A stretch of DNA of 64,000 nt, taken from Salinibacterium sp. SWN167 (GTDB lineage: Bacteria > Actinomycetota > Actinomycetes > Actinomycetales > Microbacteriaceae). Position numbers and translations under genes: made by a program. Positions 1 through 64,000 of the stretch are shown piece by piece (within the stretch, counting starts at the first letter, position 1; each line of letters begins with the position of its first letter). The DNA lies in assembly GCF_015864665.1 (NCBI RefSeq), contig NZ_JADYWU010000001.1, positions 1,612,001-1,676,000 of the forward strand, written 5' to 3'. The notes under the pieces are model-generated. The model saw only the letters and a list, made by a program, of their open reading frames with translations. It ran no database searches and was not told the origin of the DNA.

Positions 1-1
1 C

Positions 2-157
2 TGGATGTCGGTCGAACAGTTCGCCTACTGGAGCCACACGTTTTTGACGGTTGATGTTGTCAAAGGTCGCGGCAGCGGATTCTCTCTTGAGGCGCCGGAG
101 GGAGTGCGTTTCTTGATTCGCTCGACGCTCATGGAGACTGCCGAACCGTTTAGTTAG
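2..157 (+). CDS. C-terminal fragment of an unidentified protein (5' end outside window)
   Basis: An open frame runs from the window edge to a TAG at 155-157 and gives 51 residues, including EQFAYWSHTF and VRFLIRSTLMETAEPF. No start codon is needed because the gene enters from outside. The fragment is a mix of hydrophobic and charged residues and reads like the end of a globular cytosolic protein. I do not recognise the family. It lies 36 bp upstream of the polymerase gene on the same strand, so the two may be co-transcribed. Confidence 0.5.
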   Translation, partial: WMSVEQFAYWSHTFLTVDVVKGRGSGFSLEAPEGVRFLIRSTLMETAEPFS

Positions 158-193
158 GCAATTGCTGTCGGCGGCGCAGGGCAGACTAGTCAT

Positions 194-1876
194 GTGTACC
201 TCGTGCTCGCGACTAGCGGCCGCACCCTCACCGCCACCCGAGTGGCTGCAGACGGCGCGGTCATTGCCGAGCACGCGATTGAGGATGTGGCGGCGTTCGT
301 GGTGCAGTCCCAACGCGCTGAGCCCGACATTCGCTGGGTATGGCACGACACTGCAGCCTGGTACCCGGGGCTTTTGGCTGCCCACGTCAGAGTGAACCGG
401 TGCTTCGACCTTCGGCTCTGTCACGCGATTCTCCGTAACTCCGCTTTCACTCGTGAGTCAACGCTGGCACAGGCACCGCCAAGCCGCTGGGATGCGCTTA
501 TTCAAGCCGGAGTCGAAGCTCCCATCGAGCACCGTGCCCCGCAACATTCGACGCTCTTCGACTTTGACGATGACCAGGCGCAGGTTGCCGACACAGAACT
601 CGACGTACTCGCTGAATTTTTACGTCAGCTCGATGCCGTGGCAACTTCAACCGAATCTGGCCGGCTGCAACGCCTACTCTCGGCGGAGTCTGCGGGCGCG
701 CTCATCGCAGCCGAGATGCGTTTTGCTGGCCTCCCGTGGAGTGCCGAAGCTCATGACGAGATTCTGACCGAGATGTTGGGGTCGCGACCGAGTGTTGAGG
801 GTGAACGCCCGGTGAAGCTCCAGATGCTCGTTGATCAGATCCGCCTCCTGCTCGACTCGCCGCGACTCACACCTGAATCTCCCGCCGAGCTCTTACGTGC
901 ACTCAGCGTTGCAGGAATTCAAGCCACAACAACACGTTCATGGGAACTCAAACAGCTGAAGCATCCGGTGATCGAACCGCTTCTCGAGTTCAAGAAGTTG
1001 CAACGTCTCATGACGGCCAATGGATGGTCGTGGCTCGACTCGTGGGTGGTCGACGGGCGCTTCCGTCCCGACTATCTTCCCGGCGGCGTCGTTACCGGCC
1101 GGTGGGCGACGAGTGGCGGAGGGGCCTTGCAGCTACCGCACCTCATCCGCGGCGCTGTGAAGGCCGACCCGGGGTGGAAGTTTGTGGTCGCCGATGCGTC
1201 TCAACTCGAGCCACGCATTCTGGCAGCTCTGGCCGGTGACCGCGGAATGGTTGCTGCTGGGGCTTCTGGGGACCTCTACGAGGGCATTGTGGCCAGTGGT
1301 GCGGTCGACACTCGTGCTCACGCGAAGCTTGCGATGCTCGGCGCGATGTACGGAGCGACTTCGGGGGAGAGCGGCCGATTGATGCCTCGGCTAGCGCGGG
1401 CTTACCCGCAGGCGATTGCCCTCGTCGAGCGGGCGGCTCGGGCAGGCGAGCGCGGCGAAGTCGTGAGCACTCAACTGGGTCGCAGTTCCCCTCCCGGTAC
1501 CCACGCGGCAACTTACGACGATTCGCAGTCGCCCGCTCAACGTGCGGCGTCTCAAGAACGGGGGCGGTCGTGGGGCCGCTTCACGCGAAACTTCATCGTG
1601 CAGGGAACCGCTGCCGAGTGGGCGCTCTGCTGGATGGCGAGCATCCGCAATCGCCTTGGTCAGCTTTCGGATGCCGCGTGGTTTACCGATGCGCCCCACC
1701 TCGTTTTTTTCTTGCACGACGAGGTCGTGGTGCACGCTCCGGACCACCTCGCAGACAGGGTCGCCGAGCACATTACGGTGGCAGCGGCAGATGCTGGACG
1801 CCTTGTGTTTGGCGATATTCCGGTCACGTTTCCGCTCACGACCGCCATCGTCGATCGCTACGATCAAGCTAAATAG
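194..1876 (+). CDS. Small DNA polymerase I-like protein (annotated in relatives as bifunctional 3'-5' exonuclease/DNA polymerase)
   Basis: 560-residue family A polymerase without a 5'-nuclease domain. The three palm/finger motifs are visible: motif A DASQLEPRIL with D334, motif B from K378 to Y386 (KLAMLGAMYG), and motif C HDEV at residues 508-511, so the polymerase centre looks intact. The N-terminal ~190 residues occupy the place of the 3'-5' exonuclease domain, but I cannot find the DxE metal-binding motif there, so proofreading is doubtful. The start is GTG at 194; the nearby ATG at 192 is in another frame. It is an accessory repair-type polymerase, not the replicative enzyme and probably not the main PolA, which in this order is about 880 residues. 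It converges with the PadR gene downstream. Confidence 0.85.
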   Translation: MYLVLATSGRTLTATRVAADGAVIAEHAIEDVAAFVVQSQRAEPDIRWVWHDTAAWYPGLLAAHVRVNRCFDLRLCHAILRNSAFTRESTLAQAPPSRWDALIQAGVEAPIEHRAPQHSTLFDFDDDQAQVADTELDVLAEFLRQLDAVATSTESGRLQRLLSAESAGALIAAEMRFAGLPWSAEAHDEILTEMLGSRPSVEGERPVKLQMLVDQIRLLLDSPRLTPESPAELLRALSVAGIQATTTRSWELKQLKHPVIEPLLEFKKLQRLMTANGWSWLDSWVVDGRFRPDYLPGGVVTGRWATSGGGALQLPHLIRGAVKADPGWKFVVADASQLEPRILAALAGDRGMVAAGASGDLYEGIVASGAVDTRAHAKLAMLGAMYGATSGESGRLMPRLARAYPQAIALVERAARAGERGEVVSTQLGRSSPPGTHAATYDDSQSPAQRAASQERGRSWGRFTRNFIVQGTAAEWALCWMASIRNRLGQLSDAAWFTDAPHLVFFLHDEVVVHAPDHLADRVAEHITVAAADAGRLVFGDIPVTFPLTTAIVDRYDQAK

Positions 1877-1926
1877 CGGCGCGCACGGAGCCGCGGCACT
1901 TTAGCGGGCAGCGTCCCTCGGATCGG

Positions 1927-2565
1927 TCATACGTTCGCCGCTTCGTTCGCCGGGGAATCCGTGGCCGGGCGGCCCCGTTTGGGCTTGATGAGGTTCAGGG
2001 GAAACGCGTCAACGAGGCCATGCGATTGGGCGGTCGTCAGTGCCGCCTCAACGTGGTCTAGCCAGCGCAACTCGGCCTCGGCGTGGGCGAAAAGTGAATC
2101 GGTGACGAGTTGCTCAGCGAACTGACTGGCGTCGCGGGCATCCTCACGTACTGCGGCGGTAAGGGAGAGCGCGTCAACAGCGCCTCGCGTCGCCTCGCGT
2201 TGGTGTTCGATCACGGCGTGCGCATCGACGCCGGGAAGAGTTACGGCAATTGCGAGTTTGATTGCTAGTTCGTCGCGGCTCACGGAGTAGCTGTCAACCG
2301 GGGTGGTGAGCCAGTGTTCCGCTTCGATCTTTCCGGCATCCGTGATCGTGTAATACGTCTGTTGCGAGGAGTCAGGGTCTGCGTCGTGGGGTGCGCTCGC
2401 TTTGGTCACGAGATCATCGCGCACGAGGCGATCGAGCGTGTTGTAGATCTGTCCGACGTTGAGCGGCCAAGTCGATCCGGTGCGCCGGTCGAATTCTGAA
2501 CGCAACTGATAGCCATAACAGGGGCCCTGCGCCAGAATTATCAGCAGGCTGTGGCGGATTGACAT
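1927..2565 (-). CDS. PadR family transcriptional regulator
   Basis: 212 residues. Residues 1-85 form the PadR winged helix (LLIILAQGPCYGYQLRSEF, then VGQIYNTLDRLVRDDLV). The C-terminal half is helical, as in the PadR-s2 type that dimerises. The start ATG at 2563-2565 has a GGAAGG ribosome-binding site a few bases upstream. The C-terminus carries a basic KPKRGRP patch. The target is unknown: there is no adjacent membrane pump, and the divergent neighbour is a two-repeat protein of unknown role. A short palindrome 22 bp upstream of the start could be its own operator. Confidence 0.9.
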   Translation of the reverse strand: MSIRHSLLIILAQGPCYGYQLRSEFDRRTGSTWPLNVGQIYNTLDRLVRDDLVTKASAPHDADPDSSQQTYYTITDAGKIEAEHWLTTPVDSYSVSRDELAIKLAIAVTLPGVDAHAVIEHQREATRGAVDALSLTAAVREDARDASQFAEQLVTDSLFAHAEAELRWLDHVEAALTTAQSHGLVDAFPLNLIKPKRGRPATDSPANEAANV

Positions 2566-2587
2566 GCCAGACCTTCCGGGTAAGTCG

Positions 2588-2598
2588 ATACTGAGTAT
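2588..2598. promoter_or_regulatory. Perfect 11-bp palindrome, candidate PadR operator
   Basis: ATACTGAGTAT reads the same on both strands around its central G and lies 22 bp upstream of the PadR start, in the region shared with the divergent gene. PadR proteins commonly repress their own promoters through short AT-rich dyads. Assignment to this regulator is inference. Confidence 0.3.
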
Positions 2599-2793
2599 GT
2601 ACTAAACGACGATAGCCACGAGGCGGATGCGCGGCCGTTGTTCCGCGGTGTGTCGAGTTCTTCACGCCGCCGAATTCGCGGCTTTGTCGTGGCGATGCTC
2701 ATTTTCTCCGGTGGATTAATCGCATCGACAAGCCCTCGGCTGCACGAGAATGTCCATCCATCTAGCGCAACGGCAAGATGAACTGGACTCTTC

Positions 2794-3588
2794 GTGCCGG
2801 ATTTCGCGCAGACCGACTCACGGCCCATACTCATCTGCGTGAGTGATGCATCAGTGGCCCCAGCAGAGGCGCAACCCGTTCCCGAGTCGATCAATGATCG
2901 CGAATTCGTCTTAGTTTCGTCATCGGGCAGCGCTGTGTCTACCGAATCACCGACACGGTTTCGGTATCACCAAGACGGCCACATGATTTGGGGCCAGTAC
3001 TACGGAGACACTGTCTCAGTGGGACGTTTTGTCGGGCGTCGAAGCGGAAACGTCGTGTCGATTAGCTTCGCGCACCGGCTCGTTTCTGGTGGCGAGGTCG
3101 TGCTCGGCCACGCCGAGAGCACCATCCAATGGAACGCTGAGGGCACGCTCGAGCTCTACGAAACTTTTGACAAGGATGGCCAACCTCAGGTCAGCATTTG
3201 TGTCGAAGCGGATCGTTGCGCCGCGTGGCCAGAACTTGACCCGGCTCTGCGCACGCAACCGCAGCTCGATGGCACGACCTTCATCCTCGAAGAGTCGAGC
3301 GCGAGCACCGTTGCAGCGGAACCCACTCGGTTCGAATTCTCTGAGAACTCGGGAGTGCTGTGGGGTTTCTACTACGGGGACACGGTGACGTCAGGCCACT
3401 GCGTAGGGCGCTACCGCGATGGCGTGCTCGATGAGTTTTTCGTGCACCACGTCATCGCTAGTGACGCCACGCTTCTGGGCGACAGCAGCACCACGCTGGG
3501 GTCGCGTGCTGATGGCCGATTCGAACTTGTTGAAGAGTTTGTTCTCGACGGTGTTCCAGGCAAGAGTGTCTGCGTGCAGGCCGTCTAG
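2794..3588 (+). CDS. Two-repeat protein of the small 'GD-x-x-x-G' family (often mis-labelled N-acetylglutamate synthase)
   Basis: 264 residues containing two clear tandem copies of one domain. Copy 1 (about residues 30-139) has PTRFRYHQDG, WGQYYGDTVSVGRFVG and LELYETF. Copy 2 (about 157-264) has PTRFEFSENS, WGFYYGDTVTSGHCVG and FELVEEF. The single domain resembles a stand-alone family of about 100 residues that databases often call 'n-acetylglutamate synthase' without a GNAT fold; the true function is unknown. The start is uncertain: GTG at 2794 gives the longest form, while GTG at 2839, shortly before the first repeat, is also possible. It is divergent from the PadR gene and converges on the AsnC-type regulator with 3 bp between the stops. 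Confidence 0.65.
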   Translation: MPDFAQTDSRPILICVSDASVAPAEAQPVPESINDREFVLVSSSGSAVSTESPTRFRYHQDGHMIWGQYYGDTVSVGRFVGRRSGNVVSISFAHRLVSGGEVVLGHAESTIQWNAEGTLELYETFDKDGQPQVSICVEADRCAAWPELDPALRTQPQLDGTTFILEESSASTVAAEPTRFEFSENSGVLWGFYYGDTVTSGHCVGRYRDGVLDEFFVHHVIASDATLLGDSSTTLGSRADGRFELVEEFVLDGVPGKSVCVQAV

Positions 3589-3591
3589 GGA

Positions 3592-4179
3592 CTAGTTGTT
3601 GAGCCCGGCGCGGTTTGGGTCGGCGCGGGTGAATCGGGTAAGTCCCAACTGCGCGGATTCTTGCGGCCGTTCCGGAAGATCTGTCGGCAGCAGGTAGGGG
3701 CGCTGAAAGACTTCATCGAGCACCAGCACCGTCTCAAGTGACTTCACTTCGGGCAGCACGGAAAGCACTCCAACAATGAAATCGTGGATGGCCCCAACTT
3801 CGTGTCCACGAATCAGCAGCATGGCGTCATGCTCACCGGTGGTGATGCGGCAGGACTCGATCTCGGTCATGTCGGTGATGCGGTCGCGGAAGCTTGCCCA
3901 GGTCTGCGGATGCACAGAGAGAAACACGAGCGCGCAAATTCCTAGCCCGGTTTTTGCCGGATCGACTCGGGCGCTGAATCCCGTAATCACGCCATCAGAC
4001 ATGAGCTGCTCGACGCGCGTGTACACATTGGCGCGCGAGACATTTACCTTCTCCGCAAGAGCCGACATTGATATTCGTCCGTTATAGCGGAGTTCGCTCA
4101 ATATCTTCAGGTTGATCTCGTCCAATACGGGCTGTGATTGTCCAGTGCTGGACGAGCCGGTAGGGGCTTTGGTGGACAT
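3592..4179 (-). CDS. Lrp/AsnC family transcriptional regulator
   Basis: About 195 residues from ATG 4177-4179. The N-terminal helix-turn-helix (DEINLKILSELRYNGRISM, then VNVSRANVYTRVEQLM) is followed by a RAM ligand-binding domain (FSARVDPAKTG to ETVLVLDEVF). A GGGAG ribosome-binding site lies 12 bases upstream. The frame stays open to 4272, and ATG 4199-4201 would add eight residues, but that ATG has no visible Shine-Dalgarno site. The gene is divergent from the peptide-type ABC operon starting at 4314, so it probably controls that operon in response to an amino acid; this is inferred from position only. Confidence 0.88.
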   Translation of the reverse strand: MSTKAPTGSSSTGQSQPVLDEINLKILSELRYNGRISMSALAEKVNVSRANVYTRVEQLMSDGVITGFSARVDPAKTGLGICALVFLSVHPQTWASFRDRITDMTEIESCRITTGEHDAMLLIRGHEVGAIHDFIVGVLSVLPEVKSLETVLVLDEVFQRPYLLPTDLPERPQESAQLGLTRFTRADPNRAGLNN

Positions 4180-4254
4180 ATTGAGTGAAATCTCCCTCAT
4201 GTTTGAGCCATGGTCTGAATGATTAGGCCATTGATTGGACAGACTAGCTGGAAT

Positions 4255-4273
4255 TGTGCCAATCTCAAGCACA
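4255..4273. promoter_or_regulatory. Inverted repeat TGTGC-N9-GCACA between AsnC-type regulator and ABC operon
   Basis: Perfect 5-bp arms (4255-4259 and 4269-4273) with a 9-bp spacer, 41 bp upstream of the transporter start and 76 bp upstream of the regulator start. The position suits an operator or an activator site for the divergent Lrp-type regulator. It is a short dyad and could occur by chance. Confidence 0.3.
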
Positions 4274-4313
4274 GCCGTCCAGAGGCTGTTCTATAACCAC
4301 AAGGAGTTTCCCT

Positions 4314-5876
4314 TTGCGCACTAAGTTCCGCTACGTAGCGGCCGCATTCGGACTGACTGCATCACTGGCACTCGCCGGTTGCGCTGCAGCAGCACCCGAA
4401 GCAAGCGACAGCATCGTTATTGACACCGCTTTCACACTCGAGACCAGCGACCCGGGACGCAACTACGTTCCGACCGGTTACATGGTGTCGAAGGCTCTCT
4501 ACGAGACGCTCCTCGACTTTGCCGGCTCCGACGAGTCGACCCCCGTTAACGGCCTCGCCTCGTACGAGTCCAACGACGATGCGACGGTCTTCACCTTCAC
4601 CCTCGAAGACGGTCGCGTCTTCTCCGACGGCTCGGCGATTACTGCTGATGACGTCGTGTTCTCGCTCAACCGCGTTGCGGGAATGACCGAGAGCAAGGCG
4701 AACTTCTTGATGAACGGCATCACCGTCACCAAGATCGACGACATGACCGTTGAGCTCAGCACAGAAACCCCGTCGCTTAAGCTCCCGGCCCTCATGACGA
4801 ACCCGTCGCTCGCCATCCTCAACTCGGCCCTCGTGATCGAAAACGGTGGAACGACTGATGACTCGGATGCTGCTGAAGCATTCTTGAACGAGACGTCGGC
4901 TGGCTCCGGCCCGTACATCCTCGACTCGATCAACTTCGAGTCACAGGTAGTGCTCACCGAGAACGAGAACTACAACGGTGAGGAAGACATCGACTTCACT
5001 CGCGTTGTTATCCGCAACGTTTCTGAGGCCGCAACCCAGAAGATCAACCTTGAGGGCGATGACTCGCAGGTAGCCGTTGACCTCAGCGGTGACCAGGTCG
5101 CGAGCCTGAGCGATGGCATCAACATCTTCTCGACCCCGTCGGCTCAGACGATCTTCCTTCTGATCAACCAGAGCGAAGAGGTAGGAGGCGTTACCGCCAA
5201 CGCCGACTTCGCGAATGCGGTTCGTTACGCACTCGACTACCCGGCCCTGCTCGAACTTGCTGGTGCCGGCTCTGAGCAGGCAACCGGTGTTATCCCGCCG
5301 TCATTCCTCGGCGCGCTGGAGAACGGTGTGGAGCAGGACCTCGACGTTGCAGCAGCATCGCTCGAAGCGTCCGGCTACGACGGTGAGAGCATCACGCTCG
5401 AATACCCGAACGACTACCCGGTTGGTGGCGTGAACTTCACTCCTCTCGCCGAGCGCGTTCAGTCGCAGCTTGCCGATGCCGGCATCACCATCGAGCTCGC
5501 TCCGGCGCCGTTCACCACTCAGATCGACAGCTACGTCAACGGAACCGAAGCCTTCAGCATCTGGTTCTGGGGCCCTGACTACGCTGACTCCGCCAACTTC
5601 CTGCCGTTCTCGGCTGGACAGAAGGTCGGACTGCGCGCCGGTTGGACCGCCGAGCAGGACACTGACGTAGTAAACCTCGCTGCGGCAGCAGAGAACGCTA
5701 CGAACTTCGACGAGCGTGAGACTGCTTTCAGCAACTTTGCTGAGGCCCTCCAGCAGAGCGGACCGTATGTTCCGTTGATCGTTCCTGGCTCGAACATTGC
5801 GACCGCCTCGTACATTGATGGAGTCGCGTATAACTCCACCTGGACGATGGACATCGCTGAACTGCAAGCTAAGTAG
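4314..5876 (+). CDS. Peptide/nickel-type ABC transporter substrate-binding lipoprotein
   Basis: 520 residues. The start is TTG 4314-4316, chosen because AAGGAG (4301-4306) sits 7 bases upstream and because it places a lipoprotein signal at the N-terminus: basic KFR, a hydrophobic stretch and the lipobox LAGC. The mature protein is an SBP_bac_5 (DppA/OppA) domain that would bind peptide at the outer face of the membrane. First gene of a five-gene operon (binding protein, two permeases, two ATPases) with 14 bp to the next gene. The substrate cannot be read from sequence; oligopeptides are most likely, but nickel, opines or glycosides are imported by the same class. Confidence 0.9.
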   Translation: MRTKFRYVAAAFGLTASLALAGCAAAAPEASDSIVIDTAFTLETSDPGRNYVPTGYMVSKALYETLLDFAGSDESTPVNGLASYESNDDATVFTFTLEDGRVFSDGSAITADDVVFSLNRVAGMTESKANFLMNGITVTKIDDMTVELSTETPSLKLPALMTNPSLAILNSALVIENGGTTDDSDAAEAFLNETSAGSGPYILDSINFESQVVLTENENYNGEEDIDFTRVVIRNVSEAATQKINLEGDDSQVAVDLSGDQVASLSDGINIFSTPSAQTIFLLINQSEEVGGVTANADFANAVRYALDYPALLELAGAGSEQATGVIPPSFLGALENGVEQDLDVAAASLEASGYDGESITLEYPNDYPVGGVNFTPLAERVQSQLADAGITIELAPAPFTTQIDSYVNGTEAFSIWFWGPDYADSANFLPFSAGQKVGLRAGWTAEQDTDVVNLAAAAENATNFDERETAFSNFAEALQQSGPYVPLIVPGSNIATASYIDGVAYNSTWTMDIAELQAK

Positions 5877-5890
5877 AAAGAATCTCTAGC

Positions 5891-6952
5891 GTGGGAAATA
5901 CACCCCGCGCGACCCGCAGGTACTCGGCCAGATCACCTCTGGTCGGGTACCTGCTTCGTCGCCTCGGAACCTCAGTCCTGCTCCTCTTCGGAGTCACTAT
6001 TGTCACGTTCGCTCTCGCGAACCTGGTGCCGGGTGACCCCATTGCGGCAGCGCTCGGTGAAGGGGCGGCGAGCAACCCCGCCACCGTCGAGGCGTACATC
6101 AAGGAGCGCGGCCTCGACCAGCCGCTCCCGGTGCAGTATGCCAACTACATCAGCGGCCTGTTCCACGGCGACATGGGTATCTCCCTGCGCACTACCCAGC
6201 CGGTGGCTGACGACCTTGCTCAGGCTGTTCCCGCCACGGTCGAGATTGCGCTGCTGGCCATCGTCGTGAGTCTCGGTGTTGGTGTTGCGCTCGGTTCGCT
6301 TGCGGCCTACCGCCGCGGCAAGATCAGCGACCAACTGGTTCGCGTGTTTTCGCTCATCGGCCTCAGCATCCCCACATTCTGGATGGCACTGGTCAGCTTC
6401 AACTTCTTCTTCCTGCAACTGCGCATCGCGCCCGGTTCGGGGCGTCTCTCGCCGGCTCTCGCGCCGCCGCCTACCGTGACTGGTTTTTACACGGTCGATG
6501 CGCTGCTGGCCGGCCAGTGGGTGACATTCACTGATGCGCTCGCGCACCTTATGCTTCCCGTCTTTGTGTTGTCGCTCTTCACGATTGGGCTCCTGACGCG
6601 CTTCGTTCGCACTTCTGTGCTCGAGGTGTTGGATGCCGATTATGTGCGTGCCGGCCGTGCCAAGGGGCTCAGCGGTCCCCGCCTACTCTTCGGGTACGTG
6701 CTTCGCGGAGCATCGCTGCCCATCCTCACGATCGTGGGTCTTGCGTTTGGAACGCTGCTCTCGGGCACTGTGCTCGTCGAGGCAGTGTTCGCGTGGCCCG
6801 GCCTCGGCAGCTACGCCTACAACTCGGCAACCAGCCTCGATCTGCCCGGCGTCATGGGCGTCGGTCTCGTCGTTGGCGTTGTTTACCTGTCTATCAACTT
6901 CGCCGTCGACCTTCTTTACGGTGTACTCGACCCGAGGGTGAGGCTCGCATGA
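5891..6952 (+). CDS. ABC transporter permease, DppB/OppB type
   Basis: 353 residues from GTG 5891. An N-terminal membrane helix (LLLFGVTIVTFALANLVPGD, the typical OppB start) is followed by a periplasmic-side loop, about five further hydrophobic segments and the EAA loop around RAGRAKGLSGPRL that contacts the ATPase. It pairs with the next gene to form the membrane channel. Its stop overlaps the next start (ATGA at 6949-6952), which points to translational coupling. Confidence 0.92.
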   Translation: MGNTPRATRRYSARSPLVGYLLRRLGTSVLLLFGVTIVTFALANLVPGDPIAAALGEGAASNPATVEAYIKERGLDQPLPVQYANYISGLFHGDMGISLRTTQPVADDLAQAVPATVEIALLAIVVSLGVGVALGSLAAYRRGKISDQLVRVFSLIGLSIPTFWMALVSFNFFFLQLRIAPGSGRLSPALAPPPTVTGFYTVDALLAGQWVTFTDALAHLMLPVFVLSLFTIGLLTRFVRTSVLEVLDADYVRAGRAKGLSGPRLLFGYVLRGASLPILTIVGLAFGTLLSGTVLVEAVFAWPGLGSYAYNSATSLDLPGVMGVGLVVGVVYLSINFAVDLLYGVLDPRVRLA

Positions 6953-7803
6953 GAAAGCGTCGGCTAAAGATTCCCGCCGCGTGGATTACTCCGCTCGGCG
7001 TCATTGGTGCCGTTATCGCCATCGCATGGGTGGGCATCGCCTTCACTGCGCGGTTGTGGGTTCCTTTCGATCCGCTGTCGCAAGACTTGCCGCGACTGCA
7101 GGCCCCCGGCATCGACACTTTGATGGGTACGGATGCTCTCGGCCGTGACATTTTCTCGCGCCTGATGACCGGTGCCAGCGTCACGATCCCGCTGGCGCTC
7201 ATGCTCGTGCTGATGTCGCTCGTCGTGGGAACCCTCATTGGTGCCATTGCCGGCTACTTCGGCAAGTGGGTCGATGAGTTGCTCATGCGCCTGACGGACC
7301 TCGTCATGGCGTTCCCCACGGTCATCCTCGCAATGGTCGTTGCGGCCGCTCTTGGCCCGTCGCTTTTCAACGCCGTCATCGCCGCGTTTGTGGTCTCGTG
7401 GCCGCAATATGCCCGAATGACGCGAAGTATCGTGTTGGGGTTGCGAACGCAGAACTACGTCATGGCTGGCCGCCTTATGGGCTTCTCGCCGTTCAAAACT
7501 TTGCGCGTCGATATCGCGCCCAACGTGGTTGGTCCGATTCTGGTTCTCGCGAGCCTCGATGTGGGAACCGCGATCCTGTTGCTTTCTGGTCTTTCGTTCC
7601 TGGGTCTCGGCGCTCAGCCGCCGACGGCCGAGTGGGGCTCCATGATTTCTGCCGCCATCCAAAACTTCGACAGCTGGTGGATCGGGTTGTTCCCTGGACT
7701 GGCCATCCTCACCGTCGTTATGGCGTTCAACTTCGTGGGTGACTCACTGCGAGACATCTTCGATCCCACCTCCCAGGTATCGCGAGCGGGGGCACGCTCA
7801 TGA
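6949..7803 (+). CDS. ABC transporter permease, DppC/OppC type
   Basis: 284 residues from ATG 6949, overlapping the dppB-like stop by 4 bp. The frame is open further upstream, but the overlap and the basic MRKRRLK start preceding a membrane helix fit the family. The signature MGTDALGRDIFSRL lies near residue 65 and the EAA loop around MAGRLMGFSPFKT. It forms the second half of the membrane channel. Its stop overlaps the next gene start by 4 bp. Confidence 0.92.
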   Translation: MRKRRLKIPAAWITPLGVIGAVIAIAWVGIAFTARLWVPFDPLSQDLPRLQAPGIDTLMGTDALGRDIFSRLMTGASVTIPLALMLVLMSLVVGTLIGAIAGYFGKWVDELLMRLTDLVMAFPTVILAMVVAAALGPSLFNAVIAAFVVSWPQYARMTRSIVLGLRTQNYVMAGRLMGFSPFKTLRVDIAPNVVGPILVLASLDVGTAILLLSGLSFLGLGAQPPTAEWGSMISAAIQNFDSWWIGLFPGLAILTVVMAFNFVGDSLRDIFDPTSQVSRAGARS

Positions 7804-8654
7804 GCGACATCACCACACCTCAGACTGCGGATGCCGCAGCCGCAAGCACCACGCCGGTGCTCACGGTCGACGGCCTCACGATCGGCATCGGCTCGCGTAA
7901 GAACGTGAAGTCCATCGTTAAAGGCATCAGCCTCGCGCTTACCCCCGGACGCATCCAAGGTCTCGCGGGGGAGTCGGGCTCGGGCAAGACCGTCACGTCG
8001 CTCGCGATGTTGGGCCTGTTGCCGAGCAACGCCGTTGTCGGGGGCTCAATTCGTTTGGGAGATACCGAGCTCGTCGGGATGACTCATCGGCAGCTGAACG
8101 AAATTCGTGGGCGTCGTATTGCGATGATCTTCCAAGACCCCTCATCGAGTCTGCACCCGCAGTTAACGGTGGGCACACAGCTCACTGACCACGTCAAGCG
8201 GCATATGAAGATGTCTAGCAAGCAGGCCCGAGCTCACGCTATCGAGCTGCTTGACCGGGTTCGAGTCCCGAATCCGGCCGAAGCCCTTGCCCGCTACCCG
8301 CACCAGTTTTCGGGCGGCCAGCGTCAGCGCATCGCTATCGCCATTGCCTTGGCGTGCGACCCTATCGTGTTGCTCGCGGATGAACCGACTACGGCTCTTG
8401 ACGTGACCGTTCAGGCGGGCATCCTTCACCTTCTGCGCGACTTGGCCGATGAGCGCCAGCTCGCAGTGTTGCTCGTAACCCACGATCTTGGTGTGATGAG
8501 CGCGATCGCCGACGATATTGCGGTGATGCGTCATGGCGAGATTGTGGAATCGAATGTGCGAAGCGAAATCTTCGTGAACCCGCAGCACGCGTACACGCGC
8601 GAGCTGCTTGCGTCACTACCGGGCGCTGCTGGCTTCGAGGAGGCAAGCGAATGA
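7800..8654 (+). CDS. ABC transporter ATPase, DppD/OppD type
   Basis: 284 residues. Walker A GESGSGKT, Q-loop FQDPSSSLHP, signature FSGGQRQRIAIA, Walker B IVLLADEPT and switch His in LLVTHDLGVM are all intact. The C-terminal HAYTRELLASLPG segment is typical of the oligopeptide subfamily. It works as a heterodimer with the next gene to power import. It overlaps both neighbours by 4 bp. Confidence 0.93.
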   Translation: MSDITTPQTADAAAASTTPVLTVDGLTIGIGSRKNVKSIVKGISLALTPGRIQGLAGESGSGKTVTSLAMLGLLPSNAVVGGSIRLGDTELVGMTHRQLNEIRGRRIAMIFQDPSSSLHPQLTVGTQLTDHVKRHMKMSSKQARAHAIELLDRVRVPNPAEALARYPHQFSGGQRQRIAIAIALACDPIVLLADEPTTALDVTVQAGILHLLRDLADERQLAVLLVTHDLGVMSAIADDIAVMRHGEIVESNVRSEIFVNPQHAYTRELLASLPGAAGFEEASE

Positions 8655-9493
8655 GTGAACTGCTTGAGGTTTCAGACCTCGTTATCGAGTACCACGGTGC
8701 GACTGTCGTGCGCGCGGTCGACCACGTTTCGCTCACGATTGCTCCCGGCGAAGTGCTGGCACTCGTGGGGGAGAGCGGTTGTGGCAAGTCGAGTTTGGCC
8801 CGCGCTGTTGTGGGAATGGAAAAGCCTCGTGCGGGCGCTGTGACCTATCGCGGTTCTGAAGTTCCGTTGTTGGGTGTTCGCCGTCGTCGCGCACAGTTCA
8901 CGTCGATCCAGATGGTCTTCCAAGATCCCAACTCATCCCTGAACCCGCGGATTCGCGTGGGGCAGCAGATCTCAGAAGGCATCCGCGCTGCCGTTGAACG
9001 TGGCGATGAAGGCTCGCAGCCTGAAGAGTGGCTCGAACGTGTCGGGCTCCCTATCGAGATGGTGGCGCGCTACGCTCACGAACTCTCGGGTGGGCAACGT
9101 CAACGTGTCGCTATCGCTCGCGCCTTGGCTGCGCGACCCGATCTCTTGGTCGCCGACGAACCGATTTCTGCTCTGGATGCGTCGAGCCAGGCATCCGTCG
9201 CTGACATGATGCGCAAGCTCGCGCTCGATGCTGGCGCCGGGTTGCTCTTTATCTCCCACGACCTCGCTATCGTGCGCCTCATTGCCGACCGCACCGTGGT
9301 GATGTACCGCGGCAAGATCGTCGAATCTGGCGTTTCGGATCTGATCTGGAATGACCCAGTGCATCCGTACACGCGAGCGCTCATCTCGGCGATTCCCGAG
9401 CCTGACGGCAAGGGCAACCTGCCTGCTGCACCGGCGGCAGACGCTCCAGAAGAGTGGCGGATGACGCTTCCCGAGGCCCTCGACCGCGCATAA
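8651..9493 (+). CDS. ABC transporter ATPase, DppF/OppF type
   Basis: 280 residues. Walker A GESGCGKS, Q-loop FQDPNSSLNPR, signature LSGGQRQRVAIA, Walker B LLVADEPISALD and switch His in FISHDLAIV are intact. The C-terminal HPYTRALISAIPEPD motif is that of the oligopeptide/dipeptide group. Last gene of the operon; I see no strong terminator directly after it, and a new promoter-like sequence begins about 65 bp downstream. Confidence 0.93.
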   Translation: MSELLEVSDLVIEYHGATVVRAVDHVSLTIAPGEVLALVGESGCGKSSLARAVVGMEKPRAGAVTYRGSEVPLLGVRRRRAQFTSIQMVFQDPNSSLNPRIRVGQQISEGIRAAVERGDEGSQPEEWLERVGLPIEMVARYAHELSGGQRQRVAIARALAARPDLLVADEPISALDASSQASVADMMRKLALDAGAGLLFISHDLAIVRLIADRTVVMYRGKIVESGVSDLIWNDPVHPYTRALISAIPEPDGKGNLPAAPAADAPEEWRMTLPEALDRA

Positions 9494-9559
9494 TCCGCGT
9501 CAGCGGTTCCTCTCGCGTGGGTACGATTGCGCCCAAATTGCGTAAATGTAACTACACGC

Positions 9560-9589
9560 TTGTGTTTTGGCGGATTATTCGGGGATAAT
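9560..9589 (+). promoter_or_regulatory. Candidate sigma-70 type promoter for the DUF3145 gene
   Basis: TTGTGT (9560-9565), an 18-bp spacer and GATAAT (9584-9589) lie 100 bp upstream of the DUF3145 start. The spacing is within the range used by the primary sigma factor. No other promoter-like pair in this gap is as good. Confidence 0.4.
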
Positions 9590-9688
9590 GTCCCCAAGCG
9601 GTTCGCCGCACAATTTAACAGCTCCGTGCCGTCACAGGCACCGTTCGTGGGTCGATGGGGAAGTCGCATCCAACGGAACGGAGATATC

Positions 9689-10192
9689 GTGACTGCACAA
9701 AACGCTCGCGGAGTGCTCTACGTGCACTCTGCTCCTCGCGCGCTCTGCCCACACATCGAGTGGGCTGCTGGTCGCGCTCTTGAACGTGCCGTGAACTTTG
9801 ACTGGGACGATCAACCCGTGCTCAAAGGTTCTCAGCGTGCTGAGTTCTATTGGGAGGGACCGCAGGGCTCCGGTGCCACGCTTGCATCCTCCCTGCGTGG
9901 ATGGGAACACCTCCGTTTCGAAGTCACCGAAGACCCGAGTCCGGGTTCGGACGGCGGACGCTGGATGCACACGCCCGACCTCGGCATCTTCTTCGCGCAG
10001 ACCGACAGCGTCGGCAACATGGTGATTCCGGAAGACCGCTTGCGCTACGCGATGGAAGCTGCGGGTTCCGATGCTTTCGAGCTGCACCGCGAACTTCGCC
10101 TTGCTCTCGGCCAGGCGTGGGACGACGAACTTGAGTCGTTCCGTCACGCCAGTCAAGATTCTGCAGTTGTGTGGCTTCACAAGGTAGGTTGA
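9689..10192 (+). CDS. DUF3145 domain-containing protein
   Basis: 167 residues from GTG 9689, with GGAG at 9680-9683 as ribosome-binding site. Upstream in-frame starts exist but lack such a site, and they would precede the conserved opening ARGVLYVHSAPRALCPHIEW. The body matches the actinobacterial DUF3145 family (WEGPQGSGATLASSLRGW, MHTPDLGIFFAQTDSVG, DDELESFRHA), a conserved cytosolic protein with no known role. A short frame follows 2 bp after the stop. Confidence 0.9.
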   Translation: MTAQNARGVLYVHSAPRALCPHIEWAAGRALERAVNFDWDDQPVLKGSQRAEFYWEGPQGSGATLASSLRGWEHLRFEVTEDPSPGSDGGRWMHTPDLGIFFAQTDSVGNMVIPEDRLRYAMEAAGSDAFELHRELRLALGQAWDDELESFRHASQDSAVVWLHKVG

Positions 10193-10194
10193 CG

Positions 10195-10350
10195 ATGATT
10201 TCCGAACGCACGGCTCTCTCAGAAGTTGCGGTTGACACTCGGATTCCGCTCATCGAATGGCGTGACTGCGTTGACGTCGTGCTCGATTCCGTCGATTCCA
10301 CTTTCGATGGAGAGTGCTCTCTCCATGATGGATGTCGTTCCATCCTCTAG
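10195..10350 (+). CDS. Possible small protein (51 residues), unknown
   Basis: ATG 10195 begins 2 bp after the DUF3145 stop and runs to TAG 10348-10350. AAGGTAGG lies about 7 bases upstream of the ATG. The product (begins MISERTALSEVAVDTRIP, ends HDGCRSIL) is acidic, with three Cys in its second half. Codon choice resembles the neighbours. The last third overlaps a hairpin (ATGGAGAG/CTCTCCAT), so the frame could instead be chance sequence in an untranslated tail. I know no homologue. Confidence 0.3.
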   Translation: MISERTALSEVAVDTRIPLIEWRDCVDVVLDSVDSTFDGECSLHDGCRSIL

Positions 10351-10544
10351 TTCCCGCGGTCTGCACATTTGTGTGACTGTTTGTTCGCTGCGAGCGTGCC
10401 GTTCAGGTGGCTTCCAGTAGACTCCCGGCGTAGCGTTGAGACGTGGCCGGAAGTTTTCGGGCACGGTTGCCACAACGGACCGTTCCCGGGTCCTCGGACT
10501 TTGTTCTTCCGGCTGAAACTATTTCAGGATTTGGAAGGAACATC

Positions 10545-11282
10545 ATGTCTCGTTTTGACGGAAAAGTAGTTCTCATTAGCGGTGGTGCCCGCGGGATGGG
10601 TGAGTCCCACAGTCGTGCCATTGTCGCCGAGGGCGGCAAGGTTGTCATCACCGACGTTCTGGATGCTGAGGGTCAGACTCTCGCGGACGAACTTGGTGAG
10701 AGTGCCGTCTATGCCCACCTCGATGTCACGAACGAGGAAGAGTGGCTTGCGGCAGTGAAGCTTGCGGTCGACACCTTCGGCGGACTGAACGTCTTGATCA
10801 ATAACGCCGGAATCGCCAACTTCGGTACTCTCGACACCTATACCGCTAAGGACTGGTCGCTCATCATCGGGATTAACCTCACCGGCGCCTTCCTCGGCAT
10901 CAAGTCGGCGGCACCCGAATTGGTCAAGAACGAGACCTCCTCGATCGTGAACATCTCGTCGACTGCCGGCATGCAGGGCTTCGCCGCCCTCCACGGCTAC
11001 ACAGCCTCCAAGTTTGGCCTTCGCGGCTTGACGAAGTCTGTCGCTATGGAACTCGGCCACCAGGGTGTGCGAGTCAACTCTGTTCACCCCGGTAACATCC
11101 GCACTCCCATGACTGATGGCTTGGAGATCGACGACTCAAGCACGCCGATTCCTCGTCTGGGAGAGCCGGAAGAAGTCACCAAAATGGTTCTCTTCCTCGC
11201 CAGCGAGGACGCAAGTTACTCGACCGGATCTGAATTCATCATTGACGGCGGCGTTCTCGCGGGAGACGGCGCGGTGAACTAG
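10545..11282 (+). CDS. Short-chain dehydrogenase/reductase (SDR), classical type
   Basis: 245 residues from ATG 10545, preceded by GGAAGGAA. NAD(P)-binding glycine motif GGARGMG (residues 13-19), NNAGI, catalytic Ser in VNISSTAG and the YTASK catalytic Tyr/Lys motif are present. Asp in VVITDVLD after the second strand suggests NAD(H) preference. Closest in layout to 3-alpha/20-beta-hydroxysteroid or glucose 1-dehydrogenase-like enzymes; the substrate is not predictable. It ends 49 bp before a strong hairpin terminator. Confidence 0.88.
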   Translation: MSRFDGKVVLISGGARGMGESHSRAIVAEGGKVVITDVLDAEGQTLADELGESAVYAHLDVTNEEEWLAAVKLAVDTFGGLNVLINNAGIANFGTLDTYTAKDWSLIIGINLTGAFLGIKSAAPELVKNETSSIVNISSTAGMQGFAALHGYTASKFGLRGLTKSVAMELGHQGVRVNSVHPGNIRTPMTDGLEIDDSSTPIPRLGEPEEVTKMVLFLASEDASYSTGSEFIIDGGVLAGDGAVN

Positions 11283-11331
11283 CGCTCGAACCTCACGGAG
11301 CGTGTTCACGCACTGACAACGCTTAACGAGA

Positions 11332-11366
11332 AATCGCCCGTCCGATCATTGATCGGACGGGCGATT
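11332..11366. terminator. Bidirectional terminator between SDR gene and fabF
   Basis: A perfect 16-bp stem (11332-11347 with 11351-11366, arms AATCGCCCGTCCGATC and its complement) closes a 3-base loop. It sits between two convergent genes and is followed by a weak pyrimidine run on the plus strand, so it can serve both directions. Confidence 0.85.
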
Positions 11367-11412
11367 CTTCGTTAACACTCAACTCGCTAAAGCGGCCGAG
11401 CCAACTCCGAGG

Positions 11413-12648
11413 CTAAACCGAACGGAATGCGGCGACAGCGTTGTGTCCACCAAAGCCGAACGAGTTGCTGATGGCCAGCTGGGGGCCCGAGCCGAGGTCG
11501 CGGGGCGACGTGACGACGTCCAGCGGAATCGCGGGGTCCTGGTTGGTGAGGTTGATCGTCGGGGGAGCCGTGCGGTGGTGGAGAGCCAAGACCGTGAAGA
11601 TGGCCTCGAGTGCTCCGGTGCCGCCCAAGAGGTGCCCGGTGGCGCCCTTAGTGGCGGAGACGGGAATATTCGGCAGGTGGTCGCCGAAGATTCGCAGAAG
11701 CGCCTTGTACTCGGCAATGTCACCGACGGGCGTGCTCGTCGCGTGCGCGTTGATGTGGGTAACGTCTTCTGGTGTTGCTCCGGCCGCTTCGAGAGCGTCG
11801 CGAACAGCGCGGGCTGCAGCGGTTCCCTCGGGGTCGGGAGCAGTGATGTGGAACGAGTCACTCGTCACAGCGCCACCAGCGAGTTCAGCGTAGATGCGAG
11901 CACCACGGGCAAGAGCGTGCTCTTCGGTCTCGAGAACGAGCGTTGCTGCTCCTTCGCCGAGTACAAAGCCGTCCCGCGAGATGTCGTAGGGGCGCGAGGC
12001 AGTTGCCGGGTCGTCATTGCGCTTCGAGAGTGCCTGCATCGACGCGAAGGCGGCGATGGGAAGCGGGTGAACCACTGCTTCCGTTCCGCCGGCGATCACG
12101 ACATCCGCAAGCCCTGCCTGAAGGTGAGCGTAGGCGTTGGCGAGAGCCTCGGTGCTGGAGGCACACGCTGAAACGTCAGTGCGAGCATAGGCACGTGACG
12201 GGATCGCCATGCTGATGGCGGCAGCTGCCGCGTTCGGCATGAGCATAGGAATCGTCATCGGCAAGACGCGACGCGGTCCCTTTTCGCGCAGAGTGTCCCA
12301 CGCGTCCAGGAGCGTCCAGAGTCCGCCGATACCGGTGGAATAGTCAACACCAATACGCTCAGGGTCGACGTCAGGTGAGCCCGCATCGGCCCACGCTTCG
12401 CGCGCCGAGATGAGGGCGAACTGGCTGGAGGGATCGAGTCGCTTGTACTCGACGCGCTCCAAAACCTCTTCGGGGCGCACTTTTGCCTGGGCCGCGAACG
12501 TTACGGGGAGAGAATACTTTTCAACCCAGTCCTGCTCGAGAGAGCGGGCTCCGGATTCGCCAGCGAGAAGGGCGTTCCACGACTCGGTCGCGGTTCCGCC
12601 GATGGGCGTAGTGGCACCGATACCGGTGACAACGATCTTTTTGGTCAT
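11413..12648 (-). CDS. fabF: 3-oxoacyl-[ACP] synthase II (KAS II)
   Basis: 411 residues. Condenses malonyl-ACP with acyl-ACP during fatty-acid elongation in the cytosol. The catalytic triad is visible: Cys162 in SACASSTEA, one His in NAHATSTPVGD and the second in TKGATGHLLGG, with the glycine-rich FGFGGHNA end. Ser replaces the usual Thr before the Cys motif, a conservative change. Last gene of fabD-fabH-acpP-fabF on the minus strand, 113 bp after acpP with a strong hairpin between them. A ribosome-binding site AAGGAA precedes the ATG. Confidence 0.96.
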   Translation of the reverse strand: MTKKIVVTGIGATTPIGGTATESWNALLAGESGARSLEQDWVEKYSLPVTFAAQAKVRPEEVLERVEYKRLDPSSQFALISAREAWADAGSPDVDPERIGVDYSTGIGGLWTLLDAWDTLREKGPRRVLPMTIPMLMPNAAAAAISMAIPSRAYARTDVSACASSTEALANAYAHLQAGLADVVIAGGTEAVVHPLPIAAFASMQALSKRNDDPATASRPYDISRDGFVLGEGAATLVLETEEHALARGARIYAELAGGAVTSDSFHITAPDPEGTAAARAVRDALEAAGATPEDVTHINAHATSTPVGDIAEYKALLRIFGDHLPNIPVSATKGATGHLLGGTGALEAIFTVLALHHRTAPPTINLTNQDPAIPLDVVTSPRDLGSGPQLAISNSFGFGGHNAVAAFRSV

Positions 12649-12716
12649 TTCACGTTCCTTTTGAGTGCATGGCTCAGAAAGCCCGCCAACGGCAGACTTC
12701 TGCAGTGCTGCGCGGA

Positions 12717-12743
12717 GGCCAACCGCATCCAGTGCGGTTGGCC
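12717..12743 (-). promoter_or_regulatory. Intercistronic hairpin between acpP and fabF
   Basis: An 11-bp perfect stem (GGCCAACCGCA and its complement) with a 5-base loop lies 18 bp after the acpP stop. No T-run follows on the minus strand, so it is not a classical terminator. It could protect the 3' end of acpP mRNA or partly stop transcription, which would give more ACP than FabF from the same operon. Confidence 0.6.
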
Positions 12744-12761
12744 ATCCACGTCGAGCGGGTG

Positions 12762-13010
12762 TTACGCCTGAGCGTTGGTGATGAAGTTCACTGCGTCACC
12801 GACGGTCTTGAGGTTCTTTACCTCTTCGTCGGGGATCTTGACGTCGAACTTCTCTTCGGCGTTGACAACGATCGTCATCATCGAGATGGAGTCGATGTCG
12901 AGGTCATCGGTGAACGACTTGCCCATCTCAACAGTGTCGGTCGCAATGCCGGTCTCGTCGTTGATGAGCTCAGCCAATCCGGCCATAACTTCTTCAGTGG
13001 ACAGTGCCAT
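12762..13010 (-). CDS. acpP: Acyl carrier protein
   Basis: 82 residues, acidic, four-helix ACP. Ser41 in DLDIDSISM is the 4'-phosphopantetheine attachment site; the motif is DSI rather than DSL, as is common in actinobacterial ACPs. It carries growing acyl chains for FabD, FabH and FabF, its operon partners. A strong AAGGAG site precedes the ATG, in line with a need for high expression. Confidence 0.96.
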   Translation of the reverse strand: MALSTEEVMAGLAELINDETGIATDTVEMGKSFTDDLDIDSISMMTIVVNAEEKFDVKIPDEEVKNLKTVGDAVNFITNAQA

Positions 13011-13077
13011 GTTTTTCTCCTTGGGATGTAAATTGACCGTTAGCCAGTGTAGGCCAGCAGCCGCGTCGAGCGGGGTA

Positions 13078-14082
13078 CTACGGCAGAACGATTACTTGCG
13101 CGCCGAAGACGAGACCAGCGCCAAAACCGATCTGAAGGGCGAGGCCGCCGCTCAATTCGGGGTGTTCTTCGAGCAGACGGTGTGTCGCGAGCGGGATGGA
13201 TGCTGCCGACGAGTTGCCCATGTCGGCAACGTCGCGAGCGATCACTACAGACTCGGGCAGCTTCAGTTGCTTCGCGAACTCGTCGATGATGCGCATGTTG
13301 GCCTGGTGAGGGATAAACGCAGCGAGGTCATCTGCGGTGATTCCCGCGACATCCAAAGCTTCCTTGGCGACCTTTGCCATGTCCCAGACTGCCCAACGGA
13401 AAACGGTCTGGCCCTCTTGGCGGAGGGTCGGCCACGCTGCTTCGCCCTCGCGGAAGTCGACGAGGGTTGCGTTCATTTTGATCGCGTCAGCCTTCGAGCC
13501 ATCCGAGCCCCAGACCGGAGCCGAGATGCCAGGGGTGTCGCTCGGGCCAATAACGACAGCGCCGGCACCATCAGCCAGAAGGAACGAGATGCTGCGGTCG
13601 GTGGGATCGACAAGATCAGAGAGCTTCTCGGCGCCGATCACGAGGGCGTATTTGGCCGCTCCCGCGCGAATCAAAGCATCAGCCTGAGTGACCGCGTAGC
13701 TGAAGCCTGCGCAGGCAGCATTCACGTCGTACGCCGCGGCGGGGTTGGCTCCCACGCGGTCGGCGACAACTGCAGACATCGAGGGTGTCTGCAGAACATT
13801 GCTGATCGTCGCGATGATGACGAGGTCGATCTCCGACGGGTCGACGCCAGACTTCTCAATCGCTTCGCGAGCGGCATCTGTGGCGAGATCGACCGCGAGG
13901 ATGCCCGCTGACGCGCGACGGCGGGTGATCATGCCGGTGCGCTGCTGAATCCACTCATCGCTCGAGTCGATTGCTTCGACGAGCTGATTGTTGTCCACAA
14001 TCAGGTCACCGCGGGCAGCGCCATAACTGTAAATCTTGGTGAACTGTGACCCGGCGGACTGGGTGAGGGTGGGTGCGGTCAT
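13078..14082 (-). CDS. fabH: 3-oxoacyl-[ACP] synthase III (KAS III)
   Basis: 334 residues. Starts fatty-acid synthesis by condensing an acyl-CoA primer with malonyl-ACP. Catalytic residues are Cys124 (NAACAGF), His in FIPHQANMRI and Asn in DMGNSSAASIP. The start overlaps the fabD stop by 4 bp, so the two are translationally coupled. In this order FabH usually prefers branched primers, giving iso/anteiso acids; the sequence alone does not show this. Confidence 0.96.
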   Translation of the reverse strand: MTAPTLTQSAGSQFTKIYSYGAARGDLIVDNNQLVEAIDSSDEWIQQRTGMITRRRASAGILAVDLATDAAREAIEKSGVDPSEIDLVIIATISNVLQTPSMSAVVADRVGANPAAAYDVNAACAGFSYAVTQADALIRAGAAKYALVIGAEKLSDLVDPTDRSISFLLADGAGAVVIGPSDTPGISAPVWGSDGSKADAIKMNATLVDFREGEAAWPTLRQEGQTVFRWAVWDMAKVAKEALDVAGITADDLAAFIPHQANMRIIDEFAKQLKLPESVVIARDVADMGNSSAASIPLATHRLLEEHPELSGGLALQIGFGAGLVFGAQVIVLP

Positions 14083-14999
14083 GCGTTGGCCTCCATCAGG
14101 TCAAATGCTGCGGATAAATCGTCTGGTGTCTTCACGGCGACGGCCGGGATGCCCCGGAGTCCCCGCTTGGCGAGGCCCACAAGAGCGCCAGCGGGCGCAA
14201 GTTCAATAATTCCGGTGACGCCGGCATCCGCCAGTGAGTTCATCGTGAGATCCCAACGAACCGGCGACGACACCTGCCCCACGAGGAGATCGACGAAGTG
14301 TGACCCGCTCTCGATGAGCGAACCGTCGCGGTTGGTGTAGATCGGCACTGTGGGGTCGTGTGCCGTGAGGGTCGCAGCGAATGTCTCGAGGTGGGCGACA
14401 GCTGGTTGCATGTAGCGGGTGTGGAAGGCTCCCGCGACCTGAAGCGGAATAACCCGCGTTCCCTTGAGGGGGTCTTCGGAGAGCTTCGCGAGAGCATCCA
14501 GCGCTCCGGCAACAACAATTTGTCCGCCACCGTTGAAGTTCGCTGGCTGCAGTCCCAGCTCGGCAAGACGCTCAAGCAGCGCCTCTTCGTCTCCGCCGAT
14601 GACGGCGGACATGCCCGTGGATTCCAGCGCGGCGGCAGAAGCCATTGCCGCACCACGCTCGACGACAAAGCGCATCGCGTCGCTTTCGGAGAGGATTCCG
14701 GATGCCGCGGCAGCCGTGATCTCGCCGACCGAGTGTCCAGCGACCGCACCGATGTGCTTGCGGCGATCGCCTGCCGTCAGTGCGCTCAACGTGAGTAGTC
14801 CAGCGGCGACGATGAGCGGCTGAGCGACTGCGGTGTCACGGATGGTGTCGGCATCCGACGTCGTTCCGTGGGCGATCAGGTCGATGCCGGCGGCTTCTGA
14901 GATCGCGCCGAGTTGGTCGCGCAGAGAGGAATCTTCGAGCCATGGCTCGAGAAAACCGGGGGTCTGGGAGCCCTGTCCGGGCGCTACTACAACAATCAC
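14079..14999 (-). CDS. fabD: Malonyl-CoA:ACP transacylase
   Basis: 306 residues. Transfers malonyl from CoA to ACP. Nucleophile Ser90 lies in GHSVGE; the opening APGQGSQ and GAFHTRYM (catalytic His) are typical. The start is GTG at 14997-14999. First gene of the fab operon, 92 bp after fasR. Two copies of CACCAAAGC lie in that gap and may be regulator sites. Confidence 0.96.
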   Translation of the reverse strand: MIVVVAPGQGSQTPGFLEPWLEDSSLRDQLGAISEAAGIDLIAHGTTSDADTIRDTAVAQPLIVAAGLLTLSALTAGDRRKHIGAVAGHSVGEITAAAASGILSESDAMRFVVERGAAMASAAALESTGMSAVIGGDEEALLERLAELGLQPANFNGGGQIVVAGALDALAKLSEDPLKGTRVIPLQVAGAFHTRYMQPAVAHLETFAATLTAHDPTVPIYTNRDGSLIESGSHFVDLLVGQVSSPVRWDLTMNSLADAGVTGIIELAPAGALVGLAKRGLRGIPAVAVKTPDDLSAAFDLMEANA

Positions 15000-15043
15000 T
15001 TAGCTAGTCTGCCAATCTTTCGTCGGAATCGCTTGGATAAGCC

Positions 15044-15084
15044 CACCAAAGCTTGGAGGGATCGTTGTGTGAACTCACCAAAGC
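15044..15084 (-). promoter_or_regulatory. Direct repeat CACCAAAGC, candidate FasR-type operator upstream of fabD
   Basis: Two identical 9-mers on the plus strand (15044-15052 and 15076-15084), spaced 32 bp start to start, about three helical turns. They lie 45-85 bp upstream of the fabD start. In Streptomyces a PucR-like FasR activates the fab operon from the fasR-fabD gap. Use of these repeats here is inference. Confidence 0.35.
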
Positions 15085-15091
15085 CGGATAG

Positions 15092-16165
15092 TTAGCGGGC
15101 GCGTCCCGGCTCGGGATCAGAAATGGACCCCACGATGAGGGCCGCTTGCAGAATCAACGCCTCCCGTGCACCAGTCGCATCCCAGCCAATCACTTCGCTG
15201 ACTCGCTTCAAGCGATAGCGCACCGTGTTGGGGTGCACAAAGAGTTCGCGAGCAGTGGCTTCAAGAGAGCGACCATTGTCGAGGTAGCACCACAGAGTCG
15301 TCAGTAGATCGGTCGAGTGTGCCTGAAGCGGTTTGTAGATCTTGTTGATGAGAGTCGACCGTGCCAACGGGTCGCCCGCGAACGCGCGCTCCGGCAGCAG
15401 GTCGTCGGCCATAGTCGGTCGAGGCGCATTGCGCCAGGAGCGCGCTACCGCAAAGCCGGCAAGAGCAGCTTTTGCGCTCTTGGAGGCGTCGACCAAGCTC
15501 GGCACTTCTGGCCCGAGCACAAGGTGCCCGCTTCCGAATCCCGGCTCGAGCTGCTCGGCGATCGTGATGAACGGCAGGGGCTCAGCATCTTCCGCCTTTT
15601 CTGAACGGGGAGCTGCGCGACCAATAACGAGCACGAGTCGACTGCCCTGCACCCCGATGAGAACGTCAGCGTCGAGATGACGAGCTGTTCGCCGAAGCTG
15701 ATCGACGTCGAGCTGGCGTGGAGACGTTCCGACGAGGACACAGACCTCGCCGTGACCATTCCATCCCAGCGCCGCGATGCGACTCGGAAGTTCGTTGTCG
15801 TACTCGCCACTCAGAATCGAGTCCACGACGAGGGCTTCAAGGCGGGCATCCCAGAGTCCACGAGCTTCTGCCGCACGAGCGTAGACATCTGCCGAGGCAA
15901 ACGCGATTTCCCGCGAGTACAACAGGATCGCTTCCCGCAAGACGTCGTCATCCGCTTTCACGCGCGCTTCAACAACTTCGACGGCGATCCGAATCAGTTG
16001 AAGCGTTTGCTGCAGTGAAACTGAACGCAAAAGTTCTCGCGGGGCAGCCCCAAACACGTCCGCCGCAATCCACGGCGTCGTCGTCGGGTCTTCAAACCAG
16101 CTAATGAAGCTCGTGATGCCAGCCTGAGCAACTAAGCCGACAGCGGAACGCCGCCCTGGTGGCAT
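15092..16165 (-). CDS. fasR: PucR/CdaR-type transcriptional regulator, FasR-like activator of fatty-acid synthesis
   Basis: 357 residues from the first ATG (16163-16165). It has an N-terminal alpha-helical region (GLVAQAGITSFISWF), a central GGDEF-like/CdaR region (LVLVIGRAAP, LVLGPEVPSL) and a C-terminal helix-turn-helix of the PucR type (SLEATARELFVHPNTVRYRLKRV). Its place directly upstream of fabD matches Streptomyces FasR. The annotated start is unsatisfactory: no Shine-Dalgarno precedes it, and 42 more in-frame sense codons, encoding KRLEDTLPWYSK just before the Met, lead back to the aceE stop with no ATG, GTG or TTG. I recall this LPWY segment as part of the family, so the true protein is probably longer; ATT at 16280-16282 is a candidate start. 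Confidence 0.82.
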   Translation of the reverse strand: MPPGRRSAVGLVAQAGITSFISWFEDPTTTPWIAADVFGAAPRELLRSVSLQQTLQLIRIAVEVVEARVKADDDVLREAILLYSREIAFASADVYARAAEARGLWDARLEALVVDSILSGEYDNELPSRIAALGWNGHGEVCVLVGTSPRQLDVDQLRRTARHLDADVLIGVQGSRLVLVIGRAAPRSEKAEDAEPLPFITIAEQLEPGFGSGHLVLGPEVPSLVDASKSAKAALAGFAVARSWRNAPRPTMADDLLPERAFAGDPLARSTLINKIYKPLQAHSTDLLTTLWCYLDNGRSLEATARELFVHPNTVRYRLKRVSEVIGWDATGAREALILQAALIVGSISDPEPGRAR

Positions 16166-16291
16166 TTTGCTATACCAGGGCAGCGTGTCCTCAAGCCGCT
16201 TGAGCGTTGCTGTCGAGAGTTCGCCCGTGATGACACGTAACCAGGCGAGTGTTTGCGCCTTAGTTTTTTGTACCGGGGGAATGGTTGCGAC

Positions 16292-19018
16292 CTAGCTTTC
16301 GCCGCCGGCAGAACCGGTGGTGCCTTCGTTGACGTCGTGAAGGCTGTACTTCTCAATCGCTTGAGCCGGAACAGCAGGATCCATCTCGCCGCGCTTCACG
16401 AGCATCTCCAAAGTACGAACGACCATCGAGTGGCTGTCGATCTTGAAGAAGCGGCGTGCAGCAGCTCGTGTGTCTGAGAAACCGAAGTCATCAGCACCCA
16501 AAGTCGCGAACTCGCCGGGAACGAACGCCCGGATCTGATCGGGGACCGCGTGCATGAAGTCGGTGACGGCAACAAACGGGCCCTTGGCATCCGCGAGCTT
16601 TGTCGTGACGTAGGGAACGTGAGGTTCTTCGTTGGGGTAAAGGAAGTTGTGCTCTTCAGCAGCAATTCCATCGCGACGAAGCTCGGTCCAGGATGTAACC
16701 GACCAGACATCGGCTGCAACGCCCCACTCTGAGGCCAGAATCTGCTGAGCCTCGAGCGCCCACGGCACTGCGACACCGGATGCCATCAATTGAGCCTTAG
16801 GGCCAGTGATAGTCGGCGACGACAGGTGGTAAATACCCTTCAGCGCACCCTCGACATCGAAGTTCTCCGGCTCAGCAGGCTGAACAAGTGGCTCGTTGTA
16901 CAAGGTCAGGTAGTACATGACGTTGGGGTCTTCGTGCTTGCCGCCGTACATCCGCTCGATACCCGCGCGCACTATGTGCCCGAGCTCGTAGCCGTACGCA
17001 GCGTCGTAGCTCACCACTGCGGGGTTGGTGGATGCCAACAGGATCGAGTGTCCGTCAGCGTGCTGCAGTCCCTCACCCGTCAGTGTCGTGCGACCGGCAG
17101 TGGCGCCCATGATGAAACCGCGCGCCATCTGGTCGCCGGCAGCCCACATGGCATCGCCCGTGCGCTGGAACCCGAACATCGAGTAGAAGACGTAGACCGG
17201 GATAAGCGGCTCACCGTTGGTGGCGTAGGAAGTGCCGACGGCCGTGAAAGCAGCAAATGCTCCTGCTTCGTTGATGCCAACGTGCACGATCTGGCCCTGC
17301 GGACTCTCCTTATAGGCCAGCAACTGCTCGCGGTCTACCGAGGTGTAGTGCTGCCCGGCGGGGTTGTAGATCTTCGCTGTGGGGAAGTAGGCGTCCATGC
17401 CGAATGTGCGTGCCTCATCCGGGATGATCGGCACAATGCGGTTACCGATGGACTTGTCGCGCAGGAGGTCCTTGAGCAGACGGGCGAAGGCCATGGTGGT
17501 GGCGATCTCCTGCTTGCCGGAGCCCTTCTTGACGACGTCATAGGTCTTTGCTTCGGGAAGCTCGAGCTGCGTGTACTTAGTGCGACGCTCAGGCACATAG
17601 CCGCCAAGTTCGCGCCGGCGCTCTTGCATGTACTGAATGGCCTCATCGTCTTCACCCGGGTGGTAGAACGGGGGCTGGTACGGATCTGCTTCGAGCGCGG
17701 CATCCGTAATCGGGATGTGCATTTCATCGCGGAACTTTTTGAGGTTGTCGAGCGTGAGCTTCTTCATCTGGTGGGTCGCATTGCGGCCCTCGAAGCTGGG
17801 GCCGAGGCCGTAGCCCTTGACCGTCTTCGCGAGGATGACCGTCGGCTGGCCCTTGTGCTCACTGGCTGCCTTGAACGCGGCGTAGACCTTGCGGTAGTCG
17901 TGGCCACCACGCTTGAGGTTCCACACATCGTCGTCCGAGAGGTGTTCAACCATCTTGAGCGTGCGCGGGTCGCGACCGAAGAAGTTCTCGCGAACGTAAG
18001 CGCCAGACTCTGCCTTGTAGGTCTGGTAGTCGCCGTCGGGAGTGCGGTTCATGAGGTCGCGTAGTGCGCCCTCAGTGTCGTTGGCGAGCAGGTCATCCCA
18101 CTCGCGGCCCCAGACAACCTTGATGACGTTCCAGCCGGCACCCCGGAAGAAGCTCTCGAGCTCCTGAATGATTTTGCCGTTACCGCGAACGGGGCCGTCA
18201 AGTCGCTGCAGGTTGCAGTTGATGACAAAGTTGAGGTTGTCGAGCTTCTCGTTGGCTGCCCACTGAAGGGCGCCACGGCTTTCGACCTCGTCCATCTCAC
18301 CGTCACCGAGGAATGCCCAGACCTGCTTCTCTGACACATCCTTGATGCCACGGTTGCTGATGTACTTGTTGTTCTGGGCCTGATAGATCGCGTTGATCGG
18401 ACCGAGACCCATCGAGACTGTGGGGAACTGCCAGAATTCCGGCATGAGGCGCGGGTGCGGGTAGCTCGAGATGCCATTCGGTGCCTGTGACTTCTCTTGA
18501 CGGAAGCCCTTCAGCTGGTCTTCGCTCATGCGACCTTCGAGGAAGGCGCGAGCATACATGCCGGGGGAGGCGTGACCCTGGTAGAAGATTTGGTCTCCAC
18601 CAGATTCGTGGTCTGCACCACGGAAGAAGTGGTTGTGTCCTACTTCGTAGAGGGCAGCAGACGACGCGTACGTCGAGATGTGTCCGCCAACGCCGACACC
18701 GGGACGCTGTGCGCGGTGCACAGTGATCGCGGCATTCCAGCGAATCCACGCACGGTAGCGTCGTTCGAGTTTTTCATCACCCGGAAAGTCGGGCTCATCT
18801 TCTTTGGCGATGGTGTTGATGTAGTCCGTTGTCGGAACCATCGGCACACCAAGGTGCAAGTCTTTAGAACGCTTGAGAAGGCTGAGCATGATCTCGCGAC
18901 CGCGCTCGTGGCCTTGTGCTGCAACGAGGGAGTCGAGTGATTCGTTCCACTCGGCGGTCTCCTCCGGGTCCTTATCGGTGTTGGTTACCGAGTATGGGTC
19001 CTGGTCGTTTACCGTCAC
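16292..19018 (-). CDS. aceE: Pyruvate dehydrogenase E1 component, homodimeric type
   Basis: 908 residues. Thiamine-diphosphate enzyme that decarboxylates pyruvate and passes the acetyl group to the lipoyl domain of E2. The ThDP motif [12 protein letters not shown]...NCN is at about residue 240-270, and the transketolase-like C-terminal regions are full length. It starts with GTG at 19016-19018. The E2 and E3 partners in this window lie 28-31 kb away (sucB, lpd); actinobacteria often share one E2 between AceE and the 2-oxoglutarate complex. The stop codon is in the same frame as, and directly abuts, the upstream extension of fasR. Divergent from the peroxiredoxin gene with a 178-bp gap. Confidence 0.96.
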
Positions 19019-19196
19019 CGTTGACCTCTTTCGTGTAGAGAACAGAGTCGTGCGAGTCGAGGCACTACCGGGTTGCGGATGTGATGGGATCGACTACGCC
19101 CATCGATTCTAGTTGTCGAATGCGGCAAGATTCGAACCGGGCCAATTTCTCCCGCAATTGTGGGGAATTTGAACGGTTTTCTGGGGAGGGTTTCGT

Positions 19197-19673
19197 ATGA
19201 CAATCACGCGAGGGGCTGTTGCGCCCGATTTCGAGTTGCGCAATCAGCACGGGCAGACGGTCAGTTTGCAGGAGTTGCTTTCGCGGCGTGCGGTGCTCGT
19301 TGTCTTCATTCCTCTCGCATTTTCGCCGGTCTGTGCCGCTGAGGTCGCCCAGCTTAACGACTGGCATGACATCGCAGCCAGCGCGGGAGTCGAAGTTGTG
19401 GTGATTTCGGTTGACTCTGTGGCTACGCTGCGGGCGTGGTCGGATGACACGGGCTTCCGCCTCTCGCTGCTGTCGGATTTTTGGCCTCATGGCGCGGTCG
19501 CGAAGCAGTTCGAGGTATTTTTGGAGGACAAGGGATTTGCTCGTCGAGCGAGTTTTCTCATCGATCACAACGGTGTAGTGCAGAGCGTTATCGAGTCTGC
19601 GTTGGGGGAGCCGCGAGCGTTTTCTGACTACGAGCACGCAATTGTGGCGCTCACTTCCGCCGCCGATTCATAG
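19197..19673 (+). CDS. AhpE-type 1-Cys peroxiredoxin
   Basis: 158 residues. Reduces peroxides through Cys46 in PLAFSPVCAAE; the conserved Arg lies in FARRASFLID. No second Cys is present, so resolution must use an external thiol such as mycothiol/mycoredoxin, as described for mycobacterial AhpE. ATG at 19197 follows GGGGAGGG. It is divergent from aceE and followed by tRNA-Val. Confidence 0.92.
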   Translation: MTITRGAVAPDFELRNQHGQTVSLQELLSRRAVLVVFIPLAFSPVCAAEVAQLNDWHDIAASAGVEVVVISVDSVATLRAWSDDTGFRLSLLSDFWPHGAVAKQFEVFLEDKGFARRASFLIDHNGVVQSVIESALGEPRAFSDYEHAIVALTSAADS

Positions 19674-19748
19674 ATTTTGTGGGTGTGTGTAATCGGTCGT
19701 CAAAAGCCGTGTAACATTATCGAGCGCTGCTTCGCACTGCGTCGCTGC

Positions 19749-19821
19749 GGGCCTTTAGCTCAGCTGGTAGAGCGCCACGTTTACACCGTGGATGTCATCG
19801 GTTCGATCCCGGTAGGGCCCA
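19749..19821 (+). tRNA. tRNA-Val (anticodon UAC)
   Basis: Full cloverleaf in 73 bases. The acceptor stem GGGCCTT pairs with AGGGCCC, the D-arm is GCTC/GAGC, the anticodon stem CCACG/CGTGG holds loop TTTACAC with anticodon TAC, and the T-arm is ATCGG/CCGGT with TTCGATC. The discriminator is A at 19821; the 3' CCA is not encoded (CCG follows). A strong terminator lies 8 bp downstream. Confidence 0.96.
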
Positions 19822-19829
19822 CCGCAACA

Positions 19830-19858
19830 GAAAACCCCCGTCACTGACGGGGGTTTTC
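19830..19858 (+). terminator. Terminator of tRNA-Val
   Basis: Inverted repeat GAAAACCCCCG / CGGGGGTTTTC with a 7-base loop (TCACTGA), followed by TTCGTTTTC. A classical intrinsic terminator right after the tRNA. Confidence 0.9.
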
Positions 19859-19947
19859 TTCGTTTTCCGGTCGTTTTCAGCGGTATGCTCCGTGCACGAT
19901 TGACGTCGATACACTCGGGTCGACGTCGCCTTGCGAGGTGGGACATC

Positions 19948-21336
19948 ATGTCGAATGAGTCACTGGATCCTGTGCTGGACACGGCACGCAATCACGCCGC
20001 CCGGTATCTCCACGGACTAGCCACGCGACATGTCGGAAGTCGGCACGGTCGCGACGAGATGATGGCGAACTTGCGCACACCGCTTGCGGTGTCGGGAGAG
20101 GACCCCTCGGCCGTCATCGATCTGCTGGCGAGTCAGGCTGATGTCGGCATGACGGCATGTAGCTCACCGCGGTACTTCGGCTTCGTGATCGGTGGCACGC
20201 AACCGGTCGCCCTCGCCGCAGACTGGCTCGTGTCGACCTGGGATCAGAATGCCGGCATCCATGTGATCTCACCGTTCTCGGCAGCGATAGAAGAAATTGC
20301 TGCCGAATGGATGCTGGAGCTGCTCGATCTCCCGCGTGAATCCTCTGTCGGTTTTGTTACCGGCGGCCAAATGGCGAACTTCACGTGTCTTGCAGCGGCG
20401 CGACACAACGTGTTGAGGCGCGTCGGGTGGGATGTCGAACTCGACGGCGTTGCGGGGGCGCCGCACGTGAATCTGGTGGTGGGGGCAGGGGCTCACATCA
20501 CCATTGATGTTGCATTTCGTTATCTCGGGTACGGCACTCGTTCACTGAATGTCGTTGAATCTGATGGTCAAGGACGGATGCGTGCGGATCGTCTGCGCGA
20601 TCTTGTGGCGACGCTCGACGGGCCGACGATCATTTGTGCCCAAGTCGGCAATGTCAATAGCGGGTGCTTCGACCCGGTGAGAGAAATTGCACAGATTGCT
20701 CGGGATGCCGGCGCGTGGCTGCACGTCGATGGAGCATTCGGTTTGTGGGCACGAGCGAGCGCAGAGCTCGCCCCGTTCGCGGATGGAATCGATCTCGCAG
20801 ATTCTTGGTCGACGGATGCGCATAAGTGGTTGAACGTTCCCTACGACAGCGGGCTCGCGATTGTGAGGCACTCGGCGGATCATCGTGCCTCGATGACGTC
20901 GTCGGCTGAATACCTCATCCAAACTCACGGAGTTGAGCGGGATGCGATCGATTGGGTTCCTGAACTTTCGCGACGGGCGAGAGCGATCCCCATTTATGCG
21001 GCTCTGCGCACACTCGGGCTCGACGGTATTGCCGATCTCATTAATCGTGGCTGCGCACGAGCTCGGCAAATGGCTGCGTTGTTGGGGCAGGATGCCGGAG
21101 TGCTGATACTGAACGATGTTGTTCTGAACCAGGTGCTCGTGCGTTTCGCCAACGATGATGACATCACGCGGGCGGTGGTGGCGGGAGTTCAAAAAGAAGG
21201 AACCTGCTGGGTGAGCGGAACAACGTGGAACGGCCACGCCGCGATGCGCGTATCGGTCACCAACTGGGCTACTTCAGCAGAAGACGTTTCGCGAAGCGCT
21301 TCCGCGATTCTGTCTCTTTTTCGCGGCCTGCACTGA
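19948..21336 (+). CDS. PLP-dependent group II decarboxylase-like enzyme
   Basis: 462 residues from ATG 19948, preceded by GAGGTGGG. Fold-type I PLP enzyme of the aromatic/glutamate decarboxylase family: GFVTGGQMANFTCL near residue 130, His in LHVDGAFGLWA stacking on PLP, and the Schiff-base Lys in STDAHKWLNVPYD. The substrate is uncertain; relatives decarboxylate aromatic amino acids, glutamate or aspartate, and many actinobacterial members carry only the label 'aspartate aminotransferase family'. It stands alone after the tRNA terminator. The frame is open upstream to 19885, but there is no ribosome-binding site there. Confidence 0.85.
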   Translation: MSNESLDPVLDTARNHAARYLHGLATRHVGSRHGRDEMMANLRTPLAVSGEDPSAVIDLLASQADVGMTACSSPRYFGFVIGGTQPVALAADWLVSTWDQNAGIHVISPFSAAIEEIAAEWMLELLDLPRESSVGFVTGGQMANFTCLAAARHNVLRRVGWDVELDGVAGAPHVNLVVGAGAHITIDVAFRYLGYGTRSLNVVESDGQGRMRADRLRDLVATLDGPTIICAQVGNVNSGCFDPVREIAQIARDAGAWLHVDGAFGLWARASAELAPFADGIDLADSWSTDAHKWLNVPYDSGLAIVRHSADHRASMTSSAEYLIQTHGVERDAIDWVPELSRRARAIPIYAALRTLGLDGIADLINRGCARARQMAALLGQDAGVLILNDVVLNQVLVRFANDDDITRAVVAGVQKEGTCWVSGTTWNGHAAMRVSVTNWATSAEDVSRSASAILSLFRGLH

Positions 21337-21538
21337 CGCTCGGTTCCGTGGCCATGCGCGCGCACCATGTCGACAACTGCAGCATTCAGAGTCGGGCCGT
21401 TTGCGTTCATCGGCGCGGCCACAGCGGGGAGAGGGGCAAACCGCAGTCTTCTGGATCGGCGTATCCCTCATATTTGTTGCAGTATCTGTTCTGAGTACGG
21501 CTCGGCATACCCGCAAAACATTGGTATCGCCTTAGAAT

Positions 21539-24500
21539 TTGTGCATGGCATTCCACGACGACGTTGACGACGCGAACGATGCGAACGACAAAACGTCTTC
21601 AGAGCATGAGTTCGAACTACCTTTCCCGAAGCCTGCAACCGGTACTTCTTCCGGTTCAGATTCGGCACCCGACACGACCGCTGACGGTCTTGTCGACCTG
21701 AGCGAAGCATCCACTGAGGGCATATTTAATCTGGATGCTGCGCTCAACGCAGACGCGTCCCGGCCGGTTGTGCCGCCCGCAGACTCTGTCTCGCCGCCCA
21801 CGCCGCCCGTAGGCACGTCGGGTTTTGCGCCGATTGATCTCAATGAAGAGTTCCAGCGCTCCGACGTCGCAGACGCACTCGACCAAGGCATGCCCCCGTG
21901 GGCAATGGCGCCTGCTCCTGACCCAACGCAGGCCGTTTCGCAACTTGATGCGCCGAGCGGTAGCGATGCAGAACAGCCCGCTTCACCGTCCGCTGCGTCT
22001 CACGACGACGACGACGATGACCCGTACCAAATTCCGGCCGATTACACGACACCCGATTTCTTTGCTTCGCGTATTTCGCGACGACGCACACCTGAGGAGA
22101 TGGAAGCTCAGGCTGCGGCAGTAGACGCAGAGAACGATGCACTAGCCGCCGCTCTCGCAGCGGGCGAAGCCGCAGCTGCCGGTGAGCCCACGCCGATCGA
22201 GCCTTCAGTGGTCGAGGCGGAGGCCGTCGAGAACGAGATCGTGGCTCCGGCACCGGTTGATTTCGCGCCGGATGAGTCTGCGCCGGTTGAGTCTGCCCCG
22301 ATCGAGTCTGCTCCCATTGTTTCTGAGCCCGTCATGCCAGCGGCAACTGACTACGATCACGATCTCGGTGCCTTTGATCTCGGCGCAGTTGACTCTGAAG
22401 ACGATTCCGAAGAATTCAGCTTCGAATCGCTCTTTGGTACGCAAGAACCAGAGCCGCAAGCAACTAACGCAGCCACGGACGACTCACCGTTTGGAGACGC
22501 ACCCTGGGCTGAAGTGTCCCCGGTTGCCGGTGACAGCTCCGACCCGATTTCAGCTGAATCGGATGCGCCCGCGAACCACATTTGGAAGCTCGGACCACTC
22601 GAACCCAACGTGCAGGGTTCTGCTCCTGAACCCACGCCCGTCGAACCGCAGGCTGCGGCAGAAGCTCCGCTTCCAGTGGAGGACGTCATCGATGGTGCCC
22701 CGATGTGGAACCTCGATGGCCAGGATGCACCGGCAGTCGTAGACGCGCCGAGCCTCGGCAGCGACGGATTCCTTTCGCTCGATGACGTGCTCCCTGCCGC
22801 GACCAACGATTCGGATGTCGAGAGCGACGACTCTGTCACTGATGTCGGCACCGACACCGATACCGACACCGACACCGACAGCGATGCTGGCGCTGATACT
22901 GCGGCACCTGTTGCGGACGCACCTATCGGTCGCGAAGCTGACACCACAGAAGCACCGGAGGCCGCAAGTGCGCCACCGGTCGAGAGCGTTGCTGCTTTTG
23001 ATCTTGACGCAGCTTTTCGAGAGGCCGTCGTTGCTCCCGAGACTTCGGCTGAGCCTACGACGAGCGAGTTTCTTGCACCGCCCGCTCCCGAATCTGCGAT
23101 CGAGCCCGACTCCGCTGCGGCACCAGAACTGCCGGCAGAGTCGGAAACGACGAGCGAACACGCTAGCGCGCTCGATTCTGAGCCCGTTGAGCCTGCTCAG
23201 CGAGTAGAGCCCGCCGAGCCTGCTCAGCGAGTAGAGTCCGCCGAGTCCGCTCAGCCAGTAGAGTCCGCCGAGCCTTTTGCTCCGGTTGGGCTCAACGAGC
23301 CCGCTGCTCCGGTCGAGACCACCGCAACGGCGTCCGAGCCAGTCGCCGAACAGCCTCTCGACGATTTCTTCCCCGCTCCGGCAGCAGACTCTGTTCTCGA
23401 GTCGCCTGCTCGGACCTTCTCCGACGAGGCAGCGACCGACGATTCTGCGGAACCAGCCGAATCAGCCGAATCAGCCGAATCAGCCGAACCAGCCGAACCA
23501 GCCGTCGCAGAATCGCTCTTCGGTCACCGTGAATCATTCATCGCGCCGTCAGAAGAGCTGGCAGCACCGGCCGAGTTCCCGGTACCAGTAGAGCAGCCTG
23601 CCCCGGTTTCGGATGAAGCCGAAGAGACATTCGACAACTTTGTTCCTGCGACTCCAGAGGTTCCTGCGACTGCAGAAGTTCGAGCTGCTCCTGAGCCGCT
23701 GGATGCCCCCATCATCTCCGAGGCGGTTGCTGACATAGCCGCCCCCGCGTCAGATGTCGCGGTGGAGCCGGTCGCTGAGTTCCCTCAGTCAGAAGAACCC
23801 GCCGCGTCAGAAGAATCTGCCACGCCGGAAGAATCTGCAACGCCAGAAGAACCCGCCGCGTCAGAAGAATCTGCCGCGCCAGAAGAATCTGCAACGCCAG
23901 AAGAGCCGGCCGAAACAGTCGAGGCAAGTCCCGCTCCCGCAGCACCGTTCGTCTCGAGCTTCGCTCCGGAAGCGTCCTTCACACCGGTCGCGGAACCAGC
24001 TCCCGCGGCGGATGAGATCCCCGCGGCCCCAATCGCTCCTCTGGCGGATCAGGCGATAGTTTCCGAAGAACACTCTGCTGCCGAAGAACAGCCAGCGGCT
24101 GCAGAAACTGCGACAGAGGATGACGTTCCTACGCCTCCCACCCGCCGTTCGATGGCTGACAAAGACATTCTTAACTGGGCTGATAGCCCCGAGAGTCAGT
24201 CAACGGGAACGCTGAGCGTCATTGAGGTTCTCGAAGCTCAGTTGCGTTTGCGTGAAGAAGAAGCTCGCGAATACCGTGAGTGGGAAACCACGTTCCGCTC
24301 TCGAGGTGGCCCTGTCGCCGATCAGGTTATCGAGCAAGTTCGGTCTGAATTTGCTGATGTCGTGGAGCGAGATGAAGCTGCCGCAGCAGCGGATGTGACT
24401 CCCGCACCAGTCGCGCCTCAGGCAGAGTCCGCAGATCAGGCGGTAGCTCAGCCCGAGCCTGAAACGCCCGAAACCGCGAGCGCGACACCGGATGCTCTCG

Positions 24501-27500
24501 CCGAGGTGCCGGAAGATTCGACCCCAGCACCAGCACCTGCTGCGGCCGCAGCACAATTGCCCGCGTGGGATGTTCCGCCACCCAGCGAATCGTGGTCGCC
24601 TCCGGCTGACTTCGACGACGAAATTCCCTTCGCCGCTCACGCAGATCCGACCGAGTCACTCAGCCTTCCTGCGGTGGGCGATGTCCCTGAGCAGCCTTCG
24701 GTTCCCGCTGCGCCGGCCGCAGAATCATTCGCCGCTCCCGCAGTCGAGTCCGAAACACCCGCTGCTCCCGCTGCGCCTGAAGCGCACGTAACCCCAGAAG
24801 CACCTGCTGCTGAAGTGCCGGCAGAACCTGACGCTGCAGCAGAACCTGCTGAGCTAGCATCCGAGCCAGCACCTTCTGAGTCCGATGCCAACTCCGGCTT
24901 CCTTCGCTTGGGTGATAGTCCTGAGGTTCCCGAAGCCGCAGCCGAAGCCCCTTCAGTTCCAGAGGTTCCCGCAGCTCCGGCCGTGCCTGAAGTCTTCGCG
25001 GCGCCGACTGCTTTCGATATTCAGTCAGCACCCGAGTTCCCGGCTGATGAAGATGGCGACTACGACGAGGTCGAGTTTGCTCCGCCAGCCCTTGTAGAGC
25101 CGGATGTTGCGCCAAGCGTTCCACGTGCAAATTTGGATGAGCATGTCTCCTTCGGTGACTTCGGATTTGCCCCGCCGCCGGCAGAGGTCACCTCCGGTGA
25201 CACTGGCGCTGCTGATTCTGCGGCTTCGGCTGCCGAGCCGGCCGCCCCGGAAAACGACGCACCCTTCGCGTTCGATCTCCAAGCGGACGCTCCGATCGCC
25301 CCTGAAACATCGTTTGCTTCGGCTGCAACTGAGGAATCGCCCGACCAGGATTTCTCAGAAATGTCTGCTGTGACACCCGAGCCGGTTGTTGAAACTAGTC
25401 CTGATGACACGGCCGCTGACGTCGCCGTCGAGGCAGCCCCAGCGGATTCTGCTGCAGCGTTCAGCTTTGCCTCGAGCGAAACACCCAAGTATGTTGCCCC
25501 CGAGGCCATCAGCTTTGATGATCTACTGAAGACCGACGACATTGTCGACGCGGACATCGATTCCGACGCTGATGAAGCTGATGTTGACCCGTTGCAGGCA
25601 CTTCTCGCCAACGCAGCGCCGCCGCTGCAAGGCGATCCACTCTCGGAGGTGCAGACCGGCTCGATGCCCGTCGCCCAGGCCGCATTCGAAGCTGGAGTAG
25701 AAGATTCAGAGTCGGATGAGGCTGTCGACGACAGCGACCGTCTGTCGTACCCGGCTGAGCTTTCCACTGCTGCACTCGGTGCTGATGTCAGTACTGCGCC
25801 CGCGGACGCTGCCGTTCTCGATAGTGATGACGACGATGACAGTGAAGACGATGTGATTCCCTTCGCTGCTGGAGCGACGGGCGCCGCGATTCTTGGCGGT
25901 GCCGCTGTTGCTGGCGCTTCGCTCGCGTCTCAGCCAGCGCCGACCGGCGCTCCGGCACCTCTCGCTGCACCTGTTGCATCCGAAACGAGCGCTGCGGCTG
26001 CTTCTGCTCCTGTCGACTCGATGCCGCAGCCTGTTGCTCATTCGACCGCTGTGGTGGCTCAGCAGCCGCTCGGTCTAGATGAGGTTGCTCCCACCGCTCA
26101 GCGCGTGTTCAGCCTCGAAGAGAGCGGCCTTGAGCCGACTCCGGTAGACCGTCGCATCGGTCATGCTGCACGTCTCTTCTGGCTCTGGTTTGCTGCAAAC
26201 TCGTCCATTGTGAGCCTCGGTCTTGGTGCTGCAGTGTTCGCCGTGGGGATGAGCCTTCGCCAGTCGATCGTCGCCATTCTCGCCGGTGTTGCGCTCTCAT
26301 TCATTCCTTTGGGCCTCACGACTCTTGCCGGCAAGCGCAGTGGTCAGCCAACAATGGTGGTTTCGCGATCAACGTTTGGTCTCCTCGGCAACATTGCGCC
26401 CTCGGTCGTCGCTCTCGTGGCGCGACTCTTCTGGGGAGCAGTGCTGTTGTGGGTATTGGCTTCGTCGGTCGCGATTGTGCTGGTCGGCTCTGACCTCAAT
26501 GGTGGTCTCGGTGACCGGCAACTGCTTCTCATCGCTCTGGCTTTGTCCTTCCTTATTGCACTCGTGATTGCGTTCGCTGGTTACCCGCTGTTTGCGCGCA
26601 TCCAGTTGATCTTGAGCATCATTTCGGGAGTACTGATTGTTGGCCTCATTGGCTTCACTGCTCAGTACATCGACGTGTCGCAGGCGCTCACGACTCCTGA
26701 TGGTTCGTGGTTGCTGACGGTAACCGGTGCCGTGCTTGTCTTCAGTTTCCTCGGTTTGGTCTGGGCCTACAGCGGTGCCGACATTGCTCGCTACCAGCGT
26801 CCGTCGTCGAGCGGCCCCGCGTCGATGCTGTCTGCAACGTTCGGTGCGGCGCTTCCCGCCTTCGTGCTGATCGCATACGGTGCACTTCTTGCCGCATCCG
26901 ACCCGGCGATTGCTCGCGGGTTCCTCGCTTCTCCGCTCGACACGCTGCTGCTTCTACTGCCGAGCTGGTACCCCATTCCGCTGCTGTTGGCTGCCGCACT
27001 GAGCCTGCTTTCAGGTATCACGCTGAGCCTCTACTCCGGTGGGTTCGCGCTCCAGGCGATTGGGGTGCGCGTGCCGCGCCAATGGTCGATCGTGATCGTT
27101 GGAGTCGTGCTGGGTGCTCTTGGCATCCTGTTCGCGTTCGGTGTTGACGGTGGCATCAATGAACTGTTCCGGGATGTCGCAACCACGCTCGCTGTGCCTA
27201 CCGCTGCGTGGGCTGGCATCTTCGCCTCTGAAACGATGATTCGCACTCGCAAGCTCGACAGCGCTGGGCTCCTAGCCCGCGGTGGCGTCTATGCCGATGT
27301 TCGTTGGGTCAACCTGGGCGCTTACATCGTGATCTCGGTGATCGGCTTCGCTCTGACGAGTGCGACGATCAGCTGGCTTTCGTGGCAGGGTTACGGCTTC
27401 ACAGCACTCGGCATTGATCTGGGTTCTGACCTCGCAGGAACCGACCTCGGTGTGCTCGTCGCGCTTGGCCTCGGAATCCTGACGCCGCTGGTGGCAGGTA

Positions 27501-27559
27501 TTCCCGCGATTCGCCGTCAAGAGGCCGAGCAGCCTGAGCGCGCACCGCGTCCCGCCTAG
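21539..27559 (+). CDS. Giant fusion: ~1500-residue acidic disordered region plus NCS1-type purine/cytosine permease
   Basis: 2006 residues from TTG 21539 (ATG 21545 gives two fewer); neither has a strong Shine-Dalgarno. Residues ~1-1520 are built mostly of Ala, Glu, Asp, Pro, Ser and Val with very few Lys or Arg, so they should be highly acidic and disordered. Islands that look ordered are SRISRRRTPEEMEAQ (~177-192) and MADKDILNWADSPE plus the helix EVLEAQLRLREEEAREY (~870-915). A hydrophobic Ala/Gly stretch (GATGAAILGGAAVAGASLA) follows a DDDDD run near 1445. From ~1522 an NCS1 permease begins (RRIGHAARLFWLWFAANSS, then about 12 membrane segments), ending in a short RRQEAEQPERAPRPA tail. The permease part is of normal length (~485), so the oddity is all N-terminal and probably cytosolic. 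Nif3 follows after 9 bp. Confidence 0.85.
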   Translation: MCMAFHDDVDDANDANDKTSSEHEFELPFPKPATGTSSGSDSAPDTTADGLVDLSEASTEGIFNLDAALNADASRPVVPPADSVSPPTPPVGTSGFAPIDLNEEFQRSDVADALDQGMPPWAMAPAPDPTQAVSQLDAPSGSDAEQPASPSAASHDDDDDDPYQIPADYTTPDFFASRISRRRTPEEMEAQAAAVDAENDALAAALAAGEAAAAGEPTPIEPSVVEAEAVENEIVAPAPVDFAPDESAPVESAPIESAPIVSEPVMPAATDYDHDLGAFDLGAVDSEDDSEEFSFESLFGTQEPEPQATNAATDDSPFGDAPWAEVSPVAGDSSDPISAESDAPANHIWKLGPLEPNVQGSAPEPTPVEPQAAAEAPLPVEDVIDGAPMWNLDGQDAPAVVDAPSLGSDGFLSLDDVLPAATNDSDVESDDSVTDVGTDTDTDTDTDSDAGADTAAPVADAPIGREADTTEAPEAASAPPVESVAAFDLDAAFREAVVAPETSAEPTTSEFLAPPAPESAIEPDSAAAPELPAESETTSEHASALDSEPVEPAQRVEPAEPAQRVESAESAQPVESAEPFAPVGLNEPAAPVETTATASEPVAEQPLDDFFPAPAADSVLESPARTFSDEAATDDSAEPAESAESAESAEPAEPAVAESLFGHRESFIAPSEELAAPAEFPVPVEQPAPVSDEAEETFDNFVPATPEVPATAEVRAAPEPLDAPIISEAVADIAAPASDVAVEPVAEFPQSEEPAASEESATPEESATPEEPAASEESAAPEESATPEEPAETVEASPAPAAPFVSSFAPEASFTPVAEPAPAADEIPAAPIAPLADQAIVSEEHSAAEEQPAAAETATEDDVPTPPTRRSMADKDILNWADSPESQSTGTLSVIEVLEAQLRLREEEAREYREWETTFRSRGGPVADQVIEQVRSEFADVVERDEAAAAADVTPAPVAPQAESADQAVAQPEPETPETASATPDALAEVPEDSTPAPAPAAAAAQLPAWDVPPPSESWSPPADFDDEIPFAAHADPTESLSLPAVGDVPEQPSVPAAPAAESFAAPAVESETPAAPAAPEAHVTPEAPAAEVPAEPDAAAEPAELASEPAPSESDANSGFLRLGDSPEVPEAAAEAPSVPEVPAAPAVPEVFAAPTAFDIQSAPEFPADEDGDYDEVEFAPPALVEPDVAPSVPRANLDEHVSFGDFGFAPPPAEVTSGDTGAADSAASAAEPAAPENDAPFAFDLQADAPIAPETSFASAATEESPDQDFSEMSAVTPEPVVETSPDDTAADVAVEAAPADSAAAFSFASSETPKYVAPEAISFDDLLKTDDIVDADIDSDADEADVDPLQALLANAAPPLQGDPLSEVQTGSMPVAQAAFEAGVEDSESDEAVDDSDRLSYPAELSTAALGADVSTAPADAAVLDSDDDDDSEDDVIPFAAGATGAAILGGAAVAGASLASQPAPTGAPAPLAAPVASETSAAAASAPVDSMPQPVAHSTAVVAQQPLGLDEVAPTAQRVFSLEESGLEPTPVDRRIGHAARLFWLWFAANSSIVSLGLGAAVFAVGMSLRQSIVAILAGVALSFIPLGLTTLAGKRSGQPTMVVSRSTFGLLGNIAPSVVALVARLFWGAVLLWVLASSVAIVLVGSDLNGGLGDRQLLLIALALSFLIALVIAFAGYPLFARIQLILSIISGVLIVGLIGFTAQYIDVSQALTTPDGSWLLTVTGAVLVFSFLGLVWAYSGADIARYQRPSSSGPASMLSATFGAALPAFVLIAYGALLAASDPAIARGFLASPLDTLLLLLPSWYPIPLLLAAALSLLSGITLSLYSGGFALQAIGVRVPRQWSIVIVGVVLGALGILFAFGVDGGINELFRDVATTLAVPTAAWAGIFASETMIRTRKLDSAGLLARGGVYADVRWVNLGAYIVISVIGFALTSATISWLSWQGYGFTALGIDLGSDLAGTDLGVLVALGLGILTPLVAGIPAIRRQEAEQPERAPRPA
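22271..22315 (+). repeat. 15-bp tandem repeat (3 units) inside the giant permease gene
   Basis: Three units encoding DESAP, VESAP and IESAP. All third positions vary, so the array is diverged. In frame with the gene. Confidence 0.75.
22850..22885 (+). repeat. 6-bp tandem repeat (6 units), Thr-Asp run
   Basis: ACCGAC/ACCGAT units, the last AGCGAT, encode TDTDTDTDTDSD. Near-identical DNA units suggest recent slippage. In frame. Confidence 0.8.
23189..23269 (+). repeat. 27-bp tandem repeat (3 units)
   Basis: Units 23189-23215 and 23216-23242 differ at a single base; unit 3 (23243-23269) differs from unit 2 at a few. They encode EPAQRVEPA, EPAQRVESA and ESAQPVESA. The length is a multiple of three, so copy change keeps the frame. 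Confidence 0.9.
23450..23503 (+). repeat. 9-bp tandem repeat (6 units), (EPA/ESA)n
   Basis: GAACCAGCC or GAATCAGCC repeated six times without interruption. Only the fifth base varies. In frame. Confidence 0.92.
23789..23914 (+). repeat. 18-bp tandem repeat (7 units) with a 54-bp higher-order period
   Basis: Seven units encode SEEPAA, SEESAT, PEESAT, PEEPAA, SEESAA, PEESAT and PEEPAE. Units 1-3 and 4-6 form two similar 54-bp blocks, which suggests a block duplication after the first expansion. In frame. Confidence 0.92.
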
Positions 27560-27568
27560 ACTGAACGC

Positions 27569-28387
27569 GTGTCTACTACTGTCGCTCATGTCCTTGCCGC
27601 GGCCGAACGGCTCTGGCCCGCATCCGGTGCCGAGTCGTGGGATGCCGTGGGGTTAGTCGCAGGAGACCTCGACGCCCCGGTGTCCACGATTTCTCTCGCC
27701 GTAGATGCCGTGATGGACACCGTTGACGAGGCGATCGATAGTGGCGCGGACATGCTCATCACGCACCATCCGTTGCTCTTACGCGGGGTTACTTCGATTG
27801 CCAGCGACCGCTACAAAGGAGCGGTGTTGACCAAGCTTGTGCGTGCTGAGTGCGCTCTCTTGGCCGCACACACGAACGCGGATGTCGTAGAAAATGGAAC
27901 GTCGGGTCGCTTCGCCACCAAGCTCGGCTTGTCGTCGATCGCCCCCATCGTCGCCGGTCAGACTCCGGATCGCGGCATTGGCCGCACGGGGCAACTGCCG
28001 GAGCCGATAACGCTCGGGCGTCTTGCTCGCCTCATCGCAGAAATTCTCCCGCCTACCGCTACCGGCGTGCGTGTTGCTGGCGATTTTGATCAACTCGTTC
28101 AATCGGTGGCGTTGTGCGGGGGAGCGGGTGACGCATACTTGAACGAGCCTGCCGTGTTGGCGTCGGATGTCTACATCACGAGTGATCTGCGGCATCATCC
28201 GGCGTCTGAAGCTCGTGAGAATGCTCGGCTTCTGAATGGCCCGGCGTTGATCGATGTCTCGCATTGGGCGAGTGAATGGTTGTGGCTCGACGCTGCAGCC
28301 GAAGAGTTGCGGGCATTGCTACCAGACGTAACGATTACGGTGAGCGAATTGCGCACCGACCCTTGGGATTTTGCGGTTGTGCAGTAA
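27569..28387 (+). CDS. Nif3-like dinuclear metal centre protein
   Basis: 272 residues from GTG 27569, 9 bp after the permease stop. NIF3/YbgI family: toroidal hexamer with two metal ions. Likely ligands lie in LITHHPLLLRG, AHTNADV and, near the C-terminus, LIDVSHWASEWLW. Some members are called GTP cyclohydrolase I type 2, but the cellular role is not settled. The order nif3, coiled-coil zinc-ribbon protein, rnpB is common in actinobacteria. Confidence 0.92.
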   Translation: MSTTVAHVLAAAERLWPASGAESWDAVGLVAGDLDAPVSTISLAVDAVMDTVDEAIDSGADMLITHHPLLLRGVTSIASDRYKGAVLTKLVRAECALLAAHTNADVVENGTSGRFATKLGLSSIAPIVAGQTPDRGIGRTGQLPEPITLGRLARLIAEILPPTATGVRVAGDFDQLVQSVALCGGAGDAYLNEPAVLASDVYITSDLRHHPASEARENARLLNGPALIDVSHWASEWLWLDAAAEELRALLPDVTITVSELRTDPWDFAVVQ

Positions 28388-28411
28388 GCACACCGGTATA
28401 CAGAGAGAAAC

Positions 28412-29158
28412 ATGACTATGGCATTGACCGCTAGCCCCGCTGACCAAGCGCTGCTCCTCGACCTGCAGGCCTTTGACACAAAGATTGCCCAGTTGGAGTA
28501 CCGTGCGAAGAAGCTTCCTGAGCACGAAAAACTTACCGAACTGAAGCAGCACCGCGACAAGCTTCAGCTGACGATGCTCGAAGAGCGTGGGATCAAAGAA
28601 GATATTGAGCTCGAGATGAGCCGTATTGAGTCGGATGTCACCGTGGTAGAAGCTCGCATTGCTCGGGACACTTCGCGCCTGGACGCTAGTTCGTCGGCGA
28701 AGGATGTCGCTGCGCTCGAGCAGGAACTTACCGCGCTGCGCACCCGGTTGAGCAACCTCGAAGACATTGAGCTCGCGGTTATGGAGAAGCTCGAAGCGCA
28801 GCAGAAGGTCGTCGATAACCTTGCGGAACAGGCCGACAATCTTCGGACTCAGGCTGCTGAGCTGGAGGCAAGCCGCGATGAGGCTCTTGTCGTGATCGAG
28901 ACGGAGCTGGGCGCGACGCGCACCGGTCGTACCGCTTTGCAGACCACCATCCCCGACGATCTTTTGGCGCTCTACGAACGCCAGCGTGAGCGTTATGGCG
29001 TCGGTGCTTCGTTGTTGCGTGGCGGAGTCTCACTGGCGTCCGGTGTAAAGCTGCTCGAGAACGAAATGCAAGAGATCCGTGCCGCAGCGCCCGACGCCGT
29101 AATCATGTGCGCCAGCAGCGAGGGCATTCTCGTGCGCACGAACGAGTCGGGACTCTAA
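28412..29158 (+). CDS. C4-type zinc-ribbon family coiled-coil protein with degenerate ribbon
   Basis: 248 residues. Residues ~10-175 form a long antiparallel coiled coil (for example IELEMSRIESDVTVVEARIA, LEQELTALRTRLSNLEDIE), as in the CT398-like/zf-RING_7 family. The C-terminal zinc ribbon normally carries two CxxC pairs; here GASLLRGGVSLASGVKLL replaces the first pair and MCASSEGILVRT keeps a single Cys, so zinc binding is very unlikely. The overall ribbon outline, ending in ILVRT, is kept. Function unknown. The gene ends 28 bp before the RNase P RNA. Confidence 0.85.
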   Translation: MTMALTASPADQALLLDLQAFDTKIAQLEYRAKKLPEHEKLTELKQHRDKLQLTMLEERGIKEDIELEMSRIESDVTVVEARIARDTSRLDASSSAKDVAALEQELTALRTRLSNLEDIELAVMEKLEAQQKVVDNLAEQADNLRTQAAELEASRDEALVVIETELGATRTGRTALQTTIPDDLLALYERQRERYGVGASLLRGGVSLASGVKLLENEMQEIRAAAPDAVIMCASSEGILVRTNESGL

Positions 29159-29186
29159 GCCCTTTCTGAAGGCTAAGCTTGAGGTC

Positions 29187-29559
29187 GAATGGGTCGGCAA
29201 GACGGTCGCGTTATCCGTAAGGGTACCGAGGAACGTCCGGGCTCCAGAGAGCAGGATGGTGGGTAACACCCACCCGGGGCAACCCGCGAGAACAGTGCAA
29301 CAGAAAGCAGACCGCCACGGGCTTTGGCCTGGGGTAAGGGTGAAACGGTGGTGTAAGAGACCACCAGCGGCCGGGGTGACTCGGTCGGCTAGGTAAACCT
29401 CGTCCGGAGCAAGATCAGACAGAAGACGCTAAGGCTGCTCGCCGAGTCTTCGGGTAGATCGCTAGAGGTGTGCGGCAACGTACATCGTAGATAGATGACC
29501 GTCCAGCATGAGATTTCGATTTCGTGTGAACAGAACCCGGCGTACTAGCCGGCCCATTC
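29187..29559 (+). ncRNA. rnpB: RNase P RNA, bacterial type A
   Basis: Catalytic RNA that trims tRNA 5' ends. The core GAGGAACGTCCGGGCTCC starts at 29228, and the matching 3' core CAGAACCCGGCGTA at 29531-29544. AGATAGATGACCGTCC lies near 29489. Helix P1 closes the molecule: GAATGGGTCGGC (29187-29198) pairs with GCCGGCCCATTC (29548-29559) with one G-U pair. The P15 loop motif AGGTAAACCTCG is present. Length about 373 bases. No clear promoter fits in the 28 bp upstream, so it may be expressed from inside the preceding gene. Confidence 0.95.
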
Positions 29560-29624
29560 CTCAGTCTTAGGCTTCGCTCCACGAGCGGCGCTCGGCTCAC
29601 ACTGGTGTTCCTAGAGCAGCAGCT

Positions 29625-30335
29625 CTAGACGACTCCCGACGTGCCCAACAGGGTACCGATGAGGAACGTTGTGGCGAGCGCGAGCGCTCCGCCGATCACA
29701 ATTCGTAGCGTCGGTCGCACCCAACTGTTGCCGCCGACACGGGCCGACAGCGCTCCGGTGATCACCAAGGCGGTCAACACGGCGATGAAGGTCGCAAGCA
29801 CGCGGACGGGTTCAGGCGCGAGCAAGATGGCGGCGAGGGGCAACACTCCACCGATCGTGAACGCTAGGGCGGATGCGCCCGCCGCTTCCCACGGGCTCAC
29901 GACGGCGTGCTCGGTAATGCCGAGTTCTGCTTCAAGGTGCGCTGCGAGAACGTCGTGTTCTGTGAGTTCCTCGGCTACACGTTGGGCTGTTTCCGCACTG
30001 ATTCCTTTGGCTTCGTAAATAGCCGCAAGCTCGGCGAGTTCCTCTTCTGGCATCTCGGCGAGTTCGCGACGCTCTTTCTCAATGAGCGCCCGCTGGCTAT
30101 CACTCTGGCTGCTCACAGAGACGTATTCTCCCAGCGCCATCGAGATGGCACCGCCGACGAGTCCGGCGACTCCGGCAGTGATCAGGGGAGCGATAGCGGA
30201 TGTTGCTCCCGCTACACCGACGACGATGGCGGCAACCGAGACGATGCCGTCATTCGCGCCAAGAACCCCGGCACGGAGCCAGTTCAGACGTCCGGCGATA
30301 TCACCGGAGTGCGGTTCATTCGTATGGAAGCTCAT
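29625..30335 (-). CDS. VIT1/CCC1 family membrane transporter
   Basis: 236 residues. Two membrane segments near the N-terminus (GANDGIVSVAAIVVGVAGA and the following GLVGGAISMALGEYVSVSS), a charged cytosolic helical domain rich in Glu (EKERRELAEMPEEELAEL) that in plant VIT1 binds metal, and three C-terminal membrane segments. The family exports Fe2+ or Mn2+; the exact metal is not predictable. It starts 2 bp after the ppgK stop and is probably in one operon with it. Confidence 0.9.
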   Translation of the reverse strand: MSFHTNEPHSGDIAGRLNWLRAGVLGANDGIVSVAAIVVGVAGATSAIAPLITAGVAGLVGGAISMALGEYVSVSSQSDSQRALIEKERRELAEMPEEELAELAAIYEAKGISAETAQRVAEELTEHDVLAAHLEAELGITEHAVVSPWEAAGASALAFTIGGVLPLAAILLAPEPVRVLATFIAVLTALVITGALSARVGGNSWVRPTLRIVIGGALALATTFLIGTLLGTSGVV

Positions 30336-30337
30336 TG

Positions 30338-31084
30338 CTATTCCTTCACCGCGAGTGCTGCAGCGCCGAGGATGCCAGCGTTGTTGCGTAGTTTGGCTGG
30401 CACGATAGGGGTCTTTAGCTTGAGCAGCGGCAAAAACTTCTCGTAGCTCTTTGAAACACCGCCACCGACCAGAAAGAGGTCGGGCGAGAAGAGCAGTTCA
30501 AGGTGCGTGTAATAGCGCTGGAGGCGCTTTGCCCAGGCTTTCCAGCTGAGGCGCTGCCGTTCCTTTGCCGAGAAAGAGGCACCCTTTTCCGCATCCCGCC
30601 GCCCGATAGTGAGATGACCAAGCTCAGAGTTCGGCACGAGGGTTCCGTTGTAAATGAGCGCGCTGCCTATGCCCGTGCCGAGCGTGGTCAGCAGAATCAG
30701 ACCGGGAACGCCTTTCGCGGCGCCGTAGCGCACTTCAGCAACGCCAGCGGCATCCGCATCGTTGACGAAATGGATGTCGCGGCCGAGAGCCTTCTCGAAG
30801 AGAGCCTCAGCCTCCAGGCCGATCCATTCTTTGGAGATGTTCGCGGCGGACATTGTTTTACCGTTACGAACGATTGCCGGAAAACATACGCCTACTGGCA
30901 TGGATTCCGGAATCCCGCCGAGCTTCTCGATGAGTTCGATGACGACCTTCACGATTGCGTCAGGCTTGCCCGATTTGGGCGTCGCGATCTTCATGCGTTC
31001 GCTCACGAGCTTGCCGGTGTCCGTGTCGACGATGGCGCCCTTAATGCCAGTGCCACCGATGTCGATTCCTAGAGCCTGAGTCAT
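30338..31084 (-). CDS. ppgK: Polyphosphate glucokinase
   Basis: 248 residues. ROK-family kinase that phosphorylates glucose using polyphosphate (and ATP) in actinobacteria. Phosphate-binding motifs: DIGGTGIKGAIVD at the N-terminus and LLTTLGTGIGSALI near residue 130; the catalytic Asp lies in FVNDADAAGVAE. Length matches the family (about 250). It is followed by the VIT gene with 2 bp spacing. Confidence 0.94.
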   Translation of the reverse strand: MTQALGIDIGGTGIKGAIVDTDTGKLVSERMKIATPKSGKPDAIVKVVIELIEKLGGIPESMPVGVCFPAIVRNGKTMSAANISKEWIGLEAEALFEKALGRDIHFVNDADAAGVAEVRYGAAKGVPGLILLTTLGTGIGSALIYNGTLVPNSELGHLTIGRRDAEKGASFSAKERQRLSWKAWAKRLQRYYTHLELLFSPDLFLVGGGVSKSYEKFLPLLKLKTPIVPAKLRNNAGILGAAALAVKE

Positions 31085-31121
31085 GCTGTCCTCTTTCGCG
31101 TGGTTAGGGAGCGTCAGGGTA

Positions 31122-31988
31122 TTACGGGAGGGTCAAAATTTCGGTGCCACGTTCGGTGACAACCATGGTGTGTTCGAACTGAGCGGTCAGGCTCTTGTCG
31201 CGGGTGGTGACGGTCCAGTCGTCAGCCCACAAATCCCAATCGTGGGAGCCGAGCGTGAGCATAGGTTCGATCGTGAAGACCATGCCTACCTCGATAACAT
31301 CGTCGAACTGTGGCGCAGAGTCGTAGTGGGGGATGATCAGACCGGTGTGGAAGGCACGGCCAACGCCGTGCCCGGTGAAGTCGCGAACCACGCCATACCC
31401 AAACCGCTTCGCATAGGACTCAATGGCTCGCCCAATAACGTTGACTTGGCGGCCGGGGGCAACGGCCTTGATTCCCCGGTTGAGGGCTTCCTGGGTGCGC
31501 TCAACCAGATTGTGAGCCTCTTCCGACACGTTGCCGACAAGGAAAGTCTTGTTGAGGTCGCCGTGCATACCGTCTTTGTAGGCGGTGATATCAATGTTGA
31601 TGATGTCGCCGTCGTGGAGCACGGTGTCATCAGGAATGCCGTGGCAAATTACTTCGTTGACGCTCGTGCAACACGACTTGGGGAAGCCCCGGTAGCCGAG
31701 GGTCGAGGGGTATGCGCCGCGGGAAACCATGTACTCGTGAGCGATCTGATCCAGTTGCGCGGTGGTGACGCCCGGTGCGATCGCCGCACCAACCGCTTCG
31801 ACGGCGCCAGCCGCAATCTTTCCTGCCGCGCGGATGCGGTCGACTTCTTCGGCGGTGTAGACATCCGAACCAGTGAAGGTGCGCGGCGCCTTCTTGCCCA
31901 CGTATTCGGGGCGGGTTATAGCCGAGGGAACGGCAAGTTGAGGTGGGATTACTCCCGGAACGAGGTGACCAGAGTTATTCCGAGGCAT
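31122..31988 (-). CDS. map: Methionine aminopeptidase, type I
   Basis: 288 residues with the N-terminal extension seen in actinobacterial MapB-like enzymes. Metal ligands are recognisable: Asp in [10 protein letters not shown], Asp in MHGDLNKTF, His in GHGVGRAFH, Glu in FTIEPML and Glu in FEHTMVV. It removes the initiator Met from new proteins. Separated from ppgK by 37 bp on the same strand. Confidence 0.95.
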
Positions 31989-32037
31989 TTCAGCAGTCTA
32001 ACGGCGTAGCCTTGCTCACGACGAAGGGACGAACCGC

Positions 32038-32205
32038 ATGGAGCAATGGTGGTACAACCACAAGACCGGCGAAGTCGAAGAAGGACCGCAGTCGCTAGCC
32101 GTAGATCGTGATGGCCCATTCGATACTCGGGCTCAAGCAGAACACGCGCCGCAAATTATCGCGGAGCGCGCACGCAAGTGGGCAAGCGAAGATTCTGAAG
32201 ACTAA
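32038..32205 (+). CDS. Small SPOR-like actinobacterial protein (55 residues)
   Basis: ATG 32038 to TAA 32203-32205, with AAGGGA at 32023-32028 as ribosome-binding site. The product begins MEQWWYNHKTGEVEEGPQS and continues GPFDTRAQAEHAPQIIAERA, which fits the short actinobacterial proteins labelled 'SPOR domain-containing' (WYN..TG.VEEG...GPF.TR..A). Highly charged, no membrane segment. It sits between divergent map and convergent panB, as I recall it does in relatives. Confidence 0.75.
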   Translation: MEQWWYNHKTGEVEEGPQSLAVDRDGPFDTRAQAEHAPQIIAERARKWASEDSED

Positions 32206-32219
32206 AGGCTCGGAGTATT

Positions 32220-32235
32220 CCGGGACCGTTCCCGG
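32220..32235. terminator. Short hairpin between the small protein gene and panB
   Basis: CCGGGA / TCCCGG stem of 6 bp with loop CCGT, between two convergent stops. No U-run, so termination strength is doubtful. Confidence 0.35.
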
Positions 32236-32247
32236 CCGAGGGGACTC

Positions 32248-33078
32248 CTAGTAGGAGTGCTCCTCTGTCGGGTATGTACCCGCAGCGACATCGGCGCGGT
32301 ACTCGTCAACAGCGCCCGCGAGCGTTGCACGCAAATCGGCGTACTGCTTAACGAACTTCGGGATGCGTCCTTTGGTAAGGCCCGCCCAGTCAGTCCAGAC
32401 CAGAAGCTGCCCATCAACGTGTGGGCCTGCGCCAACGCCGATCGTCGGAATCGACAGTGCTTCAGTGATCTTGGCGGCGGCATCCGCTGGCACCATCTCG
32501 AGCACGACAGCAAAGGCGCCGGCCTCTTGAACGGCGAGAGCGTCGGCGAGCAGTTGCTCAAACCCTTCTCCGCGACCTTGAATGACGTGGCCACCGAGGC
32601 CGTGCTCGCTCTGGGGAGTGAACCCGATGTGAGCCATCAAGGGGATACCGGCGTCCACGATGCGTCGGATCTGTTCGGCACTGCGCACACCGCCTTCAAG
32701 TTTCACGGCGTGTGCCCCCGTTTCCTTCATGAAGCGGAACGCGGTGTGTAGGGCCTCCTCGGAGCCTGTTTCGTAGGATCCGAAGGGCATATCAGCCACA
32801 ACAAAGGCTCGCGTGACAGCGCCGGCAACGGCGCGCGTCAGGGGGATCAGGTCATCGATGCTCACGGGCAGGGTGGTGTCGTAGCCATAGACATTGTTGC
32901 CAGCGGAATCGCCAACCAGTAGGAAGTCGATACCTGACTCGTCGAAGATTCCCGCAGTCAGCTGGTCATAACTGGTGAGTCCAACAATCTTGATTCCGTT
33001 CTCTTTCGCCGTCTGAAAATGGCGAGTGCGAACTCGTTTGAGCTTGGCTTGGGCTTCAGCAGCGGCAGAGTCAGTCAT
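32248..33078 (-). CDS. panB: 3-methyl-2-oxobutanoate hydroxymethyltransferase
   Basis: 276 residues from ATG 33076-33078; the open frame extends upstream to 33264, but that part is unlike the family and lies in the region shared with glnA2. It makes ketopantoate for pantothenate/CoA. Mg-binding and active-site motifs: SYDQLTAGIFDESGIDFLLV, GDSAGNNVYG, DMPFGSYE, VKLEGG and AHIGFTPQS. No panC or panD is adjacent. Divergent from glnA2 with a 146-bp gap. Confidence 0.95.
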   Translation of the reverse strand: MTDSAAAEAQAKLKRVRTRHFQTAKENGIKIVGLTSYDQLTAGIFDESGIDFLLVGDSAGNNVYGYDTTLPVSIDDLIPLTRAVAGAVTRAFVVADMPFGSYETGSEEALHTAFRFMKETGAHAVKLEGGVRSAEQIRRIVDAGIPLMAHIGFTPQSEHGLGGHVIQGRGEGFEQLLADALAVQEAGAFAVVLEMVPADAAAKITEALSIPTIGVGAGPHVDGQLLVWTDWAGLTKGRIPKFVKQYADLRATLAGAVDEYRADVAAGTYPTEEHSY

Positions 33079-33149
33079 GTCCGCCAGTCTAATGACACCG
33101 ACGCAGGGTTCAATTGGGCTACTGCGGCGGCGAGTGCGCTGCAGAGACC

Positions 33150-33170
33150 CTAAGGAACAAGTACCCTTAG
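33150..33170. promoter_or_regulatory. Inverted repeat CTAAGG-N9-CCTTAG upstream of glnA2
   Basis: Perfect 6-bp arms (33150-33155, 33165-33170), 54 bp upstream of the glnA2 start in the panB/glnA2 divergent region. It does not match a GlnR box. The regulator is unknown. Confidence 0.3.
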
Positions 33171-33224
33171 AGCGGCAGAATCGATGTCGCACTCTCGCGG
33201 CAAAGCACGGATCGAGGAACACTA

Positions 33225-34568
33225 ATGTCAATGGACAAGCAGCGCGATTTCGTTCTTCGCACAATTGAAGAACGTGGCATCAAATTTGTTCGACTCTGGT
33301 TCACGGATGTTGTAGGAACGCTCAAGAGCGTTGCCGTTGCTCCCGCGGAGATCGAAGGTGCATTCGCTGAGGGCCTCGGCTTCGACGGTTCCGCCATTGA
33401 GGGATTCACTCGTGCGTACGAGGCAGACATGCTCGCGCACCCAGATCCCACCACTTTTCAGATTCTGCCGTGGCGTGGAGAGATCGATCCCACTGCCCGC
33501 ATGTTCTGCGACATCACTACGCCCGACGGCCAGCCCGCAGCATCCGACCCTCGCAATGTGCTCAAGCGCACCCTCGAGAAGGCGGCCGAGCGCGGCTTCA
33601 CGTTCTACACTCACCCTGAGATCGAGTTCTACCTTCTCAAGTCGAGCAAGCTCAAGAATGGCAGCCCGCAGCCAGTTGATTCCGCTGGCTTCTTTGACAA
33701 CGTTCCTGGCGGCACGGCGCACGACTTCCGTCGCCGTTCGGTGCGGATGCTCGAAGACCTCGGTATCTCGGTGGAGTTCAGCCACCACGAGTCTGGCCCT
33801 GGCCAGAACGAGATTGACCTTCGCTACGCCGACGCCCTCACCACGGCAGACAACATCATGACGTTCCGCACCGTGATCAAAGAGGTCGCCATCGAGCAGG
33901 GTGTTTACGCGACATTCATGCCGAAGCCGATGTCTGGCCAGCCCGGTTCGGGAATGCACACCCATATGTCGCTTTTCGAAGGCGACCAGAATGCGTTTTA
34001 CGATGCGAGCGGTCACTACCAGCTGTCTAAGGTCGGCCGCCAGTTCATGGCTGGCGTTCTCAAGCATGCCCCCGAGATCACGGCGGTGACGAACCAGTTC
34101 GTGAACTCCTACAAGCGCCTCTGGGGCGGCGACGAAGCGCCCAGTTTCGTTACCTGGGGCCACAACAACCGCTCGGCACTCGTGCGCGTTCCGTTGTACA
34201 AGCCGGGCAAGGGGCAGAGCGCACGTATCGAATATCGTGCTCTCGACTCGGCGGCGAACCCCTACTTGGCATACTCTCTGTTGCTCGCTGCGGGGCTCAA
34301 GGGCATCGAGGAAGGCTATGAGCTCCCGCTCGAAGCCGAAGATGCTGTGGGTGACCTCTCGGAGCACGAACGCCGTGCGCTTGGCTACGAGCAGCTTCCG
34401 TCGAACCTCAACCACGCGCTGAGCATCATGGAAAACTCCGAGCTTGTTGCGGAGACGCTCGGCGAGCAGGTATTCAACTTCGTGCTGCTGAACAAGCGTC
34501 GCGAGTGGAAGGCCTACCGCGCACAGGTCACCCCTTACGAACTGGAGAGCAGCCTAGAGATCCTCTAG
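33225..34568 (+). CDS. glnA2: Glutamine synthetase, GlnA2 type (no adenylylation Tyr)
   Basis: 447 residues, close to mycobacterial GlnA2 (446). Type I glutamine synthetase: FDGSAIEGF, PEIEFYLL, HHESGPGQNEID, MPKPMSGQPGSGMHTH and NRSALVRVP with the ATP/Glu-binding pattern. The C-terminal Tyr of the LYDLPPEE adenylylation loop is missing: the region reads YELPLEAEDAVGDLS, so GlnE should not modify it. ATG 33225 is used with GAGGAA upstream; MSMDKQ has a second ATG at 33231. The glnE gene follows after 13 bp. Confidence 0.93.
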   Translation: MSMDKQRDFVLRTIEERGIKFVRLWFTDVVGTLKSVAVAPAEIEGAFAEGLGFDGSAIEGFTRAYEADMLAHPDPTTFQILPWRGEIDPTARMFCDITTPDGQPAASDPRNVLKRTLEKAAERGFTFYTHPEIEFYLLKSSKLKNGSPQPVDSAGFFDNVPGGTAHDFRRRSVRMLEDLGISVEFSHHESGPGQNEIDLRYADALTTADNIMTFRTVIKEVAIEQGVYATFMPKPMSGQPGSGMHTHMSLFEGDQNAFYDASGHYQLSKVGRQFMAGVLKHAPEITAVTNQFVNSYKRLWGGDEAPSFVTWGHNNRSALVRVPLYKPGKGQSARIEYRALDSAANPYLAYSLLLAAGLKGIEEGYELPLEAEDAVGDLSEHERRALGYEQLPSNLNHALSIMENSELVAETLGEQVFNFVLLNKRREWKAYRAQVTPYELESSLEIL

Positions 34569-34581
34569 ACCCTCCGTCACC

Positions 34582-37515
34582 ATGTCGACGTCGCCATACA
34601 CTCTCACCGAACTCGCCAAACTGGGCTTCTTGGAACTCAGCGAGGCCCGAGAGCGTCTTCTCGCGCTCGACCGCACCGAAGTGCCTGCAGCGCTATTTTC
34701 GTGCGCCGCGGACCCCGATCAAGCCCTCTGGTTTGTCGTGGAGCTCTCTGAGGGGTCCCCGCAGCAGCTCAACCCGGTGTTGGCTAATGACGAGGCGGCC
34801 GTGCGACTGGTGCGGGTGCTTGGCGCGTCTTCAGGGCTTGGCGACTTCTTCGTACGGCATCCGCAAGAACTCGACGCGATGTGTTCACCCATTGCGCAGC
34901 CCTACTCGCCCGAAGAATACGTTGAGCTCCTCACCGAAGTCACCAACGGTCTCGAGGGCGAAGACGCCTGGGTTGCTTTGCGGGTGCGCTACCGCCGAGA
35001 GCTCGCGAAACTGACTGCGTGGGATCTTGCGCAAGAAGATCCGCTTGCAGCCGTCGACCGAGTGGCGATGGCGTTGGCTGATTTGGCGGGTGCCGCACTT
35101 GAAGCATCACTCTCCGTCGCTCGCCGCTCGGTGAATTATCCGGCAGCCGATATCGCCGCAACCCGAATTGCCATCATCGGTATGGGCAAGGCCGGCGCGC
35201 GTGAACTGAATTATGTGTCGGATGTTGACGTCATCTTCGTCACGGAACCCGACGGCATAAGTGCCGACCGTGCCGTGACGATCGCTACGCCTCTGGCGGT
35301 GCAAACCATCCGCGGCATCCAGGACCTCACGGTTGAACCAGCGCTGTGGGAAGTTGACACCAACCTTCGCCCCGAAGGCAAAGACGGTGCTCTTGTGCGC
35401 ACGCTTGAGTCACATCTGGCGTATTACGACCGTTGGGCAGAGAGCTGGGAGTTTCAAGCTCTCCTGAAGGCGCGACCGCTTGCGGGCGACCGTGAACTGG
35501 GTGGCCGCTACATTGAGGGCGTTGCCCCGCTGGTCTGGTCGAGCGCGTCCCGCGAAAACTTCGTGGCATCGGTGCAGAGGATGCGCGAGCGCGTCACCGA
35601 AAACATTCCGCCGCAGGAACGAGATGTGCAACTCAAGCTTGGCCCTGGTGGGCTTCGCGATATTGAATTCACTGTGCAATTGCTGCAACTTGTTCATGGG
35701 CAAAGCGACGAAGGCGTGCGTCAAACCTCGAGTCTCCGCGCTCTCATCGCGCTTGCTGAGCACGGCTACATCGGCCGTACCGAAGCCGGCGAGTTCGCGC
35801 GCGATTATCGTTTTCTCCGGCTGCTGGAGCACCGCATCCAATTGTCCCGACTGCGCCGCACTCACCTCATGCCGCGCGATCCAGATGAACTTCGGGTACT
35901 TGCGCGTGCGACCGGTATCGCCACGAGTGCGAAAGACCTCACCGAACAGTGGCAGCGCACCAAGATTGCGGTCCGCAGACTGCATGAGCGCCTCTTCTAC
36001 CGACCCTTGCTTTCGGCTGTGGCCGCACTGCCCGAGGAAGGGCTCGCACTCTCTAGCGAGCAAGCAGTCGCTCGACTGGCCGCCATTGGCTTCCTCGACC
36101 CCAAGGGGGCGTTAGCGCACATTGCGGCGCTCACCGGGGGAGTCTCGCGCCGGGCCACCATCCAGAAAGCTCTGCTCCCCGTGATGCTGCAGTGGTTCTC
36201 CGATGGCGCGGATCCTGACTACGGCCTCCTCGCGTTCCGCCGGCTCAGCGAAGCACTCGGTGAGGCGTACTGGTTCCTGCGCATGCTTCGCGATTCTTCT
36301 GGGGCTGCAGAGCGGCTTACTCATGTGCTCTCGGCCTCCAAATATGTGGGCGGGCTTTTCGAGCGGATTCCTGAAGCCGCTGCGTGGCTGGAACACGACA
36401 AAGAGCTCAAGCCGCGTTCTCTTGCGGTGTTGCAAGACGAAGCCCGGGCCATTGTGGCGAGGCATAAAGGGCACGAGGATGCCGCGGCCAAGGCGTTGCG
36501 CACAGCACGTCGCCGTGAGATATTACGTTTGGCCATCGGCTCAATCGTGGGGATGACCACGATTCAAGAGCTGGGGCGCGGACTCAGCGATGTCACGACG
36601 ATGATGCTCGAAGGAGCGTTGGCAATTCTCCGTCCAGAACCTGACGGAATCGAGTTCGGGATTATTGCCATGGGCCGTTACGGGGGAGCCGAAGCAGGTT
36701 TCGGTTCCGATACCGATGTCATGTATGTCTACCGAGCGACGGACGGTACTAACGAAGAAGCTGCCAAACGAGCCGACAAGCTCGCCAAGGGACTCACTCG
36801 CATCACTGAGGACGTAAAGCTTCCGCTCGACCTCGATCTCGACCTCCGCCCCGAGGGCAAGAATGGCGCCATCGTGCGATCCCTCGATTCGTATGCCGCG
36901 TACTACGCCCGCTGGTCGCTCACGTGGGAAGCCCAGGCGCTCTTGCGTGCCCGTGGCGTTGCCGGCGACGCGGCATTGCTCACCGATTTCGAAGCACTCG
37001 CCAACCGCGTGCGCTACCCCTCCGTGATTTCGCCGCAGGACGTGCGTGAGGTCAAAAGGATTAAGGCGCGCGTGGAGTCTGAGCGTCTTCCTCAGGCCGC
37101 CGATCCGTCCCGCCACCTCAAACTTGGCCGGGGTTCGCTCAGCGACGTCGAATGGTTCGTGCAGCTCTTGCAACTCCAGCACGGTGCCAGAGTCGAGGGA
37201 CTGCGCACGACCTCGACTCTCGATGCTTTGGATGCCGCTGTCGCTGAGAAGCTCGTGACCGCCTCTGACGCGGCTCGCCTCCGTGAAGCGTGGGTTCTCG
37301 CTTCCCGCGCACGGTCGGCAATCACGCTGTGGACCTCGAAGACCTCGGATGTCTTACCCACAGATCGACTTCAACTTGAAGGCGTCGCCCGCATGCTCGA
37401 ATATCCACCGGGCTCAGCGAGCAAGCTCGAAGAGGACTATTTGCGTGCCACACGGCGTGCTCGACGCGTCTTCGAACGCCGCTTTTACGGCGTCGCTAAT
37501 GTGCCGCGGTCGTAA
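34582..37515 (+). CDS. glnE: Bifunctional glutamine synthetase adenylyltransferase/deadenylyltransferase
   Basis: 977 residues with two nucleotidyltransferase halves. Half 1 has GMGKAGARELNYVSDVDVIF (~residue 200) with the GxG...DxD centre for deadenylylation. Half 2 has MGRYGGAEAGFGSDTDVMYV (~700) for adenylylation. GlnD/PII-type binding helices follow each half. It attaches AMP to the Tyr of GlnA1, whose gene lies 5 kb downstream, and removes it. It is followed by a 509-bp gap without a gene. Confidence 0.95.
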   Translation: MSTSPYTLTELAKLGFLELSEARERLLALDRTEVPAALFSCAADPDQALWFVVELSEGSPQQLNPVLANDEAAVRLVRVLGASSGLGDFFVRHPQELDAMCSPIAQPYSPEEYVELLTEVTNGLEGEDAWVALRVRYRRELAKLTAWDLAQEDPLAAVDRVAMALADLAGAALEASLSVARRSVNYPAADIAATRIAIIGMGKAGARELNYVSDVDVIFVTEPDGISADRAVTIATPLAVQTIRGIQDLTVEPALWEVDTNLRPEGKDGALVRTLESHLAYYDRWAESWEFQALLKARPLAGDRELGGRYIEGVAPLVWSSASRENFVASVQRMRERVTENIPPQERDVQLKLGPGGLRDIEFTVQLLQLVHGQSDEGVRQTSSLRALIALAEHGYIGRTEAGEFARDYRFLRLLEHRIQLSRLRRTHLMPRDPDELRVLARATGIATSAKDLTEQWQRTKIAVRRLHERLFYRPLLSAVAALPEEGLALSSEQAVARLAAIGFLDPKGALAHIAALTGGVSRRATIQKALLPVMLQWFSDGADPDYGLLAFRRLSEALGEAYWFLRMLRDSSGAAERLTHVLSASKYVGGLFERIPEAAAWLEHDKELKPRSLAVLQDEARAIVARHKGHEDAAAKALRTARRREILRLAIGSIVGMTTIQELGRGLSDVTTMMLEGALAILRPEPDGIEFGIIAMGRYGGAEAGFGSDTDVMYVYRATDGTNEEAAKRADKLAKGLTRITEDVKLPLDLDLDLRPEGKNGAIVRSLDSYAAYYARWSLTWEAQALLRARGVAGDAALLTDFEALANRVRYPSVISPQDVREVKRIKARVESERLPQAADPSRHLKLGRGSLSDVEWFVQLLQLQHGARVEGLRTTSTLDALDAAVAEKLVTASDAARLREAWVLASRARSAITLWTSKTSDVLPTDRLQLEGVARMLEYPPGSASKLEEDYLRATRRARRVFERRFYGVANVPRS

Positions 37516-38024
37516 CGCCTGAGGCATATTCGCGCTGTTCCTGCCAGAGGCACAGGCTGCCCTGAAACCACTGCGAATGTTACGGGCGTGTTAAACCTGT
37601 AACCACTTGTGGTGCCACTGAGCGTCCCCCGGTGGTCGAAAAAGCGTGTACCCCATTGTGGGGCAGCGGGTGCATGCATCGTCGGGAACCGTCACCCCGA
37701 GCGCTAGAGGCAGACGACCCATTCTACCCTCGTCGGTGCCGCCAGACTGCCTATAAAAGCGATTCTGACGTGCATTTTTCCGAATCCAGACGAACTCAGC
37801 GTTGGCTCTGTTCGCACCGTGATCCGAGCAGCTCGCTGCCGCGTGGTGGGGTACAAAATTCGGCGCAAAATGCGACAGCCTTAGTGCCGACACGCTCGTC
37901 GAACTCCTGACCCAAGTGAGACCACCTCGCGCCGCAATGCGGCGAATTGCACGTATTGCGGTGGGCAAATCCATCGGGCAATAATCAAGCAACTCACCGC
38001 TGAGAAGCATCCTCAGCGTGGCGG
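37516..38024 (+). other. 509-bp gap without a supported gene; possible long leader of the polysaccharide operon
   Basis: All frames are broken or show no family resemblance. Short dyads are visible: ACCAC/GTGGT at 37602-37613, CCCCA/TGGGG at 37651-37663, and CCGCAAT (37932-37938) with ATTGCGG (37955-37961). An AT-rich CTATAAAAG lies near 37750 and could be part of a promoter. There is no U-run terminator after glnE. I compared it by eye with c-di-GMP, c-di-AMP and cobalamin riboswitch cores and found no match. Confidence 0.4.
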
Positions 38025-39554
38025 ATGATCACCTTTCCAATCACAATGTCGGGGGCATCCGTGTTCATATTTATTCTGCAACTTCGCCACATGATCGAGG
38101 GTCACCCCGAGATCTACATGTTCGCAATCTACTCGTCGCTCATCTGGGCGCTGTGGTTGCTCAAAGTCGTGTTGTCGTCGCGCTACCGTCCGTATACGGG
38201 CACGTTCACCGGAACGACGAGCGTAGTGGTGCCCGTGCTCGACGAGCCTGAGGATCTCTTTCGGGATGTACTCGCTCGGATGGTCGAACAGCAACCGTCG
38301 GAGATCATCGTCGTCATCAACGGTGCGCCGAACCCCACGCTGGAACGCATCAGTGAAGAGTTTGCTCCGTTGGTGCGCTGGGTGCACACGCCGATTCCCG
38401 GTAAGCGCAATGCGGTAATGATCGGTACAGAGCTGTCGACGGGCGACATCACCGTTCTCGTCGATTCCGACACCGTGTGGACCGAAAACACTCTCTCGGA
38501 GCTGGTGCGGCCCTTCGCTGATGCGAAGGTCGGTGGCGTCACGACACGACAGCGCATTCTGGAACCAGAGCGAAGCTGGATCACTCGTTGGGCTGACTGG
38601 CTGGAGAACTCGCGCGCTCTCTACTCGATGCCCGCTCAAAGCGTGCTCGGACAGGTCGGCTGCTTGCCGGGGCGCACCATTGCCTTCCGTCGCTCGATCA
38701 TGACGCGGGTAATGGATCGCTTTATGAACGAACGTTTCATGGGGGTGTTTCTTGAAGTCAGCGACGATCGCACTCTCACCAACCTCGCTCTTCAAGAAGG
38801 TCACCGCACGGTGTACCAGCACACCTCACTCGTCTACACGGATGCGCCGCTCGAGGTCAAGAAGCTCTACAAGCAACAACTGCGCTGGGCTCGTGGCAGC
38901 CAGTACAACACGCTTCGCATGCTGCCGTGGATGCTGGGGCACGCTCCCGTGCTCGCCGTCTTCTTTCTGATGGACATCATCCTTCCGTTCCTTTTGGCCG
39001 GAGTTATCGCCGGTTGGATCTATCGAGCCATTAGCGGTCAGGGGTACAACTTCTACGAAGGATTCCTCTCGGAATATGGCGTTCAAAGCGGAGTGCTTCT
39101 CGTGCTGGCGCTCATGGTGGTGTCTTCGGTGTTGAGTATGGCAATCCGTCAGATCCGGCATCTCTCCGAAAAGCCGATGGACTTCTTCCGGTTACCGGCC
39201 TTCATCATCGTGTCGACGGCTTTCCTGATGCCTATCCGACTCATCGGCTTCTTCAGAATGGGCCATGCCAGCGGCTGGGGCACCCGGGCTGGTGCCTATG
39301 CGGGAGGCAGTTCCAACGATCTCATCGTCGGACAGCTCGACCAAGACAGCGCGACGATCGCTGACCTGGACTTCGAACCAAGCACACCTACGGGAGCTGT
39401 TGCCGTGCTGGAAGCACCTCCGAGGCGGTCAACGCGAGCAGCTACAGCTCCGACGCCGCAGCGACGTCGGCTCAACCCCAAGGCCGCCTGGCCTTACGTG
39501 ATCGGTTTTTCAATTTTTGCAGTAGAGGCGGTTTCCATTGTTTTCTTCTCGTAG
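38025..39554 (+). CDS. Processive GT2 family polysaccharide synthase, membrane-bound
   Basis: 509 residues. An N-terminal membrane helix (FAIYSSLIWALWLLKVVLSS) is followed by a cytosolic GT-A domain with VVVPVLDEPEDLF, the UDP-sugar motif LVDSDTVW, GCLPGRTIAFRRS, the catalytic Asp in EVSDDRTLTNLAL and QQLRWARGSQYN, which is the Q/RxxRW motif of processive synthases. Four or five membrane segments follow, and a last one lies at the C-terminus (VIGFSIFAVEAVSIVFF). This is the layout of hyaluronan/cellulose-type synthases that polymerise and export a glycan. No PilZ domain is visible. The ATG at 38025 has a weak ribosome-binding site. Its stop overlaps the GH26-like start by 17 bp. Confidence 0.88.
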   Translation: MITFPITMSGASVFIFILQLRHMIEGHPEIYMFAIYSSLIWALWLLKVVLSSRYRPYTGTFTGTTSVVVPVLDEPEDLFRDVLARMVEQQPSEIIVVINGAPNPTLERISEEFAPLVRWVHTPIPGKRNAVMIGTELSTGDITVLVDSDTVWTENTLSELVRPFADAKVGGVTTRQRILEPERSWITRWADWLENSRALYSMPAQSVLGQVGCLPGRTIAFRRSIMTRVMDRFMNERFMGVFLEVSDDRTLTNLALQEGHRTVYQHTSLVYTDAPLEVKKLYKQQLRWARGSQYNTLRMLPWMLGHAPVLAVFFLMDIILPFLLAGVIAGWIYRAISGQGYNFYEGFLSEYGVQSGVLLVLALMVVSSVLSMAIRQIRHLSEKPMDFFRLPAFIIVSTAFLMPIRLIGFFRMGHASGWGTRAGAYAGGSSNDLIVGQLDQDSATIADLDFEPSTPTGAVAVLEAPPRRSTRAATAPTPQRRRLNPKAAWPYVIGFSIFAVEAVSIVFFS

Positions 39555-41004
39555 TTCCCATGTTCGAAACGGTGCAGCAGCATGGTGGGCGGTCAGCAAC
39601 AGTCGAACCCGCTGGACGGGCGTCGGCAGTGCCGTGCTCGTGCTCACGCTCGGCGCTACAAGCGCATTTGTCTGGATTTCGCCCAGCAGCACGGTGAACC
39701 AAACGCTCACCACCGCGGCTAAGACAGTTCTCGAAGCCGATAGCTTGGCCGAGGAGCGTGCCGAGTGGGAGGCAGAAAAAGAGAATCTGCTCTCGGAGAT
39801 AGACGAGCTTGAGTCGTCGATTGATGTCGCCAAAGACAATCTCAAAGAAACGAACGCGCAATCAGCAGCGATTCAACAAGAACTGTGGTCTGTCGAAGGC
39901 ACTTCGAAGGCTCTCCAGGCCAGCCGCGCTGAAAGCTCGACTGTTGCTGCTCCCTCTCCTGCGAGTAAACCGAACACCTCGTCCGGCCCCACGGTAATCA
40001 CCGCTCCGTCGAAGGCAGAAATTGTCAATCCCGCCTCGACGTATTTCGGTCTTTATACCGAGCAGGCACCGTTTAACTGGGCAACCTATGACTCGACCGC
40101 GACCAAGTTGGGCAGCAACCCGAACGTGGTCGGCTACTTCGGCGGCTGGGATGAGGACTTCCGAGCAAATGCGGTTACGCGTTCGTGGGAGAAGGAGATA
40201 CTTCCGATTCTTACTTGGGAGTCACGACCAATCGGTTCTGGCAACGATCAGGTAGAAGAGCCCGACTACACGTTGCCGGCTATCATCGGCGATCCTGAGA
40301 CGAACACCCCGGGAACCTTCGACGACTACTTGCATCAGTACGCGAAGGACATCGTGGCGACTGGCCTACCTCTTGGCATCCGACTGGACCACGAGATGAA
40401 CGGTGTCTGGTACCCATGGTCCGAGACAGACGGGCAAGGTAATTCGATTAACGAGAACCGCGTTGGTGACTTCGTCACGATGTGGCAGCGCGTTCACGAC
40501 ATCTTCGCCGAGGAGGGCGCCAACGATCTCGTGATCTGGATCTGGGCACCCAACATCATCAACAACCTTCCTGCGACCCATCAATCGTCGGACTTCCTCG
40601 ACGGACTGTACCCGGGCGACGATTACGTGGACTGGGTGGGACTGTCGGGCTACCTTCGCCCCGCGTACAAGCCGGAGAACGATTTCACCTTCAGCTACAC
40701 GTTTGACGCAAGTTTGGACGAGTTGCGCCGGATCACCAACAAGCCAATCTTCCTGACGGAAATTGGAGCATCCGAGACGGGTGGCCACAAAGCCGACTGG
40801 GTAACCAGTCTCTTCGAATCGCTGGCGAAGCCAGAGAACGACGACATCATCGGGATCTCGTGGTTCAACCTAGCGGTGACCACCTATGTCGAGGGTGAGC
40901 GCTCGACCAATGACTGGCGCATCGACTCTCGCGCAGATTCTTTAGCCGCCTTCATCGAGGGCTTGGCACGACCTGACAGCGATTTCACCCTCACCGCACG
41001 CTGA
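39538..41004 (+). CDS. Membrane-anchored GH26-like glycanase
   Basis: 488 residues from TTG 39538, chosen because GAGGCGG lies 6 bases upstream; the start is inside the synthase gene. Residues ~28-50 are a membrane anchor (SAVLVLTLGATSAFVWI), then a short coiled coil (ERAEWEAEKENLLSEIDELE), a Ser/Pro/Thr linker and a GH26-like barrel from ~160. Probable acid/base Glu286 in RLDHEMNGVWYPW and nucleophile Glu408 in IFLTEIGA. GH26 enzymes cleave beta-1,4-mannan or mixed beta-glucans. It would act outside the membrane, probably trimming or releasing the glycan made by the upstream synthase; the glycan is unknown. Confidence 0.83.
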   Translation: MFSSRSSHVRNGAAAWWAVSNSRTRWTGVGSAVLVLTLGATSAFVWISPSSTVNQTLTTAAKTVLEADSLAEERAEWEAEKENLLSEIDELESSIDVAKDNLKETNAQSAAIQQELWSVEGTSKALQASRAESSTVAAPSPASKPNTSSGPTVITAPSKAEIVNPASTYFGLYTEQAPFNWATYDSTATKLGSNPNVVGYFGGWDEDFRANAVTRSWEKEILPILTWESRPIGSGNDQVEEPDYTLPAIIGDPETNTPGTFDDYLHQYAKDIVATGLPLGIRLDHEMNGVWYPWSETDGQGNSINENRVGDFVTMWQRVHDIFAEEGANDLVIWIWAPNIINNLPATHQSSDFLDGLYPGDDYVDWVGLSGYLRPAYKPENDFTFSYTFDASLDELRRITNKPIFLTEIGASETGGHKADWVTSLFESLAKPENDDIIGISWFNLAVTTYVEGERSTNDWRIDSRADSLAAFIEGLARPDSDFTLTAR

Positions 41005-41026
41005 ACCGATGAATAAGGAGCACAAC

Positions 41027-42475
41027 ATGAACAGCACAGCACCTTCAGCCCAGAACACCATCGGTCAGTATGGAGACGCAGAACGTCCCCGACTGAGCGT
41101 CGTCGGCACCGGATACCTTGGTGCAACTCACGCCGCAGCTATGGCAGAAATGGGGTTCGATGTTATCGGCGTCGACACCGATCCGGCCAAAGTGAAACAG
41201 CTCAGCGAAGGAAAGGTTCCCTTTTTCGAACCAGGACTCCCGGAGCTCATCCGTACCCACGTTGCGAGCGGGCGATTACGGTTCACCACCGACCTTGCTG
41301 AAGCGACCGCGAATTCCGACATCCACTTCATCTGTGTCGGTACTCCCCAGCAGCGGGGGAGTAACGCCGCAAACCTCGATTACGTGGAGGAAGCTACGCG
41401 ACAGGTCGCGCGCTATCTGACCCATGACGGCCTGATCGTCGGCAAGTCGACAGTGCCGGTAGGCACCGGAGCTCGCTTGCGATCCATCATCGCCGATTCT
41501 GCCCCGGCAGAGGTAAACGTCGAGTTGGTGTGGAACCCCGAGTTCCTGCGAGAGGGCAAAGCAGTCGAAGATACGCTGCGCCCCGATCGAATTGTTCTTG
41601 GCGGAGTATCACCGCGTTCTGAAACAGCGATGCGTGCGGTCTACGCCATTCCCATCGAGACGGGAACCCCGGTGATCGTGTGCGATCTGCCGACCGCGGA
41701 GCTTGTCAAAGTGAGCGCGAATGCCTTCTTAGCGACAAAGATCTCCTTCATCAACGCGATCGCCGAAGTGTGTGACGCCTCGGGCGCTGATGTAGCAGTC
41801 CTGGCTGACGCACTCGGTCACGACGTGCGCATTGGGCGGCAGTTCCTCAACGCAGGGCTGGGGTTCGGGGGCGGATGCCTTCCCAAGGACATCCGGGCGC
41901 TCATCCACCGTTCGAGTGAGCTCGGTGCTACCAAAGCTGCGGCATTGCTGCAGCAGGTCGATGAGATCAACATGTCCCAACGCTTGCAAGTCATCGGTCT
42001 GGCGATCGATGCCTGTGGTGGTTCGGTTCTCAACCGCAGAATCGGCATCCTTGGCGCGGCCTTCAAGCCGTTGACTGATGATGTGCGGGATTCTCCAGCG
42101 CTTAACGTTGCGGCCGCGCTGCATCTCAGGGGAGCTCAGGTCGTCGTCTACGACCCCGAAGCATCCGCAACGGCTCAGCGGATGTTCCCCACGCTCACCT
42201 ATGTCGACTCGGTCGACGAGGCTGCCGCAGGATCGGACGCCCTCTTGGTCTTGACGGAGTGGGATGAGTTCAAGGCCAGCGACCCTGTGGCGCTAGGGCA
42301 AATTGTCAGCCGCCGCGTCATGATCGATGCCCGTAATTGCCTCAATGCAGCAACGTGGCGTGCTGCTGGTTGGGCGTTCAGCGGGCTAGGGGCGTCGTCG
42401 TCGAGTGCTCCTGTAATCGATGGCACTGGGCTGGACTTGACTCGTCGCACGCCCCAGCTCGTGAGTGCCTACTGA
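41027..42475 (+). CDS. UDP-glucose/GDP-mannose dehydrogenase family protein
   Basis: 482 residues from ATG 41027, with AAGGAG six bases upstream; the earlier ATG at 41009 lacks such a site. NAD-binding LSVVGTGYLGATHA, GKSTVPVGTGARLR, the catalytic Cys284 in GFGGGCLPKD, and the C-terminal UDP-binding domain are present. It oxidises UDP-glucose to UDP-glucuronate (or GDP-mannose to the mannuronate) in two steps. As third gene of the locus it probably supplies an acidic sugar donor to the GT2 synthase. A terminator follows. Confidence 0.93.
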   Translation: MNSTAPSAQNTIGQYGDAERPRLSVVGTGYLGATHAAAMAEMGFDVIGVDTDPAKVKQLSEGKVPFFEPGLPELIRTHVASGRLRFTTDLAEATANSDIHFICVGTPQQRGSNAANLDYVEEATRQVARYLTHDGLIVGKSTVPVGTGARLRSIIADSAPAEVNVELVWNPEFLREGKAVEDTLRPDRIVLGGVSPRSETAMRAVYAIPIETGTPVIVCDLPTAELVKVSANAFLATKISFINAIAEVCDASGADVAVLADALGHDVRIGRQFLNAGLGFGGGCLPKDIRALIHRSSELGATKAAALLQQVDEINMSQRLQVIGLAIDACGGSVLNRRIGILGAAFKPLTDDVRDSPALNVAAALHLRGAQVVVYDPEASATAQRMFPTLTYVDSVDEAAAGSDALLVLTEWDEFKASDPVALGQIVSRRVMIDARNCLNAATWRAAGWAFSGLGASSSSAPVIDGTGLDLTRRTPQLVSAY

Positions 42476-42491
42476 CTCGGCTGGCACAAAT

Positions 42492-42527
42492 AATAAGGGC
42501 CACATCCAGAAGGATGCGGCCCTTATT
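42492..42527. terminator. Bidirectional terminator between the polysaccharide locus and glnA1
   Basis: AATAAGGGCC / GGCCCTTATT with inner CATCC/GGATG pairs around loop AGAA. The A/T-rich outer part works as a U-run in both directions. It lies between convergent stops. Confidence 0.9.
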
Positions 42528-42544
42528 GCGTGCTGTGTTAGCGC

Positions 42545-43981
42545 TTAGACTCCGAAGTACAGTTCGTACTCGTACGGGTGCGGGCGCTGTGCGAACGGAA
42601 GCAGTTCGTTCGTACGCTTGTAGTCGATCCAAGTCTCGATGAGGTCCTTGGTGAAGACGTTGCCTTCCATGAGGAACTCGTGGTCAGCTTCGAGAGCAAC
42701 GAGTGCGTCCTCGAGCGAGGCGGGAACCTGAGGAATCAGGCGTGCTTCCTCGGGAGGCAACTCGTACAGGTCCTTGTCAACGGGCTCGTGGGGCTCAGTC
42801 TTGTTCTTGATGCCGTCGAGGCCAGCCATGAGCTGAGCAGCAAACGCGAGGTAAGGGTTACCCGATGCGTCTGGTGCGCGGAACTCGATGCGCTTTGCCT
42901 TGGGGTTCGTTCCGGTGATCGGGATACGGATGGAAGCCGAACGGTTTCCAGCCGAGTACACGAGGTTCACGGGAGCTTCGAATCCGGGGATCAAGCGGCG
43001 GTACGAGTTGACCGTCGGGTTGGTGAATGCGAGCACAGCAGGTGCGTGCTTGAGCAGTCCACCGATGTACCAGCGAGCAGTGTCGCTGAGTCCGCCGTAG
43101 CCCTTTTCGTCGTAGAACAACGGGGTTCCGTCGTTCCACAGCGACTGGTGCGTGTGCATTCCCGAACCGTTGTCACCGAAGAGCGGCTTCGGCATGAACG
43201 TTGCCGTCTTGCCCCACTCGTTGGCGGTGTTCTTGACGATGTACTTGAACTTGAGGATGTCATCGCCGGCGTGAACGAGAGTGTCGAACTTGTAGTTGAT
43301 CTCGCCCTGGCCTGCGGTGCCGACCTCGTGGTGGCTGCGCTCAACGTCGAGTCCAACATCGATGAGCTTCATGACGATGTCGTCACGGATGTCAGCGTGC
43401 TGGTCAACGGGGGAGACGGGGAAGTAGCCGCCCTTGAAGGGCGTCTTGTTGGCGAGGTTTCCGCCGGCTTCCGTGCGTCCGCTGTTCCAAGCACCTTCGC
43501 TGGAGTCAACTTCGTAGAAGCTCTTGTTGGCCGAGACTTCGTAGCGAACGTCGTCGAAGATATAGAACTCTGCTTCGGAGGCGAAGAACGCGGTGTCGGC
43601 GATGCCGGTCGACGTGAGGTACTTTTCGGCCTTCTTGGCAACCTGGCGCGGGTCGCGAGCGTAGATCTCGCCGTTGCGAGGGTTGTAGATGTCGAAGATG
43701 ATAACGAGCGTGCGCTCGACGCGGAAGGGATCGACGTAGGCGGTGCTGACGTCAGGAATCAACTGGAGGTCGGACTCGTGGATCGACTGGAAACCGCGGA
43801 TCGATGAACCATCGAAGAGCTGGCCTACGGCGAAGAAGTCTTCGTCAACTGAGGCGGCGGGGATGTTGAAGTGCTGCTGGATACCGGGAAGATCGGTAAA
43901 CCGGATGTCGACGAACTTCACGTCTGTGTCCTTGATAAAATCAAGAACCTCAGACGAATTGGAAAACTTCGGATGAGACAT
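42545..43981 (-). CDS. glnA: Glutamine synthetase type I (GSI-beta), adenylylation-regulated
   Basis: 478 residues from ATG 43979-43981, chosen for GGAG nine bases upstream; the frame extends to 44032. Makes glutamine from glutamate, ammonia and ATP as a dodecamer. [49 protein letters not shown] and NRSASIRIP are intact. Tyr406 in [10 protein letters not shown] is the GlnE target. A four-half-site GlnR-like array lies 73-110 bp upstream, so transcription probably also responds to nitrogen. This is the main assimilatory enzyme, unlike GlnA2. Confidence 0.96.
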
Positions 43982-44053
43982 TGAGTGGAACTCCAAGGGG
44001 TTCATTTGATGATCGGCTGTCGTTACAACCATCTCTTAGGGTACAGAAGATGG

Positions 44054-44091
44054 ATTTCGCAATCATCTCCGAATTGTTTCCGGCATGTTAC
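44054..44091 (-). promoter_or_regulatory. GlnR-type operator array upstream of glnA1
   Basis: On the minus strand the order is GTAAC-N6-GAAAC-N6-GAGAT-N6-GAAAT. The first pair matches the actinobacterial GlnR consensus gTnAC-N6-GaAAC perfectly, and the second pair keeps the 11-bp phase in weaker form. The array sits 73 bp upstream of the glnA1 start and within the leader of the divergent RDD gene. Confidence 0.75.
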
Positions 44092-44118
44092 GGAGCCACG
44101 ATTCGTTAGGCTGAACCA

Positions 44119-44523
44119 GTGAATCAGCAACAATCAGCTCCCGACGAATGGCCAGGCAAGCGCATTGGACTCCCAGCGGAAGGCCCGCGTTCGATCGGTC
44201 GACTGGGACGCAGGCTTGTTGCCCTTGCTATCGACTGGGGTTTCGCAGTTCTCGTATCGATCGCGTTCTTCGACTACGACGCATTCGCCACTCTTGGCGT
44301 ATTTGTTGCAGCTCAGATTGTTGTGCTGATCACCACAAACGGCAGCTTCGGACATCTGATCACGGGGATGCGCGTCGTTCCCCTTGCTGGGGGCTACCTC
44401 GGTATCTGGCGGCCCATCGTGCGCACTCTGTTGATGGCACTCGTCATTCCCGCCGTCATTTGGGATGCCGACCAACGAGGAATGCACGACCGCATTGCGG
44501 GAACACTGCTCGTTCGACGCTAA
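44119..44523 (+). CDS. RDD family membrane protein
   Basis: 134 residues. RDD signature: RLGRRLVALAIDWGFAVLVS (R and D residues in helix 1), GHLITGMRVV after helix 2 and DRIAGTLLVRR at the end. Three membrane segments. Some RDD proteins exchange Na+/H+, but this single-domain type has no settled role. In mycobacteria an RDD gene also sits next to glnA1. It shares the glnA1 regulatory region on the opposite strand and ends before a strong hairpin. Confidence 0.88.
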   Translation: MNQQQSAPDEWPGKRIGLPAEGPRSIGRLGRRLVALAIDWGFAVLVSIAFFDYDAFATLGVFVAAQIVVLITTNGSFGHLITGMRVVPLAGGYLGIWRPIVRTLLMALVIPAVIWDADQRGMHDRIAGTLLVRR

Positions 44524-44541
44524 TCCGCGGGTGTAACGCAA

Positions 44542-44575
44542 CAGAGTCGACGAGCCAAGTGGCTCGTCGACTCTG
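44542..44575. terminator. Bidirectional terminator after the RDD gene
   Basis: 16-bp perfect stem CAGAGTCGACGAGCCA / TGGCTCGTCGACTCTG with a 2-base nominal loop, between convergent genes. Weak T content. Confidence 0.75.
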
Positions 44576-44600
44576 AAGGTCCAACGATTGTTGCGAATGC

Positions 44601-45317
44601 CTAAGCGCGCTGTGAGCGCTGTGCGCGCGCTTTCATCGGGTCGACGCCCTTGGGAATCGGGAGACCGTTCTTGTCGAGCGACGTCAGCCGGTTGGAGATT
44701 GCGAGGATCTCGGGCTTACGAAGAACGTTCTTCAGGCGGCCAAGCGTCGGCGCGAGTTTGTGCAACGCGACGGAGTCGGCGTCGGGGCCGACATAAATGA
44801 AGTGCACGGGAACGTTGGGCAGGAAGCGATTCATCTTGCGGCGCTCATCTTCCAACATCTTTTGTGTGCGGCTGCGCGGGCCCTCACCGATGAGTGCGAT
44901 GCCGCCCTTGCCGATTGCGCGGTAGACCGCATCTTGCGTCTTAGGGCTAATCGCGACAGGCATTTCGCTCGCGGTCCATCCGCGACGGAGCGAACTCTTG
45001 AGCACGGCGCCGACGGCACCAGGCTGACCGGCGATCTGCGAGTAGGCAGCGCGTTCAGCGCGACGTCCCAAAACGATGAGGAACGCGAGAAGGCCAGCCA
45101 TCACACCGGCGACGATGTAGAGGACAAAGCCGAAAACGTTGTCTCCGGATAGCACGAAAGCGAGGACGAGCCCGATCACGATGGGCAGCAGGAATGCTAG
45201 GAGGAAGAACCAGATTGCGAGGTTGTCGTAGCGCCTCGTCATCTGGAAAACCTGGTACATCTGCTTGATGCGACCGGGTTCTTTTTGAGCCTTCGGAGTC
45301 TTTTCGCTGCGTGCCAT
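44601..45317 (-). CDS. DUF4191 domain-containing membrane protein
   Basis: 238 residues from ATG 45315-45317. The frame is open further upstream, but the family starts with MARSEKTPK-like basic residues. Two membrane helices (AIWFFLLAFLLPIVIGLVLA and VLYIVAGVMAGLLAFLIVLG) are followed by a cytosolic domain (GWTASEMPVAISPKTQDAVY, GGIALIGEG, RKMNRFLPNVPVH). The actinobacterial family has no known function and in mycobacteria sits between lipA and glnA1. Here the upstream neighbour is a pseudokinase gene instead. Confidence 0.88.
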   Translation of the reverse strand: MARSEKTPKAQKEPGRIKQMYQVFQMTRRYDNLAIWFFLLAFLLPIVIGLVLAFVLSGDNVFGFVLYIVAGVMAGLLAFLIVLGRRAERAAYSQIAGQPGAVGAVLKSSLRRGWTASEMPVAISPKTQDAVYRAIGKGGIALIGEGPRSRTQKMLEDERRKMNRFLPNVPVHFIYVGPDADSVALHKLAPTLGRLKNVLRKPEILAISNRLTSLDKNGLPIPKGVDPMKARAQRSQRA

Positions 45318-45494
45318 GCATCTAGGATACGGCCTCTTGCGCTTCTGTGGATTCGCAGTTTTTCGGCTAGGCGCTCGGCAGCATGTCTTGCGCGGTCTCC
45401 AGCGTCTTGTCCTAAGCGAATTTTTGCTGTTGCGCTTCTCCACAACTGGTCGCAGCGTGAGCGGAACTTTGTGCGTGCGACGAAGGATAGAGCT

Positions 45495-46988
45495 GTGAAT
45501 GACGACTCAATAGCTGGCTACCTCAGCATTCGGACGCTCGCCGAATCTTTCTCCTCGCGACTTGTTCTCGCCCGCGCCCACAGCGATGGGGAGCGAGATG
45601 AATCGTCGAGCGTGTACGCGATCAAGCGTTTCTCACCTGACACCCTCGCCCTCAGGACGCTTACTGAGATCGAGTGCTTGGCATTAGCCCAGGGCGATCA
45701 CACCGTCCCTGTGGAAGATGTAGGGGCAGCCCCGGATGGTGTGCCCGCACTCATTACACAGTGGCAGACTGCGAGCACGTTAAGGCGAGTCATGCGTGAA
45801 CGACAAACGCTGCGTCCGGGGGAAGCGATCACGATCCTTGCGCCGTTGGCTACGGCCTTGAACCGAGTGCACCACGCTGGGGTCACGCTCGGCAACGTGA
45901 CGATGGATGCTGTGCACTTCGATAGCGCCGGTGCGCCGTTCTTTGTCGACTTCAGCTCCGCGCGGTTGCACGGGAGCGTTCCGACGCCAGCCGAGCTGTG
46001 CGACTCCGCGTGGTTCCACCAAGATCGCCAGGCATATGCCGTCGTGGCGAGTGGTGTTCTTGCTGCCGTCTCGCTCGAACATAACGTTCGCACACCCCTG
46101 GCGGAGCTTCTGTCCTGGCTTTCCAGCGACACTCATTTCCGCACCACCGACTGGCAGCGCGAATGTGAACGCCGCCTGTTCGCCTTGGGCGCCCCAGAAC
46201 CGGTGCGTTTGGGTGTCATCGAGGCAACGGAAGCACTCAACCCTGCGCAGCTCACACGAAGCAGTGGAGCGCTTGCGGATGCTGCTCTCCTTCAGCCCCG
46301 AACCGAACTCGATTCAGTGCTGGCTCTTCCTCCGTGGCTTCAGGGCCGGTTGGTGGAACTTATGGCTGAAATCAAACACCGCGCAGCAAACGGCATCGTG
46401 GGGCTTCGCGACTGGTGTCGCCCGATCCGAAAGCGCACGTGGGCGCTGGCCTCAGCCGGCGCACTGTGCGTGGTGCTGGCAGTCGTGGTTGCATCTCTGG
46501 AGAACACGGAAACATCGACTGCCGTTGCGTCTACAGGCGGGGAATCTTCGGTGGTGGCGCCCGGGGACGAAAGCGAGCCAATGGGGGCAGCGCCAGACGC
46601 CGTGCGATCGCCAGAAACGGACCCGGAAGCTGCACACCCGGAAGCCACACAGGACACCCTCCTAGCAGACCCAGCCCAGGCTCTTGAATTGTTGTTGACC
46701 ACCCGTAACTTGTGCTTGCGGGATCTGTCAATTGAGTGCCTTGCCGCGGTTGCTCGTGCCGATTCTCCGGCCTTCGCCGCAGATTCTGCTCTGATTACGA
46801 ACGTGCTGAACGGTGCGGAACTCTCCCCGGAGGTGCTCATAACTGCGGAGGATGCCGTTGAGATTCAACGGTTGGGCGATAGCGTGCTCTTCGAATTTTC
46901 TGCTGCAGACGAAAGCAAACCGGCCTCGCTTCTTCTAGTGAAGGGCGAGGCCGGTTGGCGAATCAGAAGCTATACGCTTCCGGAGTGA
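45495..46988 (+). CDS. Membrane-anchored serine/threonine pseudokinase
   Basis: 497 residues from GTG 45495, with AAGGA seven bases upstream. Residues ~1-240 have a kinase-like fold: Lys44 in YAIKRF, a catalytic-loop region HHAGVTLGNVTMDAVHFD and VDFSSARLHG in place of DFG. The catalytic Asp of HxD is replaced (H127-A128-G129), while Asn134 and the DFG Asp remain, so nucleotide binding is possible but phosphotransfer is unlikely. One membrane helix at ~316-336 (WALASAGALCVVLAVVVAS) leads to an acidic linker and an outside domain of about 160 residues (RNLCLRDLSIECLAAVARAD) that recalls a small sensor fold. It is divergent from DUF4191 and converges on sucB. Confidence 0.72.
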   Translation: MNDDSIAGYLSIRTLAESFSSRLVLARAHSDGERDESSSVYAIKRFSPDTLALRTLTEIECLALAQGDHTVPVEDVGAAPDGVPALITQWQTASTLRRVMRERQTLRPGEAITILAPLATALNRVHHAGVTLGNVTMDAVHFDSAGAPFFVDFSSARLHGSVPTPAELCDSAWFHQDRQAYAVVASGVLAAVSLEHNVRTPLAELLSWLSSDTHFRTTDWQRECERRLFALGAPEPVRLGVIEATEALNPAQLTRSSGALADAALLQPRTELDSVLALPPWLQGRLVELMAEIKHRAANGIVGLRDWCRPIRKRTWALASAGALCVVLAVVVASLENTETSTAVASTGGESSVVAPGDESEPMGAAPDAVRSPETDPEAAHPEATQDTLLADPAQALELLLTTRNLCLRDLSIECLAAVARADSPAFAADSALITNVLNGAELSPEVLITAEDAVEIQRLGDSVLFEFSAADESKPASLLLVKGEAGWRIRSYTLPE

Positions 46989-46999
46989 ATTGCGTGTGC

Positions 47000-48559
47000 T
47001 TAGATTCCGAGCTTGTCAGCGAAGTCTCCGCCTTCGAGGCGGTTCTTCACATCAACGAGGAAGCCAGCAGCGTCCGCGCCGTCGACGATGCGGTGATCGT
47101 AGCTGAGCGCAAGGTAGACCATCGAACGGATGCCGATGGAATCACCGTTGGCGTCGCTGATCACCACAGGCTTTTTGGTGACGATTCCGGTTCCGAGAAT
47201 TGCCGATTGGGGCAAGAACACGATTGGAGTGTCAAAGAGAGCGCCACGTGAACCAGTGTTGGTCAGCGTGAACGTTCCGCCCGAGAGCTCATCAGGAGTC
47301 AACTTGTTGTCGCGGGTGCGCTGCGCAAGATCTGCGATCTCGCCAGCAAGTCCTGCAATGTCAAGTGACGCAGCGTCGCGGATAACGGGCGTGAGCAATC
47401 CACGCTCGGTGTCCACGGCGATGCTCATGTTCTCCTGAGCGGGGTAAACGATGGCGTTGTCTTCGATCGTTGCATTGACGATCGGGTGAACGGTCAGCGC
47501 TTCCGCGGCAGCGAGAGCAAAGAACGGCAGGAACGACAGCTTCGTGCCGGTCTTAGCCAGGAACTCGTCCTTTACAGCGTTGCGGTAGTTTGCAACGGCA
47601 GTGACGTCAACTTCAACGACGGATGTCAGTTGAGCAGACGACTGCATCGAGAGCACGGCACGCTCGGCAATAACCTTGCGCAGTCGCGACATCGGAACAG
47701 TGGTTCCGCGCAGAGGCGACACTTCGCGAGCTGCAGGCGCGGGAGCGGATGCTTCCGGTGCAACCTCAGTCGCAGCTTCGCTAGCGGCAAGAACGTCCTG
47801 CTTGCGGATGCGTCCGCCTACACCGGTGCCGGTGAGAGTGCTGACGTCAACGCCGCGCTCGTTCGCAAGTTTGCGTACGAGAGGGGTGAGGTAACCGGCT
47901 TGCGAGTCATCGCTGTCGGTCGCAGTAGGTGCTTCTTCTGCAACAGGTGCTTCTTCTACAGCAGGTGCTTCAACTGCGGCCTGAGCAACCGGCTCAGCTT
48001 CAACTGCAGGAGCAGCTTCAGCTTCGGGCGCGGCTTCAGCGGCAGGGGCGGCTTCAACTGCAGGAGCAGCTTCAGCAACAGGTGTTTCAGTCGGCGCAGC
48101 CGGAGTTTCAGCGGCCGGAGCTGCGGGCTCGGCAGCGGGCGCTTCGGTCGTAGCAGGTGCTTCGGCTACAGCAGCTGCAGGCGCCGCGGCAGCGGGTGCT
48201 GCTTCAGTCGCAGGGGCTTCAGCAGCAGGAGCGGCCGGCTCTTCCGCAGGAGTTTCTGCTGCAGCGGGAGCCGCTTCAGCAGGTGCTTCCTCAGCGGCGG
48301 GAGCAGCATCTGCGCCACCCGATCCGTCGCCGATTTTTACCAGCGCGGTGCCAACTTCAACTGTTTCGTCTTCGGCAACCAAGATCTCTTCGATGACACC
48401 GGCGACGGGAGAAGGAATCTCCGTGTCGACCTTGTCCGTGGAGACCTCGAGCAGGGGCTCGTCAACCTCTACACGCTCGCCGACTTGCTTCAGCCAGCGG
48501 GTCACCGTGCCCTCGGTGACACTCTCGCCGAGTGCCGGAAGGTTAACGGATTCGCTCAT
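47000..48559 (-). CDS. sucB: 2-oxo acid dehydrogenase E2, dihydrolipoamide succinyl/acetyltransferase
   Basis: 519 residues. A single N-terminal lipoyl domain (lipoyl Lys in [10 protein letters not shown]), then an unusually long linker of about 130 residues rich in Ala, Pro and Glu, a peripheral-subunit-binding domain ([20 protein letters not shown]) and the acyltransferase core ending in [16 protein letters not shown] (HxxxDG). It transfers succinyl or acetyl to CoA. With a separate AceE and no second E2 in view it may serve both complexes, as in mycobacteria and corynebacteria. lpd lies directly upstream in the same direction. Confidence 0.93.
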
Positions 48560-48618
48560 CAGTACTGCTCCTTTGTGATGCTTGTCATCAATAGCTTAGT
48601 TCCGTGGTTAGGCGGAGC

Positions 48619-49992
48619 CTAGACCGCGTGCAGCGGCTTGCCGGCCAAAGCGAGGAATGCCTCGCCGAGAGCCTCGTTTTGGGTGGGGTGTGCGTGAAGC
48701 AACGGGGTGATGTCTTCGGGGTGTGCTTCCCAGTTGACGATCAGTTGTGCTTCACCGATCAGTTCGCCAACGCGAGCTCCGATCATGTGAACTCCGATGA
48801 CTGGACCGTCGACTACGCGAACAACCTTGATGGAACCAGCAGTGCCGATGATGGCGCTCTTGCCGTTTCCGCTGAGGTTGTAGTCGTAGGCCTTGACGTT
48901 GTCAGCACCGTGGGCTTCGATCGCCTTAGCTTCGCTGAGGCCGATGGACGCTACCTCGGGGTCGCTGTAGGTGACCTTCGGAATGTGGAGGTCATCGATC
49001 ACGATGGGCTTCAGGCCAGCGATTTCTTCGACAACGAAGATTCCCTGCTGGAATCCACGGTGAGCGAGCTGGAGGCCGGGAACGATGTCTCCGACGGCGT
49101 AGACGCCAGGAACGTTGGTGGCGAGGCGCTCGTTCGTGAGAACGAAGCCGCGGTCCATCTCAACGCCGACTTCTTCGAAGCCGAGTCCAGCGGTCGACGG
49201 GCCACGGCCGACTGCAACGAGCAGAAGCTCCGCTTCGACTGTCTCGCCGTTTTCCAAAGTAACGACGACGCCGTCGTCGTTCTGCTCGACGCTCTTGAAG
49301 CGAACGCCGGTGTGGAAGTTGATGCCACGACGGCGGAATGCTCGTTCGAACTGCTTGCTGACCGACTCGTCTTCCATGGGAACGAGGTGGGGGAGACCTT
49401 CAATAATGGTGACGTCGGCTCCCCAGCTCTTCCAGACGCTCGAGAATTCGACGCCGATGACGCCGCCACCGAGCACGGCGACCTTCTTCGGAACGAAGTC
49501 GAGTTCGAGTGCCTGCTCGGAGGTGATGACGCGGCCACCGATTTCGAGTCCCGGAAGCGAGCGAGAGTAGGAGCCAGTCGCCAAAATGACGTTCTTGCCT
49601 ACTACGGTGTCTTCGCCGACCTGAACGGTGTTGGGCGCGACGAGCTTGCCTTCGCCCTCGATGACGGTGATACCGCGCATCTTGATGAGGCCCTGCAGCC
49701 CCTTGTATTTGCTCGCGACGATGTCTTGGCGGTATTTGGTTACCGCAGAGATGTCAATGCCGTCGAGCGTGGCGGTAACGCCATATTTCGCTGCTTCGCG
49801 CGTCACGTCAGCGACTTCTGCGGAGTGCAAGAGTGCCTTGGTCGGGATGCAGCCCACGTGCAGGCAAGTGCCACCGAGCTTGTTCTTTTCGATCAAGCCA
49901 ACGGTCATCCCTAGTTCGGCGGCGCGCAACGCAGCTGCGTAACCACCGCTTCCTCCACCAAGAACGACAAGGTCAAAATTGTGCTCAGCCAA
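48619..49992 (-). CDS. lpd: Dihydrolipoyl dehydrogenase (E3)
   Basis: 457 residues. FAD-binding LVVLGGGSGGYAAALRAAEL, redox Cys pair in GGTCLHVGCIPTKALL, NAD-binding VAVLGGGVIGVEFSSVW, and the C-terminal His-Glu pair in LHAHPTQNEALGEA. It reoxidises lipoamide of the E2 encoded 59 bp downstream (sucB). Full length. Confidence 0.96.
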   Translation of the reverse strand: MAEHNFDLVVLGGGSGGYAAALRAAELGMTVGLIEKNKLGGTCLHVGCIPTKALLHSAEVADVTREAAKYGVTATLDGIDISAVTKYRQDIVASKYKGLQGLIKMRGITVIEGEGKLVAPNTVQVGEDTVVGKNVILATGSYSRSLPGLEIGGRVITSEQALELDFVPKKVAVLGGGVIGVEFSSVWKSWGADVTIIEGLPHLVPMEDESVSKQFERAFRRRGINFHTGVRFKSVEQNDDGVVVTLENGETVEAELLLVAVGRGPSTAGLGFEEVGVEMDRGFVLTNERLATNVPGVYAVGDIVPGLQLAHRGFQQGIFVVEEIAGLKPIVIDDLHIPKVTYSDPEVASIGLSEAKAIEAHGADNVKAYDYNLSGNGKSAIIGTAGSIKVVRVVDGPVIGVHMIGARVGELIGEAQLIVNWEAHPEDITPLLHAHPTQNEALGEAFLALAGKPLHAV

Positions 49993-50091
49993 TACAGCAG
50001 CTCCTCTGTAAGGAAATTATTCGTCGGCACGCACGATGTGTAGTCAGTGCGACCGGATGGTGCGGAAAGATCCCGCGTTTAAAAAACCTTA

Positions 50092-51609
50092 CTACGGACG
50101 AGAAAATTCCTCGGCCAGTTCAATGAGTGTTCGAACACCGATTCCGGTTGCACCCTTGCCGACGTAACCCCAGCCTCCGCCGCGGTTGTCTGATGGGCCC
50201 GCAATATCAATATGGGCCCAGGGGATGGTTTCGGTGCTGTTGGGGCGTTTGCCGACGAAGTCCTTGAGGAACGCGGCGGCGATAAGCATGCCTCCAGCGG
50301 TGTTTCCCGGCTTGATATTGGCGATGTCGGCAATATCGGAGGCGAGCAGCGGGCGGAGCTCAGGACTGATGGGCATCGCCCAGAAAGGCTCGCCAACACG
50401 GTCGGCGACTGCAACCACTTGATTGACGAGTTCCTTATCGCCCATAGTGCCGGCGTAGCGGTTGCCGAGGGCAACAACGGCGGCACCGGTCAGTGTCGCG
50501 ATGTCTACGATGGCGTCGGGGTTTTCTTCGCTGGCGGCGACCAAACCGTCCGCCATGACGAGTCGTCCCTCAGCATCCGTATTCAGTACCTCAACTGTCT
50601 TGCCGCCGCGGATCGTCAATACGTCATTCGGGCGAATTGCGCTGCCAGAAGGCATGTTCTCGGCGAGGCAGAGCCACGCGGTCAATCGCACGTTTGTGCC
50701 GAGCTTGGCACATGCCTCGACAACCGCCATCACGGTGGCTGCTCCGCTCATGTCGAACTTCATGCCGATCATGCCGAGTCCCGGCTTGAGGGAGAGCCCG
50801 CCCGAATCGAAAGTGATTCCCTTGCCGACGAGCGCCAAGTGCTTCGCGGCGTTAGAAGGGGTGTAACTGATCTTGACGAGGCGCGGACCGCGAGTGGAGC
50901 CTTGGCCGACACCGAGGATGCCGCCGAAGCCGCCCTCTTCGAGTTCCTTTTCCGCGTAAACCTCGACCTCAACGTTGTCGAGCGATGCGAGCTCGGTCGC
51001 GCGGTCGGCGAAGGTAGCGGGATAGAGCTCTTTCGGTGCCTCATTAACCATGTCACGCGTCACGTGGGTGGCGTAGGCGATCACGTTTGCTCGCTCGATC
51101 AGCGCCGCATCGTCGATTGGGCTAACTATGGTGATATCGCTTGCGAGTTTTTTGCTGGCGTCGGGAGCAGTAGAGCGGTAGGCGTCGTACGAGTAGGCGC
51201 CAATAGCTGCGCCTTCGAGAACCGCGAGCGTTTCGTCGCTCGACTCGGCTCCGAGGGAAAGAGTGATGTGCGGCGCACCGCGCAGTTGGCGAGCGGCAGA
51301 ACCGGCGGCATAGCGCAACGATTCGGCCGTCGGGATAGCGTCCCCGAGGCCGATGAAGGCGACTGCGGGAGCAGCGATTCCGATCGCAGGAATGCGGTGA
51401 AGTTCGTCAGCCGCTCCAGTCGCGCCAATGAGACTCAGTGCTTGCTCGAAGGTTGCAAGTTGCGACGACGTGTCCACGAGCTTCGGCCCGGTGTCGGTTT
51501 TCACCACCCCGATAACGAGAACATCGGATTCAACTTCGGAGGCGGGCGCGGTGGACAAGTGCAACGTAGCAACGGTCATGTCCTCATGATAACCAGCATC
51601 CGCCTTCAT
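50092..51609 (-). CDS. pepA: Leucyl aminopeptidase (M17)
   Basis: 505 residues in the longest form. Two-metal M17 peptidase: GKGITFDSGGLSLKP (Lys, Asp), MKFDMSGAATVM (Asp) and NTDAEGRLVMADG (Asp, Glu, Arg). It releases N-terminal residues from peptides in the cytosol, which fits peptide import by the ABC operon, though the two are unlinked. The start is uncertain: ATG 51607-51609 gives MKADAGYHEDMTV; ATG 51577-51579 gives MTVATLHL, closer to homologues but with GAGGA placed too near. Divergent from PAC2. Confidence 0.94.
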   Translation of the reverse strand: MKADAGYHEDMTVATLHLSTAPASEVESDVLVIGVVKTDTGPKLVDTSSQLATFEQALSLIGATGAADELHRIPAIGIAAPAVAFIGLGDAIPTAESLRYAAGSAARQLRGAPHITLSLGAESSDETLAVLEGAAIGAYSYDAYRSTAPDASKKLASDITIVSPIDDAALIERANVIAYATHVTRDMVNEAPKELYPATFADRATELASLDNVEVEVYAEKELEEGGFGGILGVGQGSTRGPRLVKISYTPSNAAKHLALVGKGITFDSGGLSLKPGLGMIGMKFDMSGAATVMAVVEACAKLGTNVRLTAWLCLAENMPSGSAIRPNDVLTIRGGKTVEVLNTDAEGRLVMADGLVAASEENPDAIVDIATLTGAAVVALGNRYAGTMGDKELVNQVVAVADRVGEPFWAMPISPELRPLLASDIADIANIKPGNTAGGMLIAAAFLKDFVGKRPNSTETIPWAHIDIAGPSDNRGGGWGYVGKGATGIGVRTLIELAEEFSRP

Positions 51610-51680
51610 GTTCGCTAGGAGCTTGACGCTGTGGAGCCGAAACAGGGGGATGCCTCCGCGGCCGCGATTAGAGTGGAGTC

Positions 51681-52616
51681 ATGCGAGATCCAGCCGGCCT
51701 ATATGACATCGCCACCGATGTTGCTGGGGTACCGCGCGGTCTCCCTCTTGTAGCGGGACTCACGGGCTTTGCGGATGCCGGTGGTGCCGTCAGTCAAGTA
51801 AGCCAGTATCTGCTCGACACCCTTGAGCGCACCGTTGTTGCGTCCTTCGACAATGACGCTCTCTTGGATTACCGAGCACGTCGCCCCATGATCTATTTCG
51901 ATCAGGACCATTTGAGCGACTACCGTCCAGCCAAGCTTGAACTCTATTTGGCCAAGGATGAGTTGGGGCAACCCTTCTTGCTTCTCACCGGTTACGAACC
52001 TGACTTCCAGTGGGAGCGCTTCTCGGCAGCAGTGTTGAGACTCATTTCGAAGCTTGAGGTCAAGTCGACGACGTGGCTCAGTTCCATCCCGATGCCGGTG
52101 CCGCACACTCGCAGCATCGGAGTGACCGTGAGCGGCAATCGATCGGAACTTATCGACTCGCTCTCCGTCTGGAAGCCACACACCCAAGTGCCTGCCAACG
52201 CAATGCACGTCATCGAGTACCGCTTGCAGGAGCTCGAGCATCCTGTTGCTGGTTTCGTCCTCCTGATTCCGCATTACCTAGCTGATACTGAATGGCCCAC
52301 TGCTGCTGTCACGGCACTCGAGAGTGTGAGCGCTGCAACCGGGCTTATTTTCCCCACCGACCGTCTTCGCGAAGAAGGTCGGGAATTCGTCGCGAAGATT
52401 GATGGTCAAGTTGACAGCAATCAAGAGCTCGCTCGCCTCGTAGGAACGTTGGAAGAGCGGCACGACAACTACATGGAAGAAAACCCCATGCGGTCGCCGT
52501 TGACCGATGAAGCCGGCGAATTGCCCTCGGCAGACGAAATTGCCGCGGAGTTGCAGAAGTTCCTCGCTATCAAGCGAGCTGGAGATGCCGACGGCACCTC
52601 TGAACTTCCTTTGTAA
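51681..52616 (+). CDS. PAC2 family protein
   Basis: 311 residues. PAC2 fold with VAGLTGFADAGGAVSQ at the start and VTVSGNRSELIDS in the middle; the C-terminal part is helical and acidic. The family includes archaeal and eukaryotic proteasome assembly chaperones, but actinobacterial members are widespread also where no proteasome occurs, so the role is open. ATG 51681 follows GGAG. A 213-bp gap separates it from sigA. Confidence 0.88.
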   Translation: MRDPAGLYDIATDVAGVPRGLPLVAGLTGFADAGGAVSQVSQYLLDTLERTVVASFDNDALLDYRARRPMIYFDQDHLSDYRPAKLELYLAKDELGQPFLLLTGYEPDFQWERFSAAVLRLISKLEVKSTTWLSSIPMPVPHTRSIGVTVSGNRSELIDSLSVWKPHTQVPANAMHVIEYRLQELEHPVAGFVLLIPHYLADTEWPTAAVTALESVSAATGLIFPTDRLREEGREFVAKIDGQVDSNQELARLVGTLEERHDNYMEENPMRSPLTDEAGELPSADEIAAELQKFLAIKRAGDADGTSELPL

Positions 52617-52829
52617 TAGTCGCGGTTCTGCAACAACAGTGCGTCTCAGTGCGATCCTCACGCCCAGTGCTGTGGTCGTTCGCCCTCATGGTGCGAAGCA
52701 GGAGAAAAGCGTGGCATAATAGGAGTAAGACCCGGTCTTGTTTCTAGATCTGTTTCGCCATGCGGTGAGATGGGCCAGAGACTTGACATGGGTCTTAGTA
52801 CTGCCCGAAAACCTCAGAAAGGTGTTCAG

Positions 52830-54170
52830 ATGGCGACCCGAACGAAGGCTGCAGAGTCCACACCCGCAGCAAAGAAGGCTCCTGCTAAAGCAGCAGCAAA
52901 GGCTGGCACGCGCAGTAAAGCTGCCGCTGCAGTCGAAGAAATAGCGACTGACGCCGAAGGCGCCGAGAGCACTCCAGCCAAGGCAACGACCAGGAAGGCT
53001 GCGACGACGAAGTCGACTGCCGCTGCGTCAACTGCCAAGAAGCCGGCAGCAAAAAAGCCAGCGACTAGGACCAAGAAGGCCGCTGCAGCAGCAGCCGCCG
53101 AGATCGTTGAGGCAGACGGCGAAGAGTCAAAAGCCGAAGACGAGCAAGAAGAAAAGTCAACGAGCAAAGATGAAGCATTGCCCACGGGCGCGCTCGTGCT
53201 TTCGCTTGTTGATGATGAAGACGAAGTTCCTGTCTATTCAGCAGCCATCACCGGCGCTACAGCTGACCCGGTCAAGGACTACTTGAAGCAAATCGGTAAG
53301 GTCGCGCTGCTTAACGCTGCTCAAGAAGTTGAGCTTGCAATGCGTATTGAGGCTGGCCTGTTTGCTGAAGACAAGCTTTCCCAGATGGCCCCCGGCGAAG
53401 TGCGCTCGACGCTCGGTCGTGAACTTCAGTGGGTAGCAAAAGATGGTCAGCGCGCCAAGAGCCACTTGCTCGGCGCCAACCTCCGCCTTGTTGTATCGCT
53501 TGCGAAGCGCTACACCGGTCGCGGCATGCAATTCCTTGACCTCATTCAAGAGGGCAACCTGGGCCTGATCCGTGCAGTCGAGAAGTTCGACTACACCAAG
53601 GGCTTCAAGTTCTCTACCTACGCAACGTGGTGGATCCGTCAGGCCATCACCCGCGCAATGGCCGACCAAGCTCGCACGATTCGTATTCCTGTTCACATGG
53701 TTGAAGTCATCAACAAGCTCGCTCGTGTACAGCGCCAGATGCTTCAGGACCTCGGCCGTGAGCCCACACCTGAAGAGCTGTCCCGCGAACTCGACATGAC
53801 GCCAGAAAAGGTTGTCGAGGTTCAGAAGTACGGTCGCGAACCTATTTCACTGCACACACCGCTTGGTGAAGACGGCGACAGCGAATTCGGTGATCTCATC
53901 GAAGACACCGAAGCAGTCGTACCAGCGGATGCTGTGGGCTTTACCATGCTGCAGAAGCAGCTTGAGAGCCTCCTCGATTCCCTTTCGGAGCGCGAAGCCG
54001 GAGTAATCCGCATGCGCTTCGGTCTCGGCGACGGAATGCCGAAAACTCTCGACCAGATCGGTGACACGTTCGGCGTAACTCGCGAGCGCATCCGTCAGAT
54101 CGAGTCCAAGACGATGGCGAAATTGCGCCACCCGTCACGCTCGCAGTCACTACGCGACTACCTCGAATAG
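52830..54170 (+). CDS. sigA: Primary RNA polymerase sigma factor
   Basis: 446 residues from ATG 52830, with AAAGGTG upstream. The first ~115 residues are rich in Lys and Ala ([20 protein letters not shown]) then acidic, as in actinobacterial HrdB/SigA. Region 1.2 [16 protein letters not shown], region 2 [20 protein letters not shown] and [20 protein letters not shown], region 3 [15 protein letters not shown], and region 4 [17 protein letters not shown] with [14 protein letters not shown] are complete. It directs RNA polymerase to housekeeping promoters. The CofE-like gene starts 7 bp after its stop, so the two are co-transcribed. Confidence 0.96.
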
Positions 54171-54177
54171 GCCAATA

Positions 54178-54876
54178 ATGGGTGCTGAAGCGAACACGGG
54201 AAAGAGTCTCACCGTCGAGGTTGATGGAGCCGTCTATGAACGGCTTGCCATTAAGACTCGGTTGGTGGTTCGTGAAGACGACATCGTTCAGGTGGTGTCG
54301 GAGTACGCCGCGGATGTCGTGCAGGATGGCGATCTTCTCTTTGTGACCGAAAAGATTGTGGGAATCACTCAGGGGCGGGCATACCCGATCTCCGAGGTGG
54401 AGCCGCGCAAGCTTGCCACATTCCTCTCGAAGTACGTCACGAAGACGTCGCACGGCATCGGTTTAGGTATGCCCGAAACGATGGAAATGGCGTTGCGGGA
54501 GTGCGGTACGCCGCGGATACTGTTCGCTGCTGCTGTTGCAGCGGTGACGAAGCTTGTGGGGCGTCGTGGCGACTTCTATCGCATTGCCGGGCCCAAGGCT
54601 CGTGCAATCGATGGTCCGACGAAGAACACGATTCCGCCGTATAACTCGCACGTCGTGCTCGGCCCGGCCCGTCCAGACGGCGTCGCTCAGGATATTAAGA
54701 CCGCACTTGGCCACGACATTGAGGTTCTCGTTGTCGACATTAATGACTTCGGCGGCAACATCCTGGGCTCGACGTCAAACAAGGCCACCAGCGAGCTCGC
54801 GCTGAAAGTATTGAAAGATAACCCACTGGGGCAAGATCACCAGAGCACCCCGCTCGGCGTCATCCGCCGGGCTTAG
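54178..54876 (+). CDS. CofE-like coenzyme F420-0 gamma-glutamyl ligase family protein
   Basis: 232 residues. It resembles the CofE/FbiB N-terminal ligase domain (F420_ligase family): LAIKTRLVVREDDIVQVVSE, DGDLLFVTEKIVGITQGRA and VVDINDFGGNILGSTS, the last similar to the metal/GTP-binding DxxD..G region. No other F420 gene (cofC, cofD, fbiC) is in the window, so its acceptor may be F420, folate or something else. It sits 7 bp after sigA, an odd partner, and converges on the ATP-grasp gene. A weak dyad (CCGGCCA/TGGCCGG at 54894-54920) lies between them. Confidence 0.8.
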   Translation: MGAEANTGKSLTVEVDGAVYERLAIKTRLVVREDDIVQVVSEYAADVVQDGDLLFVTEKIVGITQGRAYPISEVEPRKLATFLSKYVTKTSHGIGLGMPETMEMALRECGTPRILFAAAVAAVTKLVGRRGDFYRIAGPKARAIDGPTKNTIPPYNSHVVLGPARPDGVAQDIKTALGHDIEVLVVDINDFGGNILGSTSNKATSELALKVLKDNPLGQDHQSTPLGVIRRA

Positions 54877-54932
54877 TTCCACTTCGGCCCCAGCCGGCCA
54901 CCGCAAGGTGAACTGGCCGGGGGAGTAGTGCC

Positions 54933-55934
54933 CTAGAAGTCGATGACTTCGCGGAACTTGGGCAACAGGCCTGTCTTGATTCCCGTAAGGCTCGGCTTCA
55001 TCTGAAAGACGCCCGTGTTGTAGTTGCCCTCGATGATCGCCGGTCCGTTCGGCGTAATCGCGACGTCCCACCCGACATAGGGGATTTCTGGGATGATGCG
55101 GCTGACAGTGTTGAGCATGGCGAGCACTTCGTCGTACAGCGGAACCTGAAATCCTACGATCGGTGTGCCGGTTTGGGGATGCACGGTGAAAGTGTTGGCG
55201 AACTTGTCGAAGGCACCGTAGCTCGCGATTCCGGTGTTTTCATCCAGCACGGTGTACATGCCACCGCGGCCGTAGTTGTCGACCTCGGCGCCATTGCCCA
55301 TGCGCAGGACCGCTTCCATCACATGCACGTCGGCGCCGTCGAAGAAGGTGATCATTCGCAGTGAGTTGACGCTTGTAGGGCAGAGCGCAGACATGCCGGA
55401 ATGCTGTTCGAGGAACGCTTCAACGAGAAATTGGCGTTTGTCCATCAACTGGCGGTACAGGGCCGGTGCGTCAGCAAGATCACTGCCGCCGTGCTTTTCG
55501 ATACCGGCGCCACTCATGCTGTCGACAACCTTCACCATGATGGGGTCATGGTGCGCGACGAACTCGACGAAGTCTGCTTCGGAAGCTGTTCGCAAGTCGA
55601 GCCAGGCGCGACCGAGCCACTTGTCAAAAGTGGTGTTGAACGTCGGCTTGTCGTAGAAACGTTCGCGGTACTCGCGCTGGTTGTACTTCACCACGATGGA
55701 GTTGGCGTTGCCGCTCGTAATCCACGTGCGGCGCTCAGCACGACTGAGAACGTTGAACTCGAACTCTTCATAGTCGAGGTAGCCCGCTTGGTAGACAAGG
55801 GAACACCAGACCATGTCCAGCAAGATCGCGATCACGGGCGTACCGTTGCGTTTGCTGATTGCTCGCGCGACGGCGAGCATGTTTGATACGTCGAGCGAGA
55901 TAAGTCGCGACACGTAGTGCCGGATGCGCTTCAC
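54933..55934 (-). CDS. ATP-grasp domain protein (sugar-transfer associated type)
   Basis: 333 residues from GTG 55932-55934, chosen because AGGAG lies four bases upstream; the frame extends to 55964. The N-terminal ~100 residues are basic and helical, and the rest is ATP-grasp-like (IMVKVVDSMSGAGIEK, FLVEAFLEQHSGMSAL, NSLRMITFF, YVGWDVAITPNGPAIIEGN with the Mg-binding E-x-N). The related family PF14397 is linked to capsule and cell-surface sugar clusters and should form an amide or similar bond with ATP. Substrate unknown. No surface-sugar gene is directly adjacent here. Confidence 0.75.
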   Translation of the reverse strand: MKRIRHYVSRLISLDVSNMLAVARAISKRNGTPVIAILLDMVWCSLVYQAGYLDYEEFEFNVLSRAERRTWITSGNANSIVVKYNQREYRERFYDKPTFNTTFDKWLGRAWLDLRTASEADFVEFVAHHDPIMVKVVDSMSGAGIEKHGGSDLADAPALYRQLMDKRQFLVEAFLEQHSGMSALCPTSVNSLRMITFFDGADVHVMEAVLRMGNGAEVDNYGRGGMYTVLDENTGIASYGAFDKFANTFTVHPQTGTPIVGFQVPLYDEVLAMLNTVSRIIPEIPYVGWDVAITPNGPAIIEGNYNTGVFQMKPSLTGIKTGLLPKFREVIDF

Positions 55935-56007
55935 AGTTCTCCTACGAAGGTCATACCGACACACGTGTCGGCGGCGAGCAAACTATCTGATGATGCTCAA
56001 CGCTACG

Positions 56008-56226
56008 TTATGCATTCAGACGGCTGGACTCGTCGTGCCACTTGATCGCTGTCGGGAACAGCTTGTCTTTGAATTTGGCACCGTGGTGGGCACAAAAGAG
56101 AAGATCGCCACTGGCGAGCGTCGCGCGGATGTATGCCTGCGCGCCACAACTGTCACAGCGGTCAGCCGCCGTGAGGGTGTAGTCCATCTCATCGACTGGG
56201 GTGTCTTCGGTTGCAATGTTTGACAT
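56008..56226 (-). CDS. DUF7455 small zinc-binding protein
   Basis: 72 residues from ATG 56224-56226, with a strong AAGGAG upstream. The core TLTAADRCDSCGAQAYIRAT and LLFCAHHGAKFKDKL contains CxxC and CxxH, a small zinc finger typical of an actinobacterial family found near sigA and topoisomerase genes. Function unknown. Confidence 0.85.
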   Translation of the reverse strand: MSNIATEDTPVDEMDYTLTAADRCDSCGAQAYIRATLASGDLLFCAHHGAKFKDKLFPTAIKWHDESSRLNA

Positions 56227-56243
56227 GGCCTACTCCTTCTTGC

Positions 56244-56272
56244 TTGCGGTTGTTATTCCGTACGCCTATACA
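56244..56272 (+). promoter_or_regulatory. Candidate promoter for parE
   Basis: TTGCGG (56244-56249), a 17-bp spacer and TATACA (56267-56272), near the primary sigma consensus. It lies 170 bp upstream of parE and reads away from the DUF7455 gene. Confidence 0.45.
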
Positions 56273-56441
56273 AGCATGGGTGCCTGAAGATTCTTCCTAC
56301 ATTGCGGGTATTTCGCTCAGCGCGTAGCGCTTCTGGCGGCGAGCGACGTGCGTGCGGCCGCGGGTGTCGGTGAGCGGCAATGTCAGGCGGAGAACGTACT
56401 CTAGAAGATGGCCTTCCGTCGTCAAACCCTAGGAGATCACT

Positions 56442-58520
56442 ATGGCGAGCTCTGACTACTCAGCCCGTCACCTGTCCGTACTCGAAGGGCTTGAAGCCGT
56501 TCGTAAACGTCCGGGTATGTACATCGGTTCTACCGACTCACGCGGGCTCATGCATTGCCTGTGGGAGATCATCGACAACTCGGTTGATGAGGCGCTCGAC
56601 GGCCACGGTTCAGAGATCAGCGTCATCTTGCACGCTGACGAGAGCGTTGAGGTTCGCGACAAGGCTCGTGGCATCCCGGTCGATGTGGAGCCCAAGACAG
56701 GTCTCACCGGCGTGGAAGTTGTGTTCACCAAGTTGCACGCGGGCGGAAAATTCGGTTCGGGCTCCTATGCCGCGTCGGGTGGACTCCACGGCGTAGGTGC
56801 GTCAGTCGTAAACGCGCTGTCGGAGCGACTCGACGTTGAGGTTGACCGCAACGGCAAAACGTACGCGATGTCCTTTCATCGCGGCGAGCCAGGAACTTTC
56901 GCCGATAAAGGGGAGCCGACTCCGGATGCTCCCTTCAGCCCATACGTGTCGGGCAGCGAGTTGCGGGTTATCGGCAAGGTGCCCAAGGGGCGCACCGGCA
57001 CCCGGGTTCGGTATTGGGCAGACCGCCAGATCTTTACGAAGGGTGCGAGTTTTCAATCTGACGGGCTTATTGACCGTCTGCGTCAGACCGCGTTCTTGGT
57101 GCCCAACCTCACGCTAAACGTGACGGATGAGCGTGGCGATGAGCCGCGCCACGAATCGTTCGCCTTTGAGGGTGGTATCTCTGAGTTCGTCGAGCACCTG
57201 GCTGTCGATCCGCCCATCACCGACATTTGGCGCCTCACCGGATCCGGCGGATTCACTGAGAGCGTTCCGGTGCTGCAAGACAACGGCCACATGGTTTCCA
57301 CCGAGGTTTCCCGTGACTGTGTCGTGGATGTTGCACTGCGCTGGGGCACCGGCTACGACACCGTGATCAAAAGCTTCGTCAACATTATTGCCACGCCCAA
57401 GGGCGGAACGCACCTCGCAGGGTTCGAGCAAAGCCTGCTCAAGTTTCTGCGTGCGGAGACAGAGAAGAACTCGCGCCGGCTCAAGCTGGGTAACGACAAG
57501 CTCGACAAAGACGATGTGCTTGCGGGCCTCACTGTTGTGCTGACCGTTCGCGTTCCGGAGCCTCAATTTGAAGGTCAAACCAAGGAGATCTTGGGTACAC
57601 CAGCGGTGCGTGCGATTGTGGCCAAGGTCGTAGCGACCGCGCTCTCAGAGCGCTTCACGTCAACCAAGCGCGATGACAAGTCGCAAGCGGCGCTCGTGCT
57701 CGACAAGGTCGTCGCCGAAATGAAGTCGCGGATTTCTGCCCGCGCTCACAAGGAAACGCAGCGTCGCAAGAACGCGCTCGAAAGTTCGAGCCTTCCCGCG
57801 AAGTTGGTTGATTGCCGCTCGAACGACGTGGCGAACAGCGAATTGTTCATCGTCGAGGGCGACTCGGCTCTCGGTACGGCAAAGCTCGGCCGCGATAGCG
57901 AGTACCAAGCTCTCTTGCCGATCCGTGGCAAGATCCTCAACGTTCAGAAGGCATCTATCAGCGACATGCTGTCGAATGCAGAGTGTGCGTCGATCATTCA
58001 AGTCATCGGGGCTGGTTCAGGGCGCAGTTTCGATTTGTCGACAGCACGGTACGGCAAGGTCATCATCATGGCTGATGCTGACGTCGACGGTGCTCATATC
58101 CGCACCTTGCTGCTCACGCTCTTCTTCCGGTACATGCCTGACATGATTCGTGATGGCCGTGTATATGCCGCAGTGCCACCGTTGCATCGAGTCGTCGTCA
58201 TGAACCCTGGGTCGAAGCCCAATGAGACCATCTACACCTATTCCGAAAAGGAACTCAACGGCGTGCTCGCCGGGCTCAAGAAGTCGGGAAAGCGTTATCA
58301 AGATCCGATCCAGCGTTACAAGGGCCTCGGAGAGATGGACGCCGACCAATTGGCAACCACCACAATGGACCGCAACAACCGTGTACTCCGCCGCGTGAAT
58401 ATTTCGGATGCCGAAAGCGCCGGAACCGTGTTCGAGCTGCTGATGGGCAACGAGGTTGCGCCGCGCAAGGAATTCATCATTCAAGGTCAGGGTCTCGACC
58501 GCGACCGTATTGACATTTAG
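56442..58520 (+). CDS. parE: DNA topoisomerase IV subunit B (type IIA, ATPase)
   Basis: 692 residues from ATG 56442, preceded by AGGAGATC. GHKL ATPase motifs: EIIDNSVDEALDG (Asn), DKARGIPVDVE, GGLHGVGASVVNALS. Toprim motifs: VEGDSALGTAKLGRD, PIRGKILNVQ and MADADVDGAHIRTLL. C-terminal QRYKGLGEMDADQL. It works with the subunit A encoded just downstream on the opposite strand to decatenate chromosomes. I call it ParE rather than GyrB from its location near sigA, away from dnaA; sequence alone separates the two only weakly. Confidence 0.9.
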   Translation: MASSDYSARHLSVLEGLEAVRKRPGMYIGSTDSRGLMHCLWEIIDNSVDEALDGHGSEISVILHADESVEVRDKARGIPVDVEPKTGLTGVEVVFTKLHAGGKFGSGSYAASGGLHGVGASVVNALSERLDVEVDRNGKTYAMSFHRGEPGTFADKGEPTPDAPFSPYVSGSELRVIGKVPKGRTGTRVRYWADRQIFTKGASFQSDGLIDRLRQTAFLVPNLTLNVTDERGDEPRHESFAFEGGISEFVEHLAVDPPITDIWRLTGSGGFTESVPVLQDNGHMVSTEVSRDCVVDVALRWGTGYDTVIKSFVNIIATPKGGTHLAGFEQSLLKFLRAETEKNSRRLKLGNDKLDKDDVLAGLTVVLTVRVPEPQFEGQTKEILGTPAVRAIVAKVVATALSERFTSTKRDDKSQAALVLDKVVAEMKSRISARAHKETQRRKNALESSSLPAKLVDCRSNDVANSELFIVEGDSALGTAKLGRDSEYQALLPIRGKILNVQKASISDMLSNAECASIIQVIGAGSGRSFDLSTARYGKVIIMADADVDGAHIRTLLLTLFFRYMPDMIRDGRVYAAVPPLHRVVVMNPGSKPNETIYTYSEKELNGVLAGLKKSGKRYQDPIQRYKGLGEMDADQLATTTMDRNNRVLRRVNISDAESAGTVFELLMGNEVAPRKEFIIQGQGLDRDRIDI

Positions 58521-58577
58521 CTGCCAAGCGGATGCGGGGCGTCGTTGACGCCGCGGCACCGATGGTGACTGAAGCAG

Positions 58578-58620
58578 CGAGAGGGCTGCCATCTGAATCG
58601 ATCAGGTGGCAGCCCTCTCG
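58578..58620. terminator. Bidirectional terminator between parE and parC
   Basis: A 19-bp stem (58578-58596 with 58602-58620) with one mismatch (G-U in RNA), built around GAGAGGGCTGCCA, with loop ATCGA. Very stable, between convergent stops. Confidence 0.85.
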
Positions 58621-58660
58621 GCTGTGCAGCTGTGTTCTGTGCCGCCGGAAGTCCGCGGTC

Positions 58661-61120
58661 CTACGGCGTAGAGCCGATGGATCCGATGGCGCTGTCGAGC
58701 GGCATGCCCGAACCGTCTCGCTTGGTACGTTCGGTCGGCAGCTGGCGCACGGCACCATCCGGTCCGACGGCCGTCGCTGGCACAGCGCCAACCCACGCGA
58801 GAGTGAGGACGTCCTCGCCCTTCAGTAGCGAATGAGCGCGAACTCCACCGGTGCCGCGACCCTTGGCCGGGAACTGGGAAAATTCGCTGAGCTTCACCCG
58901 ACCAGGATCTGTGCCCGGAATGGTGACGCTCGAACCTGAGATCGTGACCGCGACGTTTTCGGAGTCAGCATCCAGTGCGTCGAAGAAAATTACTTCGGCA
59001 CCAGAACTGACCCGCACCCCTGCCATGCCGCCCGCGCTGAGCCCCTGCGGGCGCACAGCGGAAGCCGCAAAGTGCAGCAGTTGGGTGTCGGAGGTGACAA
59101 AGGTGAGTTCAGCGTCGTCGGCGCTGTGAGCCGCCCCGACGAGTTCGTCACCTGGCTTGAGCGAGATGATCTCGAAGTCCGGTTTTGAGGGCCAGACGCC
59201 TGGTGTGACGCGTTTGACAGTGCCTTGGCGGGTAGCGAGAGCAATGGGCTGATCACTTTCGAGCGACACAATCGCCAACACACGCTCTTTCTTGTCGAGC
59301 GTTAAGTACTCGCTAATCTTGGCGCCGGCACCGAGCTGCACAGAACTCGTCGGCACATTGGGCAGGTCTATTGCAGTGAAGCGGATGAGTCGGCCGCGGT
59401 TCGTGATCGCACCGATCTCAGTGCGGCTTGTCGTTGTCACGCGTGAACGGATTGCGTCGTGCTTTGATCGACGCGACCCGGCCAATACGGTGTCGCCCTC
59501 GCTGATTCCGACTCGAATGATTCGACCTGTTGTCGAGAGCAGCACCACGCAGGGCTCGTCGGCGATCTCAAGCACAGGCTGGTTCTTGCGCGCAGCTGCA
59601 CGTGATGTTGTGGCGATGGAGGCAGGAGCTTCTGTCAGCAGCGTGCGTCGCGGTGTTCCAAATTTCTCCGCCACGGCGTCGAGTTCGTTTCCGACGAGTG
59701 CTCGGATGAGAGTGTCATCGGCGAGCAAGGCCTGAAGTCGAGCGATCTCGGCCCGAAGCTTCTCTGCCTCGGCTTCCAGCTCGATGCGGCTGAATTTGGT
59801 GAGTCGACGCAGTCGCAGCTCAAGAATGTACTCGGCTTGTAATTCGCTCAGATCGAATACTTCGCGCAGGCGCGTGCGAGCCTGATCGCTGTCGTCACTC
59901 TGGCGAATGACCTGAATAACTTCGTCGATATCGACGATTGCAATGAGCAAGCCTTCAACCAAGTGCAGGCGTTCAAGGTGACGAGCAAGACGGAACTTGC
60001 TGCGGCGAGTGACGACCTGCAAGCGGTGCTTCAAGAAGACTTCTAAGAGCGCCTTCAGGCCGAGGGTCTGAGGGCGACCGTCGACGAGTGTCACGGCGTT
60101 AATGCTGAAGTTGTCTTCGAGCGGAGTCAGGCGGTAAAGCTGCTCGAGTACGGCATCCGGACTGAAGCCAGTTTTGATGCCGATAACCAGGCGCAGCCCG
60201 TGATTTCGGTCAGTGAGGTCAGTAACGTCAGAGATTCCAACGATCTTCTTGTTATTGACGCCGTCTTTGATTTTCTCTATAACGCGTTCGGGACCGACCA
60301 AGTATGGCAACTCGGTGACCACGAGACCCATCTTGCGGGCCGTGATCGACTCCACCGCCACAGTCGCGCGGGTCTTGAAGGCACCACGGCCATTAGCGTA
60401 GGCGTCTTTTACGCCGCTGAGGCCAATGATTCTGCCGCCAGTGGGGAGGTCGGGGCCGGGCACGAACTGCATGAGTTCTTCGAGCGTTGCGTCGGGGTGA
60501 GCCAGCAGGTGCCGCGCTGCCCCCACGACCTCGATGAGGTTGTGCGGAGCCATGTTGGTGGCCATACCGACAGCGATACCGCTCGCGCCATTCACCAAAA
60601 GATTCGGGAAGGCCGCAGGGAGGACCTCGGGCTGGGTCGTGGAATTGTCGTAGTTCGGCACGAAGTCGACAACATCTTCATCGAGATCGTCCGTCATCGC
60701 GATCGCGGACGCCTGCAGGCGGGCTTCGGTGTACCGCGGTGCGGCAGGGCCGTCATCCAGCGAACCGAAGTTTCCGTGGCCGTCGATGAGCGGCACACGG
60801 AGGATGAAGCTCTGGGTCAGGCGCACCATGGCGTCGTAAATGGAGGCGTCACCGTGGGGGTGAAGCTTTCCCATAACGTCGCCGACGACGCGCGACGACT
60901 TGACGTGACCCTTTTCGGGCCGCAGTCCCATTTCGCTCATCTGGTAGAGAATGCGGCGTTGAACGGGCTTCAGGCCGTCGCGGGCATCGGGGAGTGCGCG
61001 CGAATAGATGACGGAGTACGCGTACTCCAGGAACGAGCCCTGCATCTCGGTCGTGACATCGATGTCTTCAATGCGTTCGCCGGCAGGGGAGTCTGGGGTG
61101 GGTTTAGTGGGAGTAGCCAT
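58661..61120 (-). CDS. parC: DNA topoisomerase IV subunit A
   Basis: 819 residues. Breakage-reunion subunit with catalytic Tyr130 in [10 protein letters not shown]. The quinolone-region helix reads [10 protein letters not shown], so Ala92 occupies the place of E. coli GyrA Ser83, as is common in actinobacterial GyrA. The coiled coil ([20 protein letters not shown]) and C-terminal beta-pinwheel repeats are present. It partners with ParE. Its ATG (61118-61120) is only 12 bp from the start of the divergent hydrolase gene, so each promoter must lie inside the other gene. Confidence 0.9.
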
Positions 61121-61132
61121 AGGATTGCCCTA

Positions 61133-62272
61133 ATGTTACCGGCGCTCAACCCAGACTCAGCGAACCTAACCGATGTGTTGTCAAGTTCCTTTCAGGCAAT
61201 TGCGGGCGAGGAGAATCGACTGAGCTTGCCTCCCGTTCGTCACGCTGTCGTGTTGCTTGTTGACGGACTGGGGGCCCACAACCTTAAGGCGCGATTGGGG
61301 CATGCCAGAACTTTGGCCGGAGCCTTCTCCAAGAACACCGTGATTCAGTCGGGATTTCCCACCACTACAGCAGTGGCGATCGCGAGTCTCACCACGGGAG
61401 CGAGAGCGGGACAGCATGGTCTTGTGGGCTACAGCGTTCTCGATCCGCTCAACGATCGCGTGCTCAACCAACTTTCCGGATGGGATTCCCGCATGCAGCC
61501 GTCGACCTGGCAGCGGGTTCCGACGATCTTCGAGCGCGCAACCGAACGTGGCTTTTCTGCGGTGGCGGTAGGAGCGGCTCGCTATCGAGACTCTGGCTTT
61601 ACACAGGCGGTGCTGCGCGGCGCTAGGTACGTCGCTGCAGGTTCTCTTGCAGAACGGCTTCGTGTGGCGGTGGCGGTTGGACAGTCCAGCGCTGAACCTT
61701 CGCTCACCTACGTCTATGCGCCAGAGCTCGATATGGCTGGTCATGCGAATGGTTGGCAGTCGTCCCAGTGGACGCACGCACTTGAATCTCTCGATTCCGC
61801 GGTGGGCAGCGTGGTGGGCGAACTTGCTGACGACCAGGGGCTTCTCGTCACTGCCGATCACGGAATGATTGACGTTCTTCCTGAATCGCACGTGCTCTTC
61901 GATACGGCGCCGGAACTTATTGAGGGAATCGCGCATGTTGCGGGGGAGCCACGCTGCCTCCAGCTGCATCTCGCGCCTGAACTGACGGCTGCCGAGCGGG
62001 AAGCGGTCCTTGAGCGTTGGCAGCACGCAGAAGGTCAGCGTTCGTGGGTAGCAAGCCGTGACGCTGCAATTGCTGCTGGCTGGTTTGGCGAGGTCGCCCC
62101 AGATGTCGGGGCGCGCATTGGCGACATTATCGTCGCCGCACGCAAGGGGATCGCTTACTACGACTCCCGCGTTACCAATAACTCCGGCAGAAAAATGATC
62201 GGCCAGCACGGATCCTGGTCAGACGAAGAACTTCGTGTTCCCCTTCTGAAGTTCGGTGCCTTCGCTCGCTAA
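61133..62272 (+). CDS. Alkaline phosphatase superfamily protein (nucleotide pyrophosphatase/phosphodiesterase-like)
   Basis: 379 residues from ATG 61133, where homology begins (MLPALNPDSANLTDVL); the frame is open far upstream, but that part is antisense to parC. Metal-site pattern of the AP superfamily: VVLLVDGLGAHNLK (Asp), FPTTTAVAIASLTTG with the nucleophile Thr, PELDMAGHANGW (Asp, His), VTADHGMIDV (Asp, His) and GQHGSWSDEE (His). No signal peptide is seen, so it is probably cytosolic. It hydrolyses phosphodi- or monoesters; substrate unknown. Its end overlaps sepH by 4 bp. Confidence 0.87.
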   Translation: MLPALNPDSANLTDVLSSSFQAIAGEENRLSLPPVRHAVVLLVDGLGAHNLKARLGHARTLAGAFSKNTVIQSGFPTTTAVAIASLTTGARAGQHGLVGYSVLDPLNDRVLNQLSGWDSRMQPSTWQRVPTIFERATERGFSAVAVGAARYRDSGFTQAVLRGARYVAAGSLAERLRVAVAVGQSSAEPSLTYVYAPELDMAGHANGWQSSQWTHALESLDSAVGSVVGELADDQGLLVTADHGMIDVLPESHVLFDTAPELIEGIAHVAGEPRCLQLHLAPELTAAEREAVLERWQHAEGQRSWVASRDAAIAAGWFGEVAPDVGARIGDIIVAARKGIAYYDSRVTNNSGRKMIGQHGSWSDEELRVPLLKFGAFAR

Positions 62273-63279
62273 GCGGGGTCTTCGTCTGGCTTCGTTCCGA
62301 AGACGATGTCGTCCCAGCTCGGCATTGCAACCCGACGGCGACGCGATTTCGCTGTCGGCTGTGGTGCGGTCGCTTGCGGCGGCGCTGGTGCATCGCGGCG
62401 TTGCTCTGCGGCGGGAGGATCGAGAAGGCGCATCGACGGCTCGGCACCGGTCGTGGTGTCAGTCTCATCCTCGTCTGCCGCAAAGTTCGCGGGCTCCCGC
62501 TCGCCGCGACGACGACGAAGAGCGTCGAGCAAATCTGCGGTCTGGTTGCCAACACCCGCTTCTGCGCTGCGATCGCGCATAACAGGAAGTTCCGCCGGTT
62601 TGATCGGCGCGGGCTCGTCGTGAAGTTCATCGACATCGAACGCTCCGCTGTCGAAGCGTGCGGCGTCCGCAGTTCCTTCGGCGGGCGCAACGGCGCGGAG
62701 TCGGGGGATAAGCGCGCCGGTCGTTTCACCCTGTTGGGAGAGAGTCTTGGCTTCGTTGTTGAGCGGAACAAGAGATTGGCGCTTGGGGTCATATTGCCAA
62801 CGTGCATCATGGTCGATGCTGTTTGAGTTGAACGAGAGCTTGACCGTCCACCCATTCTCAGGATCTTTCCAGCTAGCCCACCGCTCATTGGCAGCATTCA
62901 CGTCGACGAGTCGTTCGCGAATAGCGGATCCGAAGGTGCGCGACGACGTCAGCGAGTCCGTTTCACCCGCAACATGCACCGGCACACCGAGCGCAGATTT
63001 GACGACGAATTCGCGTTCAGCGACGACAGGCCCCTCGAAACGCTCGATGTAGTCGATGTCAGCGCCGGTGAGATTCGCGACGTCCTGAGCGGACATTCCT
63101 GCCCGGATATGTGCCTGAATCTCCCGGGGAGCAAGCTTGGGGCCGCTGCCTGTTTGCGCTCGGCTCTGTCGCAAACGCGACTGCAACACGTTATCAACGG
63201 CGAGACGGAAGCGCGTTCCATCATTGCTCGACACGATCAGCGCACCGTCTTGTACTTCGATTACCCGAAGGTCTTCCAT
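62269..63279 (-). CDS. sepH: Septation protein SepH
   Basis: 336 residues. N-terminal DUF3071 domain (MEDLRVIEVQDGALIV) with a helix-turn-helix-like segment (PREIQAHIRAGMSAQDVANL, then IDYIERFEGPVVAEREFV), a long disordered acidic middle, and the conserved C-terminal motif RRRRVAMPSWDDIVFG. In Streptomyces and mycobacteria SepH binds FtsZ and promotes filament assembly and septum formation. ATG 63277-63279. Divergent from DUF4193. Confidence 0.93.
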   Translation of the reverse strand: MEDLRVIEVQDGALIVSSNDGTRFRLAVDNVLQSRLRQSRAQTGSGPKLAPREIQAHIRAGMSAQDVANLTGADIDYIERFEGPVVAEREFVVKSALGVPVHVAGETDSLTSSRTFGSAIRERLVDVNAANERWASWKDPENGWTVKLSFNSNSIDHDARWQYDPKRQSLVPLNNEAKTLSQQGETTGALIPRLRAVAPAEGTADAARFDSGAFDVDELHDEPAPIKPAELPVMRDRSAEAGVGNQTADLLDALRRRRGEREPANFAADEDETDTTTGAEPSMRLLDPPAAEQRRDAPAPPQATAPQPTAKSRRRRVAMPSWDDIVFGTKPDEDPA

Positions 63280-63391
63280 AGTGAACTTCTCCAGCCCTCA
63301 CGATTCCCTTTAGGGTCGCACGCATTGGGTGGTTTCTTTGGGAATAACACGCCTCCATCAACAGTTATCACAGGCGCTGCACAGTGATGCA

Positions 63392-63445
63392 GAATCGGCG
63401 GTTTGCAATTCGCCTCGCTTTCATGGAGACTGTGCCCGCCGATTC
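63392..63445. promoter_or_regulatory. Perfect 10-bp inverted repeat upstream of the DUF4193 gene
   Basis: GAATCGGCGG (63392-63401) and CCGCCGATTC (63436-63445) flank a 34-bp loop. The right arm ends 33 bp before the DUF4193 start. It could be a leader RNA stem or a paired operator. Confidence 0.45.
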
Positions 63446-63478
63446 CGGTGATTCAACGTAAAACAGAAGTGGATGGGC

Positions 63479-63772
63479 ATGGCCACCGACTACGACGCAC
63501 CTCGTAAGACCGACGACGACTCCGAGTCGATCGAGGCTCTTAAAGAGCGTGTTCCTGACAAAATGTCGGGCTCGGTTGACGTCGACGATTCAGACAACCC
63601 GGCGAACTTTGAGCTCGCCGGCGCAGACCTTTCTGACCTGGACCTCGATGTGGTCGTTCTGCCTCCTCAGGCGGACGAATTCACTTGCGTGAGCTGCTTC
63701 CTTGTGAAGCACCGCTCGCAGGTAGACCACACAACCAAGCTGGGCGCTATTTGCCTGGAGTGTGCAGCCTAG
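63479..63772 (+). CDS. DUF4193 domain-containing zinc-ribbon protein
   Basis: 97 residues from ATG 63479 (family start MATDYDAPRK); ATG 63473 would add two residues. Acidic middle (DSDNPANFELAGADLSDLDL) and a C-terminal zinc ribbon with CVSC and CLEC. Found next to DUF3093 and sepH in many actinobacteria; function unknown. Its last 26 bp overlap the end of the convergent DUF3093 gene. Confidence 0.9.
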   Translation: MATDYDAPRKTDDDSESIEALKERVPDKMSGSVDVDDSDNPANFELAGADLSDLDLDVVVLPPQADEFTCVSCFLVKHRSQVDHTTKLGAICLECAA

Positions 63773-64000
63773 ACTGCGCGATCGCTCCAGCAAGCAATTC
63801 GGGAGTGCGACTCGACAACAACCAATACGGTGTCGGGTCGCTCTCATCGAGTACCTCAAGTTTGACAACCGGCGAGACCCATCCTCGGATCATCAGCCAA
63901 GCACGCGCATCCAGTCGCTGCCCGCGTTCGAGAGTCGCTTCATCCCCGTTGTAGCTCGTCACGTCGCCGATGATAGCGATCGGCAGTCGCGCGCTTCCCG
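63747..64000 (-). CDS. DUF3093 domain-containing protein, C-terminal part (5' end outside window)
   Basis: The frame enters from the window edge (minus strand) and runs to TAG 63747-63749. It reads ARLPIAIIGDVTSYNG, then ATLERGQRLDARAWLMIRGW, VVKLEVLDESDPTPYWLLSS and the end IAQSRLHTPGK. These match the C-terminal domain of DUF3093, whose N-terminal half has two membrane helices that are not in this window. Function unknown. The GTG at 63960-63962 is internal, not the true start. Confidence 0.85.
   Translation of the reverse strand, partial: GSARLPIAIIGDVTSYNGDEATLERGQRLDARAWLMIRGWVSPVVKLEVLDESDPTPYWLLSSRTPELLAGAIAQSRLHTPGK

Follow-up and report, generated by a model that had tools for sequence, protein, structure and literature searches.

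The window analysed here is a stretch of 64,000 nt from Salinibacterium sp. SWN167, and all coordinates are positions within it. An open reading frame of 2006 aa starts on the forward strand with a TTG at 21539 and extends to 27559 without internal stops. From the ATG at 21545 on, an acidic tail of ~1515-1519 residues and an NCS1-fold permease are joined in a single frame, followed by a DUF34/NIF3 gene and a CT398-type coiled-coil gene. The features are listed below.

Features of the tailed permease locus (positions in the 64,000-nt window)
Feature	Position	Strand	Remarks
TAGAAT, -10-like hexamer	21533..21538	+	leaderless-type start
Tailed NCS1-fold permease	21545..27559	+	2004 aa from ATG; alternative TTG start 21539
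Acidic N-terminal tail	21545..26101	+	~1519 aa; composition, dN/dS, indels
Conserved N-terminal stretch MAFHDDVDDANDANDKTSSEHEFELPFPK	21545..21631	+	this species group
Conserved stretch DDPYQIPADYTTPDFFASRISRR	22010..22093	+	conserved among 11 nearest species
Tandem repeats of 27, 9, 18, 54 bp	23180-23275, 23450-23504, 23642-23681, 23790-23912	+	whole-codon spacer growth
Island C, predicted helical mini-domain	24143..24364	+	residues 869-942; profile match in 50/60 orthologs
Island E, LPAWDVPPPSESW	24545..24670	+	profile match in 22/60
Island D region, DEDGDYDEVEFAPPALVEP...VSFGDFGF	25028..25180	+	conserved among nearest species; profile match in 3/60
Island F, ISFDDLL	25505..25540	+	profile match in 14/60, this species group not among them
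Island G, TGSMPV...DEAVDDSDR	25634..25747	+	profile match in 32/60
Gly/Ala hydrophobic stretch	25853..25909	+	19-mer hydropathy 1.72
Island H, pre-membrane, basic residues (EPTP..RR.GHAARLFWLWF)	26048..26191	+	60/60 orthologs
Permease core, PF02133	26135..27364	+	Pfam; AlphaFold2 pLDDT 89.8; closest folds CodB, Mhp1
R1629 and W1632	26423..26434	+	Arg three residues ahead of TM3 Trp; matched to CodB Gln105, Trp108
DUF34/NIF3 gene	27569..28387	+	PF01784; adjoins permease
CT398-type coiled-coil gene	28412..29158	+	PF24481

Judged from the nucleotide signals, the ATG is more likely the start than the TTG, since TAGAAT sits 6 nt upstream of it and the same layout recurs in orthologs. A TAGNNT is found 5-8 nt upstream of the first in-frame ATG in 53/77 orthologs versus 138 of 17517 background ATGs (0.8%), while in 20/77 it precedes none of the in-frame starts tested. 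The frame of 2006 residues described in the sequence-only reading exists as such, with 2004 aa being the likelier size of the protein.

The fusion could be an artefact if separate genes were wrongly joined or if an internal start yielded a permease of normal size. A few start codons do occur near the tail/permease junction, and one ortholog (L087) has tail islands and permease in different frames. However, in five species (this one and four near relatives) no Shine-Dalgarno-like word and no -10-like hexamer accompanies the junction-proximal start codons, and a signal recurs at the start of the tail. Indels against the nearest species are multiples of three in 10/10 cases, which speaks against a frameshift. 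Moreover, 77 uncut orthologs share this architecture, and a broken frame was noticed in L087 alone. We thus rejected both variants of the artefact, which is highly improbable, and the one-frame fusion claimed beforehand is borne out.

Residues 3-1521 of the tail consist of 21.5% Ala, 21.8% Asp+Glu and 13.5% Pro. Only 32 of these 1519 residues are Lys or Arg, and the net charge is -299. Across 60 tails the median net charge is ~-84, and the tails are Lys-poor and Ala/Pro-rich. By its substitution pattern the tail evolves as protein: its dN/dS is 0.16-0.30 between this gene and five near relatives; of seven further pairs, six gave 0.16-0.38 and one had no computable value. For the permease the respective values are 0.01-0.04 in the five near pairs and up to 0.33 in wider pairs. 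The description as a 12-helix-type transporter with a soluble acidic tail is fair.

The two short ordered-looking islands seen initially proved to be too few. Across the 11 nearest species, 19 conserved stretches account for 381 of the 1551 residues that precede the first membrane helix. Islands A, B, C, E, F, G and H follow one order in 464/464 pairs (60 orthologs), and the spacers between them vary widely in length. A and B are unrecognised by profile in this species group; PPPLVEP of island D is also visible in some distant tails. In comparison to five near relatives, pN/pS is 0.04-0.12 in islands versus 0.38-0.53 in spacers, whereby the island values are lowered by construction because the islands were picked for conservation on species including the compared pairs. 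The dS of both classes is alike in the three closest relatives; for L051 and L052 it is saturated or dissimilar. Going by conservation, islands follow one another in order along the tail, which is not a featureless polyanion.

Island C was modelled with AlphaFold2 using the copy from L061, and a helical fold is predicted (pLDDT 92.6). Its fold search gave no match below E 1.6, and the comparison with PDB sequences none below E 0.45. In 248 genomes of the order, a sample that may hold no other tailed genome, island C matched its own gene and two further sequences marginally (E 0.0019 and 0.0084). The idea of the tail as a free-standing domain elsewhere thus gained no support in this sample.

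The Gly/Ala hydrophobic stretch reported ahead of the permease is present, but its hydropathy peak is weak (19-residue mean of 1.72 at residue 1439). Some tail peak above 1.4 is found in 28/60 orthologs. As far as hydropathy tells, an additional membrane span that would put the tail outside the cell is therefore not supported. Basic residues flank membrane helices on the cytoplasmic side (positive-inside rule). The basic residues of island H just before the first membrane helix fit this rule for a tail that would lie on the cytoplasmic side.

The permease is present in 27/27 genomes of the genus, and an N-terminal extension of 146-1696 aa precedes it in all 77 uncut orthologs examined, with lengths that run from the first ATG, GTG or TTG and are upper bounds. 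The tailed architecture is therefore more than chance. L087 is counted within the 77 despite its broken tail frame. Outside of this set are L212, L214 and L215 (frame open at the contig end), L210 (same genome as L104) and L213, a gene near a contig end with a 29-aa extension; on another contig of that genome, C208, the pre-membrane segment is found in a 766-aa frame. The architecture is common to many genera of Microbacteriaceae, bacteria found in soil and water. The extension measures 858-1696 aa among the 11 nearest species, and several lineages have just 146-252 aa. Two genomes of 1.4 Mb keep extensions of 224 and 185 aa.

In the permease tree the 77 tailed orthologs lie on one side of a branch with SH-aLRT 100 and 18 tail-less paralogs on the other. 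The stem branch of the tailed clade is 0.77. These ordinary NCS1 paralogs from Microbacteriaceae and the order show ~33% permease identity to the tailed form, and some share a genome with it. All 18 lack islands A, B, C and G as well as an adjoining DUF34 gene in the stretch fetched. More than 100 residues of open frame are found ahead of the permease in 10/18. The frames of L197, L199, L200, L202 and L204 were read and resemble chance translations; the remaining five count as tail-less since they have no match to the four islands and no adjoining DUF34. Taken together, the gene stands at the long extreme of an old tailed-permease family and is not a lone peculiar giant.

Pfam PF02133 matches residues 1533-1942 (E 6.5e-28, 98.2 bits versus a gathering score of 23.5). 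Foldseek ranks 1-5 for the AlphaFold2 model are CodB and Mhp1, with E 7.6e-12 for CodB and 1.4e-11 for Mhp1. In contrast, NCBIfam TIGR00800 scores 60.6, far under its cut-off of 353.1 bits. On sequence grounds we treat the clade as divergent NCS1-fold proteins and do not assign it as nucleobase symporter.

Passages of PMC9379551 describe CodB Gln105 and Trp108 as substrate-pocket residues, with TM3 Trp108 stacking on the base, and a TM6 aromatic that stacks on the base (CodB Phe204 / Mhp1 Trp220) as conserved throughout NCS1. The position matched to Gln105 is Arg in 59/60 and Lys in 1/60 tailed orthologs, and the TM3 Trp is retained in 59/60 with Phe in 1/60; both matches are by spacing, no CodB sequence being aligned. 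Residue 1738 in TM6 is Phe in 18/18 paralogs and Val, Leu or Ile in 60/60 tailed orthologs. This position is matched via the paralog Phe, whereas the profile alignment sets Mhp1 Trp220 one residue later, where Gly is found in 59/60. An aromatic residue stands one position before 1738 in 37/60, so a shifted stack is possible. The profile alignment to Mhp1 is gapped around Ser312/Thr313, which we take to be the Na2 sodium site on TM8. Among 187 paralog-conserved columns, 77 are replaced and 74 kept in the tailed clade. Compared by sequence, the pocket departs from ordinary NCS1 transporters and has been remade across the clade. The ligand is probably negatively charged. Pfam reads the clade as cytosine/purine permease; the pocket argues for another ligand.

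DUF34/NIF3 adjoins the tailed permease in 73/77 loci (58/60 and 15/17 further loci), and the CT398-type gene lies downstream in 60/60. The two genes also occur together with no permease nearby in 17/18 genomes tested, so the neighbourhood alone is no proof of a functional link. No dedicated regulator gene was identified beside the permease.

A short motif, [ST][GAS]x[IVLM][PSTR][IVL], occurs 105 times in 60 tails versus 12.9 in shuffles (maximum 23, 200 shuffles), the strict form TGx[IVL]P[IVL] 14 times versus 0.3. At least 11 of the 105 matches are the helix start of island C. The tail of this species holds three matches, one being TGTLSVI at that helix start; TGSMPV alone resembles the TGxIPI motif, which the two streamlined genomes were not seen to have in their short tails. 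Genome-wide, the motif search gave 20 matches versus 12 in a backwards control, and a second pattern 26 versus 3, its control not being a fair one in base composition. Inspected in frame, most of the genome-wide motif matches lie in ordinary enzymes or short unlikely frames, with one striking exception. Within the genus, a further membrane protein, a small one, bears two copies of this motif in its tail. FHA domains give 8 matches in the genome and protein kinases 5. Their presence is not specific, since FHA occurs in 6/14 and kinase domains in 11/14 control genomes.

For the Microbacteriaceae clade we propose, with about an even chance of being right, a cytoplasmic docking arm on a transporter of altered substrate. 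The N-terminal regulatory arm would be part of the same polypeptide as the divergent permease and would present docking islands (short linear motifs and the helical mini-domain C) in fixed order. Acidic, repeat-rich spacers would carry the islands, their length being free to drift; the additional tail length seen in this species group probably reflects near-neutral growth of the spacers. The arm may tether a modifying kinase, or one or more partner proteins, to the transporter. The permease would keep its transport fold, and the re-made pocket would take a ligand, probably negatively charged. As a guess, Ser/Thr phosphorylation of [ST]G-x-[IVL]-P-[IV] could be the switch, the motif being weak in this species. 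From the options of tether, scaffold, condensate or turgor element raised beforehand, the ordered island string favours docking and disfavours a pure crowding or turgor sensor.

Bulk charge instead of islands would matter if the tail were a polyanionic entropic bristle, a condensate/crowding or a turgor element. The acidic, Lys-poor, Ala/Pro-rich composition and the variable spacers suit this reading, but fixed island order, the predicted folded mini-domain C and the lineages with short extensions do not, and we hold it for distinctly improbable. Alternatively, merely a short leader with islands is functional and the 1500-residue size is functionless slippage. Whole-codon repeats, the spacer pN/pS and the length spread within the 11 nearest species agree with such drift. 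However, spacers are below neutrality and remain in frame and acidic, and further stretches are conserved in 11 species (N-terminus, 97-185, 1164-1214). This makes drift alone improbable.

A transporter turned receptor, analogous to yeast Snf3/Rgt2, would have given up bulk transport and sense a ligand, whose binding would alter the conformation of the protein, with the tail relaying the signal. The clade-wide rebuild of the pocket, the 77 replaced columns, the stem branch and the strong permease constraint in near pairs are in line with this. Furthermore, PMC10876965 reports that the yeast tails fused to Hxt1 turn this transporter into a glucose receptor. In contrast, constraint is looser in wider pairs, and among the neighbours no dedicated regulator gene was identified. 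Moreover, with 74 columns and the TM3 Trp kept, transport of another substrate accounts for the supporting observations as well. A receptor is hence a minor though real possibility. Slightly slimmer is the chance of its extended form, in which the basic pocket of a bacterial transporter-receptor would report an outside or inside ligand via the disordered arm, and islands, some of them kinase/FHA-type TxxI sites, would assemble a membrane signalling complex.

Our literature search found no report of an NCS1 transporter whose tail is three times as large as the transporter itself. The tailed architecture survives in 1.4-Mb genomes, and the docking arm would offer a bacterial example of transporter regulation by disordered arms. 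Snf3 and Rgt2 are, according to PMC10876965, transporter-like glucose receptors whose long cytoplasmic tail carries signalling. They likewise combine a transporter fold with a long tail, the cytoplasmic side being suggested here by island H. They differ by transporter family, C-terminal tails and eukaryotic origin; no homology is claimed, and sensing is hypothetical for our protein. CodB (7QOA) and Mhp1 (2JLN, 4D1A) share the LeuT-type fold, PF02133 and the TM3 Trp with the tailed permease, which in contrast to both exhibits a long N-terminal tail, Arg or Lys at the Gln105 position and the loss of the matched TM6 aromatic.

On sequence comparison the tail ahead of the permease is protein-coding and under selection at the protein level. 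For the Salinibacterium gene against its five nearest relatives, dN/dS is 0.16-0.30 for the tail and 0.01-0.04 for the permease; seven other pairs give 0.16-0.38 (one not computable) and 0.03-0.33, respectively. All 10 indels separating the gene from its nearest relative are multiples of three, as are 162 of 186 indels pooled from six close-pair DNA alignments, and most of the remaining 24 are listed as neighbours summing to a multiple of three. Conserved stretches number 19 across the 11 nearest species and comprise 381 of 1551 residues. For pN/pS they were treated as 18 stretches (two merged) and cut at residue 1521. Against the five relatives they show 0.04-0.12 and the spacers 0.38-0.53, part of this contrast being built in because the islands were selected with these species included. 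dS is alike in islands and spacers for the orthologs L048, L049 and L050 and unlike for L051, the spacer value of L052 being not computable.

The stop-free frame encodes 2006 aa when read from TTG. The likelier start is the ATG six nucleotides further on, since a gap of 6 nt separates it from an upstream TAGAAT. In 53 of 77 orthologs the first in-frame ATG is preceded at 5-8 nt by a TAGNNT hexamer, against a background of 138 among 17517 ATGs of the same loci, and 20 of the 77 lack it before any in-frame ATG/GTG tested. Leaderless transcripts have this layout. NCBIfam models gave no match to the tail alone at E 0.01.

Features of the tailed permease and conserved islands of its tail
Feature	Position	Sequence	Orthologs with match
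Stop-free frame	21539..27559		
Candidate start	21545	ATG	
Island A		GPRRSTYTPP	28/60
Island B		DDDELAxALAAE...TGPIPII	41/60
Island C			50/60
Island D			3/60
Island E			22/60
Island F			14/60
Island G			32/60
Island H			60/60
Pfam match PF02133	residues 1533-1942		

The islands were searched in 60 orthologs using iterated profiles seeded from one relative, and short profiles of this kind overlook diverged copies. Island order is constant in 464/464 pairs (D excluded). In the window tail the profiles recognise C, E, G and H but none of A, B, D and F. Island C of the ortholog L061 (82 residues) is predicted to be structured (pLDDT 92.6) with helices at 10-20, 26-58 and 61-73; compared with the PDB by fold and by sequence it shows no convincing match.

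The permease is present in all 27 Salinibacterium genomes searched, with a single match to this query in the window genome. By count of the listed matches, 83 of 299 family genomes have one at about 40% identity or more; below this group identities drop to 37% or less, mostly paralogs, and some diverged tailed forms, e.g. in genome G036 (31%), lie under this step. Within this set of 83, the three shortest open frames (505, 508 and 567 aa) are truncated by contig ends. Our sample comprises 77 uncut orthologs without duplicates, 60 studied in detail and 17 further. Their extensions ahead of the permease measure 146 to 1696 aa, an upper bound because they were counted from the first ATG/GTG/TTG. 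Two lineages with genomes of 1.4 Mb (G036 and G076) retain the gene; their extensions, 224 and 185 aa long, still match island C. In one ortholog (L087, genome G035) islands A-C are out of frame with the permease, either by a frameshift or by an assembly error.

Downstream of the permease, DUF34/NIF3 is found in 58/60 and 15/17 further orthologs and CT398 in all 60 detailed loci, directly after the permease in the two lacking DUF34 (L100 and L106). Among 18 genomes picked because no tailed ortholog was seen, 17 carry the DUF34-CT398 pair without a permease in the fetched flank; the pair is therefore older.

The best-supported reading makes the tail a putative docking and regulatory arm on the cytoplasmic side of an altered transporter. 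Rival readings take the tailed permease for a sensor, the tail for a bulk polyanion, or its length for near-neutral growth. Literature searches on tailed NCS1 permeases found no paper describing the architecture.

A regulatory role could involve phosphorylation, which is a guess because the recurring motif is poor in the window species and was not seen in the tails of the two streamlined genomes. The motif [ST]-G-x-[IVL]-[PST]-[IV] is present in islands B and G and, in several relatives, at the end of C. A looser expression gives 105 matches in 60 tails versus 12.9 expected by shuffling; at least 11 of the 105 are a helix start within island C. FHA domains follow the rule pThr-x-x-[I/L]. FHA and kinase domains are both encoded in the window genome, FHA also in five small genomes, and both are common in control genomes. 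Mycobacterium tuberculosis phosphosites lost on PknA depletion show hydrophobic residues at +3 and Pro at +2, and favour acidic residues upstream and basic ones at +4 (PMC7164672). The tail motif shares the +3 and +2 features with these sites; their upstream-acidic and +4-basic preferences fit it poorly.

The motif also occurs twice in a small membrane protein of 175 residues (L232:1536-2063, minus strand; G000:C1 near 1970338-1970862), whose acidic C-terminal tail reads ...ALTESIPII...GYTATGTIPILA. We read a putative PQ-type motif in it; a Pfam scan of 166 of the 175 residues gave no match. The protein is present in 12/27 genus genomes, and both motif copies stand in 8 of 9 tails read, the ninth having diverged.

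A tree built on the permease alone (95 rows; quick method without bootstrap) separates all 77 tailed rows from the 18 tail-less paralogs across one branch (SH-aLRT 100, stem length 0.77). L198 and L206 are long branches of unsure placement; for L198 the tree tool issued a warning that it joins the paralogs as a long branch. The paralogs L197, L199, L200, L202 and L204 from high-GC genomes have long upstream open frames, which look like chance translations; open-frame length by itself misleads there.

A gene for a PucR-type regulator (HTH_30) occupies 15092-16165, roughly 5 kb ahead of the permease gene; PucR proteins regulate purine catabolism in other bacteria. In the permease itself the TM3 Trp is retained in 59/60 tailed orthologs. 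Three residues before it stands Arg in 59 and Lys in one, versus Thr/Ser/Leu in the 18 paralogs; a motif search caught 16 of the 17 further orthologs, all with Arg. Such a basic residue in the putative pocket suggests an anionic ligand. Position 1738 is Val/Leu/Ile in 60/60 tailed orthologs versus Phe in 18/18 paralogs. In an Mhp1 alignment Trp220 falls one residue after 1738, at a conserved Gly, and a shifted TM6 aromatic stack is possible because 37/60 have an aromatic one residue before 1738.

In CodB the base is contacted from TM3 by Gln105 and Trp108 and from TM6 by Phe204, and the two aromatics are reported to be conserved throughout NCS1 (PMC9379551). We matched these positions solely via the Trp and its spacing in TM3 and via the paralog Phe in TM6. 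Compared with CodB on this basis, the tailed clade keeps the TM3 Trp, carries Arg/Lys at the position matched to Gln105 and has lost the TM6 aromatic at the matched position.
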